Positions 1-64,000 of a DNA stretch of 64,000 nt are shown here, in pieces (position 1 is the first letter of the stretch; every line of letters starts with the position of its first letter). Where the stretch lies: positions 2,027,501 through 2,091,500 of the forward strand of contig NZ_CP098511.1 in the NCBI RefSeq assembly GCF_026222555.1, given 5' to 3'. The notes under the pieces were generated by a model. It worked only from the letters and a program-made list of their open reading frames with translations. It did not search any database and was not told the origin of the DNA. A program made the position numbers and the translations under genes. The DNA comes from Aquimarina sp. ERC-38 (GTDB lineage Bacteria; Bacteroidota; Bacteroidia; Flavobacteriales; Flavobacteriaceae).

Positions 1-718
1 TTCAGAGGTTTTAAAAAAATTTCCAAGCTTAGAAAAGTCAGAAGATGAAATTAAAAATCTGATGCAGCATATACAGTACTATTTTCCGGAAATAAAGGTG
101 CCACGAGTAGTGACCATTACCTCAGATGTGGATTATCAACAAAAAATAATCCTGGCTGATAGCCTTCTATTAATTTCGCTAGATACATATCTAGGTACGG
201 ACCATTATTTTTACCAGGGCATCCAGCAGTTTATCAAAAAGAATTTTAATGCAGACCAGCTTACCTCAGATATTGCCGCTCGGTATTTAAAAGAAATTAT
301 TCCGTTACCATCTGATCGTACTTTCCTGGCAAATATGATTTATTATGGTAAAGAACTCTATGGCAAAAGCAAGTTATTACCACAAAGTAGCGAAGCACAA
401 CTGATAGGATATACCGATGAAGAATGGCAGTGGGTCTTAGAAAACGAAGAACAGGTTTGGCGTTACTTTATAGATAGGGAATTATTGTATAAAACCGATA
501 AGAATTTGAGTACCCGGTTTTTGTACCCTGCTCCATTTTCAAAATTTAATCTTCAACTGATTGATAACGAATCCCCGGATCGTGTAGGTAGGTTTATAGG
601 TTGGCAAATCGTAAAATCATTTATGCGCAATAAGGACGTATCTTTGCGACAACTTATTAATGAAGATGCTGACCAGCTATTTAAAGCATCCCGATATAAA
701 CCAAAAAAGAATGAGTAA
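1..718 (+). CDS. gldB: GldB, gliding motility lipoprotein (5' truncated by window edge)
   Basis: The reading frame is open from base 2, so the N-terminus with the expected lipoprotein signal lies outside the window; about 238 residues remain. The visible part (YYFPEIKVPRVVTITSDVDY, DSLLLISLDTYLG, IDNESPDRVGRFIGWQIVKSFM) matches the GldB family, which I recognise by eye. GldB is needed for gliding in Flavobacterium and is thought to act at the cell envelope in connection with the T9SS/gliding machinery. Its stop overlaps the start of gldC by 8 bp, the usual gldB-gldC arrangement. An internal ATG at 62 is not the true start. Confidence 0.9.
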   Translation, partial: SEVLKKFPSLEKSEDEIKNLMQHIQYYFPEIKVPRVVTITSDVDYQQKIILADSLLLISLDTYLGTDHYFYQGIQQFIKKNFNADQLTSDIAARYLKEIIPLPSDRTFLANMIYYGKELYGKSKLLPQSSEAQLIGYTDEEWQWVLENEEQVWRYFIDRELLYKTDKNLSTRFLYPAPFSKFNLQLIDNESPDRVGRFIGWQIVKSFMRNKDVSLRQLINEDADQLFKASRYKPKKNE

Positions 719-1049
719 AATACATACTTCAGAAATAAAAATTGATGTGTCGCTTGATGAAAATAAGGTGCCGGAAAAATTAAAGTGGACGGCAAAAGAC
801 GGGGGAGTTATAAATGAGGAAACCAAAGCGATGCTTTTATCCGTATGGGATCCTAAAAAACAAGAAAGCCTACGTATTGATTTATGGACTAAAGATATGC
901 CGGTAGATGAAATGCGTTTATTCTTTTATCAGACGTTGGTATCTATGAGTGATACGTTTTACCGTGCTACTCAAGACGAAAAAATGACGGCTACCATGAA
1001 AGATTTTTGCGACTACTTTGCAGAAAAATTAGATCTTATCAAGAAGTAA
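711..1049 (+). CDS. gldC: GldC, gliding motility protein
   Basis: This 112-residue cytoplasmic protein starts MSKIHTSEIKIDVSLDENKVP and contains the conserved KLKWTAKDGG segment and a helical C-terminus, all typical of GldC. The family is small and soluble, and is associated with gliding motility in Bacteroidota. I chose the ATG at 711, which overlaps the end of gldB by 8 bp; the open frame extends to an ATG at 660, but those 17 residues are not GldC-like. Translational coupling to gldB is likely. Confidence 0.92.
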   Translation: MSKIHTSEIKIDVSLDENKVPEKLKWTAKDGGVINEETKAMLLSVWDPKKQESLRIDLWTKDMPVDEMRLFFYQTLVSMSDTFYRATQDEKMTATMKDFCDYFAEKLDLIKK

Positions 1050-1200
1050 TTGATAAATTTTATTATGAAAATTAATTTGGGGTTAGTGTTATAAAGCAAA
1101 AACTATAAGTTTTGTAATATCTCAGTTGAGTTTGAAATTAAACATAGTATCAATCATACTGAAGCAAATGCAAAAATATGCCCGAATATGACGGATATAT

Positions 1201-1233
1201 AAAAAACGCCTGGAGAAGAATCAGGCGTTTTTT
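1201..1233. terminator. Bidirectional rho-independent terminator
   Basis: AAAAAACGCCTG and CAGGCGTTTTTT form a perfect hairpin with a 9-nt loop, flanked by an A-run and a T-run. It lies between convergent gldC and the yiaA-like gene and can serve both strands. Confidence 0.85.
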
Positions 1234-1296
1234 ATGTTATAAATTTCGGTCAACAATTTAGATTTAAACTCAGTTAATTATTTACTTAATGTTATT

Positions 1297-1725
1297 TTAA
1301 ACTTTTATATCTCGTGTATTTTTCTGTACGGCTATGGCCGAAAAAAGACTCAAAATAAAAGACATTGCATAAAATCCTTTCTCACTCAATGTTAATTCGG
1401 CATTCCATAAAACTATAATTAGCAATAGGATAGAAGCCAAAGAACAAAACCAACTAATTCCTGAATAAATTTCAGTTACCGGAATACCTTCCATTCGGTC
1501 ACGTACACTTTTTTGTACTGAAACTACAGCAAAAAGTCCAAAGAGTAAGATAGTAAAATAATAACCTTTTTCATTTAACTCCATTACTGCGTTCCAGAGT
1601 CCAATACAGTAAGAAGTCATTCCTGTGACTAGAGCAATCCAAGAAACTGAAATAAATGCCTTAGTTGGTTTTAGTCCGATATTCTTTGTACTTGCTTCCT
1701 TTTCGTTAAAAATTTGATTTTCCAT
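1297..1725 (-). CDS. YiaA/YiaB-type two-helix inner membrane protein
   Basis: This is a 142-residue integral membrane protein built from two copies of the YiaA/B two-helix unit: about residues 24-75 (AFISVSWIALVTGMTSYCIG ... QKSVRDR) and about 88-140 (ISWFCSLASILLLII ... QKNTRD). Each unit ends in a QK(S/N)xRD motif, so the gene looks like an internal duplication, as in E. coli YiaA. No biochemical function is established for the family. The gene is monocistronic, convergent with gldC, and faces away from the next gene. Confidence 0.8.
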   Translation of the reverse strand: MENQIFNEKEASTKNIGLKPTKAFISVSWIALVTGMTSYCIGLWNAVMELNEKGYYFTILLFGLFAVVSVQKSVRDRMEGIPVTEIYSGISWFCSLASILLLIIVLWNAELTLSEKGFYAMSFILSLFSAIAVQKNTRDIKV

Positions 1726-1895
1726 AATAATAAGTTTTAAAAATGATTTTCTGATTAATTATGGTACAAAAATGAGGGCTTTACCAATATTAAAAAATTC
1801 AGTTTTAAGTAAAAACTTACGATTAAAGTTTTGCTTTATTTTATTTATTATATTGAAAAATAATTAGTTAAATAATAAAAATCATACGATTAAAA

Positions 1896-3386
1896 ATGCT
1901 TGATAAGTTAATTTCTGTACTATCTAAAGAAGAAAAGAAAAAGTTTATTAAGTATCTAAAGAGTAGGAACAAAAGAAATGATAGCAAAAATATTAAGTTG
2001 TTTGATTTATTAAGTTCAAATCCGTTGATTAAACATCCGGATGTTCATCTTTATGATCATACTGCTAAAAATCAATATTACGCCGTGGTCAACAGGCTTA
2101 CTAACAACTTAATTGATTTTATTGCTGTTAGGCATTTGGACGAGGAAGAAACAAAAGATGTTACTCTTATTAAATGGATAGCAACCAGTCGTGTCTTATT
2201 GCAACATAATGAAATTAAGGAAGCATTTAATTTATTAGAAAAAGCAGAAAAAAAAGCAATAAAAGGCGAACTCTACACATATCTACATGAAATTTATCAG
2301 ATTCAAATCCAATATGCTCATTTACAACAAAAAGAAACCCTGGATCAAATTCTTGGTAAACTAAGGGGTAATCAAATAGCATTACAAAGGGATAGTAATT
2401 TAACTGTACTATATGCTTCTATAAAACAAGTACTTATTCGTACAGATATAGCACAACAATCCATTCCTCTGGATCAGGTGATCCGTCAGATTTTAAATCA
2501 AACCGGGATAATTATTACGGCAGACCTTTCTTTTAAAGCCCTATATCAATTGATTCACCTGTTTTCAGAACATGCAACGGTGCGAAGAGATTTTTACACG
2601 GTCTTACCTTTTATGGAAGAATGTTACCGAATTTTTAAGGATAAATTAAAAACCATCGCAAATACAGAGTATCAAATTGAAATTCTCTATATCATAGGAA
2701 ATGCTTTTTTTCGTAATAAATATTTTCTGAAAGCTTGGTCCTACGTAAAAGAAGCAGAGCAATTAATTAAGAATACTTCAAACAAACCTACAACTTCATC
2801 CAGAAACATATACTTATTAAAATCGCTGCTTTACAATTACACCGGAGCCTCGGAGAAAGCTATTCTACTTTTAGAATCTATAAAAAAAGGATCAACACGT
2901 TTCTCTGTTGATTTTGAATTTAAGGTACACCTCAGTTTACTAGTGTTTTATTTTCAGCAAGAACAGTATAAAAAGTCTTTACGTATATTTTCGCTTTTTG
3001 AACATACGGATGCCTATTATCAAAAACGAATAGGGCAGGATTGGATTGTTAAGAAAGACCTTGTCGAAATTTTATTACGTATAGAATTAGAACAAATTGG
3101 TTTAGTAGCATCCCGATTAGCCAGTTTTTTAAAAAAACATAAAAAATACCTTCGTGCTATACATGAGGATAGGGTGTTAACCTTTGTAAGCTTAATTACC
3201 TATTATCATAAGCACCCCGAAAAAAGAAAAACAAAGTATTTTATTGATAAAATTGAAGTTTCTTTTAAATGGAAAGAACATTCGCAGGAAGATATTTATG
3301 TAATGAGTTTTTATGCCTGGCTTAAAAGCAGAACCTCAGGAGGATCACTTTATACAGTAACCCTGGATTTAATAAATGCTACCTAG
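1896..3386 (+). CDS. Uncharacterised helical-repeat protein (496 aa)
   Basis: I do not recognise a named family. The protein has no signal peptide or membrane segment. It begins with a basic helix (MLDKLISVLSKEEKKKFIKYLKSRNKR) and continues as a long series of amphipathic helices, for example HNEIKEAFNLLEKAEKKAIK and NKYFLKAWSYVKEAEQLIKN. Their spacing is compatible with TPR-like helical hairpins across residues 90-480. It is lysine-rich and probably cytoplasmic. It stands alone, with 170 bp of AT-rich DNA upstream and more than 500 bp downstream without genes. A scaffolding or regulatory role is only a guess from the fold. Confidence 0.6.
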   Translation: MLDKLISVLSKEEKKKFIKYLKSRNKRNDSKNIKLFDLLSSNPLIKHPDVHLYDHTAKNQYYAVVNRLTNNLIDFIAVRHLDEEETKDVTLIKWIATSRVLLQHNEIKEAFNLLEKAEKKAIKGELYTYLHEIYQIQIQYAHLQQKETLDQILGKLRGNQIALQRDSNLTVLYASIKQVLIRTDIAQQSIPLDQVIRQILNQTGIIITADLSFKALYQLIHLFSEHATVRRDFYTVLPFMEECYRIFKDKLKTIANTEYQIEILYIIGNAFFRNKYFLKAWSYVKEAEQLIKNTSNKPTTSSRNIYLLKSLLYNYTGASEKAILLLESIKKGSTRFSVDFEFKVHLSLLVFYFQQEQYKKSLRIFSLFEHTDAYYQKRIGQDWIVKKDLVEILLRIELEQIGLVASRLASFLKKHKKYLRAIHEDRVLTFVSLITYYHKHPEKRKTKYFIDKIEVSFKWKEHSQEDIYVMSFYAWLKSRTSGGSLYTVTLDLINAT

Positions 3387-3497
3387 TCAATCCCTAAAAA
3401 TTAGGTTTTGAGGTATTTAGGATGGGTTTATTGTTTTTATAACGATGTGTATAAAATAATTTTTTAAACTCTTTCTTAAGTATGGCTCTCCTGGCGG

Positions 3498-3521
3498 GAA
3501 GTACTAAATTTATAGTACTTC
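3498..3521. repeat. 9-bp inverted repeat
   Basis: GAAGTACTA and TAGTACTTC are separated by 6 nt (AATTTA). There is no T-run, so it is probably not a terminator. It could be a structured 3' UTR element of the upstream gene or a relic. Confidence 0.5.
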
Positions 3522-3777
3522 TATACCGTAAGAATCTACTCAGTGATGGATATCCTCTTAATTCCGGAATTACTAATACAAGTATTTACACCATTTTGTA
3601 AATAAAGCCATGTGATTCTAACTGCCTGAAAAAACTGTTATCAACTATAGCTAAAGAGATATTAAATAATCTAACCTCTTCTAAAAGAACAACCAATTAT
3701 TAATTTTTATAAAGAATGGATTTTTTAGGTATTTTGTATGATATGTATAGGGATTTACACATAACCACTTAAAAAAC

Positions 3778-3802
3778 AAAAACGCCCGGTAAGGGCGTTT
3801 TT
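3778..3802. terminator. Bidirectional rho-independent terminator
   Basis: AAAAACGCCC-GGTAA-GGGCGTTTTT is a perfect 10-bp stem including the A/T flanks. It lies about 150 bp past the stop of the minus-strand lipoprotein gene and about 390 bp past the plus-strand 496-residue gene. Confidence 0.8.
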
Positions 3803-3949
3803 AGAACAGTTACTATTTAGAAACTTACTTGTTTTCAACAAACAGAGTTGACGTAAAATATCATTAGATAATTTTTAGTTACTTAATATTTATAGAGCAT
3901 TAAAGTTTAGGTATTTATACTTCTTTGAAACCATCATTTTCTATAATTA

Positions 3950-5257
3950 TTATAAAGCACAAGCAGGTGCTTTTACAATTTCGAAAATACCATTATCATT
4001 TCTACCTGTCATATAAAGCCAACCCTCATAAAATTCAAAATTTGTAATATCAATATCATAGTTTTCATCAACACCTTCTAATTTGGGAGATGTAATACTA
4101 AGATCTAATTTTTTTATAATAGTATTATCTGAGCCATCCAAAGGATTCAACAAAAGGTATAAATTATCTCCGTTTAGAGTCATATCATTAACAATATATG
4201 CATCCTTATCACCAGAAAAAACTAGTGTTTGTTTTATATTAGGGTCGTCTACATTAATCTTGTAAATACGAAACCCCTTTTCACCACCTTGGATCACTGT
4301 ATAAAGAGATTGTTTCTCAAATAAAATATGGGTAGCAATACCAATATCCTGACTAAAAGTAATAACATTTGTAGGTTTAGGTGGCGATTGCGTAAGATCC
4401 ATCTTCATAATATTTCTATTATCGGTCTTAAATCCTCCAACCATATACATATCATTACCTTTAATGGCTTTGCTTCTAGCTCTGTAATCATCTATTGCTT
4501 CAACTAAGCTTGGCTCTTTTATACTAGTATCTATCTTATAAATTTTAAAGAAATCAATTACATTATCTACAGAAACATAAAGTATATCATCTTTAAATAC
4601 TAGATCGTATACCCATCCCGTTATATTTTCACTAACATCAACAACTTTTATGGGTAATGCATTAGTATCAGAAAGATCTAACTTATAAATAGCCACTCCT
4701 GGGGGTCCTAAACCAATCAATTTTGTTTGTGCATAATAAATGTATCCGTCTTTAAAGGTAAAGTTTCGATAGAGAAATTCAGAGCTAGAAGCAACAGGCA
4801 ATACCGTATCTTCGCATGGCACAAGTTTATGAGTAATAGATTGCTCAACATCTTGATCACATGAAAGTGTTTTTACGGTTACAAAGAATTCGGTCTCGCC
4901 TTCTTTTAATTGCCAGGATATACCACTGGTTGTAATACTATCCATGGTGTGGGTCCCATCTTTATCAATTACCTTCCATGTATATATAGCGTCTTTGGTA
5001 ATAGAAGAAGTTGCTTCTACGGTAACTTTTGCTTTATTGTTAGCATCCTCTTGTAAAGCAAGCGAAACCTCCGGACAAATTTCGTTAACCATGCTATCCT
5101 CATCAGTATCACCAGTATTATCATCTTGGCTACAGGCTGTAATACATAGTAGTAATGTTAGAAGGCTAAGCTTTATATATTTTAAAACGCGTAATCTAAA
5201 TCTTAATTCAGAATGGTTGCTTTCCAGTAGCTCTTTACTTTTTGTTTTTAGTATCAT
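3950..5257 (-). CDS. Lipoprotein with probable beta-propeller domain
   Basis: The N-terminal hydrophobic segment ends in a lipobox (LLLCITAC-SQDD), so the mature protein should be a lipid-anchored envelope protein. An acidic linker (DDNTGDTDEDS) is followed by an Ig/PKD-like segment (about residues 60-145: VTVEATSSITKDAIYTWKV). Repeats then continue to the C-terminus (KLDLSDT..., KIDTSI..., KMDLTQS..., KINVDD..., KLDLSIT...), which look like propeller blades. The function is unknown. I prefer the ATG at 5257, preceded by an A-rich stretch; an in-frame ATG at 5302 would give an even longer pre-signal region. It may be a single-gene unit ending at the 3778 terminator. Confidence 0.65.
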   Translation of the reverse strand: MILKTKSKELLESNHSELRFRLRVLKYIKLSLLTLLLCITACSQDDNTGDTDEDSMVNEICPEVSLALQEDANNKAKVTVEATSSITKDAIYTWKVIDKDGTHTMDSITTSGISWQLKEGETEFFVTVKTLSCDQDVEQSITHKLVPCEDTVLPVASSSEFLYRNFTFKDGYIYYAQTKLIGLGPPGVAIYKLDLSDTNALPIKVVDVSENITGWVYDLVFKDDILYVSVDNVIDFFKIYKIDTSIKEPSLVEAIDDYRARSKAIKGNDMYMVGGFKTDNRNIMKMDLTQSPPKPTNVITFSQDIGIATHILFEKQSLYTVIQGGEKGFRIYKINVDDPNIKQTLVFSGDKDAYIVNDMTLNGDNLYLLLNPLDGSDNTIIKKLDLSITSPKLEGVDENYDIDITNFEFYEGWLYMTGRNDNGIFEIVKAPACAL

Positions 5258-5403
5258 CTTTTTAAATTTATGGTGATTTAATAGTATAACGGGCAACATC
5301 ATAAAAACCCTACCATAAAAACTTACATTAACAATAAAAGTTTAAAAGAACACCATCCTGTCAAACAGTATTATGAGAGATCAAGAGATAAGGAATCGCT
5401 TAA

Positions 5404-5605
5404 TAACTTAGTAACTAAGTAACCCCATAACCAAAAAACCAGTGCCTTTTGCCTAGTGCCTATTCGACTAATAAAACAACCCAATAACCATAAAACTTTT
5501 GGCTATTGCCTAGTGCCTATTCAACTAATAAAACAACCCAATAACCATAAAACTTTTGGCTATTGCCTAGTGCCTATTCAACTAATCAAATAACCCAATA
5601 ATTAT
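5404..5605. repeat. 57-bp tandem repeat array (intergenic)
   Basis: Two adjacent 57-bp units, 5461-5517 and 5518-5574, differ at one base in my reading. A degenerate unit precedes them (5404-5460) and a partial unit follows. The core is GCCTAGTGCCTATTCAACTAA followed by AACCCAATAACC-type sequence. It fills the space between the 3' end of engB and the upstream side of the lipoprotein gene. A related array with 52-bp spacing lies at 42614-42795. Confidence 0.85.
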
Positions 5606-5635
5606 CAACTAACAACCAGTAACCAACTAAAAACC

Positions 5636-6247
5636 CTACTTAACAGATCCTGAAACTTCCTGATTGATACTGTCTATATATTGTAATACTTCATCTCTTC
5701 CTAATCCGGAACTAGATGAGGTTATAAGGTAATGCGGTACTTCTTCCCAATAAGTTAATAATTCGTTTTTATAAGCTTCAATCTGAACTTCCAGTTTTTT
5801 TTCTGATAGCTTATCCCCTTTAGTAAAAAGAATAGAAAACGGAATTTGATTTTCTCCTAGCCATTGCATAAATTCCAAATCAATTTTTTGAGGCTCATGT
5901 CGGCAGTCAATCAAGACAAAAGCAGAAACCAGTTGGGTTCTTTTGGAAAAATAGGCAGTAATAAATTTTTGAAATACTTTTTTAGAAGATTTTGAAACCC
6001 GTGCATAACCATACCCTGGTAAGTCTACTAAAAACCAGCTTTTATTTATCAAAAAGTGATTAATTAACTGGGTCTTACCCGGCCTTCCTGAAGTTTTAGC
6101 CAGGCTTTTACGCTGGGTCAACATATTTATTAGAGAAGACTTACCCACGTTAGAACGTCCGATAAAGGCATATTCAGGTAAACGCTCCTTTGGGCATTTA
6201 CTAACATCACTATTACTGATCACAAATTCGGCACTGGTAATTTTCAA
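5636..6247 (-). CDS. engB: Ribosome biogenesis GTPase EngB/YihA (YsxC)
   Basis: This 203-residue TrmE-Era-like GTPase acts in 50S subunit assembly. The G motifs are visible: G1 GRSNVGKS at residues 30-37, the threonine of G2 in SGRPGKTQ, G3 DLPG at about 75-78, G4 TKGDK and G5 SSSSG. Length is normal for the family. The first codon is TTG (6247): an in-frame stop lies five codons upstream and MKITSAEFVISN fits family N-termini, so a non-ATG start is likely. The hydrolase gene lies 43 bp upstream, suggesting a two-gene operon. The repeat array begins about 30 bp past the stop. Confidence 0.93.
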   Translation of the reverse strand: MKITSAEFVISNSDVSKCPKERLPEYAFIGRSNVGKSSLINMLTQRKSLAKTSGRPGKTQLINHFLINKSWFLVDLPGYGYARVSKSSKKVFQKFITAYFSKRTQLVSAFVLIDCRHEPQKIDLEFMQWLGENQIPFSILFTKGDKLSEKKLEVQIEAYKNELLTYWEEVPHYLITSSSSGLGRDEVLQYIDSINQEVSGSVK

Positions 6248-6290
6248 AATACTATGGGTTTATGGTCTAAAACAGTTACAAAGATGATAG

Positions 6291-7055
6291 TTACAATCCT
6301 CTTTCCTGTAACCATGTGTGTAGAATTTTATTAAAAGCCTCCGGATGTTCCATCATAGCAGCATGTCCGCATTCATCAATCCAAAAGAGGTCAGAATCAG
6401 GTAATAACTTATTAAAATCATCCGCAACTTCAGGTGGAGTAACATTATCATCTTTACCCCAAATAATACAGGTAGGCGTTTTCATATTAGGTAAGTCCGA
6501 AGCCATATTATGTCGGATAGCACTTTTTGCAATGGCCAAAGTCCGTATAAGTTTATTCCGGTCATTTACCGTAGCATATACTTCATCTACAATTTCCTTA
6601 GTAGCAATTTTCGGGTCATAAAAGACATTTTCAGCTTTGGCTTTGATATAATCATAATCCCCTCTTTTAGGATAGCTCTCTCCCATAGCACTTTCATAAA
6701 GTCCTGAACTTCCGGTTATGACAAGTGCTTTGACTTTTTCAGGAAACATTTTACTCCCTAACAAAGCAATATGGCCTCCCAGAGAGTTACCTAGTAGAAT
6801 AACCTTTTGATAACCCAGTGCATCAATAAATTCTCCCAGGTACTTAGCAAATGTACCTACACTTGTTTTGATAAGGGGCATGTCATATAGAGGTAGTTCT
6901 GGGATTAGTACTTTATATCCTTTTCCTGGAAAGAAGTCCACAACACCACCAAAATTACTTAAGCCTCCCATCAACCCATGCAATATGATAATAGGAGTAC
7001 CCTCTCCGGATTCTAAATAACTAAATTTTCCTTGTTTTTGTAACTCGTGTGTCAT
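6291..7055 (-). CDS. Alpha/beta-fold hydrolase
   Basis: This is a 254-residue cytoplasmic alpha/beta hydrolase. Visible features are the oxyanion-hole HG (LHGLMGG, about 25-31), the nucleophile elbow GNSLGG with Ser91, the acid in WGKDDNVTPP (near 200), and the catalytic His in CGHAAMMEHPEAF near the C-terminus. The triad is complete. The substrate is unknown; C-C hydrolases and esterases share this architecture. I chose ATG 7055 (MTHELQKQGKF) because the longer frame at 7070 would need a TTG codon. It is probably cotranscribed with engB. Confidence 0.85.
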   Translation of the reverse strand: MTHELQKQGKFSYLESGEGTPIIILHGLMGGLSNFGGVVDFFPGKGYKVLIPELPLYDMPLIKTSVGTFAKYLGEFIDALGYQKVILLGNSLGGHIALLGSKMFPEKVKALVITGSSGLYESAMGESYPKRGDYDYIKAKAENVFYDPKIATKEIVDEVYATVNDRNKLIRTLAIAKSAIRHNMASDLPNMKTPTCIIWGKDDNVTPPEVADDFNKLLPDSDLFWIDECGHAAMMEHPEAFNKILHTWLQERGL

Positions 7056-7297
7056 TAAAGCTCTTTGCAAACTCTTAGAGCAAATATAGCACTTTCAAAA
7101 TAAGTTTCACCTTTTTTCAGAAATAGTCATTAGGTATTTTTATTAAGTAAATTTTCAGTATTTACATTAATTTTCCATAAGAATTTAATAGGAATCACAC
7201 TAGCTTTTTTCAATTTTTCAAGGCTAGTTTCCTTAACATTTTTAGGGGCTTTTATACTACATATCAGCCATTTATTAAAAAATTATTTATTAACAAT

Positions 7298-7323
7298 GTG
7301 GTAAGAAGTGGTAGAAAGTGGTA
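7298..7323. promoter_or_regulatory. Probable MraZ operator: three direct GTGGTA repeats
   Basis: GTGGTA occurs at 7298-7303, 7308-7313 and 7318-7323, spaced exactly 10 bp, just upstream of the putative mraZ -7 box. MraZ proteins are known to bind short direct repeats with about one-turn spacing in front of mraZ. Autorepression of the dcw operon from this site is inferred from position and periodicity. Confidence 0.75.
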
Positions 7324-7333
7324 ATTTTTTCAA

Positions 7334-7341
7334 TATATTTG
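7334..7341 (+). promoter_or_regulatory. Candidate -7 box of the dcw operon promoter
   Basis: TATATTTG matches the Bacteroidota -7 consensus TAnnTTTG and lies 26 bp before the mraZ start. No clear -33 TTG is visible; that region is occupied by the GTGGTA repeats, so bound MraZ would be expected to block RNA polymerase. Confidence 0.6.
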
Positions 7342-7367
7342 ACAATAGAACTTTAAAGTAAACGCTG

Positions 7368-7838
7368 TTGACCCATCTTATTGGTACATACGAATGTAAG
7401 GCAGATGCTAAAGGCAGATTAATGCTTCCGGCCGCTTTTAAAAAGCAGTTGGCACCCGTTTTACAAGAGGGTTTTGTACTGAAAAGAGGCGTGTTTCAAC
7501 CCTGTTTGGAATTGTATCCCATGAAAGAATGGAATTTATTAATGCAAAAGATGAATAGGTTGAACAGGTTTAAAAAAAAGAATAATGATTTTATAAGAAG
7601 GTTCACGGCAGGAGTAAAGATGATAGAGATAGATGGAACCGGTCGCTTATTAATTCCAAAAGACTTAATTGTATTTGCCGGAATTACTAAAGAATTGGTT
7701 TTATCCTCAGCAGTGAACATTTTAGAGATATGGGATAAAGATAAATATGAACAGGCAATAGATGATGCAACCTCAGATTTTGCAGATCTAGCTGAAGAAG
7801 TAATGGGATTTGAAGATGATGGTAATGAGTTATCATAA
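7368..7838 (+). CDS. mraZ: MraZ, dcw-operon transcriptional regulator
   Basis: This 156-residue protein has two AbrB-like SpoVT/MraZ half-domains: LIGTYECKADAKGRLMLPAAF near the N-terminus and KMIEIDGTGRLLIPKDLI in the second half. Both contain the D(A/G)xGR(L)xxP motif used for DNA contact. MraZ is the first gene of the dcw cluster and represses it in other bacteria. The first codon is TTG (7368): there is a stop three codons upstream and the residues from MTHLIGTYE fit the family. It overlaps rsmH. Confidence 0.93.
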   Translation: MTHLIGTYECKADAKGRLMLPAAFKKQLAPVLQEGFVLKRGVFQPCLELYPMKEWNLLMQKMNRLNRFKKKNNDFIRRFTAGVKMIEIDGTGRLLIPKDLIVFAGITKELVLSSAVNILEIWDKDKYEQAIDDATSDFADLAEEVMGFEDDGNELS

Positions 7839-8727
7839 TTCGGTATTATTAAAAGATACGGTAGACGGCTTAAATATTCGTCCGGATGGCATATACGTGG
7901 ATGTTACCTATGGGGGAGGTGGTCATTCCAAAGAAATTCTAAGTCGGTTATCTGATACCGGTAAGTTATATGCATTCGATCAGGATGCCGATGCTCAAGA
8001 TAATATCATTGATGATCCCAGATTAGTGCTTATTCCGGAAAATTTCAGGTATATCAAACGTTTTCTACGCCTCTTTGGGATTAAAAAAGTAGATGGTATT
8101 CTGGGAGATTTTGGAGTCTCTTCGCATCAGTTTGACCAGGCCGACCGTGGTTTTTCCACGCGATTTGAAGCCAGATTGGATATGCGAATGAATCAAAATG
8201 ATTCCATATCTGCCATCGAAGTTTTAAATACTTATGAGGAAGAGGGTCTTCGAAAAATGTTTTGGGATTATGGCGAATTAAGAAACGCTCCTAAACTGGC
8301 TCGAACCCTTATTTCAGCCAGAAAAAATAAAACGATTGAAAGTAGTACGGACTTAAAAGAAATTTTACAGGCTTTTTTACCAGCTCATAAAGAACACAAA
8401 ATACTCGCACAAATATTTCAAGCAATACGTATAGAAGTTAATCAGGAAATTCAGGTTTTAAAAGAATTTTTACAGCAAACCCCCGAGTTATTATCTCCGG
8501 GAGGTCGGTTAAGCTTAATCTCCTATCACTCCCTGGAAGACAGATTGGTAAAACGCTACATCCGCAGTGGTTTATTTGAAGGAGAACCTGAAAAAGATGT
8601 TTTTGGAAATATCTCGGTACCCTTTAAAAAAATAAACGGACTGATTGTACCAGGCGTCGAAGAGATTAGACAAAATAATCGGGCCAGAAGTGCCAAGTTG
8701 AGGATAGCAGAACGTATAGCAAATTAA
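7825..8727 (+). CDS. rsmH: 16S rRNA m4C1402 methyltransferase RsmH
   Basis: RsmH (MraW) is a SAM-dependent N4-methyltransferase acting on C1402 of 16S rRNA. The protein is 300 residues from MSYHNSVLL and shows the SAM loop DVTYGGGGHS, the FDQDADA acidic segment, GDFGVSSHQ, and the C-terminal SYHSLEDRLVKR and NNRARSAKLRIAERI motifs. I use the ATG at 7825; the in-frame ATG at 7810 would add MKMMV. It overlaps the mraZ end by 14 bp. Length is normal. Confidence 0.93.
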   Translation: MSYHNSVLLKDTVDGLNIRPDGIYVDVTYGGGGHSKEILSRLSDTGKLYAFDQDADAQDNIIDDPRLVLIPENFRYIKRFLRLFGIKKVDGILGDFGVSSHQFDQADRGFSTRFEARLDMRMNQNDSISAIEVLNTYEEEGLRKMFWDYGELRNAPKLARTLISARKNKTIESSTDLKEILQAFLPAHKEHKILAQIFQAIRIEVNQEIQVLKEFLQQTPELLSPGGRLSLISYHSLEDRLVKRYIRSGLFEGEPEKDVFGNISVPFKKINGLIVPGVEEIRQNNRARSAKLRIAERIAN

Positions 8728-8765
8728 GGGAATAGTAGATAATTAGTAATAGTAAAGTACCCTAC

Positions 8766-9083
8766 GTGAGTATTAAATTTTATGACATATTAAAAGGTAA
8801 TTTCTTAATCGCAGATGATGCCATTAAAAATTGGAGGATGTTATTATTTCTTTCCTTTCTAGCCATTGTTATGATAGCCAGTTCTCATAATGCAGAAAGC
8901 AAGGTGCATCAAATCGCAAAACTAAATAATGAAGTAAGAGAATTACGAACACAGTTTGTAGACGGACGTACCGAACTTATGCAGTTAAAAATGGAGTCTT
9001 CGGTGATTACAAAAATGAATGAAATAGGAATTAGTCGTCCCACGGTTCCGCCTAAAAAAATTATTGTTAAATCAGGTAGCTAA
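8766..9083 (+). CDS. ftsL: FtsL-like cell division protein
   Basis: This 105-residue bitopic protein has a cytoplasmic N-terminus, one membrane helix (MLLFLSFLAIVMIAS, about 25-40) and a periplasmic leucine-zipper-like coiled coil (VHQIAKLNNEVRELRTQF ... ELMQLKME). This is the FtsL topology, and FtsL bridges FtsQ/FtsB to FtsW-FtsI. Sequence similarity is weak, as usual for FtsL, so the call rests on topology and position between rsmH and ftsI. The start is GTG (8766). Its stop codon directly abuts the ftsI start. Confidence 0.85.
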   Translation: MSIKFYDILKGNFLIADDAIKNWRMLLFLSFLAIVMIASSHNAESKVHQIAKLNNEVRELRTQFVDGRTELMQLKMESSVITKMNEIGISRPTVPPKKIIVKSGS

Positions 9084-11078
9084 TTGGCCATTAAAGAAAA
9101 ACACATATTAAGTAGGTTTTACCTCGTGGCAGGGTGTATGTTCATCTTTGCTATCATGGTGGTGGTTAAATTGCTCAATACCCAATTTGTTCACGGGGAT
9201 ACCTATCGCGCTAAGGGCGAAAGCCGTGTTTTTAAGACTTTTGATATTCCTGCCAACCGCGGAAATTTGTACGATAGCAAAGGGAATCTGTTGGCTACTT
9301 CAGTACCTAAATATGATATCCGGTTTGATGCGGTGACCGTTAGTAATCAAAACTTTCAAGATCATATAAAGCCTTTATGTGACGCTTTATCAAAGGAATT
9401 TGGTAAACCAAGTGCTCATTATAATAAAGTGTTGCGCAAAGCAAGAGCGCAAAAGAACCGGTATTTACTAATTCGTAGGAATATGGGGTATTCTCAATAC
9501 ATGCGGGTTAAAAATTTTCCGCTGTTTAAATTGGGCGCCAACCGCGGAGGATTGATCGTAGAACAACGTACGGTAAGAGAACACCCGATCGGAAAGATTG
9601 CCGAACGAACCGTAGGATATGAACGTAAAGATGAACAAGGGTACTATACCCGGGTAGGGTTAGAGGGTGCATATGGTCCTTTTTTAAGAGGCAGAGAAGG
9701 AAAACGTAAAAAGCAAAAAATCGCTAAAAATCAGTGGAAACCTATTGGGGATGCTAATGAATTGGAGCCCCAGGATGGATATGATGTAATTTCAACTATT
9801 GATGTAAATATTCAGGATATTACCCATCATGCTTTATTGGCTCAATTAGAAGAGTTTGAAGCAGAGCATGGTACGGTCGTAGTCATGGAAACAAAAACCG
9901 GGGAGATCAAGGCAATTTCAAATTTGGGAAGAACCAAATCCGGTAAATACTACGAGCGTTTAAATTATGCGGTAGGTGAAGCACATGAGCCCGGCTCTAC
10001 TTTTAAGCTAATGACCATGGTGGCAGCATTGGAAGATAAAGTCATTGATTCCAGCTTTGTTGTGGATACGGAAAACGGTCGTATTAAATTCTATGATCGG
10101 ACGGTAAAGGATTCTAAATGGGGTGGATACGGTAAGATTTCAGCGGCAAAAGCATTTGAATTATCCTCTAATACGGCTTTTGCTAAAATTGTAGATCAGC
10201 ATTATAAACACAATCCAAAGCGCTTTGTAAATCGCCTTATGAATATGGGCATTCATAAAAAATTAGGTTTATCTATAAAAGGAGAAGGAAAACCAAAACT
10301 CCCCTATCCCGGGGATAAAGACTGGTACGGTACAACCTTACCCTGGATGGCTCATGGATATGGAGTCGCCATGACCCCTTTACAAACCCTTACTTTTTAT
10401 AACGCAATTGCCAACGATGGCGAAATGATAAAACCCCGTTTTATAAAAGAGGTAAAAGCCTGGGATCGAACCAAAGAAAAGTTTGATAAAGAAATTTTAA
10501 ACCCTGCCGTTTGTTCTTCTAAAACAGCAGGAATTGTCAAGCATATGATGGAAAATGTGGTAAAGCGAGGTACCGCCTCTAATATTCATATAGAGAACTT
10601 TCAAATTGCTGGTAAAACAGGTACTTGCTGGGGTAATTATGGAAAAGATAAAGAACGAGAATATATTTCTTCTTTTGTAGGTTACTTTCCCGCAGATAAT
10701 CCGCGCTATTCTTGTATTGTTGTGATTCATAAACCCAACAAGAAAAAAGGATACTACGGTAATATTGTAGCTGCTCCGGTATTTAAAAAAATTGCCTTAA
10801 AAGTATACAATGATATTCCGGTAGTAGATTATGTAACTCCGGAAGTAGCAGAGAATACCGCAGTTGAACATAGTTATAAAACCTATTTTAAGAAAGCCCA
10901 AACCTATAAAACTAAAATGCCGGATGTTACCGGTATGCCTGCAATGGATGTAGTAGCACTACTGGAAAATTTGGGTTTAAAAGTACAATGCAAAGGCAGA
11001 GGAAAAGTAAAGACTCAGTCCATTACTGAGGGTGTGTTCATTAATAAGGGTCAAACGGTAAATCTTCAATTACTATGA
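9084..11078 (+). CDS. ftsI: Penicillin-binding protein FtsI (septal transpeptidase, PBP3-like) with PASTA domain
   Basis: This 664-residue class B PBP cross-links septal peptidoglycan. An N-terminal membrane helix (about 10-28) is followed by the dimerisation domain (RGNLYDSKGNLLATS) and the transpeptidase domain with S305-TF-K308 (SxxK), SSNTAF (SxN) and AGKTGT (KTG). A single C-terminal PASTA domain (MPDVTGMPAMDVVALLENLG, about 610-664) is typical of SpoVD/Bacteroidota types. The start codon is TTG, immediately after the ftsL stop. The stop overlaps murE by 4 bp. Confidence 0.94.
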   Translation: MAIKEKHILSRFYLVAGCMFIFAIMVVVKLLNTQFVHGDTYRAKGESRVFKTFDIPANRGNLYDSKGNLLATSVPKYDIRFDAVTVSNQNFQDHIKPLCDALSKEFGKPSAHYNKVLRKARAQKNRYLLIRRNMGYSQYMRVKNFPLFKLGANRGGLIVEQRTVREHPIGKIAERTVGYERKDEQGYYTRVGLEGAYGPFLRGREGKRKKQKIAKNQWKPIGDANELEPQDGYDVISTIDVNIQDITHHALLAQLEEFEAEHGTVVVMETKTGEIKAISNLGRTKSGKYYERLNYAVGEAHEPGSTFKLMTMVAALEDKVIDSSFVVDTENGRIKFYDRTVKDSKWGGYGKISAAKAFELSSNTAFAKIVDQHYKHNPKRFVNRLMNMGIHKKLGLSIKGEGKPKLPYPGDKDWYGTTLPWMAHGYGVAMTPLQTLTFYNAIANDGEMIKPRFIKEVKAWDRTKEKFDKEILNPAVCSSKTAGIVKHMMENVVKRGTASNIHIENFQIAGKTGTCWGNYGKDKEREYISSFVGYFPADNPRYSCIVVIHKPNKKKGYYGNIVAAPVFKKIALKVYNDIPVVDYVTPEVAENTAVEHSYKTYFKKAQTYKTKMPDVTGMPAMDVVALLENLGLKVQCKGRGKVKTQSITEGVFINKGQTVNLQLL

Positions 11079-12541
11079 AGTTGTTAAAGGACATACTATA
11101 TAAAGTCAGCCTTGAATCCGTTCAAGGAACTACTGCCGTACCTATAAATGCAATACAGTTTGATTCCCGTAAAGTGAAAGATAATGATGTGTTTGTAGCC
11201 ATAAAAGGAGAAATCTTAAATGGGCACAATTATATAGAAAAAGCAATCGATCAGGGTGCAAAAACAATTATTTGCGAGGAGTTACCAGAACAAACCATAG
11301 AACAGGTTACCTATATTAAAGTTAAAGATAGTCAGCAATCCCTGGCGTTTCTAGCTTCCAATTATTACGACACCCCTTCTGAAAATTTAAAATTGGTAGG
11401 TGTAACAGGAACTAATGGTAAAACTACCATTGCTTCTTTATTATACCAATTGTTTAAAAAGGCTGGTTTTAAAGTAGGATTATTATCTACTGTTAAAATT
11501 GTAGTGGATACTCAGGAATTTCCTGCCACACATACTACTCCGGATTCACTGACCATCAACCGCTACTTATCAGAAATGAATCAAGCCGGAGTCGAATTTT
11601 GTTTTATGGAAGTGAGTTCACATGGAATTGCACAGAAGAGGGTAGAAGGCTTACATTTTGCCGGTGGCGTTTTTACTAATCTATCCCATGATCATCTGGA
11701 CTATCATAAAAGTTTTAAAGAATATCGGGATGTAAAAAAACAATTTTTTGACGGGTTGCCTAAAACTGCATTTGCATTGACAAATGCGGATGATAAAAAT
11801 GGTGATTTTATGTTACAGAATTGCAAAGCTAGAAAATATGCGTATGCCTTAAAAACTTATGCGAATTATCGGGGTAGGATTCTGGAAAATAGTTTGAGCG
11901 GACTTCTATTAAATATTAATGATCGCGAGGTCTGGACAAAGTTGATAGGGGATTTTAACGGGTATAACTTACTAGCAATCTATGGAGTAGCAGATCAATT
12001 GGGATTAGAAACAATGGAAAACCTTCAATTAATCAGTGAATTAAATAGTGTTAGCGGTCGGTTTCAATATCTGATTTCAGATTATCAGAAAATCACCGCA
12101 ATTGTAGATTATGCACATACTCCGGATGCTTTAAAAAACGTATTAGCAACCATTAACAGCATTCGTACCAATAACGAAACCTTAATTACCGTAGTAGGAT
12201 GCGGAGGAGATCGGGATATAGAAAAAAGACCGGTAATGGGCAATATTGCCGCCTCGCTAAGTAATAAAGTGATTTTTACCAGTGATAATCCCAGAACTGA
12301 AGACCCTGTTGCTATTTTGGAACAAATAGAAAACGGAGTATCCCCAAACGATTATAAAAAAGTAGTCACCATTACTGATCGGAAACAGGCGATTAAGACA
12401 GCCTGTCAAATGGCAGAAAAAGAAGATATCATCTTAGTTGCCGGTAAAGGGCATGAAACCTACCAAGAGACTAATGGAGAACGGATTGATTTTGATGATT
12501 TTAAGATTGTAAAAGAAGTATTAAACACCATGGGCAAATAA
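11075..12541 (+). CDS. murE: UDP-MurNAc-L-Ala-D-Glu:meso-diaminopimelate ligase MurE
   Basis: MurE adds the third stem-peptide residue in the cytoplasm using ATP. The 488-residue protein shows the P-loop GVTGTNGKTT (about 109-118), the UDP-binding N-terminal domain (FDSRKVKDNDVFVAIKG), and the C-terminal substrate signature SDNPRTEDP. DNPR marks meso-DAP specificity, as expected for Gram-negative peptidoglycan. ATGA overlap with ftsI suggests coupled translation. Length is normal. Confidence 0.95.
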   Translation: MKLLKDILYKVSLESVQGTTAVPINAIQFDSRKVKDNDVFVAIKGEILNGHNYIEKAIDQGAKTIICEELPEQTIEQVTYIKVKDSQQSLAFLASNYYDTPSENLKLVGVTGTNGKTTIASLLYQLFKKAGFKVGLLSTVKIVVDTQEFPATHTTPDSLTINRYLSEMNQAGVEFCFMEVSSHGIAQKRVEGLHFAGGVFTNLSHDHLDYHKSFKEYRDVKKQFFDGLPKTAFALTNADDKNGDFMLQNCKARKYAYALKTYANYRGRILENSLSGLLLNINDREVWTKLIGDFNGYNLLAIYGVADQLGLETMENLQLISELNSVSGRFQYLISDYQKITAIVDYAHTPDALKNVLATINSIRTNNETLITVVGCGGDRDIEKRPVMGNIAASLSNKVIFTSDNPRTEDPVAILEQIENGVSPNDYKKVVTITDRKQAIKTACQMAEKEDIILVAGKGHETYQETNGERIDFDDFKIVKEVLNTMGK

Positions 12542-12578
12542 ACAAAAGCACAAAAAACCAAAATAAAACAACCACCTT

Positions 12579-13808
12579 ATGTTATATTATTTATTTGAAT
12601 ACTTAGAAAAAACGTACCAGTTTCCAGGTGCCTCTTTGTTTCAGTTTATAACATTTCGGGCAGCGTTAGCTATCTTCTTCTCCTTACTAATTTCTATTGT
12701 TTACGGAAAACGTATTATCAACTATTTACGTAAAAAACAAATGGGGGAAAGCATTCGGGATTTAGGATTGGAAGGTCAGAAGGAAAAAGCAGGTACACCT
12801 ACCATGGGAGGGGTCATCATTATTATGGCTACTTTAATTCCGGTATTACTATTTGCTAAAATTGATAATATCTACATTCTATTACTAATAATTACCACTT
12901 TATGGATGGGGGTTATTGGATTTTTAGATGATTATTTAAAGATAAAGAAAAGAGATAAAGCGGGCCTGGCTGGTAAATTTAAAGTGATCGGACAAGTGGG
13001 TCTTGGAATAATCGTGGGATGTGTAATGTATTTTCACGAAGATATTACCATTCGGGAAGAAAAAGCTAATGCGGATACCGCCCTGGTAGAAAATTCGCCG
13101 GAAATTCCTGATTTTAAACCAGCAGTAAAGTCTTTAAAAACAACCATACCTTTTGTAAAAAATAACGAATTTGATTACGCAGCCGTCATGGCATGGATTC
13201 ATCCTTCCCTCAAAACATACGTTTGGTTATTATTTATTCCTGTAGTTATATTAATTGTAACTGCGGTATCTAATGGAGCAAACCTTACTGATGGAATTGA
13301 CGGATTAGCCGCGGGATCATCTGCAATCATTGTACTAACCTTGGCTTTATTTGCCTGGGTATCTGGGAACAGTATTTTTTCAGATTACCTAAACGTAATG
13401 TATATTCCAAATTCTGGGGAAATGACCATATTTATTACGGCTTTTACCGGGGCTTTGGTTGGTTTCTTATGGTACAACACCTATCCCGCCCAAGTATTTA
13501 TGGGAGATACGGGTAGTTTGACTATTGGTGGAATTATTGCTGTGATTGCCATCGCCATTCGAAAAGAGTTTTTAATCCCTATTTTCTGCGGAATCTTTTT
13601 TATAGAAACGCTATCCGTAATGATGCAGGTAAGCTGGTTTAAGTATACCCGTAAAAAATATGGGGAAGGCCGAAGGATATTTTTAATGTCTCCGCTACAT
13701 CATCATTACCAAAAAAAAGGAATCCACGAGAGTAAAATAGTAGCTCGATTCTGGATCATCGGTATATTTTTAGCCTTATTAGCCATTATTACCTTAAAAG
13801 TAAGATAA
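12579..13808 (+). CDS. mraY: Phospho-MurNAc-pentapeptide transferase MraY
   Basis: MraY transfers phospho-MurNAc-pentapeptide to undecaprenyl phosphate, making lipid I in the inner membrane. The 409-residue polytopic protein has the conserved GTPTMGGV, the Mg-binding [23 protein letters not shown] and GDTGSL motifs and the HHHY segment near the C-terminus. Between about residues 155 and 210 there is a hydrophilic insertion ([16 protein letters not shown]...), which explains why it is longer than the E. coli enzyme; such insertions are common in Bacteroidota. Confidence 0.95.
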
Positions 13809-13813
13809 ACGTC

Positions 13814-15196
13814 ATGAGTATAAATAGGTCACTACATACAAATATAACACCCGTAACATCAGCTGGAAAGCTGGTCGTACTGGGTGCGGGTATTAGTGGC
13901 ACCGGGGCAGCACTTTTAGCAAAACAAAAGGGCTATAACGTATGGGTTTCGGATGCTTCGGGAATTGCCGAAGTCGAAAAACATAAATTAAAGCAAGCAG
14001 GTATAGCCTGGGAAGAAAACGGACATACCTTATCTAAAATTCTGGATGCGGATGTAGTAATTAAAAGCCCGGGTATTCCGGATACGGTAGCACTTATCCG
14101 AAAGATTGAAGAAAAAAATATCCGGATCATTGATGAGATTGAATTTGCTTCTCAACTGACCGAAGCTACACTGATAGCGATAACCGGAAGTAATGGTAAA
14201 ACAACCACTACGATGCTTACTTATCATATTCTTAAAAACGCAGGATTTAAGGTGAAAATGGCGGGCAATATCGGAATAAGTTTTGCGGAACAGGTATATC
14301 AGGAAGATGCGGAATATTACGTATTAGAAATCAGTAGTTTTCAACTAGACCGAATTCAAAAGTTTGCACCTCATATTGCAGTGATTACAAATATCAGTCC
14401 GGATCATTTGGATCGGTACAACTATGAGTTTGATAAATACATAGCTTCCAAATTTAATATTACAGTGAATCAGTCCGGAAATGACTATTTCATTTTTGAT
14501 ACGGATGATCCTAATATTACCAATCACTTAGAAAATAATAAAACAAAGGCGCAGAAAATTCCTTTTTCACTTCATAAAGAACTGGATAAAGGTGCTTATG
14601 TGCAAGACAATCATATAACACTAAACATAGATCATAATAAAATAAGTATGCCAAGAGAAGCTTTATCATTAAAAGGAAATCACAATGTAAAAAACGCAAT
14701 GGCTGCGGCTACCGTTTCTCAATTGTTAAAAATCAGGAAAACAACCATCCGTGAGAGCCTGGAAAGTTTTCAAGGAGTAGAACACCGTCTGGAAGATGTC
14801 TTGCGTATCAACAACGTACGATATATCAACGATAGTAAGGCTACCAATGTAAATGCGGTACAGTATGCGTTAGAAACTATGAAAGCCCCCACCATTTGGC
14901 TTGTAGGTGGCGTAGATAAAGGAAATGATTATACATCATTGTATCCGTTAGTAAATGAAAAAGTAAAAGCGATCATTTGCATCGGGATTGATAATCAAAA
15001 GATTATTGAAAGTTTTAAAAATTGTATGGATACGATTTTAGAAACTCAATCTATGAAAGAAGCCGTACGTATGGCATATGGTTTGGCAGAGCGTAATGAT
15101 AACGTATTACTTTCACCAGCCTGTTCTAGTTTTGACCTGTACAATGGGTATGAAGAAAGAGGACGACAATTTAAAGAAGCTATTAGGGAATTATAA
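13814..15196 (+). CDS. murD: UDP-MurNAc-L-alanine:D-glutamate ligase MurD
   Basis: MurD adds D-Glu to UDP-MurNAc-L-Ala. The protein (460 residues) has a Rossmann-like N-terminus (KLVVLGAGISGTGAALLAKQ), the ATP loop ITGSNGKTTTTM (about 119-129), the central HLDRY motif, and EHRLE, INDSKATN and SPACSSFD motifs towards the C-terminus. About 17 extra residues precede the Rossmann strand; no later Met is available, so ATG 13814 stands. It begins 5 bp after mraY. Confidence 0.94.
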   Translation: MSINRSLHTNITPVTSAGKLVVLGAGISGTGAALLAKQKGYNVWVSDASGIAEVEKHKLKQAGIAWEENGHTLSKILDADVVIKSPGIPDTVALIRKIEEKNIRIIDEIEFASQLTEATLIAITGSNGKTTTTMLTYHILKNAGFKVKMAGNIGISFAEQVYQEDAEYYVLEISSFQLDRIQKFAPHIAVITNISPDHLDRYNYEFDKYIASKFNITVNQSGNDYFIFDTDDPNITNHLENNKTKAQKIPFSLHKELDKGAYVQDNHITLNIDHNKISMPREALSLKGNHNVKNAMAAATVSQLLKIRKTTIRESLESFQGVEHRLEDVLRINNVRYINDSKATNVNAVQYALETMKAPTIWLVGGVDKGNDYTSLYPLVNEKVKAIICIGIDNQKIIESFKNCMDTILETQSMKEAVRMAYGLAERNDNVLLSPACSSFDLYNGYEERGRQFKEAIREL

Positions 15197-15294
15197 AGAA
15201 TAGTAAGATAAACGCACATAATCAACTTAAAATAAAATAATAATGAACAGATAATTAGACCCCCAAGTCTAGGACCTATTTAAAAATAATATAA

Positions 15295-16509
15295 ATGAAT
15301 GCCATTTTTCAGAATATAAAAGGAGATCGCGCCATATGGGCCGTAGCAGCACTCTTGGCTCTTTTTTCCTTCTTGCCAGTGTATAGCGCCAGTAGTAACC
15401 TGGCTTATTTATACGGTAACGGGAATACTTTTGTGTTTCTAATAAAACATTTTGCACATTTGGTGTTAGGCTTTGCCATTATGTATGGGGTGCATAAAAT
15501 ACCGTATCATTATTTTAAAGGATTATCAATTATCATGCTGCCGGTAGTAGTTTTGTTACTCTTGTTTACTATGGCACAAAATACAACTATCGGCGGGGCT
15601 AATGCCAGTCGATGGATTCGGGTTCCTATTGTAGGGGTGACTTTTCAGACTTCAACCTTAGCTGCGGTAGTTTTAATGGGGTATGTAGCCCGTTACCTTT
15701 CTAAAATTAAAGATAAAGTGATCACTTTCAAAGAGACCATTTTACCTTTATGGGTACCAGTATTTATTATTCTAATGTTAATTCTTCCGGCAAACTTTTC
15801 AACTACTGCCATTATTTTTTCTATGGTTATCGTCCTGGTTTTTTTAGGAGGATATCCTTTAAAATATTTGTTTTTAATTTTAGGTATGGGTGTACTTGCC
15901 TTGACCGTTTTTATTCTAGCAGCAAAGGCCTTTCCGGATGCGTTTTCAAACCGGGTGGCTACCTGGGAGAGCCGGATTGAAAACTTTATGGATGGTACGA
16001 CCACACAAGAAGATTACCAGATAGAACGCGCAAAAATAGCCATTGCCAGGGGAGGCGTCTTTGGGGAAGGTCCTGGAAAAAGTGTGCAACGTAACTTTTT
16101 ACCGCAGTCTTCTTCGGATTTTATTTATGCCATTATCATTGAAGAATGGGGATTGATCGGAGGTATCTTTTTAATGCTTCTATATCTACTTCTATTATTT
16201 CGATTGATCATCGTTGCTTATAAATGTACGGATGTCTTTGGGAAGTTGTTGGTAATGGGCGTAGGATTACCCATTGTATATCAAGCGCTGATTAACATGG
16301 CTGTAGCAGTGGAGCTATTTCCGGTTACAGGGCAAACCTTGCCACTTATCAGTAGTGGTGGAACTTCTATATGGATGACTTGTTTAGCCATCGGAATGGT
16401 ACTAAGCGTAAGCAGAAAGCGAGAAGAAGTAAAAAACCAAAAAGGTCATGACGAACTTAAACAAATAGATGAAGAAAATCCTTTAGAAATACTATCGGAA
16501 GCAATATAA
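15295..16509 (+). CDS. ftsW: FtsW, SEDS-family septal peptidoglycan glycosyltransferase
   Basis: FtsW is the SEDS polymerase that works with FtsI at the septum. The 404-residue protein has about ten membrane helices, the extracellular loop [37 protein letters not shown] in the large loop, and the family signature [14 protein letters not shown] near the C-terminus. A hydrophilic tail (about 380-404) faces the cytoplasm. A 98-bp gap separates it from murD, the first sizeable gap in the operon; murG starts 1 bp after its stop. Confidence 0.95.
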
Positions 16510-16510
16510 A

Positions 16511-17602
16511 ATGATAAAAAAAGTCATCATATCAGGTGGAGGCACGGGTGGACATATCTATCCGGCAATCGCTATTGCTAACGAATTAAAAAAACGTTCC
16601 GAAGGTATCGATATTCTGTTTGTAGGTGCAAAGGATCGTATGGAAATGCAAAAAGTGCCTAAAGCGGGCTATCCAATCAAAGGTCTGTGGATTAGCGGAA
16701 TCCAGCGGAAGTTATCCCTTAAAAACATGTCGTTTCCGTTAAAACTAGTGTCTAGCCTTTGGAAATCCTTTCAAATTATAAAAGAATTCAAACCAGAAGT
16801 GGTTATTGGTACCGGTGGCTTCGCCAGCGGGCCTTTATTAAAAATGGCTGGTTCAGCAAATATTCCGACTGTTTTACAGGAACAAAACTCTTTTCCTGGC
16901 ATTACCAATAAATGGTTAGCAAAAAAAGCAGATTTAATTTGTGTAGCCTATGATCGAATGGAACGTTTTTTTCCTAAAGAAAAAATTGCTAAAACCGGAA
17001 ACCCGGTACGCGAAGATTTACTGACCATAAATAATAAAAGAAAGGAAGCCATCAGCTATTTTAAACTTGATGCTTCTCAAAAAACAATATTAATCATCGG
17101 TGGAAGCCTGGGAGCTAGGCGTATTAATCAACTTATACATAAAGAGCTGGATTTCTTTAAAGATAAGAATGTACAACTTATCTGGCAATGCGGATCGCTT
17201 TACTTTTCAGAATATACAACTTATGCAGATGGTCAAAACGTACAGGTGTTTCAGTTTATTGACCGAATGGATTTAGCGTATGCTGCTGCGGACCTTATTA
17301 TATCTAGGGCCGGGGCAAGTTCGGTTTCTGAATTATGTATTGTAGGGAAACCGGTAATATTTATACCCTCCCCAAATGTGGCAGAAGATCATCAAACTAA
17401 GAATGCAGAAGCTATTGTAACTAAAGGTGCCGCCCGGATGATTAAAGAACCTGAATTAGATACCAGGTTTGAAGGGGTAGTTTCGAAGATATTAGAGAGC
17501 AGTAAACTACAAGAACAACTGGGAGAAGCTATTAAAAAATTAGCACAACCGAATGCTACTAAACAGATTGTGAATCATATAGAAAAAATAAGTAAAAGAT
17601 AA
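16511..17602 (+). CDS. murG: MurG, lipid II-forming GlcNAc transferase
   Basis: MurG transfers GlcNAc to lipid I on the inner face of the membrane. The 363-residue GT28 protein has the N-terminal glycine loop [21 protein letters not shown], the QEQNSFPG segment, [10 protein letters not shown] starting the C-terminal domain, and the UDP-GlcNAc contacts in [11 protein letters not shown] and [14 protein letters not shown]. Its stop overlaps the murC start by one base. Confidence 0.95.
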
Positions 17603-18951
17603 TGCAAGGCGTTTTTACTAACATATCAAACTTTTATTTTATCGGCATAGGCGGAATAGGAATGAGTGCTTTAGCTCGATATCTATATGCTTTGGATAAA
17701 AAAGTAATGGGTTATGATAAAACAGAAACAAGCCTAACCAAAGAATTAATAACTTCTGGTATTTCTATTCATTATAAGGAAGACTTAGAAAAAATTCCAA
17801 AAAGTTTCTTATCCAAAGAAACTACCTGGATTATATATACTCCTGCAGTTACCGGAGATCATAAAGAATTTCAATATTTTAAAAAAGAAGGCTTTACTAT
17901 AAAAAAAAGGGCGGAACTTCTGGGAGAAATTACAAAACAATATAAAACACTGGCGGTAGCTGGTACGCATGGTAAAACGACCACAACGGCAATCCTGGCG
18001 CATCTTTTAAAAGAATCCGGGGTAGGTATCACCGCATTTCTAGGTGGTATTAGCGAAAATTATCATTCTAACCTGGTTATGACCGGTACGGATGTGATTG
18101 TGGTAGAAGCAGATGAATTTGACCGTTCCTTTTTACAACTATCCCCGGATATTGCAGCCATTACTTCAATGGATGCGGACCATCTGGATATTTATAAAGA
18201 AGCAGACGCCCTTACAGAGTCCTTTGTGGCGTTTGGGAGTTTAGTAAAAGAACAACTTTTAGTAAAAAAAGCACTTCCGCTTGACGGACTTACTTTTGGT
18301 ATTGAAGATAATGCTGATTATTGTGCCATAAATGTACAAGCAAAAAACGGTACGTACTTATTTGATCTTAAAACTCCCGAAACTCTTATAATAAAACTGC
18401 ATTTAAACCTACCAGGAAGACATAACCTGTTAAATGCGGTTACAGCCTTTGCAATGGCATTGCTTTATGGATCCCCATCTGAAGCTTTGGCAAAGGCTTT
18501 AACCAGTTTTAAGGGCGTACAAAGAAGATTTTCTTATCACATTAATCAAGAAGATTTAATATATATTGATGACTATGCACATCATCCTACAGAAATTGAT
18601 GCGTTACATCAGGCAATCAGAGAGATGCATCCAGGTAAAAAGGTAACGGCTATTTTTCAACCGCACCTGTTCTCAAGAACACGTGATTTTGCAAATGATT
18701 TTGGTAAAAGTTTATCAAAATTTGATCATACCTGGTTGCTGGATATTTATCCGGCACGGGAATTACCTATTAAAGGGGTTGATGCTCATTGGTTATTAGA
18801 AAAAATACCTTCAAAAAATAAAAAATATATTACAAAACAACAACTGGAAACACAAATCATAAATAATCCTTCGGATGTATGGGTGACCATAGGAGCCGGG
18901 GATATTGGGGAAGAAGTAGCAACCATTAAAAAAATACTAACAACCAAATGA
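17602..18951 (+). CDS. murC: UDP-MurNAc:L-alanine ligase MurC
   Basis: MurC starts stem-peptide synthesis. The 449-residue protein has FIGIGGIGMSALA at the N-terminus, the ATP loop VAGTHGKTTTTA (about 117-126), VVEADEFDRSF, the DYAHHPTEI motif and QPHLFSRT in the C-terminal domain. All key motifs are intact. It overlaps ftsQ by 4 bp. No murB, murF or ddl gene lies in this cluster, so those must be elsewhere. Confidence 0.95.
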   Translation: MQGVFTNISNFYFIGIGGIGMSALARYLYALDKKVMGYDKTETSLTKELITSGISIHYKEDLEKIPKSFLSKETTWIIYTPAVTGDHKEFQYFKKEGFTIKKRAELLGEITKQYKTLAVAGTHGKTTTTAILAHLLKESGVGITAFLGGISENYHSNLVMTGTDVIVVEADEFDRSFLQLSPDIAAITSMDADHLDIYKEADALTESFVAFGSLVKEQLLVKKALPLDGLTFGIEDNADYCAINVQAKNGTYLFDLKTPETLIIKLHLNLPGRHNLLNAVTAFAMALLYGSPSEALAKALTSFKGVQRRFSYHINQEDLIYIDDYAHHPTEIDALHQAIREMHPGKKVTAIFQPHLFSRTRDFANDFGKSLSKFDHTWLLDIYPARELPIKGVDAHWLLEKIPSKNKKYITKQQLETQIINNPSDVWVTIGAGDIGEEVATIKKILTTK

Positions 18952-19664
18952 AGAGAATGATGCAGTTTCTAAAAATGATGGTACTTATCGTTGTACTAGG
19001 CGGTATGTATGCTTTCGCTGATCAGCGGAACAAAAATCGAAGAGTAAAAGATTTACAAATAAAGTTTGTGGATCAACAAGACCCCTATCTTAATGAATTA
19101 TCCGTTGATAAATTGTTAATACAAAATCAAATCGGAGTTGCAAATATTGGCAAAGAAATTCTAGCTTTGAACAACGCCGAAGCCGCCTTAGATGCCCATC
19201 AACTTATTGAAGAATCTGATGTGTATGTCTCTGTAAACGGACAACTTAACGCCATAATTAAACAAAAAACACCGATAGCAAGAGTAGATGCAAGTACTCC
19301 TTATTACATAGATATTACCGGAAAACGAATGCCTTTATCTCAAAGTTATACGGCGCATGTACCTATGGTATATCAAGTGTCAGAGATGGAGGTGCCCGAA
19401 GTTTATAAATTGGTAAAACAGATATGGCAGGATGAATTTTTAAAAAAGCATATAACTGACATTTCAAGAATATCAGCACATACCTATGAATTAGGAATCA
19501 GGGCACTGGACTTTAAGGTAGTTGTAGGAACAGCAGAAAACCTGGAAGAAAAGTTTAAAAACTTTAAAGCTTTTTATCAAAAAGCGGTAAAAGATAAGAG
19601 TTTAGAAAAATATAGTAAAGTGAATTTAGCATTTAAGAATCAAGTGGTTTGCACCCTTAAATAA
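18948..19664 (+). CDS. ftsQ: FtsQ-like cell division protein
   Basis: This 238-residue bitopic protein has a short basic cytoplasmic N-terminus, one membrane helix (MMVLIVVLGGMYAFA, about 9-24) and a periplasmic domain. That domain resembles the FtsQ beta-domain: ARVDASTPYYIDITGKRMPLS corresponds to the segment usually reading xDxxGxxf. The POTRA-like part is weakly conserved. Identification relies on topology, this motif and its location between murC and ftsA. FtsQ scaffolds FtsL and recruits the septal synthase. Confidence 0.87.
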   Translation: MKRMMQFLKMMVLIVVLGGMYAFADQRNKNRRVKDLQIKFVDQQDPYLNELSVDKLLIQNQIGVANIGKEILALNNAEAALDAHQLIEESDVYVSVNGQLNAIIKQKTPIARVDASTPYYIDITGKRMPLSQSYTAHVPMVYQVSEMEVPEVYKLVKQIWQDEFLKKHITDISRISAHTYELGIRALDFKVVVGTAENLEEKFKNFKAFYQKAVKDKSLEKYSKVNLAFKNQVVCTLK

Positions 19665-19671
19665 CTTCCGT

Positions 19672-21090
19672 ATGAATACAGATACAAATCAAATAGCAGT
19701 AGGCCTGGATATAGGAACCACAAAGATTGTGGCGATGGTAGGTAGATATAATGAGTACGGTAAAATGGAAGTGATGGGCATTGGTAAGTCCAGAAGTTTA
19801 GGGGTACATCGTGGAGTTGTGAACAATATAACCCAGACTATTCAATCCATACAGCACGCCATACAAGAAGCAGAAGCTGTTTCCGGAATTAGCATTGACC
19901 GGGTGACAGTAGGTATCGCAGGCCAGCATATCCGTAGTCTACAACACAGTGATTATATTACACGTCCTAATGCAGATGCAGTTATTGACGAAGAGGATAT
20001 AGAAACCCTTTGCAATCAGGTGCATAAACTGGTAATGCTGCCAGGAGAAGAAATTTTACACGTATTGCCCCAGGAATTTAAAGTAGACGGTCAAGCCGAA
20101 ATAAAAGAACCGGTAGGTATGTACGGGGGGCGTCTGGAAGCTAATTTTCATGTTGTGGTAGGACAGGTTACTTCCATTCGGAATATCGGGCGTTGTGTTA
20201 AAAGTTCAGGACTCGAACTATCCGAAGTGACCCTGGAACCTTTAGCTTCTGCAAATGCAGTGCTAAGCCAGGAAGAAAAGGAAGCGGGAGTTGCTCTGAT
20301 TGATATAGGGGGCGGTACTACAGACCTGGCTATCTTTAAAGATGGAATTATTCGTCATACTGCCGTAATACCATTTGGTGGAAATGTAATTACCGAAGAT
20401 ATTAAAGAAGGTTGTTCTATTATCGAAAAACAAGCGGAATTGCTAAAAATTAAGTTTGGCTCTGCCTGGCCAGGTGAAAATAAGGATAATGAGATTGTTT
20501 CTATCCCCGGGTTAAGAGGAAGGGAACCTAAAGAAATTACCCTTAAAAACCTTTCTAAAATTATCCACGCAAGGGTAGTCGAAATTATTGAACAGGTTTT
20601 CCTGGAAGTAAAGAATTACGGGCACGAATCCCCGAAAAAGAAATTGATTGCCGGGATTGTATTAACCGGAGGCGGATCACAGTTAAATCATCTAAAACAA
20701 TTGGTTGAATATATTACCGGGATGGATACGCGAATCGGTTATCCTAACGAACACCTGGCGGGTAATAGTGATCCTGAAACGACAAGTCCGATGTATGCTA
20801 CAGCGGTTGGCTTAGTCATGGATAGCCTGGAACATGCGGATCGATATGTTAAAAATACGGAGGGAGATGAAGTGGTTTCTCAAAATACTTTTTCATCTGA
20901 TCAACCGGAAGCTACAAATGAACCTATTACCGATGATCGTTCTTCAGAACAAACTATTCATGAAGATATAAAGCAAGAGCAGGAAGCAGAATTAGCAGAA
21001 GAAACCAGAAGAAAAAATGTACGACCCAGAAAAAACATTTTAGAAAAATGGACAGAGAAGTTCAAAGAATTTTTGGACAATGCAGAATAG
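19672..21090 (+). CDS. ftsA: FtsA, actin-like membrane anchor of the Z ring
   Basis: FtsA tethers FtsZ to the membrane. The 472-residue protein has the actin-fold phosphate-1 loop VGLDIGTTKIVAMVG, the 1C subdomain region, phosphate-2 IDIGGGTTDLAIF and the adenosine motif GIVLTGGGSQLNHL. The C-terminus carries an acidic linker and then a basic amphipathic helix (ILEKWTEKFKEFLD), the expected membrane-targeting sequence. It starts 7 bp after ftsQ. Confidence 0.95.
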   Translation: MNTDTNQIAVGLDIGTTKIVAMVGRYNEYGKMEVMGIGKSRSLGVHRGVVNNITQTIQSIQHAIQEAEAVSGISIDRVTVGIAGQHIRSLQHSDYITRPNADAVIDEEDIETLCNQVHKLVMLPGEEILHVLPQEFKVDGQAEIKEPVGMYGGRLEANFHVVVGQVTSIRNIGRCVKSSGLELSEVTLEPLASANAVLSQEEKEAGVALIDIGGGTTDLAIFKDGIIRHTAVIPFGGNVITEDIKEGCSIIEKQAELLKIKFGSAWPGENKDNEIVSIPGLRGREPKEITLKNLSKIIHARVVEIIEQVFLEVKNYGHESPKKKLIAGIVLTGGGSQLNHLKQLVEYITGMDTRIGYPNEHLAGNSDPETTSPMYATAVGLVMDSLEHADRYVKNTEGDEVVSQNTFSSDQPEATNEPITDDRSSEQTIHEDIKQEQEAELAEETRRKNVRPRKNILEKWTEKFKEFLDNAE

Positions 21091-21096
21091 GACTGA

Positions 21097-21114
21097 GCCT
21101 ACCTACCAGTAGGC
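21097..21114. repeat. Small hairpin between ftsA and ftsZ
   Basis: GCCTAC and GTAGGC flank a 6-nt loop, 7 bp after the ftsA stop. No T-run follows, so it is not a classic terminator. It resembles short GC-rich REP-like palindromes scattered in Bacteroidota genomes and could stabilise the upstream mRNA end. Confidence 0.45.
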
Positions 21115-21222
21115 AGGTGTAAAGAAATTGTCCGGTAAGTCCTTTTATCAAAATGTATAGCGATAAAGAATAAAAACCAACCTAACCCATAAAGTATATA
21201 AAAAGAATAAAAAGCAGCAGTT

Positions 21223-23265
21223 ATGAATATGAACCAGGATTTTGATAATATTTCGTTTGACCTCCCCAAAAATCAGTCTAATGTGATAAAAGTAATCGGT
21301 GTTGGCGGTGGCGGTAGCAATGCGATTAACCATATGTTTCAACAGGGCATTAAGGGAGTGGATTTTGTAATTTGTAATACGGATTCACAAGCTTTAGAAA
21401 ATAGTCCGATCCCTAATAAAATTCAGTTGGGGGTTTCCTTAACAGAAGGATTGGGAGCAGGTGCTAATCCTGAGGTAGGAGAGCAGGCGGCAGTAGAAAG
21501 TTATGAAGATATCCGGAACATGCTGGAAGGCAATACAAAAATGATCTTTATTACCGCAGGTATGGGAGGAGGTACCGGTACCGGAGCTGCTCCTATTATT
21601 GCAAAAATGGCTCGGGAACTAGATGTATTGACAGTGGGAATTGTCACCATTCCGTTTCAATTTGAAGGACGTATGCGAAATGAGCAAGCCCAGATAGGTG
21701 TGGAGAAATTACGCTCGCATGTGGATTCTTTAGTGGTCATTAATAATAATAAATTAAGAGAAGTGTATGGGAATTTAGGTTTTAAAGCCGGATTTTCTAA
21801 AGCTGATGAGGTCTTATCTACTGCTTCCCGAGGAATTGCCGAAGTAATTACCCACCACTATACCCAGAATATTGACCTTAGAGATGCAAAAACCGTATTG
21901 AGTAACAGCGGTACGGCTATTATGGGGTCAGCTCATGCTTCTGGGGCCAAGCGGGCAAATGATGCTATTGCCAAAGCACTAGATTCTCCCTTATTAAACG
22001 ATAATAAAATTACCGGGGCAAAGAATGTCTTGTTATTAATTGTTTCCGGAAAAGAGGAAATTACCATTGATGAAATCGGAGAAATTAACGATCATATTCA
22101 GGTTGAGGCTGGGCATGGTGCCAATATTATCATGGGGGTGGGCGAAGATGAATCCCTGGATGATGCGATTTCTGTAACTGTTATTGCCACGGGTTTTGAT
22201 ATCGACCAACAAGATGAGATTGTTAATACGGAAAGTAAAAAAATTATTCATACCCTGGATGATGAACAAAAGATGGCTGCTCAAAACTTAACACCTAAGT
22301 TATCTTCGACTACTTCCAGAATCAGTCCGGAAGTGTCACCAATTCCTAAAAAAACACCGCCCCCTGTAGAACCGGAAATTATCAAACATGAACTGGTAGA
22401 AGACGAAGAAGTAACTATTAAAGAAACCTTATTATTACCAACTACCCAATTCTTAAAAAATGTAGAAGTGGTAGATGTAGAAGAAGTGTCAGATTTTACG
22501 CCAGAAGATAATTTTGTAATTATCAATGCGCAGGATATCTTAAGCGAGATAGAAGTAAAGGATGCTAAAGAAGTAGAAGAACGGAATGCCCGATGGGAAG
22601 CTAAGGAAAAGTTGGCCGAAGAAGAAAGGTTAGCAGAAGAAAAGACCAAAGAACAGTTTCGATTATCCTTTGATATGCCCTCTCAGGACCCGGATAGTTT
22701 GCCCAAGCCTTCCAACCTACAAGCAAACAAGTCAGAAAATCCTAATAATAAAAAAGAAATTAAGCCTATTATCCATAAGCTAACAGATGACATTTCACCA
22801 AATAAATCTAAGAATCCTTTTGACTTTACCGGAACTCAAGATGTTTCTTCGTCATCAGTGACCAGACATAGCCTGGAAGATTACATGGAAGAAGAAAAAA
22901 GATTGATAAATGCAAAACCGGAGGAGGTAGATGAAGAATTAAAAATTGAGAAGAAAGAAATTGATATTGATCGTAGTGATGAAGCTGCTTTAGACGAAGA
23001 TCCGACAGATCAACCCATTTCTGAAATTCTAAAAGCCAGAACTGCAGAGCGAAGGGCTAAAATGAAAGAATTTAATTATAAATTTAGAAATAACGCTTCG
23101 CAGATAGATGATATTGAAAAAGAGCCAGCATACAAAAGAGCGGGAATTGATGTGGATTCAAAACCACCTTCAAAAGATATTTCCAGGACTTCATTGCATA
23201 CGGATAGCGATAACAATATCCAATTAAGAAAGAATAATTCTTTTTTGCATGATAATGTAGATTAA
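21223..23265 (+). CDS. ftsZ: FtsZ, tubulin-like cell division GTPase
   Basis: FtsZ polymerises into the division ring. The GTPase core (about residues 15-330) has GVGGGGSNAINHM, the tubulin signature GMGGGTGTGAAP, FEGRMRNEQA and the T7-loop region. The rest, about 340 residues, is a long charged low-complexity linker rich in Glu and Lys, ending in conserved segments around EPAYKRAGIDV and RKNNSFLHDNVD. At 680 residues the protein is far longer than the roughly 380-residue E. coli form; extended tails are usual in Bacteroidota. A 132-bp gap precedes it. Confidence 0.96.
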   Translation: MNMNQDFDNISFDLPKNQSNVIKVIGVGGGGSNAINHMFQQGIKGVDFVICNTDSQALENSPIPNKIQLGVSLTEGLGAGANPEVGEQAAVESYEDIRNMLEGNTKMIFITAGMGGGTGTGAAPIIAKMARELDVLTVGIVTIPFQFEGRMRNEQAQIGVEKLRSHVDSLVVINNNKLREVYGNLGFKAGFSKADEVLSTASRGIAEVITHHYTQNIDLRDAKTVLSNSGTAIMGSAHASGAKRANDAIAKALDSPLLNDNKITGAKNVLLLIVSGKEEITIDEIGEINDHIQVEAGHGANIIMGVGEDESLDDAISVTVIATGFDIDQQDEIVNTESKKIIHTLDDEQKMAAQNLTPKLSSTTSRISPEVSPIPKKTPPPVEPEIIKHELVEDEEVTIKETLLLPTTQFLKNVEVVDVEEVSDFTPEDNFVIINAQDILSEIEVKDAKEVEERNARWEAKEKLAEEERLAEEKTKEQFRLSFDMPSQDPDSLPKPSNLQANKSENPNNKKEIKPIIHKLTDDISPNKSKNPFDFTGTQDVSSSSVTRHSLEDYMEEEKRLINAKPEEVDEELKIEKKEIDIDRSDEAALDEDPTDQPISEILKARTAERRAKMKEFNYKFRNNASQIDDIEKEPAYKRAGIDVDSKPPSKDISRTSLHTDSDNNIQLRKNNSFLHDNVD

Positions 23266-23294
23266 TTTAAAAAGTGTTGCAGATACAATAAATT

Positions 23295-23322
23295 CATAAT
23301 TCTGAATTCATAATTCTGAATT
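23295..23322. repeat. Two tandem copies of a 14-bp AT-rich repeat
   Basis: CATAATTCTGAATT occurs twice back to back between ftsZ and yqeY. A related palindrome, AATTCCGAATTCGGAATT, occurs at 39969-39986, so this is likely a dispersed intergenic motif. Confidence 0.6.
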
Positions 23323-23362
23323 ATTAGCTATATTCGCAATCCGAAAAACAGGTTACAAGCAG

Positions 23363-23812
23363 ATGAGTTTACAAGATCAGGTAATGGTTAAAATGAAGGA
23401 AGCTATGAAGTCGAAGGACACCAATGCGTTAACTTCATTACGTGCCATTAAATCAGCTATTTTGTTAGCTCAGACGGAAAGTGGTGCCAAAGAAGAACTG
23501 AGTGAAGACCAGGAATTGAAATTATTGCAAAAACTGGTGAAGCAACGTAAGGATAGTGCTGCTATTTTTACCGAACAGGGAAGAGATGATTTGGCACAAC
23601 CCGAATTAGACCAAGCAGAAGTGATTGCCCAATTTTTACCGGAACAAATGAGCGAGGAGGAGATTGAAAAGGTAATTGAAGATATTATCAGTCAAACCGG
23701 AGCAGAAAGCATGAAAGATATGGGGAAGGTAATGGGACAGGCGAATGCTAAATTGGCTGGGAAGGCAGATGGAAAAACCATTTCAGTGATTGTAAAAAAG
23801 AAGTTAAGTTAG
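23363..23812 (+). CDS. yqeY: GatB/YqeY-domain protein
   Basis: This 149-residue helical protein of the YqeY family is related to the C-terminal tRNA-binding domain of GatB. Motifs include RAIKSAILLAQTESG, the KLVKQRKDSAAIFTEQGR segment, EFLPEQ-like QFLPEQMSEEEIE and the GKVMGQANAKLAGKADGKTIS C-terminus. Its cellular role is not established; involvement in amidotransferase or tRNA biology is inferred from the domain. A TATATTCG box at 23329-23336 is a possible weak promoter, so it may not depend only on the dcw promoter. Confidence 0.9.
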   Translation: MSLQDQVMVKMKEAMKSKDTNALTSLRAIKSAILLAQTESGAKEELSEDQELKLLQKLVKQRKDSAAIFTEQGRDDLAQPELDQAEVIAQFLPEQMSEEEIEKVIEDIISQTGAESMKDMGKVMGQANAKLAGKADGKTISVIVKKKLS

Positions 23813-23935
23813 TGTCGGTGAAAATAGTTGACAGTTGATTGTTGTCAGTTTTCATTGCATGTGAAATATAAAAAATAGCTCTTAATAGTTTGTTAAGAGA
23901 AAAATTTTAAAAGGTTTCCGCATACGCGGAAATAG

Positions 23936-24009
23936 GGCCCCGTGGCGCAACTGAATAGCGCATCAGATTTCGGCTCTGAGGGTTACAGGTTTGAATCCTG
24001 TCGGGGTCA
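23936..24009 (+). tRNA. tRNA-Arg (anticodon UCG)
   Basis: The cloverleaf folds fully: acceptor GGCCCCG/CGGGGTC (one G-U), D stem GCGC/GCGC, anticodon stem TCAGA/TCTGA with loop TTTCGGC (anticodon TCG), T stem ACAGG/CCTGT, and discriminator A. CCA is not encoded. Position 20 is A and position 35 is C, the arginine identity elements. The D loop carries A instead of G at position 19, and the T loop carries U instead of C at position 56, so the elbow pair 19-56 becomes A-U. Confidence 0.93.
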
Positions 24010-24019
24010 CATATGCAAG

Positions 24020-24052
24020 AAACCGTGTCCAAAAGGGCGCGGTTTTGTGTTT
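24020..24052 (+). terminator. Rho-independent terminator of tRNA-Arg
   Basis: AAACCGTGTCC-AAAA-GGGCGCGGTTT forms an 11-bp stem with two G-U pairs and a 4-nt loop, followed by TGTGTTT. It begins 11 bp after the tRNA. Confidence 0.8.
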
Positions 24053-24113
24053 AGAAGAGTATCTAAATTAGGAGCTATAAGTTAAAAGCATAGTTATCTA
24101 TTAAGTGAAGTTT

Positions 24114-24452
24114 ATGATCGCTACTTATTCCAAACTCTCATTAATGTTTGTGTTTCTAGCAGGTATTGTTATTCTCTGGAAACATAATGATGGAAAAGTT
24201 TGGATAGCCAAATTTTCTAATTTCGGTAGGATGGCATTAACTAATTATGTTTTGATGTCCATTATAGGGACTACTTTGTATTACGGTTGGGGATTTGGTT
24301 TATATAAATACTGCGGGGCACTATTTTGTCTTATCCTCGGACTATTATGTCTTTACCTTCAAATATTGTTTTCTAATTGGTGGTTGAGTAAATATAGACA
24401 AGGGCCTCTGGAAAAAATATGGAGAAAACTTACCTGGATAAATGATAGATAA
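24114..24452 (+). pseudogene. C-terminal remnant of a DUF418 membrane protein
   Basis: The 112 residues from ATG 24114 match only the last part of DUF418 proteins: FGRMALTNYVLMSIIGTTLYYG, then LQILFSNWWLSKYRQGPLEKIWRKLTW. Full members are several hundred residues long with an N-terminal membrane region, and nothing of that lies upstream, where the tRNA terminator sits only about 60 bp away. This is most simply a truncated gene. A GTG at 24105 would add three residues. Expression is doubtful. Confidence 0.75.
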
Positions 24453-25165
24453 TTTATAGTGAAGGTAAGCATATAAAAAGCGCGCAACCAGATTAACTAA
24501 ATAGTAAGTAGTCAAATGGCTCGAAATATAGAAATGAGTTAACAGTTTGGTTTTAGTGCAATCCAGTAAAGCGTGAGTTTGCTATTCAAAATAAAATTAG
24601 ATAAGACCTTGTTTTACCAGTAGATATCTAGAAAGGAAGTAGAAATAATCTACTAATATTGCAATAATAGAAGACGATAAAAATCTATTATTCAAATACT
24701 TATAAATTAATTAAAAGCTTACTAATAGGGTTTTAGGAAGTAGTAATGCATTTTTAACTTAAAACTCAATCATTCGTTGTAGCATATTGACCATATGTTT
24801 TAGGGCTTTTTCTAATAACTCATCATCTTTAAACCTGTCTTATAAAAAAAGAATCATTTAAGATAATCAATGATTTTATGATAAGGAAATAGTTCGGGAT
24901 TGTAAATTTTATTTAAGAGAAAATAAAATTTAAAAACTGGGGAGATCTTTTATTTTATACCGATCCGGTTTCTGTCTAGTCAGTCTCTATTAAAAATTTT
25001 AAGCTTAAAATAATTTAAATAATAGCATTTAACTTCTTAAGTTTGCAAATCTTTAACTTAAACCTAATCTAAATTTGAAATTTAGAAATACAAAATAAAA
25101 CTTCTTACATACATCACATTAAATTTAAATTAACTTAAAACCTTTTAACTAAAATTACTCTTATT
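24453..25165. other. Gene-free AT-rich interval upstream of susC
   Basis: No convincing gene lies in these 713 bases. A 26-codon open stretch on the minus strand (24839-24759) ending LLEKALKHMVNMLQRMIEF could be a coding relic. TAAGTTTG at 25038-25045 fits the TAnnTTTG -7 box and may be the susC promoter, about 120 bp before its ATG; no clear -33 element is visible. Confidence 0.45.
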
Positions 25166-28100
25166 ATGAAAACGCAATCTTTTAAGATTCCAGGAATAGG
25201 CATTGTTATGATGCTATTTCTGTTATGCGCTAGCTTTCAACCTTTAATAGCGCAACAAACCATCACCGGGACGGTCTCGGATGAAAAGGGGCTCCCTATC
25301 CCCGGAGCAAATGTTTTAATTCGAGGTACTACTACTGGTGCACAAACTGATTTTGATGGTAATTTTACTATTGAAGCATCAGCGGACGATGTACTTATTA
25401 TTTCTTATCTGGGTTATGTATCACAACAGGTAACCGTAGGAAATCAAACAAACCTTAGTATTCAATTATCAGAAGATGCCAGTATACTGGACGAAGTTGT
25501 CGTAATTGGATATGGTACTACCAGAAAAAGTGATTTAACAGGTTCCTTATCACAAGTGACTGCTAAGGAATTTGAAGATCAACCTTTAACCAGAGTAGAG
25601 GATGCCTTACAGGGTCGGGCTGCCGGGGTAACCGTGGCAGGATCCGGAGAACCGGGCGCAGGTATTAAAGTACGGGTAAGAGGGGTAAACTCTATAACTG
25701 GTAATAACGATCCTTTAGTGGTAATAGACGGAGTTTTTGGCGGAGATTTAAGAACTATCAACCCTAACAACATCCAATCTATTGAAGTATTAAAAGATGC
25801 TTCTGCACTGGCTATTTATGGTTCCAGAGGTTCCAATGGGGTGATACTGGTTACTACTAAAAGAGGTTCCGGTAAAGCTAGAGTTTCCTTAGAACAGTTT
25901 GTATCTTTTTCAACTGTTAGAAAAAGGTTACCAACCCTAACTTCTGCAGAATTTGCGAGAGTTCAAAATCAGGAGCATCTTGATGACCCAGCTAATGACC
26001 CTGCGGATATTCCATTTTCTGAGGCGGATATAGCAAATTTTGAAGCAAACCCAATTAATTATCAGGATCTGATTTTTCAAACTGGTATTACCAGTAATAC
26101 CCAGATTGCTATTAGCGGTGCTAGTGAAGATAATTTGCGTTATTTTATCTCCGGTAACTATATTGATCAAACTGGAACGCAAATTACCTCAGAATACAAT
26201 CGATATTCATTTAGATCAAACCTAAGTAAAGATTTTAATGATAAATTTAGCCTGGCGGCTAATATTACAGCTAGCAGGGAAAGCGTTACTAATAATCAGG
26301 ATGCATTCAATACTTCTGGTGGAACTGGTATTTTACAGGCAATAACCTATGATCCGACTACTCCGGTACGTGATGAAGATGGAAATTTTACACTAAGATC
26401 AATTAATGAGATGGCTAACTTTGCGTTTAACCCAATTCGAAGATTGGAACTCAGTGAAGTCGAAGAAACTACAGACCGTTTAAATATTACGTTAAATGGT
26501 AAATATAACCTTACGAACAACTTCAGTTATGCATTAGTAAGTGCTGTCTCTACACGTAATAGCGCCAGGGAATCGTTTAGGATTGAAGGTGACTTTGAGG
26601 CTAATGGTTTTTCAAATCTTGGTTATAGAAATCTTAATTCTACTTTTTACCAGGTTAGTAATATCTTAAACTGGAACAAGGAATTTGGTAAAAATAACTT
26701 TGATCTTACCGGCGTTTACGAGTTTCAAGGCGATCGGGAAGTTGAACACGGTTATTTAGTATCTGATATAAACGTTGAGAGTCTATTTCTTGCAGATCAA
26801 AGCAATACAGAAGATTTTTTTAACAACGGTAACGAAACAGCTATTGAGTCCTATCTTGGACGATTGCAATATAACTACGACGGGTTTTTATACCTTACCG
26901 GATCTATGAGGATTGACGAATCCTCAAGATTTGCAGCAGGAGAGAGAACGGGTTATTTTCCTTCGGGAGCCATATCGTTAAATTTTGCGGATAAAGGTTT
27001 TATAGAAGATAGTGATACATTTTCAGCGTTAAAACTAAGAGCAAGTTGGGGTAGAGTAGGAAATCAAAATATTAATGCTGCTGCCCGATTTTCAACAACT
27101 AGTGGCGGTAGGAGTGCATCCTTCGATGGGGAAAATGCTATAGTAGGTGAATTTCAGGATCAGGAAGGTACCTCTGATTTGACTTGGGAAACTACAACGC
27201 AAACCAATATAGGTATTGATTTCGGTTTCTTTAACAATCGCTTTACCGGATCATTGGATTGGTATAATAAGGATACCGAAGATTTATTACTTCAAACTGT
27301 TCTGCCAGGTACTTCTATCCGAAATTTTATCAATGCCGGTACGGTAAATAATACAGGAGTTGATCTGGTATTGTCAGCTAGCATCATTCAAAACGAAAAC
27401 TTTAGCTGGGAAGCTAACTTTAATGCATCTCAACTTTCAAATGAGGTGACTAAGTTGAACGATCCGGATATAGATTTCATCCCAGGGAATATTGCAGGTC
27501 TCAGTGGAAATTCAGCAAGATTAAATGTAATTCAAATAGGCGAACCTATAGGTACCTTTTATGGTTTAGAGTTTTTAGGAACCTGGAAATCAACAGATGA
27601 CATTCCGATAAATCTTTTAACTGGTAATCCGGCAGGTCAACCAGGGGGTCCAAGGTTTAGGTTAGATGAAAATAATGCTCCGGAACTTACTGCTATTGGA
27701 AATGGTTTACCTACCTTAACCATGGGGCTTAATAATACGTTTACCTATAAAAATTGGGATTTGAATATTTTTATTAACGGAGCTTTTGGATTTGATGTCT
27801 ATAATCAGGTAACAGGTGCGATAAGCGGAAATGGGGGTAATAGAAGTAATTTATCGCCTTCTCGTATTAATAGTTGGACTCCTGAAAATGAAACGGATAT
27901 ACCAAGTGTGGACGCAACAAATGTATTGAATAGTTCTCGTTGGGTAGAAAAAGGGGATTTTGTACGCTTGAGTAACCTTAAATTAGGTTATACTTTTAAC
28001 GAAGGAATTATAAAGGGGGTGAGCAGTTTGCAGCTTTATGTAAGTGGACAGAACTTAGTTCTTATTACGGATTATAGTGGCTATGATCCTGAGGTTTCAT

Positions 28101-28216
28101 CAACTGTAAGAACAGCTAGAGGTGAAACCGCTAACGATGATGCTGGTGCAGGGATCGATGCGGGAACCTATCCTAATCCTACTACAGGGGTTTTTGGGGT
28201 AAAAGTAACATTTTAA
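25166..28216 (+). CDS. SusC/RagA-family TonB-dependent outer-membrane transporter
   Basis: This 1016-residue outer-membrane protein has a signal peptide (about 1-29, ending PLIAQQ), an N-terminal carboxypeptidase-like domain (TITGTVSDEKGLPIPGANVLIRGT, about 31-110), a TonB-box region (LDEVVVIGYGT), a plug domain (VRIRGVNS-like RVRGVNSITG, LVVIDGV, YGSRGSNGVILVTTKRG) and a beta-barrel ending in a terminal Phe (FGVKVTF). SusC proteins import glycans or peptides together with the SusD lipoprotein encoded 35 bp downstream. The substrate cannot be told: no glycosidase, regulator or sulfatase gene adjoins the pair. Confidence 0.93.
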   Translation: MKTQSFKIPGIGIVMMLFLLCASFQPLIAQQTITGTVSDEKGLPIPGANVLIRGTTTGAQTDFDGNFTIEASADDVLIISYLGYVSQQVTVGNQTNLSIQLSEDASILDEVVVIGYGTTRKSDLTGSLSQVTAKEFEDQPLTRVEDALQGRAAGVTVAGSGEPGAGIKVRVRGVNSITGNNDPLVVIDGVFGGDLRTINPNNIQSIEVLKDASALAIYGSRGSNGVILVTTKRGSGKARVSLEQFVSFSTVRKRLPTLTSAEFARVQNQEHLDDPANDPADIPFSEADIANFEANPINYQDLIFQTGITSNTQIAISGASEDNLRYFISGNYIDQTGTQITSEYNRYSFRSNLSKDFNDKFSLAANITASRESVTNNQDAFNTSGGTGILQAITYDPTTPVRDEDGNFTLRSINEMANFAFNPIRRLELSEVEETTDRLNITLNGKYNLTNNFSYALVSAVSTRNSARESFRIEGDFEANGFSNLGYRNLNSTFYQVSNILNWNKEFGKNNFDLTGVYEFQGDREVEHGYLVSDINVESLFLADQSNTEDFFNNGNETAIESYLGRLQYNYDGFLYLTGSMRIDESSRFAAGERTGYFPSGAISLNFADKGFIEDSDTFSALKLRASWGRVGNQNINAAARFSTTSGGRSASFDGENAIVGEFQDQEGTSDLTWETTTQTNIGIDFGFFNNRFTGSLDWYNKDTEDLLLQTVLPGTSIRNFINAGTVNNTGVDLVLSASIIQNENFSWEANFNASQLSNEVTKLNDPDIDFIPGNIAGLSGNSARLNVIQIGEPIGTFYGLEFLGTWKSTDDIPINLLTGNPAGQPGGPRFRLDENNAPELTAIGNGLPTLTMGLNNTFTYKNWDLNIFINGAFGFDVYNQVTGAISGNGGNRSNLSPSRINSWTPENETDIPSVDATNVLNSSRWVEKGDFVRLSNLKLGYTFNEGIIKGVSSLQLYVSGQNLVLITDYSGYDPEVSSTVRTARGETANDDAGAGIDAGTYPNPTTGVFGVKVTF

Positions 28217-28251
28217 TAAAATAAAAGAGATTAATATTTTAATAATAAAAT

Positions 28252-29781
28252 ATGAACACACATAATTTAAATAAAGTTTTAGGGAGAACTTGGTTTTTTG
28301 GTTTTTCCTGTTTGATGACTATTGTATTAGTACTTCAAGGATGTGCGGATTTAGATCCGGATCCTTTAGAATTTAATAGGCCTCCGGATTCCTTTGGTAG
28401 TTTAGAAGAGATGGAGAGAAGTGTAGTAGGTATTTACGCTCAGGTATTATTAGCTTCTCGTGCAACCACTTTTTATGCACCAGCCTGGGCAGGTGATGAT
28501 ATTACTACCCATAGGGCACTTAATAAAAATGAGTTTAGGGAATTTGATCAACGCGTTGTGTTATCTTCTAATTCTAGGCTTTCAGATAATTTTAGAGATG
28601 TTTTAAATGTTATCAATACAGTTAACGGGGTGCTGGACAGATCTCAAGGTTTAATTGGTCTGGAAACTATTGATCAGGAGCTATTGAATCGTTTTATTGG
28701 TGAGTCTCTTTTTATAAGGGCTCTTATGTTTTATCACTTGACCCGGATTCATGGAGAAATTCCTTTACCTCTTACAAGAATACCGGACCCAAATATTAGT
28801 AAATCTTCTATCTTAGAGGTCTATACTCAGATAGAATCAGATTTAATGGGAGCTGAGCAAAGGCTTCCGGACATATATCCTGGAGTACTTGCTGGAGCTC
28901 CTAGGCCAAATAAAGGTTCTGCTAAAGCTATTTTGGCACGGTTATATATGGACTGGGCTGGGTTCCCTTTAAAAGATGCAAGTAGATATACTATGGCTGC
29001 GAGTATGGCTAAAGATGTGATGGATAATGCAACTGTTCATGGTTTTGGACTGGTAAATGATTTAGAAGATTTATGGACAGTAGCGGGTCGTTTTAATTCA
29101 GAATCTTTATTTACTTCGGTATTTTGTGCAAGCGGATGTCAAGGTATTGAAGTTGCAAATAGAAAATTTGTTAGATTTGCATATCCTGCGGACTTTAGTG
29201 GCTTTAGTGAAACATTTGGGGAAATTAAATTTTTTGAAGATTTTCCGGAAGGACCTAGAAAAGAGGCTACCTACCGGACTGATTTAGATTGGAGAAGTTT
29301 TAATTCTCAAAAAAGTCCGGTATTTAAGAAATTAGTAGGTCCTATTGGTGATATAAATCCGACAGTATTATTTACAGATAGAAATGATTTTATCATGCGC
29401 TATGCTGAAATCTTATTAATTTACGCTGAGGCTTCAGGCTTAACTGGTAATGTCACTCCGGAAGCCTGGGAGGCCCTAAATCAAATTCGTAGAAGAGCTG
29501 CTGGCTTACCTTTTAATATTCCGGATGCAAGTGTGGATATAACCTCGGGTGATATTGCAGAATTAGCGTTTACAGAGCGCAAGTGGGAATTTGCAGGAGA
29601 ATACTTAAGATGGTATGATTTGGTACGAAGAGAAAGAGTAGCTGAAGTACTTTCTCAGCGTGGTAATGTAAGTGGGTCTATTGATGAGCACAATCCTATT
29701 CTCGGAAGTCTTGAACCTAGTAATTACTTTGCACCGATTCCAGCAGCGGCAGTAGCTCAAAATCCTAATTTGGCAAATTAA
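28252..29781 (+). CDS. SusD/RagB-family substrate-binding lipoprotein
   Basis: This 509-residue surface lipoprotein has a lipobox ending at Cys31 (LVLQGC-ADLDPDP). The SusD fold is indicated by TPR-like segments (FIGESLFIRALMFYHLTRIHGEIPL, KGSAKAILARLYMDW) and the C-terminal RYAEILLIYAEA, ALNQIRRRAAGLP and FTERKWEFAGEYLRWYDLVRR motifs. It caps the SusC barrel and delivers ligand. It is cotranscribed with susC and followed by a strong terminator. Ligand unknown. Confidence 0.93.
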   Translation: MNTHNLNKVLGRTWFFGFSCLMTIVLVLQGCADLDPDPLEFNRPPDSFGSLEEMERSVVGIYAQVLLASRATTFYAPAWAGDDITTHRALNKNEFREFDQRVVLSSNSRLSDNFRDVLNVINTVNGVLDRSQGLIGLETIDQELLNRFIGESLFIRALMFYHLTRIHGEIPLPLTRIPDPNISKSSILEVYTQIESDLMGAEQRLPDIYPGVLAGAPRPNKGSAKAILARLYMDWAGFPLKDASRYTMAASMAKDVMDNATVHGFGLVNDLEDLWTVAGRFNSESLFTSVFCASGCQGIEVANRKFVRFAYPADFSGFSETFGEIKFFEDFPEGPRKEATYRTDLDWRSFNSQKSPVFKKLVGPIGDINPTVLFTDRNDFIMRYAEILLIYAEASGLTGNVTPEAWEALNQIRRRAAGLPFNIPDASVDITSGDIAELAFTERKWEFAGEYLRWYDLVRRERVAEVLSQRGNVSGSIDEHNPILGSLEPSNYFAPIPAAAVAQNPNLAN

Positions 29782-29837
29782 ATAGAAGTCTTAAAATAAT
29801 TAGATAATAGATATTAAGTAAAATCACTTAATTTAAA

Positions 29838-29874
29838 AGCAGTGAGCCACAGGTTTTGGCTCACTGCTATTTTT
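29838..29874 (+). terminator. Terminator of the susC-susD operon
   Basis: AGCAGTGAGCCA and TGGCTCACTGCT form a perfect 12-bp stem with a 7-nt loop, followed by ATTTTTA. Confidence 0.87.
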
Positions 29875-30241
29875 ATATCTTTAAATTTTAATATATTTAT
29901 TATAAACTGATTGCAGGTAATAAATCCTTTTCTCTACTATTTATGCTTGCTTAAAATGTTTTAAGCACCTTCCTTCTTATAAAGAACTGTTCTTGTTTAA
30001 ATGTAACGGTGTTCACTAATACTTCATTTGGATAGCCTTCATAAGTACTATTTACTCATATTTCAATCCTCATTTGTTATTTCCCTATATTTTCTACACA
30101 TAAATGTGGGTGGGGACATCTACACCTGTGTAAAAAATGTACACATCCTAAACCTGTATAACTATATAATCAATTGATTTTCAGATGATTTTTACCTGGC
30201 ACCACAATTGTCTTTTCTTATTTGAAAAAGAAAAAAGATTT
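29875..30241. other. Upstream region of the glycosyltransferase gene with direct repeats
   Basis: No gene is visible. Two 14-bp direct repeats, CTACACCTGTGTAA (30120-30133) and CTAAACCTGTATAA (30148-30161), match at 12 of 14 positions and start 28 bp apart. TGTACACA lies between them. They are about 80-120 bp before the glycosyltransferase start and could be a regulator-binding site. Confidence 0.4.
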
Positions 30242-31711
30242 ATGAACCGGTCATCAGATCAAATACTATCTAAAAACATAATGAAAATGAATGAATTTCA
30301 GAATCGTTTAGAAAAATTTATTTCTAATTCATCATCAACGATTATATTAGTTGGGACTTTTACACTTTTATTTGGAGCTGTATCCCTTTTTTATTTTTTA
30401 AACCCTTATTTTGAAGCTATTTATTTAGAACGCCTAAATACAGCATGGGGAATAGGATTGACTATTGTAGGAACTACGCTGTTAGTTGTAAAAATTGCTT
30501 TCTTGGTTTATATTTTAAGTTTGTACGTAAAGTATAAAGCAATACCATCCGTTTCTAACAAAGAATTGCCTCTATGTACGGTAATTGTACCGGCATATAA
30601 TGAAGGAGAGCTGGTTTATAAGACTTTAAAAAGTTTAGTAGCCAGTGATTATCCTAGTGAAAAATTACAAATTATATCTATTGATGACGGAAGTAAAGAT
30701 GATACCTGGAAATGGATGCAAAAAGCAAAATTCGAATTAGGAAATCGAATATCTATCTACCAACAACCTAAAAATATGGGAAAACGCCATGCACTTTACA
30801 GAGGTTTTAATTTAGGTATGGGTGATGTATTTATTACGGTAGACAGTGATTCTATTGTAAAAAAAGATACACTACGAATAATGGCAAGTCCGTTTGTAGT
30901 AAATAAGGAATGCGGAGCAGTTGCGGGTAATGTAAAAGTATTGAACAGTAAAAAAGCATTGATTCCTCGTATGTTGAATGTAAGCTTTGCTTTTAGCTTT
31001 GAATTTATAAGATCAGCGCAGAGTACATTAGGGTCGGTATTATGTACTCCCGGAGCATTGTCGGCATATCGAAGAGAAGCGGTTTTCAAGTGTAGAGAAG
31101 CCTGGATTAATCAAACCTTTATGGGAGAAGTATCTAAAATTGGAGAAGATCGTGCTATGACCAATATGATCTTAAAACAGGGGTATAAGGTATTTTTTCA
31201 AAGAGACGCCCATGTGTATACCAATATTCCTGAGCGATACAAAAACTTATATAAAATGTTTACCCGATGGGAGCGAAGCAATGTTAGAGAGAATATTGCT
31301 ATGAGCAGATTTGCTTTTACCAATTTTAGGGACGGATCAAAAACCGGAACCAGAATATTGTTACTTAACCAATGGTTAAAAATGGTCATGGCTTATCCCG
31401 GGGTACTTTTAATGTTATTTTTCCTGATTACCTATCCAGTGCTATTCTTAAGTTCAACCATGGCTAGTATCTTAGTATTCTCAAGTTTACAAGCCTTATT
31501 TTACGGTAAGAAACACAGCATGTCTGAAGCATTCTGGGCATATCCATACAGTTTGTTTTACGCATTCTCTTTATTTTGGATTACTCCATATGCCATTGCA
31601 ACCGCAGGAAGAAGCGGATGGTTAACACGTGACCTTCCTGAGAATACAGATAAAAAACCAGAAAATATTACTATTACAGATACACAACAAGTAGTTGCAG
31701 TTTCTTCTTAG
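30242..31711 (+). CDS. Membrane-bound family 2 glycosyltransferase, hyaluronan synthase/NodC-like
   Basis: This 489-residue protein has two N-terminal membrane helices (about 35-90), a GT2 catalytic domain and three or four C-terminal helices. Visible motifs are VPAYNEGE (116-123), DDGSKDD (148-154), DSD (201-203), GED (301-303) and TRW (341-343) in MFTRWERSNVRE. The layout matches processive synthases such as HAS and NodC, which polymerise and export beta-linked sugars. The usual QxxRW motif reads MFTRW, with the Gln replaced by Met. I chose ATG 30242; a longer frame starts at ATG 30185. It is monocistronic with its own terminator. The polymer made is unknown. Confidence 0.85.
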   Translation: MNRSSDQILSKNIMKMNEFQNRLEKFISNSSSTIILVGTFTLLFGAVSLFYFLNPYFEAIYLERLNTAWGIGLTIVGTTLLVVKIAFLVYILSLYVKYKAIPSVSNKELPLCTVIVPAYNEGELVYKTLKSLVASDYPSEKLQIISIDDGSKDDTWKWMQKAKFELGNRISIYQQPKNMGKRHALYRGFNLGMGDVFITVDSDSIVKKDTLRIMASPFVVNKECGAVAGNVKVLNSKKALIPRMLNVSFAFSFEFIRSAQSTLGSVLCTPGALSAYRREAVFKCREAWINQTFMGEVSKIGEDRAMTNMILKQGYKVFFQRDAHVYTNIPERYKNLYKMFTRWERSNVRENIAMSRFAFTNFRDGSKTGTRILLLNQWLKMVMAYPGVLLMLFFLITYPVLFLSSTMASILVFSSLQALFYGKKHSMSEAFWAYPYSLFYAFSLFWITPYAIATAGRSGWLTRDLPENTDKKPENITITDTQQVVAVSS

Positions 31712-31749
31712 TATACCATAAACAATATTTAATCCAACTTAAATAATGT

Positions 31750-31784
31750 AAAAGGGGTTCTTCAATCAGAAGAATCCCTTTTCT
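31750..31784 (+). terminator. Terminator of the glycosyltransferase gene
   Basis: AAAAGGGGTTCTTC and GAAGAATCCCTTTT pair around a 5-nt loop with one G-T mismatch, followed by CTTTG. Confidence 0.8.
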
Positions 31785-31977
31785 TTGTGTTATTATTTAA
31801 AAAAATTGTGGTACTATTCTAAGGTTCAATAGATTTCTATAAATGTAATTTTATCGATGATTTTGTATATGGTAGAAAGCTTCTATTAATATAGTACATG
31901 TAATTGTAAGTTATTCGTATTTTTGTTTTACTAAGCGTAAGCTCCCAAAAAAACTAATATCCTAACTGTCCATCGTC

Positions 31978-34695
31978 ATGAAATTTAAATATACAGCTAT
32001 TAAGAAAACTACGTTCTCTTTGCTTTGTTCCTTACTTCTCCTAATCAATTCCGGATATGCAACCACCTCAATTAATATAGCTCCACAATTCGAATTATTA
32101 GTTAATTGCGGAGGTGGAGCAGTACAAACCACCACCGGATTGTATGAGAAAGATCAATTTTTTACAGGTGACGGAAAAACATTCTTTGATACAAATATAA
32201 AAAGTAAAGATTTAGAGGATATTTATATATCGGAGCGAAGTACGGAAACTTTTAATGGGAGCTTCGGTTATAAAATTCCGGTACCTAATGGTACCTATAC
32301 GATCTATTTACATTTTGCTGAAATATATTGGGGTGCTACTGGTGGAAGAGCAGAGGGTAGCGGAAAAAGGGTTTTTAATACCACAATTGAAGATAACCTG
32401 GTTCTGGAGAATTTTGATATTTATAAAGAAGTAGGGGCAATGACTCCGCTAGTAAAAACTTTTGATGTACAGGTTACTGATGGTGAATTAAATATGGATT
32501 TTCAGGGAGTGATTGACCAACCCAAGTTGTCAGCCTTTGCCGTTGTATCAAAGAATATAGCCTTAGGTAAACCTTTGCTTAAAATTAATAGCGGCGGTGA
32601 AAAGGTTACTGTTTCCGGAACTAGCTTTGAAGCTGATACTTATTTTGAAGGAAAAGGGAAAGCTTTTGAAAAAAGTGCGATCAATACTATTGCTAGTACG
32701 GATGATGACCTTCTTTATAAAACAGAACGAAGAACCTTAAGGAATAATGAATCCTTTAGTTATAAAATTCCGGTTTCTCAGGGAACCTATCAGGTTCGCC
32801 TGCATTTTGCGGAAATTTACTGGGGTGCTACCGGAGGGGCGAGGGCTGTAGGTGGCGAACGTGTTTTTGATGTAAGTATTGAAGGTAAAAAAGTAATAGA
32901 CGACCTGGATATTTATGGCGAAGTGGGGGCAATGACCGCTTTAATTAAAGAGTTTGAAGCAAACGTATCTGATGGAATCTTAGACATCGATTTTACTGCG
33001 GAAGTTGACCTGCCTAAACTTTCGGCATTGGAATTATTTGGTGACGGAAGTGTTATTAATACGAAAGATGATAATTGTGCCTGGAATAACTTAGCCAATG
33101 GCCCTCTAGAAAAACTGGAATCACAAAGTGCCAAAGTAAATGGCAAATTATATACTTTTTCCGGTTTTCTAGACAATCTTAAAATTACCAATGCCACTGA
33201 AATTTTTGATCCTAAAACGAATACTTGGAGTAAAGGAGCTCCTATACCAGTATCCGTAACACATGCAGGTAAGGCAGTGGTTGGTCAGGATATCTGGATC
33301 ATTGCCGGATTTATCGGTAATCATCCGGGTACCGCTACGGATAAAGTTCAAATTTATAATACGCAAAAAGATACCTGGACAGAAGGACCTTCATTACCTA
33401 ATCCAAGAGGTTCCGGGGCTGCTGCATATTTTAATGAGAAAATTCATTTCTTCGGAGGTTTATTACCGGATCGAAGAACAGATGTGGGAGAACATTATGT
33501 TCTGGATATTAATAACCTTAGTGCCGGATGGAAAGCTGCCGCACCGTTACCTAATCCCAGAAATCATTTAAGTGCAGCGACCGTAAACGGCAAGATTTAT
33601 GCTATTGGAGGTCAATACGGCCATGATGGTGGTGTAGATGATCAAAATTTTCTGGATGAATACGACCCTGTAACAAACGAATGGACCCGTAAAGCGAATC
33701 TTCCCTCTGACCGGTCCCATTTTGAACCCGGAACTATTGTACATAATGATAAAATTATTATTGTAGGAGGTAGAAGAGGAAATTTCTTTTATGAGGATAT
33801 TACTGAATATAATCCGGCATCTGACCAATGGAATGAATTATGTAAACTTCCGGCAAAACTTCTGGCGCCCAATGCAGAGGTATTTGGAAATCGATTGGTG
33901 ATAGCAAATGGCGGAAAAGAAGGTATTTGTTGTCCGTTGAGCACTACACAATGGATTGAAGTTGAACCGGAGCAACGTACTTTTAACGATCTTCTTATTT
34001 CCTTAGAAGCAGAAAATGCAGATTTAAAAGGTTGCGAAACAGATCAAACTCATTCCGGTTTTAGCGGCAGCGGTTTTGTGGACTTTATTAAAACCGAAGA
34101 TGAATCTATAGAGTGGGTTATTGAAGATATTCCCGCTGACGGAACGTATTTTATTTTCTTTAGATATGCTTCCCAATCCGAAAATAGGCCGTTACAACTT
34201 GTAATAAATGATGGAGTTGTTGCTGATCAACTTGATTTTCCTGCAACCGGAGCCTGGAACAAGTGGGAACTTACTGAAGTAGCTGCCTATCTTACTAAAG
34301 GAAGAAATAGTATCCAAGTAGTTTCTAATGGACTTAGTGGTCCCAATATTGATATTTTAATAGTGAGTAAAGTAGCTGAACGTGGTAGGGAATTATCCGT
34401 AGTAGATAATAAAACGGTAACATCAGATTTTTTAACTAGTAGAGCAGTGCATTTAAAAGTCGTGCCTAACCCTGTTTTATCTAATTTAAACTTTGAGTTT
34501 AACTTAGATAAAAAACAAACCTTTCAGGTAAAAATTTATTCGCTTAATGGAAAATTGTATGATTCATTACAGTTTTCAGGTACAAACGGGATTTACAAGG
34601 ATGTTATCGATACTCACGTATTGCCTCAAGGAGTTTATATTTTTAATGTAGTCTCAAACCAGGGTACAGAATCTAAACTGTTTGTAAAAAAATAA
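31978..34695 (+). CDS. Secreted malectin-kelch-CBM protein with T9SS sorting domain
   Basis: This 905-residue protein has a signal peptide (about 1-28). Two malectin-like domains follow (about 37-190 and 198-345), each with HFAEIYWGATGG and GAMT(P/A)L(V/I)K. Next come a kelch beta-propeller of five or six repeats (about 365-655: IWIIAGF, KIHFFGG, KIYAIGG, KIIIVGG), a CBM6/35-like beta-sandwich (about 675-800: SLEAENADLKG ... VINDGVVADQLDFP) and a type A T9SS sorting domain (KVVPNPVLSNLNFEF ... LPQGVYIFNVVSNQG). It is predicted to be surface-exposed and to bind carbohydrate; no catalytic site is visible. TATTTTTG at 31918-31925 may be its -7 box. It follows the glycosyltransferase, but a terminator separates them. 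Confidence 0.85.
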   Translation: MKFKYTAIKKTTFSLLCSLLLLINSGYATTSINIAPQFELLVNCGGGAVQTTTGLYEKDQFFTGDGKTFFDTNIKSKDLEDIYISERSTETFNGSFGYKIPVPNGTYTIYLHFAEIYWGATGGRAEGSGKRVFNTTIEDNLVLENFDIYKEVGAMTPLVKTFDVQVTDGELNMDFQGVIDQPKLSAFAVVSKNIALGKPLLKINSGGEKVTVSGTSFEADTYFEGKGKAFEKSAINTIASTDDDLLYKTERRTLRNNESFSYKIPVSQGTYQVRLHFAEIYWGATGGARAVGGERVFDVSIEGKKVIDDLDIYGEVGAMTALIKEFEANVSDGILDIDFTAEVDLPKLSALELFGDGSVINTKDDNCAWNNLANGPLEKLESQSAKVNGKLYTFSGFLDNLKITNATEIFDPKTNTWSKGAPIPVSVTHAGKAVVGQDIWIIAGFIGNHPGTATDKVQIYNTQKDTWTEGPSLPNPRGSGAAAYFNEKIHFFGGLLPDRRTDVGEHYVLDINNLSAGWKAAAPLPNPRNHLSAATVNGKIYAIGGQYGHDGGVDDQNFLDEYDPVTNEWTRKANLPSDRSHFEPGTIVHNDKIIIVGGRRGNFFYEDITEYNPASDQWNELCKLPAKLLAPNAEVFGNRLVIANGGKEGICCPLSTTQWIEVEPEQRTFNDLLISLEAENADLKGCETDQTHSGFSGSGFVDFIKTEDESIEWVIEDIPADGTYFIFFRYASQSENRPLQLVINDGVVADQLDFPATGAWNKWELTEVAAYLTKGRNSIQVVSNGLSGPNIDILIVSKVAERGRELSVVDNKTVTSDFLTSRAVHLKVVPNPVLSNLNFEFNLDKKQTFQVKIYSLNGKLYDSLQFSGTNGIYKDVIDTHVLPQGVYIFNVVSNQGTESKLFVKK

Positions 34696-34772
34696 GTTAG
34701 ATACAAAGATTTTTACTTTGAGTAAAACCTTTATTACTTTAATAGTCAGTTTAAAAATGGTAAGTTGAGCAT

Positions 34773-35387
34773 ATGCTGGAAATTGTAACTACCTTATTTT
34801 TTCTTTTTGCAGTTTTGGACCCCATTGGTTCTATTCCTGTTTATCTGGAAGCTACAAAACAGTTTGACAAAGCTTACAAAAAGAAAATTGCAGTCAAAGC
34901 TTCTTTTGTTGCCTTCCTTATCTTATTATTCTTTATTGTGATCGGACAACTCATTTTAGAAGGGATGTCCATATCCCTGGATGCCTTTCAAATTTCCGGG
35001 GGAGTGATACTTTTTTTATTTGCACTGACTATGATCTTTGGGGATGGAAAACCGGAACAGGAGAAAAACAGAATTACAGATTACAATCATGTCACTATCT
35101 TTCCTATTGCCATACCATCCATAGCTTCGCCCGGAGCAATTATGGCAGTAGTTTTACTTACGGATAATCATCTATATACCATTTCGCAGCAAGCGGTAAC
35201 TACAGCATTAGTACTTGTTGTTATTGGTATTACCTGTTTGTTGCTTCTGGCTGCAAACCATCTGCAAAAACGAATTGGTAATTATGGTATTACGGTAATC
35301 AGTAAGATCATGGGATTAATTCTGGCTTCTTATGCAGTACAAAGTATTATGAGTGGTATTACTAACTATTTTATCAAATTGAATTAG
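34773..35387 (+). CDS. MarC-family integral membrane protein
   Basis: This 204-residue protein has six predicted membrane helices and MarC signatures: FFLFAVLDPIGSIPVYLEAT near the N-terminus, the ISGGVILFLFALTMI helix, and IPSIASPGAIMAVVLL in the middle. The family was once linked to multiple antibiotic resistance, but a transport function is not established. It lies 77 bp after the malectin/kelch gene. Confidence 0.88.
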   Translation: MLEIVTTLFFLFAVLDPIGSIPVYLEATKQFDKAYKKKIAVKASFVAFLILLFFIVIGQLILEGMSISLDAFQISGGVILFLFALTMIFGDGKPEQEKNRITDYNHVTIFPIAIPSIASPGAIMAVVLLTDNHLYTISQQAVTTALVLVVIGITCLLLLAANHLQKRIGNYGITVISKIMGLILASYAVQSIMSGITNYFIKLN

Positions 35388-35491
35388 AAATGTATATTCT
35401 TTCTGATTTACCCTTTAGTTATAATACTAAACGATTTGACAATATTAGAAGATTGTAGTAAGCGATAATACCGTTTAAAGAGTAAATCCTG

Positions 35492-35499
35492 TATTTTTG
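35492..35499 (+). promoter_or_regulatory. Candidate -7 box for the Crp/Fnr-type gene
   Basis: TATTTTTG fits TAnnTTTG, 28 bp before the TTG start. Further upstream an inverted repeat TTTAGT-N6-ACTAAA (35414-35431) could be an operator. Confidence 0.45.
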
Positions 35500-35527
35500 C
35501 TCTTGAATTAGTTAACGTATTACTCAA

Positions 35528-36124
35528 TTGTTACAAGAAGATACTGCTTTCCACCAGTTACTGGTATATATTTCTCAATACGTAACGCTTACTGAGCGAG
35601 AAATTCAATTGGTTTTTGATAAAACCAACTATCGTACTTATTTGAAAGATCAGTACATTATTCAACAAGGAGATATCTGTAAAAGTGCTTGTTTTATCGT
35701 ATCCGGATGTACCAAAATGTTTGCGTTAGATAAAGAAGGGCAGGAGCATATCATTATGTTTAGTATTGAAAATTGGTGGACTTCAGATTTGGGTAGTTTT
35801 ATTTCACGGTTACCCTCACAATATCATGTAAAGTGTTTAGAACAAACTAACTTATTTGAATTCACCTACGAAGCTTTAGAAGACCTATATCAGGAAGTTC
35901 CTAAGATGGAACGTTTCTTTAGAAAAATTATTGAGCGGGCTTTCGTTGCTTCCCAAAAAAGAATATTCGATACTTTTAGCTTAACTGCTACAGAGCGTTA
36001 TCTTTCTTTTAGAAAAACTTATCCTGAGATTGAGCAGCGAGTTCCTCAATATATGATTGCTTCTTATCTAGGAATTACCAAAGAGTTTTTAAGCAAGATC
36101 AAAAGTAAATACCTTCAAAGCTAA
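35528..36124 (+). CDS. Crp/Fnr-family transcriptional regulator
   Basis: This 198-residue protein has an N-terminal cyclic-nucleotide-binding beta-roll (about 25-115: KDQYIIQQGDICKSACFIVSGCTKMF, EHIIMFSIENWWTSD) and a C-terminal winged helix (about 145-198: RYLSFRKTYPEIEQRVPQYMIASYLGITKEFLSKI). It lacks the cysteine cluster of Fnr and the full cAMP-binding signature, like many Bacteroidota members with unknown effector. The start codon is TTG; an in-frame stop lies five codons upstream. The next gene encodes a YceI protein, a likely target. Confidence 0.88.
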   Translation: MLQEDTAFHQLLVYISQYVTLTEREIQLVFDKTNYRTYLKDQYIIQQGDICKSACFIVSGCTKMFALDKEGQEHIIMFSIENWWTSDLGSFISRLPSQYHVKCLEQTNLFEFTYEALEDLYQEVPKMERFFRKIIERAFVASQKRIFDTFSLTATERYLSFRKTYPEIEQRVPQYMIASYLGITKEFLSKIKSKYLQS

Positions 36125-36208
36125 AGTTACTCTTCACCGGCAAAAGTTAAACTAGATTACTATGGTTTAATAAAGTAGTTTATTGTCAAAGAAAGAGTGT
36201 TTATAGAA

Positions 36209-36227
36209 ATTTGTACCAGTTACAAAT
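36209..36227. promoter_or_regulatory. Inverted repeat upstream of the YceI gene
   Basis: ATTTGTA and TACAAAT are perfect 7-bp arms around a 5-nt centre, ending 20 bp before the yceI-like start. Given the Crp/Fnr-type gene directly upstream, this is a candidate binding site; the link is inference. Confidence 0.5.
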
Positions 36228-36247
36228 AAATCTAAAAATAATAAATC

Positions 36248-36826
36248 ATGAAAAATTTTATTAAAAACATAGGACTTTTTACGCTAGTAGTACTTTTATT
36301 ATCTGCTTACAACACTTTGGACATAGAAACAAAAGATATTGATGTAAAAAATAGTAAAGTAGTATGGAAAGGTTACAAAGTTACCGGATCACATGAAGGA
36401 ACAATTGCTATCCAATCAGGGTCTCTTGAATTTACAGACCAGGTTTTAACCGGAGGTAAGGTGATCATAGATATGACTAGCATTGATTGTACGGATCTTA
36501 CCGATGAAAATAAAGGAAAACTGGAAGGACATTTAAAATCAGATGACTTTTTTGGAGTAGAGAAATATAATACCGCCAGTTTGGTATTTACTGAGGTGAA
36601 ACCAAAAGGAAAAAATGCATATTCAGTCATTGGGGATCTTACTATTAAAAGCACTACGCAGCCTGTGACATTTGAGATATCTGTTTACGGGAATAAAGCC
36701 ACGACAAATTTAAAAATTGACCGAACTCAATATGATGTTAAATATGGCTCTGCAAGTTTTTTTGACGGACTTAAGGATAAAGCTATTTATGATGAATTTG
36801 ACCTGGTTGCAGATTTAGAATTTTAA
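36248..36826 (+). CDS. YceI-family lipid-binding periplasmic protein
   Basis: This 192-residue exported protein has a signal peptide (about 1-21). The YceI lipocalin-like domain follows: VKNSKVVWKGYKVTGSHEGTI, GGKVIIDMTSIDCTDL, LEGHLKSDDFFGVEKYNTASLVFT, and the C-terminal KIDRTQYDVKYGS. The family binds polyisoprenoid or other apolar ligands in a beta-barrel pocket. It is preceded by the Crp/Fnr regulator and followed by a strong hairpin. Confidence 0.9.
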   Translation: MKNFIKNIGLFTLVVLLLSAYNTLDIETKDIDVKNSKVVWKGYKVTGSHEGTIAIQSGSLEFTDQVLTGGKVIIDMTSIDCTDLTDENKGKLEGHLKSDDFFGVEKYNTASLVFTEVKPKGKNAYSVIGDLTIKSTTQPVTFEISVYGNKATTNLKIDRTQYDVKYGSASFFDGLKDKAIYDEFDLVADLEF

Positions 36827-36868
36827 ATAAAATATTAGAAGAAATCCCTTTTTAAAAGATTATAATAA

Positions 36869-36933
36869 AATAAGCGAAGTCAAAAGGGAGAACGGTGATT
36901 TAAACTGTCCAGAACCTTTTGACTTCGCTTATT
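36869..36933. terminator. Long perfect hairpin between convergent genes
   Basis: AATAAGCGAAGTCAAAAGG and its exact complement form a 19-bp stem around a 27-nt loop. On the minus strand the stem runs into a T-rich tail (CTTATTTTATTATAA). It sits between the yceI-like gene (plus) and the 564-residue gene (minus), so it probably terminates both. The loop is larger than in ordinary terminators. Confidence 0.65.
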
Positions 36934-36986
36934 AACTAAGAATTTTAACTATTCTTGTAATCTATTCTTACAACGTTAATTTGGTT

Positions 36987-38681
36987 TTAAGAAATAAACC
37001 CACCGGTTACTGCCGCTCCGGCTGATAATACGGCGGTAATTACTAACCACCATGCTGCAGAAGCCGCAGTTTTACGGGTATGTTCTGCTTTAATAACCGC
37101 TTTTCTTTTGATCATTTCCATCTCCTGTCGTGCTCGCATCTCAATAGCATGTAACTTATCAGAAACTTGAGTTTTGGCTTGTTCAATAGTATCACTTATT
37201 CTGTCGATATGACTGTCGTTAATCCCTTTATTACGAGTAATTAAAGAACGTACGGTATTTTTATCAAACTTCTTTAGACGGTCTTTTATAATTGTAAAAC
37301 TATCTGAAGGTTTATCAATAATTTTAACCATATCTTCTTTTAAAGAATCGTAATTTAATTCCTCCCTTTCAGTCCCATTAAAGAAGGAAGCTACTCGTGC
37401 TTCCAGACTTTTAGTAAGATTGTCGATTTGCTCCTTATTAAATTTTGAAGTCACAGAACTAACAGACTCTTCTACCTGTAAAGCATATTTGTCGATTTGT
37501 GCCCTATCTAAATTTGTATTTTTTTCCAATATATCAATAATGGAATCTCTATCAATATCTTTTACTTTTCCGGAAGCAATGGATAATAACATTTTTGGAT
37601 TTTCTATAATCTTTCGGATATCTTCTTTTAACTGATTAGAAGAAAATGACTCTGGTTTTGCTGATTGAAGTGTTGATTTGAATTTCGCAATACGTTCATC
37701 AATTTCCTGTCGGTCCATATCGGTAAATTGTTCCAACATTTTTTTGGCATTTTCTGTTTTACTTGCGTCACTATCGTACGTATCTTTTAGTTGTGCCATA
37801 AGATCTTTCAACTTCTGTGTTTTATCAGTACTCTGCGAATCTTTATTTTCAGAACCTTTTAGCACCGCAGTATTTAATACTTGTTGGATGGCCATCCACT
37901 TCCCGGAGTTATTAGTACTACCGGAAGTATCTGCTATTTCACTAATATCATTTTTAAGCTGATCGTAGTTCGGTAATTTATTATCTACCTTATTTAAAAA
38001 GTTATCTAAAGTGCTGGAGATCTGATCCAGGTTTGAAGATGCATCAAATTCTGATTTTACCTTGTCAATAGTATTGGTCACCAGGTTTTCTATTTTCTTT
38101 TCCTTGCTTGAAGTCAACATATTCTGAACTGCTTTAGAAGAAGCTTTTAATCCTGAAGTTGCCGTATTAATTAAACCTCCGATGGCAGTATTTGCAATTT
38201 TAACTTCCAGGTAAAATAGAATAATAAAAAACAAAGCCCAGATCACTAATCCTAGGGTTAAACTCGTTTCTCCGGTTTCAAACATGCTTAGGTTAACCGC
38301 AAGGGCAGTAGCTGCAAAAAGAGAAAGACAAGTGGTAATAACGCTCCAAATTCCAAATCCGGAAGTAATTTTAACCCCCATAGACGTATCAGAGCTGTAA
38401 TCCTGATCAAAAGTGTCATTATTATTGTCGTCAGAAGAATCACCGGTATGATTAGAAGCCTTTACAAACTTTTCCTTTAAATTACCAATAGCTGTAATTC
38501 CCATAGCTACAGAAAGTGCCGTCAATATAAGTTGAAAAGCAAGAGCTAAGATTACGCCAGATATAATGGTAATAAAAAACTTAGGTGATAAAAAAAGATC
38601 ATCCGTGACTACTGTGTCTTGGATGAACATAGGGTGAATCTGAGAAACCAGAAACAGTTTGGTTTGATATATAAGTTCCAT
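36987..38681 (-). CDS. Uncharacterised membrane-anchored coiled-coil repeat protein (564 aa)
   Basis: I do not know a named family. Three N-proximal membrane helices (about 35-65, 105-130, 140-165) flank an acidic loop (TGDSSDDNNNDTFDQDY). A long soluble helical region (about 185-530) follows, and a last membrane helix lies near the C-terminus (about 545-562). The soluble part holds at least two copies of a roughly 70-residue unit: LKEDIRKIIENPK ... DIDRDSIIDILEKNTNLDRAQIDKY, and LKEDMVKIIDKPSD ... KFDKNTVRSLITRNKGINDSHIDRI. A third partial copy is FTDMDRQEIDERIAKFKSTLQ. Similar units occur, to my recollection, in cyanobacterial membrane proteins of unknown role. Single-gene unit. Confidence 0.6.
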   Translation of the reverse strand: MELIYQTKLFLVSQIHPMFIQDTVVTDDLFLSPKFFITIISGVILALAFQLILTALSVAMGITAIGNLKEKFVKASNHTGDSSDDNNNDTFDQDYSSDTSMGVKITSGFGIWSVITTCLSLFAATALAVNLSMFETGETSLTLGLVIWALFFIILFYLEVKIANTAIGGLINTATSGLKASSKAVQNMLTSSKEKKIENLVTNTIDKVKSEFDASSNLDQISSTLDNFLNKVDNKLPNYDQLKNDISEIADTSGSTNNSGKWMAIQQVLNTAVLKGSENKDSQSTDKTQKLKDLMAQLKDTYDSDASKTENAKKMLEQFTDMDRQEIDERIAKFKSTLQSAKPESFSSNQLKEDIRKIIENPKMLLSIASGKVKDIDRDSIIDILEKNTNLDRAQIDKYALQVEESVSSVTSKFNKEQIDNLTKSLEARVASFFNGTEREELNYDSLKEDMVKIIDKPSDSFTIIKDRLKKFDKNTVRSLITRNKGINDSHIDRISDTIEQAKTQVSDKLHAIEMRARQEMEMIKRKAVIKAEHTRKTAASAAWWLVITAVLSAGAAVTGGFIS

Positions 38682-38887
38682 AAATATTAAGTTATGATTA
38701 GTACTTGTTTATAGTATGCATGTGTATTTCAGTTTTATAAAATACTAGCGATAACAAATTAAGTTCATAAGCTTATTGATTTTTAACTCTTTTAGCTAAA
38801 TAGTTAATTGTAAAATAATTTTTTAATATTTTAACAAATTTATTAGAAATTATATATTTTTGAGTTAATGTATTATTGCATTGATCT

Positions 38888-39940
38888 TTATTTCCGCAAT
38901 AATTTACGAGCAGGTTCTTCTATAAAATGGTACAAGAACGCACTACTTAATAAACTAATCAAAAAAAGAAGTAAAACCACAATTCCTGTAGAAAGAAACA
39001 ATTCTTTATGACCTATATAAGTTTGGTAATACTTAAAAAAAGTGTGGTGTATCAGATAAAAGGAAAAACTTAAAGAACCCAGGTATTGCCATAAAGGATG
39101 TGCTAACCTTTTAGTAATTGCTCCTTGAGAATCCCCGAATACCAGTAAAATTATAAACATAGGACACCAATAGTATACAGAAAGCTTAAAATTTTCATGG
39201 ACAAAGGGCTGAACGCATAAAAAGACGAAACCAATACCCAGTGCCAAGTATTCTCTCTTTGAACTATTAGTAATGAATTTAAAAATCTGAAACTTTTTAC
39301 TTACTAAAAATGCAATAATACCTATACTAAAATCTGCAATACGAGTAAAAGGTGAAATATAAAGCCAGTAATACGCATTGGGAAAATAAAAGAAGATAAG
39401 CCCTAATAGAAGAATAATTGCAACAATACTTAGAGCTAGAGGTATTAATTTTTTAACCCGAAGTAGCATGTAAAATACTCCCGGAAAGCATAGATAAAAA
39501 AATAATTCGGTTGAAATACTCCAGGAAACCCCGTTAAAAGAAAAATAATAATCACTTACAGGGATATAACTTTGAAGTAGAAAAAGATTAGTGGCTAATT
39601 TCTTAAAATAAAAAATACGGTCTCCATCTAAAAATTCTGAAAAAGTCAGAGGGAGGGCAATAAGCAGACTTAAGTAATAAACTGGTAACAATCGGGCAAT
39701 TCTTCGGTTTAAAAAAATGGTAAAGGAAAAGTTTTGTTGTTGAAACGAATCGTAGTATCGATAAGCCAAAATATAGCCGCTTAACATAAAGAAGAAGGTA
39801 ACCCCTATAAAACCTTCTCTAAAAATATAGCGGTATAAGCATTTCCATACGGTACTGTATTCCGGGATTACATAATTTAGATGACTGGCAAAAACAAAGA
39901 CAGCAAAAATAAATCGGAAGGCTTGTAAATTGGTTAACAT
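38888..39940 (-). CDS. Acyltransferase-3 family membrane protein (OafA/YrhL-like)
   Basis: This 350-residue protein has about ten membrane helices. The N-terminus LTNLQAFRFIFAVFVFASHL carries the conserved R(F)xxAxxVxxxH pattern with the catalytic-type His, followed by GVTFFFMLSGYILAYRY, FLNRRIARLLPVYYLSL and GVSWSISTELFFYLCFP. Such proteins O-acylate surface polysaccharides or lipids; the acceptor here is unknown. It is isolated, so no pathway can be assigned. Confidence 0.87.
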   Translation of the reverse strand: MLTNLQAFRFIFAVFVFASHLNYVIPEYSTVWKCLYRYIFREGFIGVTFFFMLSGYILAYRYYDSFQQQNFSFTIFLNRRIARLLPVYYLSLLIALPLTFSEFLDGDRIFYFKKLATNLFLLQSYIPVSDYYFSFNGVSWSISTELFFYLCFPGVFYMLLRVKKLIPLALSIVAIILLLGLIFFYFPNAYYWLYISPFTRIADFSIGIIAFLVSKKFQIFKFITNSSKREYLALGIGFVFLCVQPFVHENFKLSVYYWCPMFIILLVFGDSQGAITKRLAHPLWQYLGSLSFSFYLIHHTFFKYYQTYIGHKELFLSTGIVVLLLFLISLLSSAFLYHFIEEPARKLLRK

Positions 39941-40311
39941 GATAAGCGAAGATAATACAGGAATTAATAATTCCGAATTCGGAATTTAAAATTTAAAAAC
40001 ACTAGTGTCTGGTTAAAATAAATAAAAGTTTATAAAGCTTAGTAAAATAAGGTGATTCAAAGCTTTAAATGTTTGGAGGTTGCTTTTTTACTTTCTCAAA
40101 ATTAATTTTTTTAACATGAATGATCTTATAATATTAATTCTAACACCATCATAATTAGTCTTGATTCTTGATTATAGAAGCAATAGCCATTTTGAATCTT
40201 TACCGGATGCTAATGGTTTAAGAACACTTTGTTACATATCTGCTTTATACTTTTTCTAAAAGAGCATGATAATTGTATTAATTTTGAGTAATTTAACTTT
40301 TAAAAAGGAAT
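39941..40311. other. Intergenic region with a perfect palindrome
   Basis: No gene is visible in these 371 bases. AATTCCGAATTCGGAATT at 39969-39986 is a perfect 18-bp palindrome near the start of the acyltransferase gene. TAATTTTG at 40279-40286 fits the -7 consensus for the downstream peptidase gene, 26 bp before its ATG. Confidence 0.5.
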
Positions 40312-41178
40312 ATGAACATGCAGGGGGTTTTTATAAGTTTTCAGAATGCCAATGAACCTGTATCTATAGTTTCACAATTATTCGGAATTATTGCCGTATT
40401 AAGTGTATCCAGTATTTGTATTTTCTTTTTTTTAAAATATTTGGAATATTTATATGTACGCTACTATAAAAAACCTGTATTTGTACATTTTTATCCAATA
40501 CAAAAGAAAATTCCTAAAGCTTATAAGAACTATTTATCTGAAAATAAATTTTACGTTCGCTTATCCAAAAAGGAGAAAAGATATTTTGAACACCGCTTAA
40601 CCAAATTTTTAAAAGCAACTCGATTTGTAGGTAGGGAAGGCTTGCTTATCAATGATAAAAAACGGGTGCAGGTAGCAGCAATTGTGATTCAACTTACCTT
40701 TGGGATGCGCAATTATATGCTGGATTATGTAGAGACCATTATTTTATATCCAACTTCATTTTATTCTATTTTAAATAAAACTAAAAATAACGGAGAATTT
40801 AATCCCAGGTCAAGAGCCCTGGCCCTTTCATGGGAACACTTTAATAACGGAAAGTGGCATCCGGAAGAAGGAGTAAATCTGGGAATTCATGAAATCACCC
40901 ATGCTTTACATTATGACGCTATGAAAAGTAGTAATATCAGCTCCGAACTATTTTATGACACCTTCCTGGAACTGGAGCAGTATTTATCTTCAAAAAAGGT
41001 GCGAACAGATATTGTGGACACAAAAATTCTACGGGAGTATGCCTATACAGACAAATTCGAGTTTCTAGCAGTACTTATAGAAGTTTTTATGGAAACGCCC
41101 GAAAAACTAAAAAAGAAATTACCGGTAGTCTATGCATATGTAGTTCAAATGCTTAATTTTCGATATTTTGAAACATGA
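40312..41178 (+). CDS. MtfA-like zinc-dependent peptidase
   Basis: This 288-residue protein has one N-terminal membrane helix (about 20-45) and an MtfA-like gluzincin domain. The zinc motif HEITH is at residues 193-197 in GIHEITHALHYDAM, and the downstream Glu ligand is likely in FEFLAVLIEVFMETP. Motifs FVGREGLLINDKKRVQVAAIVIQLTFG and ALSWEHFNNG also match the family. E. coli MtfA is a cytoplasmic peptidase that binds the repressor Mlc; a role here is not known. The membrane anchor differs from E. coli MtfA. Confidence 0.85.
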   Translation: MNMQGVFISFQNANEPVSIVSQLFGIIAVLSVSSICIFFFLKYLEYLYVRYYKKPVFVHFYPIQKKIPKAYKNYLSENKFYVRLSKKEKRYFEHRLTKFLKATRFVGREGLLINDKKRVQVAAIVIQLTFGMRNYMLDYVETIILYPTSFYSILNKTKNNGEFNPRSRALALSWEHFNNGKWHPEEGVNLGIHEITHALHYDAMKSSNISSELFYDTFLELEQYLSSKKVRTDIVDTKILREYAYTDKFEFLAVLIEVFMETPEKLKKKLPVVYAYVVQMLNFRYFET

Positions 41179-41535
41179 CTAACCTCTAGTGTGTTTAGAG
41201 GAAAAAAGCGTCAGTTTGAGTGTTTTTTCATAATAAAATGAAGAAAAAATAGCCTGTCTTTGACTTAATCGAGGATATCGAATCCTTCGATTTGACTCAG
41301 GATTACAAAGCTTTTTTAACTAAAAATCTTTATCATCTTGAGCCTGGTCGAAAGACTAGATAGACTACTTCTTTCGGTTGAAGCAATCGAACCAATGGAT
41401 TTTATAATTATTATTATTCAAATGTGCCACAGGTGTAATTAGTAAATCGAAAGAAAATTCTTAAAATTTTATACGGTAAAACAGGAGTTTAGGGAAAAAT
41501 TTTTATATTTGAAAACCTAAATAAAATAAACAACT
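41179..41535. other. Intergenic region with REP-like inverted pair and promoter
   Basis: No gene is visible. AATCCTTCGATTTGACTCAGG (41281-41301) and CTTGAGCCTGGTCGAAAGACT (41337-41357) are imperfect reverse complements of each other, resembling the common TTGAGCCTGTCGAAG-type repeat of Flavobacteria in inverted pairing. TATATTTG at 41514-41521 is a good -7 box, 15 bp before the start codon of the next gene. Confidence 0.5.
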
Positions 41536-42246
41536 ATGGATACCACAAAGCAAATAGTTCCTGTAAACGAACTTTCTACCGAAGGAAGAGTCGCTTTTTA
41601 TAAGAAAACATACACCCACCTGGCAATGGCTGTACTATTATTTATCATTGTAGAGTGGGCCTTTTTTCAATCCGAAACCATTGTTAACTTTGCCTTTTCT
41701 ATGACTCAGGGCTGGAGATGGCTATTGATGTTAGGAGGCTTTATGTTGGCCACTTCCTATGCAGAACGTTTGGCACACAGTACGCATAATATAAATCAAC
41801 AGTACCTTGGATTATTAGTCTATGTAATTGCCGAAGCTTTTATTTTTATTCCTTTAATTGGAATTGCCATGATGGTATCTTCTGAAAGTGGGGCAAATAT
41901 ATTAAATCAGGCGGCCTTACTTACGCTTTCTTTATTTACCGGATTATCTGCGATCGTGCTGATTACTAAAAAGGAATTTTCTTTTTTAAAATCTGCACTT
42001 ACCATTGGTTTCTTTATTGCCATCGGATTGATTGTTGCCGGAATGCTTTTTGGTTTTAATCTGGGCTTATGGTTTAGTGCCGGGATGGTTATCTTAGCTT
42101 CCGGAACAATTTTATACCAAACTTCTAATATTGTACACAAATACAGCGAAGATCAATACGTAGGTGCTTCCTTAGGTCTGTTTGCTTCGCTAATGTTATT
42201 ATTCTGGTATATTTTAAGTATTCTATCCAGATTTAGCGGAGATTAG
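41536..42246 (+). CDS. Bax inhibitor-1/YccA-family membrane protein
   Basis: This 236-residue protein has seven predicted membrane helices and BI-1 features: FYKKTYTHLAMAVLLFIIVE at the N-terminus, GLLVYVIAEAFIFIPLIGIA, LFTGLSAIVLITKKEFSFL, and the C-terminal YEDQ-like KYSEDQYVGASLGLFASLMLLFWYILSILSRF. The family includes calcium-leak channels and the FtsH-interacting YccA; the function here is unproven. It is monocistronic with a recognisable promoter. Confidence 0.9.
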   Translation: MDTTKQIVPVNELSTEGRVAFYKKTYTHLAMAVLLFIIVEWAFFQSETIVNFAFSMTQGWRWLLMLGGFMLATSYAERLAHSTHNINQQYLGLLVYVIAEAFIFIPLIGIAMMVSSESGANILNQAALLTLSLFTGLSAIVLITKKEFSFLKSALTIGFFIAIGLIVAGMLFGFNLGLWFSAGMVILASGTILYQTSNIVHKYSEDQYVGASLGLFASLMLLFWYILSILSRFSGD

Positions 42247-42556
42247 GTCTTACCAAACCTTTGAATTTTAGTATAATTGTAATTTTATGAGTAACATCCC
42301 TTTAATTTATACACTATTGTATGTACACTTATCATTAAAAGCTATTTTATGTTGATTTAGCTATATAATAGTAGATAATGTGTCTCAAGACATGTTTTGA
42401 AGGTATAGTTAGACGTATAATGAATTAATAATGGTTGGAAACAATTGAAGAATTTTAGTAAAATTCATACTTTTATTAAACAATTTTAAGATAGATCACA
42501 AGAGCAATTAATTATTAGTTAACTCAATAACCAATAACTAGTAAATAATGGGCTTC

Positions 42557-42579
42557 GAGGCTTCGAGAACCTCAGCCTC
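42557..42579. repeat. GC-rich REP-like hairpin
   Basis: GAGGCT-TC-GAG-AAC-CTC-AGCCTC folds into a 9-bp stem with a 2-nt bulge. It is preceded by a direct duplication of GGCTTCGA in an otherwise AT-rich interval. Confidence 0.5.
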
Positions 42580-42613
42580 AGCCATAGGTTTTTTTCAAAA
42601 ATTTAAATATTAC

Positions 42614-42795
42614 TAATAATCCAATAGCTTAATAACTAATAACAAAATAACTTCTACCTAGTGCCTTTTGCCTAATCAACTAAATAACCTGTAACAAAAC
42701 AACTTCTGCCTAGTGCCTTCTGCCTAATCAACTAAATAACTTAGTAACGGATAACCAGTCCCTAGTGCCTTTTGGCTATTCAACTAAATAACTAA
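42614..42795. repeat. 52-bp tandem repeat array related to the one at 5404-5605
   Basis: CCTAGTGCC recurs at 42657, 42709 and 42761, exactly 52 bp apart. Each is followed by TTTTGCCTAATCAACTAAATAAC-like sequence. The core is shared with the first array, where spacing is 57 bp. The array ends at the stop codon of the minus-strand YpdA-like gene. The rest of the 42247-42800 interval is AT-rich with no gene. Confidence 0.8.
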
Positions 42796-42800
42796 TCTCA

Positions 42801-43790
42801 CTAAACCTTCACCTCAACCTCCTTCTTAGAAGTTATCGTATCCAGAATCATCTGCGCATGTACCCTTGAATTCTCTATAAACCAAACATGCGTATCCATT
42901 CCTCCGCAAATTACTCCCGCTAAAAATAAATTTTCAACGTTGGATTCCATGGTTTCCGGGTTATAGGCGGGATGTTTTTTACCGTCGGTAGAAAGGTGAA
43001 TGCCCATGTTTTGCAGGAATGTAAAATTAGGTCGGTATCCGGTTAGTGCCAGTACGTAATCATTAGCAATAGTAAAGCTTTTTTGAGTAGAAGTATCCAG
43101 CAGAATCAGTTCGTTTTTTGTGACCTCTTTAACTTCCGTATGAAAATAAGCTGTAATGCTTCCTTCCTTAATTCGGTTTTCAATATCCGGTTTTACCCAA
43201 TATTTTACCCGTTCACCAATTTGAGGGCCACGTACAATCATGGTAACTTCCGCACCTTTTCGATAGCATTCTAAAGCCGCATCTACCGCAGAATTACTGG
43301 CACCTACCACCGCTAATTTCTGTTTCGCATAAAAATGAGGGTCATCATAATAATGCGAAACTTTAGGTAATTCTTCTCCGGGAACTTGTAAACGATTCGG
43401 AATATCATAAAAACCGGTAGCAATAATTACAAAGCTTGCCGTATACTGATCTTTATTAGTATGTATTAAAAACTCCCTGGTTTGTTTTGTAACTTCAATC
43501 ACCTCTTCGAATAGATGAATATTTAAATTATTAGAAGTCACAATTCTTCGGTAGTATTCTAAAGCTTCATCTCTTTTAGGTTTCGCTTCCTTACTGATAA
43601 AAGGGATGGCATCCAGCTCCAGTTTTTCTGAAGAGGAGAAAAACTGCATGTTCTTAGGATAATTAAAGAGCGAATTGGTAATAGGTCCTTTTTCTATAAT
43701 TACATAGGATAATCCTTTCTTTTTGGCTTCCAGCCCACAAGCAATACCAATGGGGCCACCACCTACAATAACAATGTCAAAGGTTTTCAT
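42801..43790 (-). CDS. YpdA-family FAD/NADPH-dependent thiol-disulfide reductase
   Basis: This 329-residue flavoprotein has an N-terminal FAD Rossmann motif (IVIVGGGPIGIACGLEAKKKG, GGGPIG at 10-15), an internal NADPH-binding motif (KLAVVGASNSAVDAALECYRKGAEV) and a C-terminal FAD contact (ENLFLAGVICGGMDTHVWFIENSR). The family includes YpdA, the bacillithiol disulfide reductase of Firmicutes; there is no CxxC pair, unlike thioredoxin reductase. The bacillithiol substrate in this organism is inferred. It overlaps rpe by 4 bp, suggesting cotranscription. Confidence 0.85.
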   Translation of the reverse strand: MKTFDIVIVGGGPIGIACGLEAKKKGLSYVIIEKGPITNSLFNYPKNMQFFSSSEKLELDAIPFISKEAKPKRDEALEYYRRIVTSNNLNIHLFEEVIEVTKQTREFLIHTNKDQYTASFVIIATGFYDIPNRLQVPGEELPKVSHYYDDPHFYAKQKLAVVGASNSAVDAALECYRKGAEVTMIVRGPQIGERVKYWVKPDIENRIKEGSITAYFHTEVKEVTKNELILLDTSTQKSFTIANDYVLALTGYRPNFTFLQNMGIHLSTDGKKHPAYNPETMESNVENLFLAGVICGGMDTHVWFIENSRVHAQMILDTITSKKEVEVKV

Positions 43791-44443
43791 ACTGCCGTAA
43801 ATTTTTTAAGTTCTTGAATGGTAGCAATAGGATCTGCACTTTTAAATACAAAACTACCAGCTACTAAGACATCAGCTCCTGCTTTTTTTAACTGCAAAGC
43901 ATTCTCATCAGTAACACCTCCGTCAATTTCAATTTGTGTTGTTGCATTTTTTTTAAGGATCAGTTCTTTAAGAGCTTCCACTTTTGTGAACGTATTTTCT
44001 ATAAAAGATTGTCCGCCAAATCCGGGATTAACGCTCATTATGCAAACCAGGTCAATATCCTTAATAATATCAGTTAATAACGATACGGGGGTATGCGGAT
44101 TTAAAGCAACCCCTGCCTGCATTCCTTCTTTTTTTATAGCCTGTAAGCTTCGGTGTAAATGGGGACAAGCCTCATAATGTACAGTTAATATGTCACTACC
44201 CAATGCAGCAAAAGTACCGATATAACGGTCCGGATCCGTAATCATTAGATGAACGTCTATAGTTTTCTTAGCATATCGGGTGATAGCTTCTAAAACCGGC
44301 ATTCCAAAGGAGATATTAGGAACAAAAACACCGTCCATAATATCAACATGAAACCAATCGGCTTCACTCCGGTTTACCATTTCAATATCACGTTGTAAAT
44401 TAGCAAAATCAGCCGCTAATACAGAAGGAGCAATTTTTGTCAT
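43787..44443 (-). CDS. rpe: Ribulose-phosphate 3-epimerase
   Basis: This 218-residue TIM-barrel enzyme interconverts ribulose 5-phosphate and xylulose 5-phosphate in the pentose phosphate pathway. It has IAPSVLAADFANL, HVDIMDGVFVPNISFG (metal His and Asp), DVHLMI, VHYEA, MSVNPGFGGQ and EIDGGV motifs, all catalytic positions intact. Start at ATG 44443. Normal length; upstream member of a two-gene unit with the YpdA-like gene. Confidence 0.95.
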   Translation of the reverse strand: MTKIAPSVLAADFANLQRDIEMVNRSEADWFHVDIMDGVFVPNISFGMPVLEAITRYAKKTIDVHLMITDPDRYIGTFAALGSDILTVHYEACPHLHRSLQAIKKEGMQAGVALNPHTPVSLLTDIIKDIDLVCIMSVNPGFGGQSFIENTFTKVEALKELILKKNATTQIEIDGGVTDENALQLKKAGADVLVAGSFVFKSADPIATIQELKKFTAV

Positions 44444-44503
44444 TATTTTTTATTTCAAAAATACTGTTTATCGGTTACATGATATAATTTCTAAAATGCA
44501 ATT

Positions 44504-44920
44504 TTATTTTAAAAAATTATGGATTAAGTATTCATATTTTACGAATTCTTTAGGGGCGTTTGATTTTTCCAATTCTATAAATTGGCACAGTTCCTCATAG
44601 CTGTTATGATTCTTTTTTGCTGTTGCAAATAAACAATCGTACTCCGAAAAATGAAGTGTCCTGGTAGGTTTGTCTATAAATTTAATCAAATTGTGATGCC
44701 TGTGATCCTTTTCTATTCTGGCGTATAGTTGATTTACTTTATTACGTTCTCCTTCAATAATCTGAAAAAAGTTACCTTCTGAAAAGAGTAGAATACCATC
44801 AATACAATTAGCCATATTACGTTCTCTGGAATAGGTAAATAAGTTTTCTAAATTCAAACTGGAGAGATAAGAATGCGCAGTACTAACGTAGCTTATTGTT
44901 TTTTTGGTAGGTTCTGGCAT
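44504..44920 (-). CDS. Stand-alone BLUF-domain blue-light sensor
   Basis: This 138-residue protein is essentially one BLUF domain plus a short helical C-terminal extension. The flavin-contacting residues are present at the canonical spacing: Tyr11 (ISYVSTA), Asn35 (ERNMANCIDG) and Gln53 (EGNFFQIIEGE), matching AppA Y21/N45/Q63 offsets exactly. BLUF domains bind FAD and signal in response to blue light. No effector domain is attached, so it should act through a partner. I use ATG 44920; the longer frame begins with TTG at 44947. Confidence 0.87.
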   Translation of the reverse strand: MPEPTKKTISYVSTAHSYLSSLNLENLFTYSRERNMANCIDGILLFSEGNFFQIIEGERNKVNQLYARIEKDHRHHNLIKFIDKPTRTLHFSEYDCLFATAKKNHNSYEELCQFIELEKSNAPKEFVKYEYLIHNFLK

Positions 44921-45017
44921 AGTACTTAGATAAATATTCCCTATCAAGATATTGAACTCTATCTACCCATTTGTGTTTTAACAAAGAAAAGTATGCTTTC
45001 ATCAAGATTTTAAAATG

Positions 45018-45045
45018 AAAAAACCTCCGGTAATCAGCCGGAGGT
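45018..45045 (-). terminator. Terminator of rpoD
   Basis: ACCTCCGG-TAATCAG-CCGGAGGT is an 8-bp GC-rich stem. On the minus strand it is followed by TTTTTTC, about 80 bp past the rpoD stop. Confidence 0.85.
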
Positions 45046-45124
45046 CATTCATCAATCAAAAAACGAACAGTTATATTGAAGTAACTGCTTGTGCTTGCAA
45101 GGTAATAAATATTTAGATAATTTA

Positions 45125-45988
45125 TTAGCCTAAATAAGTTTTTAAAATTTTACTACGTGAAGTATGCTTTAAACGTCTGATTGCCTTCTCTTTAATTTGC
45201 CGAACTCTTTCACGGGTCAGATCAAAGGTTTCTCCGATTTCTTCGAGGGTCATCGGATGTTGATCTCCTAATCCAAAATATAACCGAATTACATCTGCTT
45301 CTCTGGGGGTAAGGGTTTCCAGAGCTCTTTCAATTTCTGTCCGTAAAGATTCATGTAATAAAGAACGATCAGGATTAGGTGATTCACCAGAATTTAAAAC
45401 ATCGTATAGATTAGAATCTTCACCTTCTACAAGAGGAGCATCCATACTTACATGGCGTCCTGAATTTTTCATGGATTCCTTAACATCGTTAATGGTCATA
45501 TCCAACTCTTTTGCAATCTCTTCTGCACTTGGCGGACGTTCATGAGATTGTTCTAAAAAAGCATAGGTTTTATTAATTTTATTAATAGACCCAATTTTAT
45601 TTAAAGGTAGACGAACAATTCTGGATTGTTCTGCCAATGCCTGTAAGATAGATTGTCTGATCCACCATACGGCGTAGGATATAAATTTAAAACCTCGGGT
45701 TTCATCAAATCGCTTTGCAGCTTTAATCAGACCTAGGTTCCCTTCATTGATTAAATCCGGAAGTGTTAATCCCTGATTTTGATATTGTTTGGCTACCGAT
45801 ACTACAAAACGTAAATTCGCTTTTGTTAGTTTTTCTAAAGCACGTTCATCACCAGCTTTAATACGCTGTGCTAATTCTACTTCTTCATCAGCCGTAATCA
45901 GGTCTACCTTCCCAATCTCTTGTAGATATTTATCCAGGGATGCAGTTTCCCGGTTGGTAACCTGCTTTGTAATCTTTAGCTGTCTCAT
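45125..45988 (-). CDS. rpoD: Primary sigma factor RpoD (SigA)
   Basis: This 287-residue sigma-70 protein is the short Bacteroidota form, lacking region 1.1 and the non-conserved spacer. Region 1.2 is [25 protein letters not shown]; region 2 has [58 protein letters not shown]; region 3 follows; region 4 has [15 protein letters not shown] and the helix-turn-helix [27 protein letters not shown]. It directs recognition of TAnnTTTG/TTG promoters. It is divergent from the protease array. Confidence 0.95.
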
Positions 45989-46181
45989 CTAAATTTTTTA
46001 GGGGTTTGCAATTATGACTTCTGGAGCCCTTCTATACTAGTTATACGTAAGACGTTGCAAAAATGTTACAAAAAATTAATTTTAATTTAAAATTTTGTCA
46101 AATCTCGCTGGTTTTTACATAAATAATGAAAGAAAAGCTATCTTGTTTTTTACAAAACACTTACTTTTATAATAATACAAA

Positions 46182-48590
46182 ATGAAAAAAAACACAAATT
46201 TAATTTGGACATTCATGTTCATTCTAACGGTAAGCGTATGTTCTTCCGGATTAGCACAAAATCAAAATCCTAAAACTCCAACTGAAGAACTTCTGAATTA
46301 TTATAGGTTGTATAAAGAAAGAATTCAAAACAACAATCTTCAAAAAAAGAATGCAATAGGTAAGGAGTCATATAATATGCCTTTGGGAGTTAACCCTTAT
46401 ACCAGTTATTTTTCCGATAAAGGAAGTGCTGAACAATGGAGTAGGTATTATTATGAAATAGCACAAGCCAAAAACAAAAGTACACTTAGTAGAAAAATGA
46501 ATATTGCTACTTTTAATGAGAAGGAAAGGCCAGGGGAAAATCTAAATGACACGAGCGATAACTCAGAATTTATTTCGAATTTCGGGAGTGGTCCAGATGA
46601 TACAAATACATTTTTAATCAATGGTAACTTAGGCCCGGAAGAAAAACCTAAAACAGATTTACAAATATTTGAAACCGAAGAAGACAATGGTTCTATTCCC
46701 CTGGCGAATCCTATAGATCTTCCGGAACCTATCACTAACTATAATACAAGGGCCAGAATTGGAGATGGCCCGCAAGGATCAGAAAACGGGGGTAACGGCG
46801 ATTTTGATTTTTACAAAGTTTCTTTACAAGAAGCAGAGCTGGTACAATTCAGTATTTTAGCAACCGATTCTATTCCGTTTAATCCGGCAGTTCTTATTTA
46901 CAACGAAGAAGGAGAGATATTAAGGTTTGGATTTTCATTAACAAGACCTCAGATTTCTCTTGAATTTATCCCTCCTGTTGCAGGTACTTATTACTTTGGG
47001 GTATATGATTTTGAAACTTTATTTCAAACCATACCTTTTCAACCTTTTAATTCGGATTCAGGAGGAGGCGTAGTATTAGAAGGTAATTACATATTGCAAC
47101 TTGGCTATTTTGGCAAAATTACAGATAGGGATTTCTATTCATTTTCACTTAAAAAAGGGGATGTGTTTGGGGTAGCTATTGACGGAATTACCAGAACAAA
47201 TACCAACCTGTTTCTGACAGATGATAACCTGGGAGCGGGAACTCGTAATTTTACCAATTTTCAAACTCAAGGTTCCCCCTTACCGGATAACGGAGAAACT
47301 ACGCTGTCTTATGTAATTCCTGAAGATGGTGACTATACCTTGTCCATTGGCACATCTGTAGGTCCGTACACCGCAGAGATTCTGGCTACTAGGTCCGGAT
47401 TAGAGACTAATAATAAAGGAAAAAAACAAATAGTCTACTTAGATTATACGGGGTCAGAATTTAATCAAAGGGCATTTTTTAATGTTCCGGATACAATTGG
47501 GGTTAACGATGATGTTATAAACCAGGAACGTTTTTTATCTCCGTTTGAGGATTTTCTGGAAAATTGGGGGATTGAAAATACAACTTTAAACCGGGTACGG
47601 TTGATTCATGAAATTGATAAAGTAGTTAAAGAAAAGCTTAAACAGGAATTAAGAGAAAAAGGAATCAATCCCGGTCTTGATATATTAATACTTAGTGATT
47701 TAGGTAGTGATTTCTTAGGGAATACGATACCAAAGATTCTAAATAAAGCAAATATTCCATTTAGTAAAGTAATTGTAGGAGGTACTATTGAAGAATCCGG
47801 TATACGGACTATTGGTATTGCTAATGAAATTGACAGTGGAAATTTTAGTATTGAAGACGAAGCTCTAGTACTATTGGATCTATTAAGTAATACGGACCCT
47901 GAAGATCCTAATTCTATTAATAATATACCACGTGCGGATAATGTACCTATTGAAGAATTAGTAGCGGTTGTTGTTGGAAATGTAATTGCTCATGAAATTG
48001 GACACTATTTAGGAAACTACCATACTAATGCTGCTAATGACGTCTTTTCTATTATGGATGAAGGAGGTAACCTTAACGGAATAGCAGGCGTAGCCGGTGA
48101 AGCTGCATTTGGTGATGAGAGTACAGTAGATGTTATGTTTAGCAAAGATGCTTATAGCCTAGCCGAAGCTTTTCTCCCGGGAGGTTCAGACCAGACGGAT
48201 GTAAATACTGCTTTTGCGCTAAGTTTTATTCCTTTTGGAAGAAAAAGCTCGGATGATAGTACGATAAAGGAAATATTAGCTTTAGAAAATCAGGTGTTAA
48301 ATGATCTCCAAGAAGTAGTAAGCACGGAAATATTAAGTTATCCTAATCCGCAATCGACTTCAGGTATTGCTTCCTTACAATTAGGAACTGAGGTATACGG
48401 AGCTACTAAAGTTACAATACTTGATATCCATGGGAGAACCGTTCAAACGGTATTTGATGGGGTTATTAAGAAAGGAGAAAATAAAGAAATCATCACGGAT
48501 GCTCAAAACTTAAACTTATCTCGTGGCGTGTACACTTATGCTATAAAATCAAATAATAAAACCTTTTCTCATAAGTTTGTAGTGAATTAA
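46182..48590 (+). CDS. T9SS-secreted metzincin-like metalloprotease, tandem copy 1
   Basis: This 802-residue protein has a signal peptide (about 1-25). A helical pro-region follows (about 30-110: YNMPLGVNPYTSYFSDKG), then two PPC-like beta-sandwich domains (about 190-310, GDFDFYKVSL ... AGTYYFGVYDFE; about 318-395, DFYSFSLKKGDVFGVAIDG). The catalytic domain begins with KKQIVYLDYTG and carries HEIGHYLGNYH at residues 604-614 and a Met-turn SIMDEG. A type A T9SS sorting domain (about 725-802) closes it. The HExxHxxGxxH motif plus Met-turn define a metzincin; no MEROPS family is assigned with certainty. First of three paralogues. Confidence 0.85.
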   Translation: MKKNTNLIWTFMFILTVSVCSSGLAQNQNPKTPTEELLNYYRLYKERIQNNNLQKKNAIGKESYNMPLGVNPYTSYFSDKGSAEQWSRYYYEIAQAKNKSTLSRKMNIATFNEKERPGENLNDTSDNSEFISNFGSGPDDTNTFLINGNLGPEEKPKTDLQIFETEEDNGSIPLANPIDLPEPITNYNTRARIGDGPQGSENGGNGDFDFYKVSLQEAELVQFSILATDSIPFNPAVLIYNEEGEILRFGFSLTRPQISLEFIPPVAGTYYFGVYDFETLFQTIPFQPFNSDSGGGVVLEGNYILQLGYFGKITDRDFYSFSLKKGDVFGVAIDGITRTNTNLFLTDDNLGAGTRNFTNFQTQGSPLPDNGETTLSYVIPEDGDYTLSIGTSVGPYTAEILATRSGLETNNKGKKQIVYLDYTGSEFNQRAFFNVPDTIGVNDDVINQERFLSPFEDFLENWGIENTTLNRVRLIHEIDKVVKEKLKQELREKGINPGLDILILSDLGSDFLGNTIPKILNKANIPFSKVIVGGTIEESGIRTIGIANEIDSGNFSIEDEALVLLDLLSNTDPEDPNSINNIPRADNVPIEELVAVVVGNVIAHEIGHYLGNYHTNAANDVFSIMDEGGNLNGIAGVAGEAAFGDESTVDVMFSKDAYSLAEAFLPGGSDQTDVNTAFALSFIPFGRKSSDDSTIKEILALENQVLNDLQEVVSTEILSYPNPQSTSGIASLQLGTEVYGATKVTILDIHGRTVQTVFDGVIKKGENKEIITDAQNLNLSRGVYTYAIKSNNKTFSHKFVVN

Positions 48591-48630
48591 AAAAGCTTAA
48601 AACTTCAATTATTCAATTAGCTAAAATACA

Positions 48631-48659
48631 ATAACGCCTTCAGATTTTGAAGGCGTTAT
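48631..48659. terminator. Terminator after protease copy 1
   Basis: ATAACGCCTTCA-GATTT-TGAAGGCGTTAT forms a 12-bp stem 40 bp past the stop. It is homologous to the hairpins after copies 2 and 3, with a paired T-A for C-G change at the second stem position. The remaining bases to 48933 are AT-rich and must hold the promoter of copy 2. Confidence 0.8.
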
Positions 48660-48933
48660 ATTTTCTACTTACTTGAACGACACACTTATAATAATTTGCG
48701 GAAGACTTTTTTGTAGATATCTATTATCTGAATAAAAAAATATGGGAAACCTCTCTCGGTGAAATTTTGAAGCAATATCAACTGTCAGAAATATAGCTTC
48801 CTAAATTACGCAAAGAAAATATTAAAAAACCTTAATTAATTCTAAAATTAAGTCAAAATACTCTCATTCTTCTTTATTGAATTGATAAAATTATGTATTA
48901 TCGTTTACAATACTCACTTTTAAAACCTATATT

Positions 48934-51342
48934 ATGAAAAAAAGTACCAATTTAGTTTGGACACTCGTGTTCATGCTAACCTTAAGTACATTCTATTCCG
49001 GATTTGCACAAATTCAAAATTCTAGAACAAAAGCTGAAGAATTCCGAAACTATGTTAGGCTGTATAAACAAGAAAAACAGAATCGTCTTCAAAAAAAGAG
49101 TTCAGAAAGTAAAGAGTCCTATCAAATGCCTCTTGGGGTTAATCCTTTTACCAGTTATCTTTCAAACAAAGGAAATGCCCGGCAATGGAGCAAGTATTAC
49201 TATGATCTTGCACAAGCGAAGAAAAGAACTAAGCTAGGTAAAAAAAGAAGTATGGCTACTTTTACCGAAAAAGAGGAACCAGGTAAAAACCTAAATGACA
49301 CTATTTCTAGTGCAGAACCTATTCCTAATTTCGGAAGTAGTCAAAATAATACTAATGAGTTTCAAATCAACGGAATTTTGGACAGGGAAGTAGGTCCTGA
49401 TTTTAACTTTGAATTTTTTGATAGCGAAGAAGATAATGGTTCCATTCCTTTAGCTACGCCTATTGAGCTTTCAGAGCCTCTTACTGATTTTGTAACGCAA
49501 GCTAGAATTGGAGATGGTCCACAAGGAGCTGCTAGTGGGGGTAATGGAGATTTTGATTTTTATAAAGTTTCATTAAAGGAAACAGAATTAGTAGAACTTT
49601 CTGCTTTGTCATTAGATACTACGGCTATACGTCTTATTATCCTTGTATTTAATGAGCAAGGAGAAGAGTTGGATTTTTCTTTTCCGGCAGCTATAACTTT
49701 TATAGATTTCATAGCTCCGGCTACAGGTAATTATTATTTTGCTGTATATGACTTTGAAACTCTGATTGGATCAGAATCAGAAACAGAACCTCTTCAACCC
49801 TTTGATTCAGCTTCAGGTGGCGGAGTTGTATCAGAAGGGGATTACCAATTTCAACTGACTTATTACGGTGAAACTCCAGATACGGATTTTTATTCCTTTT
49901 CACTTAAAAAAGGAGATGTGTTTGGGATTGCTATCGATGGGATTACGCCTACAAATACCAGTTTATTTTTAGATGATAATGATTTAGGGATCGGTACTCG
50001 ATTCTTTCAAAATTTTTTAACTCAGGAATCACCCTTACCTGATGATGGATTTACTTCTTTTTCCTACGTAATTCCTGAAGACGGTGATTATAAGCTATCT
50101 ATCGGTGGATCGGTTGGTTCTTATACAGCAGAAATTATTGCTAGCAGACCAGGATTTGAAACTAATAAGAAAGGACAAAAACAGATTATATACCTAGATT
50201 ATACCGGAGCTAAAACTACCCAAAAAGAACTTCTTGATATTCCTGATAGTATTGCAGTAGGTAATGAGGAGGTAAATAGAATACGGCTTTTATCTCCATT
50301 TGAAGATTTTCTTACTAACTGGGGAGTTGAAAATACAACCTTAAACCGGGTACGGTTAATTTATGAAATTGATAAAGTAGTTAAAGAAAATTTGAAAAAG
50401 GAACTAAAGGAACAATGGATCAATCCGGATCTTGATGTGTTAATACTTAGTGATCTTGGGAGTAATTTTCTAGGAGATAACATTCCAAAAATCTTAAATA
50501 GGGCTAATATTTCTTTTAGTAAAGTCATTGTGGGAGGTACCATCGAAGAATCCGGTATAGAAACTCTTGGTATTGCCAGTGCAATTGATATTGGGAACTT
50601 TAGTTTTGAGGATCAGGCTTTAGTATTGTTAGATGAATTAAGTAATGTAAATCCCGATAATCCAAATTCTATTAACAATATACTTCGTACAGATGATGTA
50701 CCTATCGAAGAATTAGTTACGGTTGTTTTAGGAAATGTAATTGCTCACGAGATTGGCCATTATCTAGGAAATTTTCATACTTCTAACGAGAACGATGTAT
50801 TTTCCATTATGGATGAAGGTGGTAATATAAATGGTCTTGCCGGAATTACAGATGGAGCTTTTGGCGATTCTAATACGGTAAACGTAGATTTTGCTAAAGA
50901 TGTTTATAGTAATTTTGAAGGTTTTTTTCCGGAAGGATCTAATCAAACAGATGTAAATACCGCTTTTGCATTAGGTTTTGTTCCCTTTGGAAGAAAAAGT
51001 TCGTATGATAAGACCATTCCGGAATTACTGGCTTTAGAAAACCAAGTGTTAAACGAATTACAGGAAGTGGTAAGTGAAGAAATATTAAGTTATCCTAATC
51101 CACAATCAGTTTCCGGAACAGCTAGCTTACAACTAGGTACGGAGGTATATGGAGCTACTAAAGTAATGGTACTTGATATGCATGGAAGAACCATTCAAAC
51201 CGTATTTGATGGAGTTATTAACCAAGGAGAGAATAAAGTAATTACCACAGATGCTCAAAACTTAAACTTATCTCGTGGGATGTATACTTATGCTATAAAA
51301 TCAAATAATAAAACCTTTTCTCATAAGTTTGTAGTTAACTAA
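48934..51342 (+). CDS. T9SS-secreted metzincin-like metalloprotease, tandem copy 2
   Basis: This paralogue has 802 residues with the same architecture: signal peptide ending SGFAQ, pro-region YQMPLGVNPFTSYLSNKG, two PPC-like domains, catalytic domain from KKGQKQIIYLDYTG, HEIGHYLGNFH starting at residue 605, Met-turn SIMDEG, and T9SS type A domain. It differs from the others by substitutions spread over the PPC domains. From about 51049 onwards, however, its DNA is about 98% identical to copy 3. Substrate specificity differences are possible but not readable from sequence. Confidence 0.85.
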   Translation: MKKSTNLVWTLVFMLTLSTFYSGFAQIQNSRTKAEEFRNYVRLYKQEKQNRLQKKSSESKESYQMPLGVNPFTSYLSNKGNARQWSKYYYDLAQAKKRTKLGKKRSMATFTEKEEPGKNLNDTISSAEPIPNFGSSQNNTNEFQINGILDREVGPDFNFEFFDSEEDNGSIPLATPIELSEPLTDFVTQARIGDGPQGAASGGNGDFDFYKVSLKETELVELSALSLDTTAIRLIILVFNEQGEELDFSFPAAITFIDFIAPATGNYYFAVYDFETLIGSESETEPLQPFDSASGGGVVSEGDYQFQLTYYGETPDTDFYSFSLKKGDVFGIAIDGITPTNTSLFLDDNDLGIGTRFFQNFLTQESPLPDDGFTSFSYVIPEDGDYKLSIGGSVGSYTAEIIASRPGFETNKKGQKQIIYLDYTGAKTTQKELLDIPDSIAVGNEEVNRIRLLSPFEDFLTNWGVENTTLNRVRLIYEIDKVVKENLKKELKEQWINPDLDVLILSDLGSNFLGDNIPKILNRANISFSKVIVGGTIEESGIETLGIASAIDIGNFSFEDQALVLLDELSNVNPDNPNSINNILRTDDVPIEELVTVVLGNVIAHEIGHYLGNFHTSNENDVFSIMDEGGNINGLAGITDGAFGDSNTVNVDFAKDVYSNFEGFFPEGSNQTDVNTAFALGFVPFGRKSSYDKTIPELLALENQVLNELQEVVSEEILSYPNPQSVSGTASLQLGTEVYGATKVMVLDMHGRTIQTVFDGVINQGENKVITTDAQNLNLSRGMYTYAIKSNNKTFSHKFVVN

Positions 51343-51381
51343 TATCCTGAATGGATAAAATGCTTTTATCAGCTAAAAAAC

Positions 51382-51412
51382 AACAACGCCTTCAAATTTT
51401 GAAGGCGTTGTT
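51382..51412. terminator. Terminator after protease copy 2
   Basis: AACAACGCCTTCAAA and TTTGAAGGCGTTGTT form a 15-bp near-perfect hairpin. It is identical to the hairpin at 54186-54216, where it separates protease copy 3 from pnp. Confidence 0.85.
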
Positions 51413-51436
51413 TGCTTCATGTTAAAAGGAAATAAA

Positions 51437-51567
51437 CTAGTCCCTTCTTCTATTTTCACGAGGCTTACGGTCGTTTCCTCTTTTATTACGATCATTATTC
51501 CGGTCTCTGGGAGGTCGTTCTGTATAACCTTCCGGCTTAGGTAGAATAGCTTTACGAGAAACCTTCT
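51437..51567 (-). pseudogene. Relic of the 3' end of pnp
   Basis: About 131 bases, read on the minus strand, encode the last 43 residues of polynucleotide phosphorylase (from [14 protein letters not shown] to the stop). They match the functional gene at 54241-54371 with one difference (Lys to Arg before the last residue). Identity ends abruptly near 51567, where unrelated AT-rich DNA starts. There is no start codon or upstream gene body, so it is a duplication scar. Confidence 0.92.
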
Positions 51568-51746
51568 TTGCGAATTTTTAAATAAAAAAGGCTAATTAAA
51601 AAAGAAATCTTATAAGTATTATAAATATTTTACTAAAATGTATTTCGTTTTTAAATTTTTGTCAAAGTTTATAGTTTTCCATATTAATAAAAAAAGAAAA
51701 GCTATATTGATGTTAGATAAAACACTCACTTCTAAATCACTACGAA

Positions 51747-54146
51747 ATGAAAAAAAGTACAAATTTTGTCTGGATACTAGTATCCATTTTATCCTTAGGC
51801 GTATTTTCTTCAGGATTTTCACAAACTCAGATTGAAGAAACTCCGGCAGGAAGAGATTTGATGAATTATATTAATAGGTACAAAGAGAAAAAACAAAATA
51901 ACCTTCAAAAAAAGAATTTTTCAGAGACAGATTCTTATCAAATGCCACTAGGGGTAAACCCTTTTACCAGTTACTTTTCAAAACAAGGGAGTACTCGACA
52001 ATGGAATGAGTATTATTATGAATTAGCAAAAGCTAAAAATAAAGGAAAGCTTCGTTCAAAAATGAGCACGGTCAATTTTAACGAAAATGAAAGTGCAGGA
52101 CAAAACTTAAATGATGCTATTGAAAATGCAGAAACTATTTCCAATTTTGGAAGTAGTAATGATGAAGCAAACACCGTATTTATAAATGGTACTTTAGCTT
52201 TAGAAGAAGTTCCTGACTTTTCTTTTCAGGTATTTGAAACTGAAGAGGATAATGGTGCAATTCCTTCAGCTAGTTTGATTGATCTTCCCGAACGTTTTGC
52301 TTTTTATTTTACAGAAGCAACTATAGGAGATGGTCCTCAAGGATCGGTTAACGGAGGTAATGGTGATTTTGATTTTTATAAAGTCACATTAGAAGAGTCA
52401 GAATTAACGCAGGTCATAGCCCAAGCAACAGATTCCATACCTATTAATCTAGCACTAATTATTTATAATGAACAAGGTCAAATTTTAGATTTTGATGTTC
52501 GACCTACACCTCAAACCGTTATTGAATTCATAGCTCCTGAAGCTGGTAACTATTACTTTGCTATTTATGAGTTTGAAACTTTATTTGGGGCACTGCCATT
52601 AAATCCTTTCGATCCTACTTCGGGGGGTGGGGCTGTAAATGAAGGTTCTTATGCACTGCAACTTAGTTATTTTGGCGAAACCCCAGATACGGATTCTTAT
52701 TCTTTTTCCCTTAAAAAAGGAGACGTATTTGGAGTAGCAATTGACGGAGTATTAAGGACAACTGCAAGTCTTTTTTTAAGTGACAATACCCCTGGGATTA
52801 GTACTCGTGACTTTACTAATTTTTTATCTCCTAATTCTCCTCTACCATCTAATGGGCAAACTACTTTATCTTATGTGATCCCGGAAGATGGAAATTACAC
52901 ATTATCTATCGGTAGTTCCCTAGGACCTTATACCGCAGAAATTCTTTCTTCTCGACCAGGGCTGGAAGCTAATAGTATAGGAAAGAAGCAATTAATTTAC
53001 TTAGATTATACAGGTTCAGAGTTTGTACAAAGAGAATTTTTTAGGGTTCCTGATACAATTTCAGTTAATGATCCGGTATTGAATCAAGAACGTTTCTTAT
53101 CTCCATTTGAAGATTTTCTTACTAACTGGGGAATTGAAAATAATACATTCAACCGAGTACGTTTGATTCACGAGATTGATAAAGTTGTAAAAGAAAATTT
53201 AAAACAAGAATTACGTGAGAAAGGCATTAATCCAGAGCTCGATGTATTAATATTCAGTGATCTAGGTAGTGATTTTCTAGGTGATAGAATACCTAGTATT
53301 TTAAACCGGGCCGGAATTCCATTTAGTACTGTTATCGTAGGAGGTACCATTGAAGAATCAGGTATAGGAACTATTGGTATTGCAAATGAAATTGATAGTG
53401 GCAATTTTAGTATTGATGATCAAGCTTTAGTATTGTTAGATGAGTTAAGTAATGTAGATCCCAATAATCCAAATTCTATTAATAATATTCCTCGAGCAGA
53501 TAATGTCCCTATTGAAGAATTAATTGAAGTTGTCCTAGGAAATGTGATCGCTCACGAAATTGGGCATTATCTTGGAAATTATCATACTACTAATTCTAAT
53601 GAAGTATTTTCCATTATGGATGAAGGTGGTAATATAAATGGTCTTGCCGGGATTACAGATGGAGCTTTTGGTGATGCAAATACAGTTAATGTAGATTTTG
53701 CTAAAGATACTTATAGCTTAAATGAGTCTTTTAGTCCTTTAGGAATTGATCAAACAGATGTAAATACTGCTTTTGCTTTAAGTTTTATTCCCTTTGGAAG
53801 AAAAAGTTCAGATAATGTCACTACTGAGATTTTAGCTTTAGAAAATCAAGTATTAAACGAATTACAGGAAGTGGTAAGTACGGAAATAGTAAGTTATCCT
53901 AATCCACAATCAGCTTCCGGAACAGCTACCTTACAACTAGGTACGGAGGTATATGGAGCTACTAAAGTAATGGTACTTGATATGCATGGAAGAACCATTC
54001 AAACCGTATTTGATGGAGTTATTAACCAAGGAGAGAATAAAGTAATTACCACAGATACTCAAAACTTAAACTTATCTCGTGGGATGTATACTTATGTTAT
54101 AAAATCAAATAATAAAACCTTTTCTCATAAGTTTGTAGTTAACTAA
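51747..54146 (+). CDS. T9SS-secreted metzincin-like metalloprotease, tandem copy 3
   Basis: This third paralogue has 799 residues: signal peptide ending SGFSQ, pro-region YQMPLGVNPFTSYFSKQG, two PPC-like domains, catalytic domain from KKQLIYLDYTG, HEIGHYLGNYH starting at residue 603, Met-turn SIMDEG, and T9SS type A sorting domain. Its upstream DNA shares the GAAAAGCTAT-TTG segment and a TTTTGTCAAA block with copy 1, so promoter elements were duplicated too. Its 3' end and terminator are almost the same as copy 2. It converges on pnp. Confidence 0.85.
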   Translation: MKKSTNFVWILVSILSLGVFSSGFSQTQIEETPAGRDLMNYINRYKEKKQNNLQKKNFSETDSYQMPLGVNPFTSYFSKQGSTRQWNEYYYELAKAKNKGKLRSKMSTVNFNENESAGQNLNDAIENAETISNFGSSNDEANTVFINGTLALEEVPDFSFQVFETEEDNGAIPSASLIDLPERFAFYFTEATIGDGPQGSVNGGNGDFDFYKVTLEESELTQVIAQATDSIPINLALIIYNEQGQILDFDVRPTPQTVIEFIAPEAGNYYFAIYEFETLFGALPLNPFDPTSGGGAVNEGSYALQLSYFGETPDTDSYSFSLKKGDVFGVAIDGVLRTTASLFLSDNTPGISTRDFTNFLSPNSPLPSNGQTTLSYVIPEDGNYTLSIGSSLGPYTAEILSSRPGLEANSIGKKQLIYLDYTGSEFVQREFFRVPDTISVNDPVLNQERFLSPFEDFLTNWGIENNTFNRVRLIHEIDKVVKENLKQELREKGINPELDVLIFSDLGSDFLGDRIPSILNRAGIPFSTVIVGGTIEESGIGTIGIANEIDSGNFSIDDQALVLLDELSNVDPNNPNSINNIPRADNVPIEELIEVVLGNVIAHEIGHYLGNYHTTNSNEVFSIMDEGGNINGLAGITDGAFGDANTVNVDFAKDTYSLNESFSPLGIDQTDVNTAFALSFIPFGRKSSDNVTTEILALENQVLNELQEVVSTEIVSYPNPQSASGTATLQLGTEVYGATKVMVLDMHGRTIQTVFDGVINQGENKVITTDTQNLNLSRGMYTYVIKSNNKTFSHKFVVN

Positions 54147-54185
54147 TATCCTGAATGGATAAAATGCTTTTATTAGCTAAAAAAC

Positions 54186-54216
54186 AACAACGCCTTCAAA
54201 TTTTGAAGGCGTTGTT
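54186..54216. terminator. Shared terminator of protease copy 3 and pnp
   Basis: AACAACGCCTTCAAA and TTTGAAGGCGTTGTT pair into a long stem between convergent genes, usable on both strands; identical to 51382-51412. Confidence 0.85.
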
Positions 54217-54240
54217 TGCTTCATGTTAAAAGAAAATAAA

Positions 54241-56457
54241 CTAGTCCTTTCTTCTATTTTCACGAGGCTTACGGTCGTTTCCTCTTTTATTACGATCATT
54301 ATTCCGGTCTCTGGGAGGTCGTTCTGTATAACCTTCCGGCTTAGGTAGAATAGCTTTACGAGAAACCTTCTCTTTACGGGTTCTGGAATCAATACCAAAA
54401 TATTTGACATCAAAAACATCACCCATTTTTACTACATCACTTACATTCTCAGTGCGTTCCCAAGCGAGTTCAGATACATGTAGCAATACTTCATTACCCG
54501 GAGCATCCAGGTATTCTACCACTGCACCAAAGTCAAGCATTTTAATAACCTTTACTTCATATACGCTTCCTACTTCTGGTTTAAATGTGATAGAATCGAT
54601 TTTTGCTAATACTTTATCAATACCGTTCTGATCAGTTCCCAGAATTTCTACTAATCCTTCTTCGGTTACCGGATCTTCGTTAATTACAATAGTCGTATTT
54701 GTTTCTTTTTGAAGTTCTTGTATAACTTTTCCACCCGGTCCGATCAATGCACCGATATACTCTCCAGGGATCTTAGTCGTTACCATTTTAGGAGCATGTG
54801 CTTTTACATCCGAATTAGGTTGAGCAATGGTATCTATTAATTTCTCTAAAATATGTAATCTTCCTGCGGCTGCTTGTTTTAAGGCATTTACCAGGATTTC
54901 ATACGATAAGCCTTTGACCTTAATATCCATTTGACAGGCAGTAATTCCGTCTGCAGTACCGGTTACTTTAAAGTCCATATCTCCCAGGTGATCTTCATCT
55001 CCCAAAATATCACTTAATACTGCGTATTCGCCTGATTCTCCGTCTGAAATCAGTCCCATGGCAATACCAGAAACCGGTTTTTTTAACTGAACCCCAGAAT
55101 CCATCAAAGCCATTGTTCCTGAACAAACCGTAGCCATAGAAGAAGAACCGTTAGATTCTAATACTTCAGAAACTACACGAACCGTATACGGACAATCCTC
55201 GGGGATCATTCCTTTTAAAGCACGTTGCGCCAGGTTACCATGTCCCACTTCTCGTCTGGAGGTACCCCGGATCGGACGTGCCTCACCCGTAGAGAAAGGG
55301 GGGAAGTTATAATGCAAATAAAATGTTTCTTCTCCTTCATAAGAAGGCATATCAATTTGGTTGGCTTCTCGCGAAGTACCCAGGGTAACAGTAGCTAAAG
55401 CTTGCGTCTCTCCACGGGTAAAAATCGCCGAACCATGTGTAGAAGGTAAATAATCCACTTCACACCAGATAGGCCTGATTTCATCCGGTTTACGGCCGTC
55501 TAATCGAAGTCCTTCTTTTAAGGTAAGGTCGCGAACCGCTGCTTTTTCTGCTTTGCGGTAATATTTGGAAACCAACTCTCCAAAATCTTCTAATTCTTCT
55601 TCAGAAAAAGTTTCTTTAATTTCTTCTTTAATTTCAGAGAAAGCTAAACCTCTTTCTTTCTTTCCATGTCCACCTTTGGCAACCGCATAAACTTTGTCAT
55701 AAGCCATTTGGTGGATTTTCTTTTCTAATTCTTCATCTTCTCGTTCCGGGTCGTACTCTCGAACCTCTTTTTTACCAAAAGCTTCTGCTAGCTTAAGTTG
55801 TGCTTCACATTGCTTTTTGATATGTTCATGAGCGAATTTAATGGCTTCCACCATTTCTTCTTCGCTAATTTCTTTCATTTCTCCCTCAACCATCATTACA
55901 GAATCTGCGGATGCTCCGATCATCATATCAATATCGGATGCTTCTAATTGCTCTCGGGTAGGATTGATGATAAACTCACCATTTACCCGTCCGACCCTTG
56001 CTTCGGAAATAGCACATTCAAACGGAAAATCCGAAAGCTGAATAGCTGCAGAAGCTGCTAATCCGGCCATAGCATCCGGCATTACATTTTCATCATGAGA
56101 CATTAATTGAATCATGACTTGTGTTTCAGCATGATAATCTTTAGGAAATAAAGGACGTAATACACGATCTACTAATCGCATGGTCAATACCTCTCCATCA
56201 CTAGGCCGGGCTTCTCTTTTAAAGAACCCCCCGGGATATCTTCCTGAAGCTGCAAACTTTTCCCTGTAATCTACTGTAAGTGGTAAAAAATCAACGTCGC
56301 TCTGTTTGTAATTAGATACTACTGTACAAAGTAGCATACACTTACCAGACTGAACCACTACAGATCCGTGTGCCTGCTTTGCCAGTTTACCGGTTTCAAT
56401 AGAAATTTCTCTCCCATCACCGAGGTCGATAACCTCGCGATATACCTTTGGAATCAT
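54241..56457 (-). CDS. pnp: Polyribonucleotide nucleotidyltransferase (PNPase)
   Basis: This 738-residue phosphorolytic 3'-5' exoribonuclease has two RNase PH-like domains. The second has [15 protein letters not shown], the [14 protein letters not shown] segment and the [11 protein letters not shown] loop near the catalytic site. These are followed by a KH domain (about 560-615, [16 protein letters not shown]) and an S1 domain (about 625-695, [22 protein letters not shown]). The Arg/Asn-rich tail ([21 protein letters not shown]) is a probable RNA-binding extension. It lies downstream of rpsO in the conserved rpsO-pnp order, with a 203-bp spacer containing a terminator. Confidence 0.95.
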
Positions 56458-56620
56458 ATTTTAATTTTAGGTACTACTAGCTACGGTTATCATCTGAATA
56501 ACCTGTAACAAGTATATTAAACATTGGTTTAGCCTTTATACTCTGGCTTGACGAGGTTGTGTTGTGTGTCGTAGTAAATGAACCAATGAAAAACTAATAA
56601 AGAAGTACGGCTTACACCGA

Positions 56621-56653
56621 AAAAAATAAGGAGAGACTAAAAAGCCTCTCCTT
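56621..56653 (-). terminator. Terminator after rpsO
   Basis: On the minus strand AAGGAGAG and CTCTCCTT pair around a 10-nt loop and run into TATTTTTTT, directly past the rpsO stop. It would attenuate read-through into pnp. Confidence 0.8.
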
Positions 56654-56660
56654 CGTCATG

Positions 56661-56930
56661 TTATTTTCTTAATCCTAATTCTTTAACAATAGCACGATAG
56701 CGCATAATGTCTTTTTTAATTAGGTAGTCCAGAAGGTCTCTTCTTTTTCCTACTAATTTTACTAAAGAACGTTCTGTATTAAAATCTTTTCTGTTCTTTT
56801 TTAAATGCTCTGTCAAATGTGTTATTCTGTAAGTAAATAATGCAATTTGACCCTCTGCCGTTCCGCTATCGGTTTTACTTTTACCGTGCTTTTCAAAAAT
56901 TTCTTCTTTAACTTCTTTTGTTAAATACAT
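56661..56930 (-). CDS. rpsO: 30S ribosomal protein S15
   Basis: At 89 residues from MYLTKEVKEEIF this is the standard S15 length. Diagnostic segments are GTAEGQIALFTYRITHLTEHLKKNRKDF and SLVKLVGKRRDLLDYL, which contact 16S rRNA helices 20-22. The open frame extends 14 codons further upstream (to 56972), but those residues are not S15. It precedes pnp as in many bacteria. Confidence 0.95.
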   Translation of the reverse strand: MYLTKEVKEEIFEKHGKSKTDSGTAEGQIALFTYRITHLTEHLKKNRKDFNTERSLVKLVGKRRDLLDYLIKKDIMRYRAIVKELGLRK

Positions 56931-57286
56931 TCCAATATTATTTAAATGATTTTTATGTATTGATCTTTTCAATCTGGCTGCAAATATACACTATTAATTA
57001 TGTTGTACACTTATTGTGAACTAATTATTTTATCTAGTAAACTAAACCCTTTACCGATAATACTGTTTTCCAATAATTCTAAGTTTTAATCGGAGTTGTT
57101 AATCAAATTAATTTTCATAGTTCTCAAAATGAATGCGATATAAATGAATTTATAATGACTGAAGGATTGAAAAACTTTTAAATTCATAATAAGTAGGGGA
57201 AATTGTATATAAATTCCTATTAAAATTATTATAACAACGGTTATTTTTCTTTATTTGTATAATTCAAATTAAAAAAAACACACAAA
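56931..57286. other. Divergent upstream region of rpsO and the M43 protease
   Basis: No gene is visible. This AT-rich stretch must hold divergent promoters. CTTTATTTG at 57250-57258 is near the -7 consensus for the M43 gene but lacks the TA dinucleotide at the right position. Confidence 0.4.
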
Positions 57287-58876
57287 ATGAAATCAACTAA
57301 CCTTACCCTTCTTTTTTGTTTTTTATACACCGGTATTTTCTACGGGCAACAAATTAAAGATACACCCACCCGGAACTGCGCTGCGGTAGAATATCTTAAT
57401 AAAAAATTAGAAGATAATCCAAAATTATTAGTAAAAAAGGCCGCAATAGAAGCCGAAGTTCAGAAAAACATAAAAAGCCTGAACAAAAGTATTGACGGAC
57501 AAATTATTACCATACCGGTAGTTGTGCATGTATTGTACAATACGCCACAACAAAACATTAGCGATGCACAGGTTTTATCTCAAATCGAAGTATTGAATGA
57601 AGATTTTAGGAGGTTAAATAGTGATCGTGATAATGTATGGTCACAAGCTGCGGATGTTCAGATAGAGTTTTGCCTGGCACAGGTAGATCCTAATGGAAAT
57701 CCTACAAACGGGATTATTCGTAAGGCTACAAATGTAAGAGGTTTCAGTGGTGAAAATATGAAGTTTGATTCCAGTGGTGGATCTAATGCCTGGCCTACTG
57801 ATCAATATATGAATATGTGGACGGCCAATTTTGCCCGTAGCGGGTTATTAGGTTTTGCCCAGTTTCCCGGATTAGGACCGGATGCTACGGATGGGGTGGT
57901 GATGGCTCCGCAATACTTTGGAAGCAGTGCCAAAGGAAACGGGTTCTTTTTGCGGGCACCTTTTGATTTAGGAAGAACGACAACGCATGAGGTTGGACAC
58001 TTTTTAGGATTGCCTCATATTTGGGGTGATGGTAATTGCTCAAGAGATGACGGGATTAATGATACCCCTAATGCTAGCGGTCCTAGCGGAGGTTGCCCGA
58101 TCGGTGCATCAAGTTGTGGTAGTTTAAATATGGTACAAAACTACATGGATTATTCAGATGACGGATGTATGAACTTATTTACGAGAGGACAGAAGAACCG
58201 TATGAGAGCCTTTTTACTAGGTAACGGATTCCGGGCAAAATTAGCACAATCTACTCGTTGTTCAAAAGATGCAGTAATAGATCCTGATCCTAAACCAGGA
58301 TGTAGTGATGTACGCCTATCTTTTACTTTTGATAGCTATCCGGAAGATATTTCTTTTGAAATTAAAAATAGCAATGGAAACGTAGTTGCCAGTGGAGGTC
58401 CTTATACAGATCAAAATGCCGGAGCTTCTCTTAGTATTACCGAATGTTTGAATAACGCTTGTTATGAGTTGGTAATTACAGATTCCTTTGGGGATGGTTT
58501 GTGTTGTCAATATGGTCAAGGCTCTTATGAACTAGTAGGTAAAGATGGTACGGTCTTAGCTTCAGGTGCTGCTATTGGTAGTGGGGAGGCTACAGCTTTC
58601 TGTTTAGGTACAACTACTAATGTAATTAGTAATAGTAGTGCAAGAACAACTGAAACTGAGATTACACTATATCCAAATCCTGTTTTTGATACTGAAATCA
58701 ATATAAACGGAGCTATATTAGGCGATCCGTATCAGATCATCAGCTTACAAGGACGTATCTTATCCAGTAGCACTTTAGATAATACAACACTTAATGTAGG
58801 TAATCTTACACCGGGTATGTATATTTTAAAAATTGGTAAAGATTTTTCTAACACCATACCTTTTGTAAAAAAATAA
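57287..58876 (+). CDS. Secreted M43 (pappalysin-like) zinc metalloprotease with T9SS domain
   Basis: This 529-residue protein has a signal peptide (about 1-20) and a short pro-region rich in Lys. The M43 catalytic domain (about 70-320) includes VVVHVLYNTPQQNISDAQVLSQIEVLN, the zinc motif HEVGHFLGLPH at residues 234-244, and the Met-turn MVQNYMDYSDDGCMNLFT. A beta-sandwich with cysteines follows (about 345-440: VRLSFTFDSYPEDISFEIKN ... DSFGDGLCC), then a T9SS type A domain. Cytophagalysin-type enzymes of this family degrade extracellular protein. It is unrelated in detail to the three tandem proteases. Confidence 0.9.
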   Translation: MKSTNLTLLFCFLYTGIFYGQQIKDTPTRNCAAVEYLNKKLEDNPKLLVKKAAIEAEVQKNIKSLNKSIDGQIITIPVVVHVLYNTPQQNISDAQVLSQIEVLNEDFRRLNSDRDNVWSQAADVQIEFCLAQVDPNGNPTNGIIRKATNVRGFSGENMKFDSSGGSNAWPTDQYMNMWTANFARSGLLGFAQFPGLGPDATDGVVMAPQYFGSSAKGNGFFLRAPFDLGRTTTHEVGHFLGLPHIWGDGNCSRDDGINDTPNASGPSGGCPIGASSCGSLNMVQNYMDYSDDGCMNLFTRGQKNRMRAFLLGNGFRAKLAQSTRCSKDAVIDPDPKPGCSDVRLSFTFDSYPEDISFEIKNSNGNVVASGGPYTDQNAGASLSITECLNNACYELVITDSFGDGLCCQYGQGSYELVGKDGTVLASGAAIGSGEATAFCLGTTTNVISNSSARTTETEITLYPNPVFDTEININGAILGDPYQIISLQGRILSSSTLDNTTLNVGNLTPGMYILKIGKDFSNTIPFVKK

Positions 58877-58896
58877 AGATATTTAATACAGTAATT

Positions 58897-58928
58897 AAAA
58901 AGGCTACCTAAACAGGTGGCCTTTTTTT
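58897..58928 (+). terminator. Terminator of the M43 protease gene
   Basis: AAAAAGGCTACCT-AAAC-AGGTGGCCTTTTT forms a 13-bp stem with one G-T pair followed by a T-run, about 20 bp past the stop. Confidence 0.88.
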
Positions 58929-59137
58929 AGTTAAGTAAATCTTGAAGGGCATTGTTATTTTATGAAATTTCATGATATCTAGCATTAATTTAGTGAAAAA
59001 TCTTAGGAATAAAACACAAGCTAGTTTTAGCTTATTGAATGATAAGAAAATAGTGAGGTATTAATGATTTCAAGAAGAATTAACTCTAAATGATTATATT
59101 TAAACACAGTAAATACGTATAAAAAAGTAGTTATTTA

Positions 59138-59581
59138 ATGAAAACATATCTGGAAGCAACAGCGGAGTCAGGACAGTTATTTTATCGTAATTTATTATCT
59201 AAAGGAGAATTTATAATGTTAAACTTGCTGCGTTATAATACTACTGCAGACTATAAAGCATATCCTCACCTACAACCTGCCCAACCCATTACAGGTGAAG
59301 CTGCCTATCAATTGTATATGAATGCAGTTATGTCTGAATTAAAAAATATAGAGAGTCAAGTGCTTTTTTACGGAGAAACTAACTATTTTCTGATAGGCCC
59401 ACAAGAAGAAAAATGGGATGCCATGTTGTTAGTTAAACATAAATCAGTAGCCAGGTTTATGGAGTTTGCACAAACCTCAGTGTATTTAAAAAATAGGGGT
59501 CATAAAGTAGCAGCATTAAAAGACTTTCGGTTATTACCTAGTAAAGAAAAAGAAGGATTGCTATCGTTTAAGGATAGATAG
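59138..59581 (+). CDS. DUF1330-type (dimeric alpha-beta barrel) protein
   Basis: This 147-residue cytoplasmic protein has the EFIMLNLLRYNTTADY start of the barrel, PITGEAAYQLYM, VLFYGETNYFLIGPQEEKWDAMLLVKHKSVARFMEF and the GHKVAALKDFRLLP end, all typical of DUF1330. These are small ferredoxin-like folds of unknown function. The gene is free-standing between the M43 protease and accD, and is convergent with accD. Confidence 0.75.
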   Translation: MKTYLEATAESGQLFYRNLLSKGEFIMLNLLRYNTTADYKAYPHLQPAQPITGEAAYQLYMNAVMSELKNIESQVLFYGETNYFLIGPQEEKWDAMLLVKHKSVARFMEFAQTSVYLKNRGHKVAALKDFRLLPSKEKEGLLSFKDR

Positions 59582-59731
59582 CTTACTGGTATTTCAATTG
59601 CTTTAAATTTCAGTTAGTCTAAGCTTGTTAAAGTAGTTGAAAAGGTTCAATAATCTAACAAGCTCTTTCTAACTTATTTTTAATAATTTACTACACTTAT
59701 TAATACTTGTAAAGTTATTACTACACTTGAT

Positions 59732-60592
59732 TTAGCTAGTAGGTAATGGCCGATTCAGTATCAAATTCAGATATAAATTTATTTTTCGCTTTAGCTCCTG
59801 CCTGGGGGTGATAAAATCTAAAAAACCGTGCTCCAGTAAAAACTCCGAAGTTTGAAAGCCTTCGGGAAGTTCTTTTCCTGTCGTATCCCGTACTACTCGA
59901 GGACCTGCAAATCCAATCAAAGCTCCGGGTTCGGCAATATTAATATCACCTAACATAGCAAAAGAAGCCGTAGTACCTCCGGTAGTAGGATCAGTACATA
60001 AGGAAACATAAGGTATTTTGGCATCTGCTAATTGCGCAAGTTTAACTGAAGTTTTAGCCAATTGCATTAAAGACATGGCAGCTTCCATCATACGGGCCCC
60101 TCCGGATTTGGAGATAATAACTAATGGAATCCGTTGTTTTAGAGAATAATCTGCGGCACGTGCAATTTTTTCACCTACAACACTTCCCATAGACCCTCCT
60201 ATAAAAGCAAAATCCATACAGGCTACTACGAGTTCATTACCATCAGATTTACCTACGGCAGTCCGTACGGCATCTTTTAAATTGGTTTTTTCCTGTGCAG
60301 CTTTTAAACGGTCGGTGTATTTCTTATTATCTTCAAATTTTAAAGGGTCTTTTGAAGTAAGATTTGCATCTAACTCCTTAAACTTATTATTATCAAAAAT
60401 AATCTCAAAATACTCTTTACTTCCAATACGGACATGATATCCGTCTTCCGGACTTACGTAAAAGTTTTTTTCCAGTTGTTCGGCATCTACGATCTTACCG
60501 GTAGGAGACTTGTACCATAATCCTTTAGGAACGTCTTTTTTATCTTCGGTTGCGGTTTGAATTCCTTTTTGTGTTCTTTTAAACCAAGCCAT
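59732..60592 (-). CDS. accD: Acetyl-CoA carboxylase carboxyltransferase subunit beta
   Basis: AccD and AccA transfer the carboxyl group from biotin to acetyl-CoA in fatty-acid synthesis. The 286-residue protein has the crotonase fold with [24 protein letters not shown], the [19 protein letters not shown] oxyanion segment and [17 protein letters not shown]. The N-terminal zinc ribbon, normally four cysteines, here reads [11 protein letters not shown] ... [13 protein letters not shown] with no cysteine. The rest of the protein is intact, so it should be active. Translation starts at ATG 60592; fba lies about 50 bp upstream in the same direction. Confidence 0.93.
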
Positions 60593-60642
60593 ACATTACT
60601 TACCTTATTACGTTGAAATCCTTTTTTGGTTACCTACCTCCG

Positions 60643-61710
60643 CTATAACGTTCCTACGTTATTTAAATCTTCAAAGGCTTTCTTTAAACGTTCTTTAAAC
60701 GTAAGTTCACCTTCACGTAACCACTTTCTAGGGTCGTAATATTTTTTATTTGGTTCTTCAGAGCCTTCCGGATTACCAATTTGCGTTTTTAAATAGTCAA
60801 TCTTACCGGTCATATAATCCCGGATACCTTCACAAAAAGCAAATTGTAAATCCGTATCAATATTCATTTTTATGACTCCGTATCCGATGGCTTCACGAAT
60901 TTCTTCCAGAGTGGAACCGCTACCTCCATGAAATACAAAATCAATATGATTATGTTCAACTCCGTACTTCTCGGATATAAATTCCTGAGAATTTTTAAGG
61001 ATTTTAGGAGTTAGTTTTACATTTCCGGGTTTGTACACTCCATGTACATTACCAAAAGCTGCAGCTACGGTAAACCGATGGCTTACTTTGCTTAATTCTT
61101 TATAAGCATAAGCTACTTCTTCCGGTTGGGTATATAATTTAGAATCATCAACATCACTGTTATCAACACCATCTTCTTCTCCTCCGGTAATTCCCAATTC
61201 GATTTCCAGGGTCATCCCTAATTTTTCCATTCGCTTCAGGTACTCCTTACAGACTGCAATATTTTCTTCAAGAGGTTCCTCGGATAAATCCAGCATATGC
61301 GAACTGTAGAGAGGCTTTCCTGTTTCTTTATAAAAAGCTTCTCCGGCATCTAATAGGCCATCAATCCACGGAAGTAATTTTTTTGCACAATGATCCGTAT
61401 GCAAGATAACGGTCACTCCGTATGCTTCGGCTAACATATGTACGTGTCTTGCACCGGCTGTTGCTCCCGCAATTGCTGCTTTTTGGGCTTCATTTGATAG
61501 TCCTTTTCCGGCATTAAACTGTGCACCTCCGTTAGAAAACTGGATAATCACCGGACTGTTTAATTCAGCCGCAGTTTCCAGTACCGCATTGATAGAATTA
61601 GATCCTATTACATTGACAGCTGGTAAGGCAAAGCCTTTTTCTTTAGCATAGTTAAAAATCGCTTGAACTTCATCTCCCGTAGCAACGCCGGGTTTTAGAT
61701 TATGACTCAT
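60643..61710 (-). CDS. fbaA: Class II fructose-bisphosphate aldolase
   Basis: This 355-residue zinc-dependent enzyme cleaves fructose 1,6-bisphosphate in glycolysis and makes it in gluconeogenesis. Motifs are PAVNVIGSNSINAVLE, the zinc-binding VILHTDHCAKKLLPW, EIELGITGGEEDGVDNS, VAAAFGNVHGVYKPG, and FVFHGGSGST with the phosphate loop and MNIDTDLQFAF. I start at ATG 61710 (MSHNLKPG); the frame upstream opens with GTG at 61737. It probably forms a unit with accD. Confidence 0.94.
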   Translation of the reverse strand: MSHNLKPGVATGDEVQAIFNYAKEKGFALPAVNVIGSNSINAVLETAAELNSPVIIQFSNGGAQFNAGKGLSNEAQKAAIAGATAGARHVHMLAEAYGVTVILHTDHCAKKLLPWIDGLLDAGEAFYKETGKPLYSSHMLDLSEEPLEENIAVCKEYLKRMEKLGMTLEIELGITGGEEDGVDNSDVDDSKLYTQPEEVAYAYKELSKVSHRFTVAAAFGNVHGVYKPGNVKLTPKILKNSQEFISEKYGVEHNHIDFVFHGGSGSTLEEIREAIGYGVIKMNIDTDLQFAFCEGIRDYMTGKIDYLKTQIGNPEGSEEPNKKYYDPRKWLREGELTFKERLKKAFEDLNNVGTL

Positions 61711-61809
61711 AAGTGTTGATTGTAATTGTAAGATCACAAAAATAGTAAAATATCAGGACGCTAAAGGTTGTATTTAGTTTATTATAAAGAATTGTCATCT
61801 TCCATGGTT

Positions 61810-64000
61810 TTAAAAAGGATAGTTGATTCCGACATTAAAAACGGTTTTTGAAAAATTATAACCTCTAAACCACCTTTGATCCGCATTATTAGCCGGATTA
61901 AAAGTTTTAAAACCTAAATCCAACCTAACTACAAAAAAATCAAAGTCGTATCGTAACCCAAAACCGGATCCTACTGCTAGTTCCCGTAAGTCCCGGATGC
62001 CTTCAAACCTGGAGGCTTCATCAGTAATATTGTCCTGATAGTTCCAGATATTACCTATATCGGCAAAAAGCGCACCTTGTAAGGCTCCTAGAATGGGATA
62101 TCGGTATTCAATATTAAAAGCAAGTTTTAAGTTGGCTTCATTAAACTCATCCTGTCCGCCACTACTACCTGGTCCTAACTCGTATGGTAACCAGGCGCGG
62201 TTATCATTGGGGCCACCGGCAAAAAAACTTCGGGCAAAAGGGATGCTATTTGCATTTCCGTAAGGAACCGCTAATCCGCCAAAAGTACGAATGGCAAAAA
62301 TACGTTTACGCCCCAGATCCCAGTGTTTAATGTAATCCAACTCCAACTTGGCATACTGTGAAAATTCTACTCCGAAAATAGAAAAACGGTCATTTTCGTT
62401 TCTCTCCAGTTTGGCAAAATCAGCAATGGTGTTTAATAGGTTTCCGGCAGCAGCTAGTTTAGTTCGAAATCGGTAAAAAGTTTCATCAAAAAGATTTTCC
62501 CGTGTATTTTTAATAAAGGTATAACTGGTGGTAAAGATTAGATTGTCTTCGGTTAAGCGTTCTTTGCGTTCGTTGATATTTCGGATTTCCTGTAATTGGT
62601 CTGGCGTAATATCTTCATCAACCGTTTCAGGGTTTAGGGATTGAGCTAAAAAACTATCGGCTCCTACTGGAATTGATAGTGTATTTTCGGTATTCTCATT
62701 ATTTTCATTAAAAAAGGCAGACCCGGGATTTAATACTGCTACGGCAATGGTATTTAACCGCTGAAATGAATTTCGGTAAATATTAAAGAAATTATTAGTG
62801 TTCAAGTTACGAACGTATTGTACGTTGATAACATCAACCTGATGGGTTAGGGTTTTGTTAGGTCGCCAGGTATAATTAAAAATACCGGAAGCATTTTGTT
62901 TATCCAAACCTATATTCTGTTGTGCATTAATTCCAAAAATTAGATTAGTGGTAGGCGACATGTATTTTGGTATAAAACGCTTTAGGTCAAAGGGGAAAAT
63001 GATCTTTGGAAAGGTTAATTTAAAATCCATTCCAATTTCAGCAATATCAAAAAATTCACTCTCCGTATTGACCGGGTCCCGGGAAGAACCTACACTTCCT
63101 CTACCGCTGATTTCTAACAATTCTGCCCCCTTAAATACATTTCGGATCAACAAGGAACCCCCGAATCCCAGTCCGAACACTTGAATGGTAGACCTGGAAA
63201 CATCAAATTCGAAATTTGCACTGTATTTTTTACGTGGAGTTAATAAAATAGTAGCAATCAGGTCTTCACCTTTAGGATCATCCAGATCGGGCTCGTACTT
63301 AATGTTAGGGTATTTAAAAATCCGTAGATTGCTTATTTGATTATAAGTAAGTGTTCTGTCCTGATCCCTGAAAATTTCTCCTGGAGTGATTAATATGGAG
63401 TTAGTAAGCGCTTTACGGGTAAATTTACGTTTCCCATAACTGAACATGCTGTATTTTCGGTAATTCGTAGTATCCTGCGGAATTTTATCGCGATTGGCAT
63501 AGTTATAATCTGAGAAAATATGCACTTTACTGATTTTATGAACGGTAAAAGGATGTACATAGGTAGCGTCATCTTCAGTAACACTTTGATTATTAATTGA
63601 GAGGTTTAAATTGATCCTATGATCCGTATTAATTGTATCCGCATCATAAGTAATAAACTCTTTTTCAAAATGATAAAGTCCGGAATTTCGAAATAAGGTA
63701 GTCAAACGTTCGCGTTCAGCTTCTACATCAGCTGTTTTATACTGTGCCCCGGTTTTTAATAGGGATTCATCCAGATGCAGTTGGTAAATAGAATCAGCCA
63801 CTTTAGAAGTAATACGAGTCTTTACGGCAGCTAAGGTATAAGGTTGGCGCGGTTGAATATAATAGTCAACAGTAGCTCTTTTATTATCAGAATAATCAAT
63901 CTTATAACCAGTACTTACGTTAAACCATCCATTGTTCCAGTAATACGCCTGTAATCGTTTTTCTGATTTTATCGTTTTTGCACTATCAATGACTACAGGA
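61810..64000 (-). CDS. BamA/TamA-like outer-membrane protein (5' truncated by window edge)
   Basis: The frame is open to the window end, so at least 730 residues are seen and the N-terminus is missing. The start has POTRA-like sequence (KRLQAYYWNNGWFNVSTGYKI, TVDYYIQPRQPYTLAAV, then RERLTTLFRNSGLYHF). The C-terminal half is a 16-strand-type Omp85 barrel: ARSFFAGGPNDNRAWLPYELGPG carries the conserved RxFxxGG(xxxRG) segment, followed by EYRYPILGALQGALFADIGNIW and GFGLRYDF, and it ends in Phe. The GTG at 63801 is internal. TamA-like members take part in outer-membrane protein or lipid insertion; which one is not clear. Confidence 0.85.
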   Translation of the reverse strand, partial: PVVIDSAKTIKSEKRLQAYYWNNGWFNVSTGYKIDYSDNKRATVDYYIQPRQPYTLAAVKTRITSKVADSIYQLHLDESLLKTGAQYKTADVEAERERLTTLFRNSGLYHFEKEFITYDADTINTDHRINLNLSINNQSVTEDDATYVHPFTVHKISKVHIFSDYNYANRDKIPQDTTNYRKYSMFSYGKRKFTRKALTNSILITPGEIFRDQDRTLTYNQISNLRIFKYPNIKYEPDLDDPKGEDLIATILLTPRKKYSANFEFDVSRSTIQVFGLGFGGSLLIRNVFKGAELLEISGRGSVGSSRDPVNTESEFFDIAEIGMDFKLTFPKIIFPFDLKRFIPKYMSPTTNLIFGINAQQNIGLDKQNASGIFNYTWRPNKTLTHQVDVINVQYVRNLNTNNFFNIYRNSFQRLNTIAVAVLNPGSAFFNENNENTENTLSIPVGADSFLAQSLNPETVDEDITPDQLQEIRNINERKERLTEDNLIFTTSYTFIKNTRENLFDETFYRFRTKLAAAGNLLNTIADFAKLERNENDRFSIFGVEFSQYAKLELDYIKHWDLGRKRIFAIRTFGGLAVPYGNANSIPFARSFFAGGPNDNRAWLPYELGPGSSGGQDEFNEANLKLAFNIEYRYPILGALQGALFADIGNIWNYQDNITDEASRFEGIRDLRELAVGSGFGLRYDFDFFVVRLDLGFKTFNPANNADQRWFRGYNFSKTVFNVGINYPF

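Follow-up and report, generated by a model that had tools for sequence, protein, structure and literature searches.

The window analysed here is a 64,000-nucleotide stretch of the Aquimarina sp. ERC-38 genome (positions 2027501-2091500 of a 4.43-Mb single-contig genome, G000 in our searches). On its minus strand lies an open reading frame that we take, from its protein sequence, to be rpoD. It is followed by three tandem genes on the plus strand, here called P1, P2 and P3, and then by pnp on the minus strand. A segment that joins the 3′ end of P2 or P3 to an intergenic terminator and the 3′ end of pnp occurs twice in this array. The features of the locus, in window coordinates, are as follows:

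45125..45988, minus strand: rpoD, from the list of open reading frames
46182..48590, plus strand: P1, a tandem gene for a T9SS-sorted protein with a PPC domain and an HExxHxxGxxH motif
48934..51342, plus strand: P2, of the P1 family, with a 3′ end common to P2 and P3
50799..50855, plus strand: second tract of P2/P3 identity, inside the coding region (1 mismatch in 57 bases at an offset of 2807; P = 2e-4)
51049..51567, no strand assigned: block copy adjoining P2 and ending in an orphan pnp tail (11 mismatches in 519 to 53853-54371)
51343..51436, no strand assigned: copied intergenic stretch with the hairpin terminator (2 mismatches in 94)
51437..51567, minus strand: orphan pnp 3′ tail, a relic (1 mismatch in 131 to 54241-54371)
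51623..51746, plus strand: region upstream of P3, a homologue of the one upstream of P1 (70% alike across 124 bases, E 7e-18)
51747..54146, plus strand: P3, of the P1/P2 family, convergent with pnp
53853..54371, no strand assigned: block copy adjoining P3 and continuous with intact pnp, located by own-genome search and alignment
54241..56457, minus strand: intact pnp (polyribonucleotide nucleotidyltransferase), with the Pfam domains RNase_PH, RNase_PH_C, PNPase, KH_1 and S1, all above cut-off

In each of P1, P2 and P3, PPC and T9SS sorting domains score above cut-off, the latter with both PF18962 (30.6, 28.1 and 29.2, respectively; cut-off 27) and TIGR04183 (30.7, 32.3 and 35.3; cut-off 23). 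The Por_Secre_tail domain occupies residues 720-801 of P2 and 717-798 of P3, inside the duplicated block. Each gene also has one HExxHxxGxxH motif, which we take to suggest a protease. The original prediction called these genes proteases, and because of the motif in each the label is a fair guess from sequence. However, no curated protease model passes its cut-off on P1-P3 (TIGR03952, TIGR03935 and NF038113 score far below), and no Pfam protease domain is found in them at E 1e-3. A search for relatives among solved structures gave a closest match with E 0.42, and a search with the putative protease confirmed no named relatives. Among the 66 genomes of the genus, the best match outside its own genome is 49% identical (G052), with G024 at 48%. 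Beyond pnp, at 57287-58876 of the window, lies a further T9SS-sorted gene, which has a Peptidase_M43 domain.

Pairwise alignment of 51049-51567 with 53853-54371 gives 519 columns without gaps and 11 mismatches (~98% identity), which is precisely the gap-free match with about 11 differences that had been counted by eye in the original prediction. The mismatches are at 51076, 51077, 51078, 51085, 51110, 51125, 51253, 51293, 51370, 51429 and 51444, so that 6 fall within the 77 bases of 51049-51125, 2 within the 217 bases of the rest of the coding end (51126-51342), 2 within the 94 intergenic bases and 1 within the pnp tail. The core of the block, 51126-51567, has 5 mismatches in 442 bases (98.9% identity). 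Under a binomial model with 25% divergence, the identity of the block has a P of about 1e-48. What it contains also agrees with the prediction: the gene ends that encode the T9SS sorting domain in P2 and P3, then a hairpin terminator, then the terminal part of pnp. The hairpin region, 51340-51430, folds at -28.2 kcal/mol (z -5.2), and the intergenic terminator stretch is 84-86% alike to the terminator region of P1 over 51 bases. In a search of the genome against itself, at the threshold used, the whole 519 bases occur at these two places only. P1 matches bases 1-361 of the block at 82%, and beyond the two blocks and P1 the search returned only two inverted hairpin stretches inside the blocks.

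The orphan pnp tail comprises the pnp stop codon, 42 sense codons and 2 further bases, and matches pnp residues 695-738 at 93%. The genome contains one full pnp, and the other two pnp matches in it are this relic and an S1-only match. Since pnp is the only full source in the genome, the tail presumably moved from pnp, which would have served as an unchanged donor, and the earlier argument is sound in holding that the tail must derive from a segment next to pnp. The intergenic region between P1 and P2 yielded no pnp-like match. The two edges of the block, both placed correctly at the outset, differ in character. To the left, identity fades within coding sequence common to P2 and P3 (about 51050-51125). 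To the right, it stops abruptly at 51567/51568, inside pnp, with 74 of the next 100 bases differing, and the P3 upstream region starts after 55 bases past this edge. A Smith-Waterman comparison of the 180 bases right of the edge with pnp gave a chance-level score (P 0.41). In a narrower test that allowed a small offset, the 19 bases that follow a 2-base gap agree with pnp at 12 positions (P 0.026 against shuffles and 0.037 against AT-matched pieces of the genome). Because this test was devised post hoc, with the sequence already inspected, the stretch is only a hint of an older, decayed relic that may continue past 51567.

The block is far more alike than the rest of the two genes. In windows of 100 columns, P2 and P3 are 60-76% identical before 50522, 82% identical at 50522-50621 and 79-86% identical between 50622 and the block, against about 98% within it. 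Over whole genes, dS is 0.83 for P2/P3, 1.22 for P1/P2 and 1.38 for P1/P3. In windows of 50 codons, dS between P2 and P3 ranges from 0.94 to 2.09 up to codon 550, is about 0.5 at codons 550-700, falls to 0.26 at codons 700-750 and reaches 0 in the last 50. The bodies of P2 and P3 are old paralogues and P3 is therefore not a recent whole-gene copy. Had the whole gene been copied recently, identity would be even throughout; the recent event was thus limited to the 3′ end. A recent tandem duplication of all of P2 or P3 together with the pnp tail, and nothing else, would account for the tail and for the common terminator. However, it is refuted as the sole event by the contrast between the gene bodies, where dS is about 1-2 up to codon 550, and a block that has diverged by 1-2%, and we give it next to no credence.

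Exchange between the paralogues was examined at 899 variable sites with 10,000 shuffles. Sites at which P2 equals P3 cluster at 51102-51395 (P = 1e-4) and again in the second tract listed above, at 50799-50855, and the same test gave no significant tract for P1-P2 or P1-P3. Because the two tracts are separate, P2 and P3 have exchanged sequence more than once, and the second tract together with the lower dS at codons 550-700 calls for a separate, earlier P2/P3 exchange. The original prediction had left two origins open. Homogenisation of the 3′ end is favoured by these tracts and by the mosaic relatives in genome G009 described below, while recent tandem duplication of a whole gene is not supported, given the divergence of the gene bodies.

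We consider it probable, at roughly 0.6, that the 3′ end of P3, the terminator and the end of pnp were copied recently and in one direction onto the 3′ end of P2, as a patch within an old tandem array. The event would have started by homologous recombination in P2/P3 coding sequence, at the left edge, and would have closed at 51567/51568 by a non-homologous join of pnp to the P3 upstream region. Two routes could lead there. In the first, one-sided strand invasion would be followed by copying from the sister chromosome and closure by end joining. In the second, a tandem duplication of the segment running from P3 through the terminator to the pnp tail would be followed by homologous recombination between P2 and the new P3, deleting the intervening sequence. 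The two routes yield the same product and cannot be told apart here. In either case P2 would have retained its T9SS signal and terminator, and the scrap of pnp would be inert. The recent patch is supported by the step in identity at the block, by the fall of dS to 0 at the 3′ end, by the confinement of significant tracts to the P2-P3 pair and by the sharp right edge, as well as by similar structures elsewhere in this genome and in G009, set out below. Against it as the sole event stand the second tract and the dip in dS at codons 550-700, which need the earlier exchange, and the pnp-like 12 of 19 bases past the edge hint at a relic older than the patch.

The main rival builds on that hint. The pnp tail could have been left behind when P2 and P3 first duplicated, and gene conversion since then could have homogenised the 3′ end, relic included, up to the limit of homology. 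Repeated exchange between P2 and P3, as seen in the two tracts, and the weakly pnp-like sequence past the edge are both consistent with this account. However, the end of the conversion tract must then coincide almost exactly with the limit of the relic, and the wider test past the edge detects no residual homology. We regard an old, refreshed relic as unlikely, though with enough in its favour to be taken seriously.

For comparison, other repeats were sought in 464 kb of the same genome, in which 31 near repeats were found, open reading frames were examined for repeats of at least 100 bases, and five repeats were examined closely. Across these 464 kb we saw no further block extending into the tail of a convergent neighbour. 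Of the five, however, two resemble scars of gene tails, namely the 57-codon and the 127-base repeats described next. Two large tandem genes, which by eye look like nonribosomal peptide synthetase modules, share 1366 identical bases (L283:4250-5615 and 7648-9013; G000:C1:2275750-2277115 and 2279148-2280513), and this pair is in line with a recent patch at P2. A 57-codon piece of a gene for 185 amino acids is repeated 1.8 kb away without the remainder of the gene, with 13 mismatches in 172 bases (L267:6012-6183 and 7822-7993; G000:C1:1893512-1893683 and 1895322-1895493). An intergenic repeat of 215 bases, 96.7% identical and near two large tandem genes (G000:C1:2213932-2214146 and 2221863-2222076; L280, L281), may be a similar scar. 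Finally, a gene that encodes a DDE transposase domain lies between direct repeats of 127 bases that differ at 1 position (L267:17548-17674 and 19326-19452; G000:C1:1905048-1905174 and 1906826-1906952). They include the last 43 bases of a codirectional neighbouring gene, and look like an unusually long target-site repeat. These repeats, which carry a gene tail around a transposase gene, lend some plausibility to a duplication made at the 3′ end of pnp by an integrase or transposon whose mobile gene has since been lost. However, among open reading frames of at least 80 amino acids, the sole one between the two pnp blocks is P3; none there encodes an integrase or transposase, and the space is occupied by a full paralogue of the neighbouring genes. 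A mobile element therefore strikes us as very improbable.

How often pnp leaves such tails was surveyed at two levels. In the genus, 65 of the 66 genomes searched with pnp gave a match, and 63 loci, including the window and that of G009, were scanned at the DNA level; no usable pnp 3′ end was available in G020, G046 or G055, and the sequence downstream was short at some loci (only 128 bases in L068). Relics were present in the window and in G009 only, and a 66-base match of 70% in L134 (E 4e-5) was taken as chance. In the family, 382 of 397 genomes had a pnp match, and a search that would miss relics too short or decayed for E 1e-9 found relics in G000 and G297. At E of 1e-9 or below, nine genomes had two pnp matches (G000, G075, G203, G297, G306, G341, G376, G388 and G457), and the eight other than G000 were searched again together with G009. 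The second match in G203 is a full-length pnp frame; that of G341 was put down to overlap in the assembly, its sequence having 99 bases identical to the end of the pnp contig of that genome; and in G075, G306, G457, G376 and G388 the second matches are S1-domain matches of 35-37% in other long frames. The two full-length frames of G203 lie on different contigs (L102, L110), are 78% and 73% identical to the query, and represent either a second gene or contamination. No relic was found at E 1e-6 among the 80 best-matching named loci listed, 2 of which had less than 1500 bases downstream and some of which come from the same species as genomes in our set. A search with P3 itself across 143 pnp loci in other genomes did not find it in any.

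The analogue in G009, a member of the same genus, closely resembles the block. In L067, 10053-10750 repeats 12050-12749 at 96.9% identity by blastn, and the repeat runs from the 3′ end of a different convergent gene through a hairpin resembling a terminator into the tail of pnp. The tail copy is 371 bases long, has 2 mismatches and stops sharply within pnp. The convergent gene is frameshifted in the copy beside the relic and truncated in the copy beside pnp, and between the copies lies a gene without a Pfam match, perhaps a beta-barrel on reading its sequence. Seven further loci, of which two are the same contig, have relatives of both genes close together downstream of pnp, in an order that varies. 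The simplest account of the G009 repeat is a tandem duplication that reached into pnp and was followed by decay. G009 also has two tandem relatives of P1-P3 (L019/L024, C189). Their alignment is 99-100% identical in its first 400 columns and 95-99% identical in its last 500, and windows in the middle range from 71% to 98%. Because this tandem pair is mosaic, patchy homogenisation of the P1-P3 family is not peculiar to the window. The other copies in G009 (C113, C193 and C189:136284) are without a comparable near-identical partner.

In G297, from another genus, pnp is followed by a gene for a hybrid histidine kinase of 914 residues and then by a relic of the pnp tail (L119:10071-10314). This relic has an internal deletion, with 177 bases at 92.7% and 79 bases at 91.1%, and is more diverged than those of G000 and G009. 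Relatives of the kinase gene (at least 40% identical) lie just after pnp in L191 and, on the opposite strand, in L213. The distance between the two core genes pnp and rpoD, readable at 50 of the 63 genus loci (L124-L183), ranges from 207 bases to 13.2 kb, being below 1.1 kb in 16 loci and between 2.2 and 13.2 kb in 34. The gene content of this interval therefore varies within the genus. The variable interval, and the order of intact pnp, extra gene and pnp tail that recurs in G297, would suit an acquisition of P3 from another strain. In that case, incoming DNA with P3, the terminator and pnp would have recombined within pnp and joined illegitimately in the resident tail, leaving that tail beside its old neighbour P2. 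A process of this kind has been proposed for Vibrio T6SS arrays (PMC5361080). However, P3 is a paralogue of its neighbours with an upstream region that matches that of P1, so an outside source is not needed. The gain would also require P2 and P3 to have had a common 3′ end beforehand, and hence more assumptions; we think it quite improbable.

The three relics also raise the possibility, as distinct from a result, that in Flavobacteriaceae segmental copying recurs at the pnp 3′ end and leaves dated scars. The relics of G000, G009 and G297 would then be independent products of one process, in which a neighbouring gene is duplicated or gained through recombination that relies on homology at one end and joins illegitimately, within pnp, at the other. 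Other gene-tail repeats exist in the same genome and pnp may not be special; they make a hotspot less likely and keep the relics from demonstrating one, and we hold this reading to be doubtful.

The block represents a known kind of event, cleanly marked, and amounts to a minor and largely unremarkable scar in the genome. Without the 131 bases from the single-copy pnp, the patch would look like simple gene similarity; with them, its right edge and its probable direction are unusually clear. In tandem T9SS genes the ends can be overwritten even as the bodies stay divergent, and trees built from such gene ends would therefore mislead. The analogues in G009 and G297 suggest that orphan tails of core genes could be searched for systematically, as a measure of such recombination. 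If pnp were indeed a hotspot, orphan tails of single-copy genes could mark the process across genomes.

Several known systems bear comparison with the locus. As in ectopic gene conversion between tandem paralogues (concerted evolution), the tracts are short and bounded, there is more than one of them, and one end of the gene has been homogenised. Identity between the paralogues in excess of chance, the mark of a conversion tract, is found at both 51102-51395 and 50799-50855. Unlike in such conversion, the tract here passes through the terminator into an unrelated, convergent housekeeping gene with one intact copy. Flanking homology is present on the left of the block, and on the right it is at chance level in the wide test (P 0.41) and hinted at in the narrow one (P about 0.03). 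Porphyromonas gingivalis belongs to the same phylum as the source organism. Its surface proteins undergo domain rearrangement and allelic exchange, according to PMC5266723, which compares strains. There, as here, recombination shuffles parts of surface-protein genes, some of them for T9SS-exported proteins, but the units in that work are adhesin and catalytic modules and whole alleles, as opposed to a 3′ end with the tail of an unrelated gene. The parts of the literature available to our search contained no description of a pnp-tail scar. Homology-facilitated illegitimate recombination (PMC3240628, PMC5361080) involves homology at one end, an illegitimate join at the other and orphan 3′ pieces beside new sequence, and the block may resemble it, although the narrow test hints at pnp homology past the right edge. 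The process is described for incoming DNA, whereas here the same chromosome is the simplest source. Lastly, a tandem duplication with a novel joint would produce the junction seen between the pnp tail and the P3 upstream region, which is the joint expected from duplicating the segment of P3, terminator and pnp tail. It differs from the present case in that the gene bodies are old paralogues, so that a further exchange between P2 and P3 is needed to arrive at the arrangement in the window.
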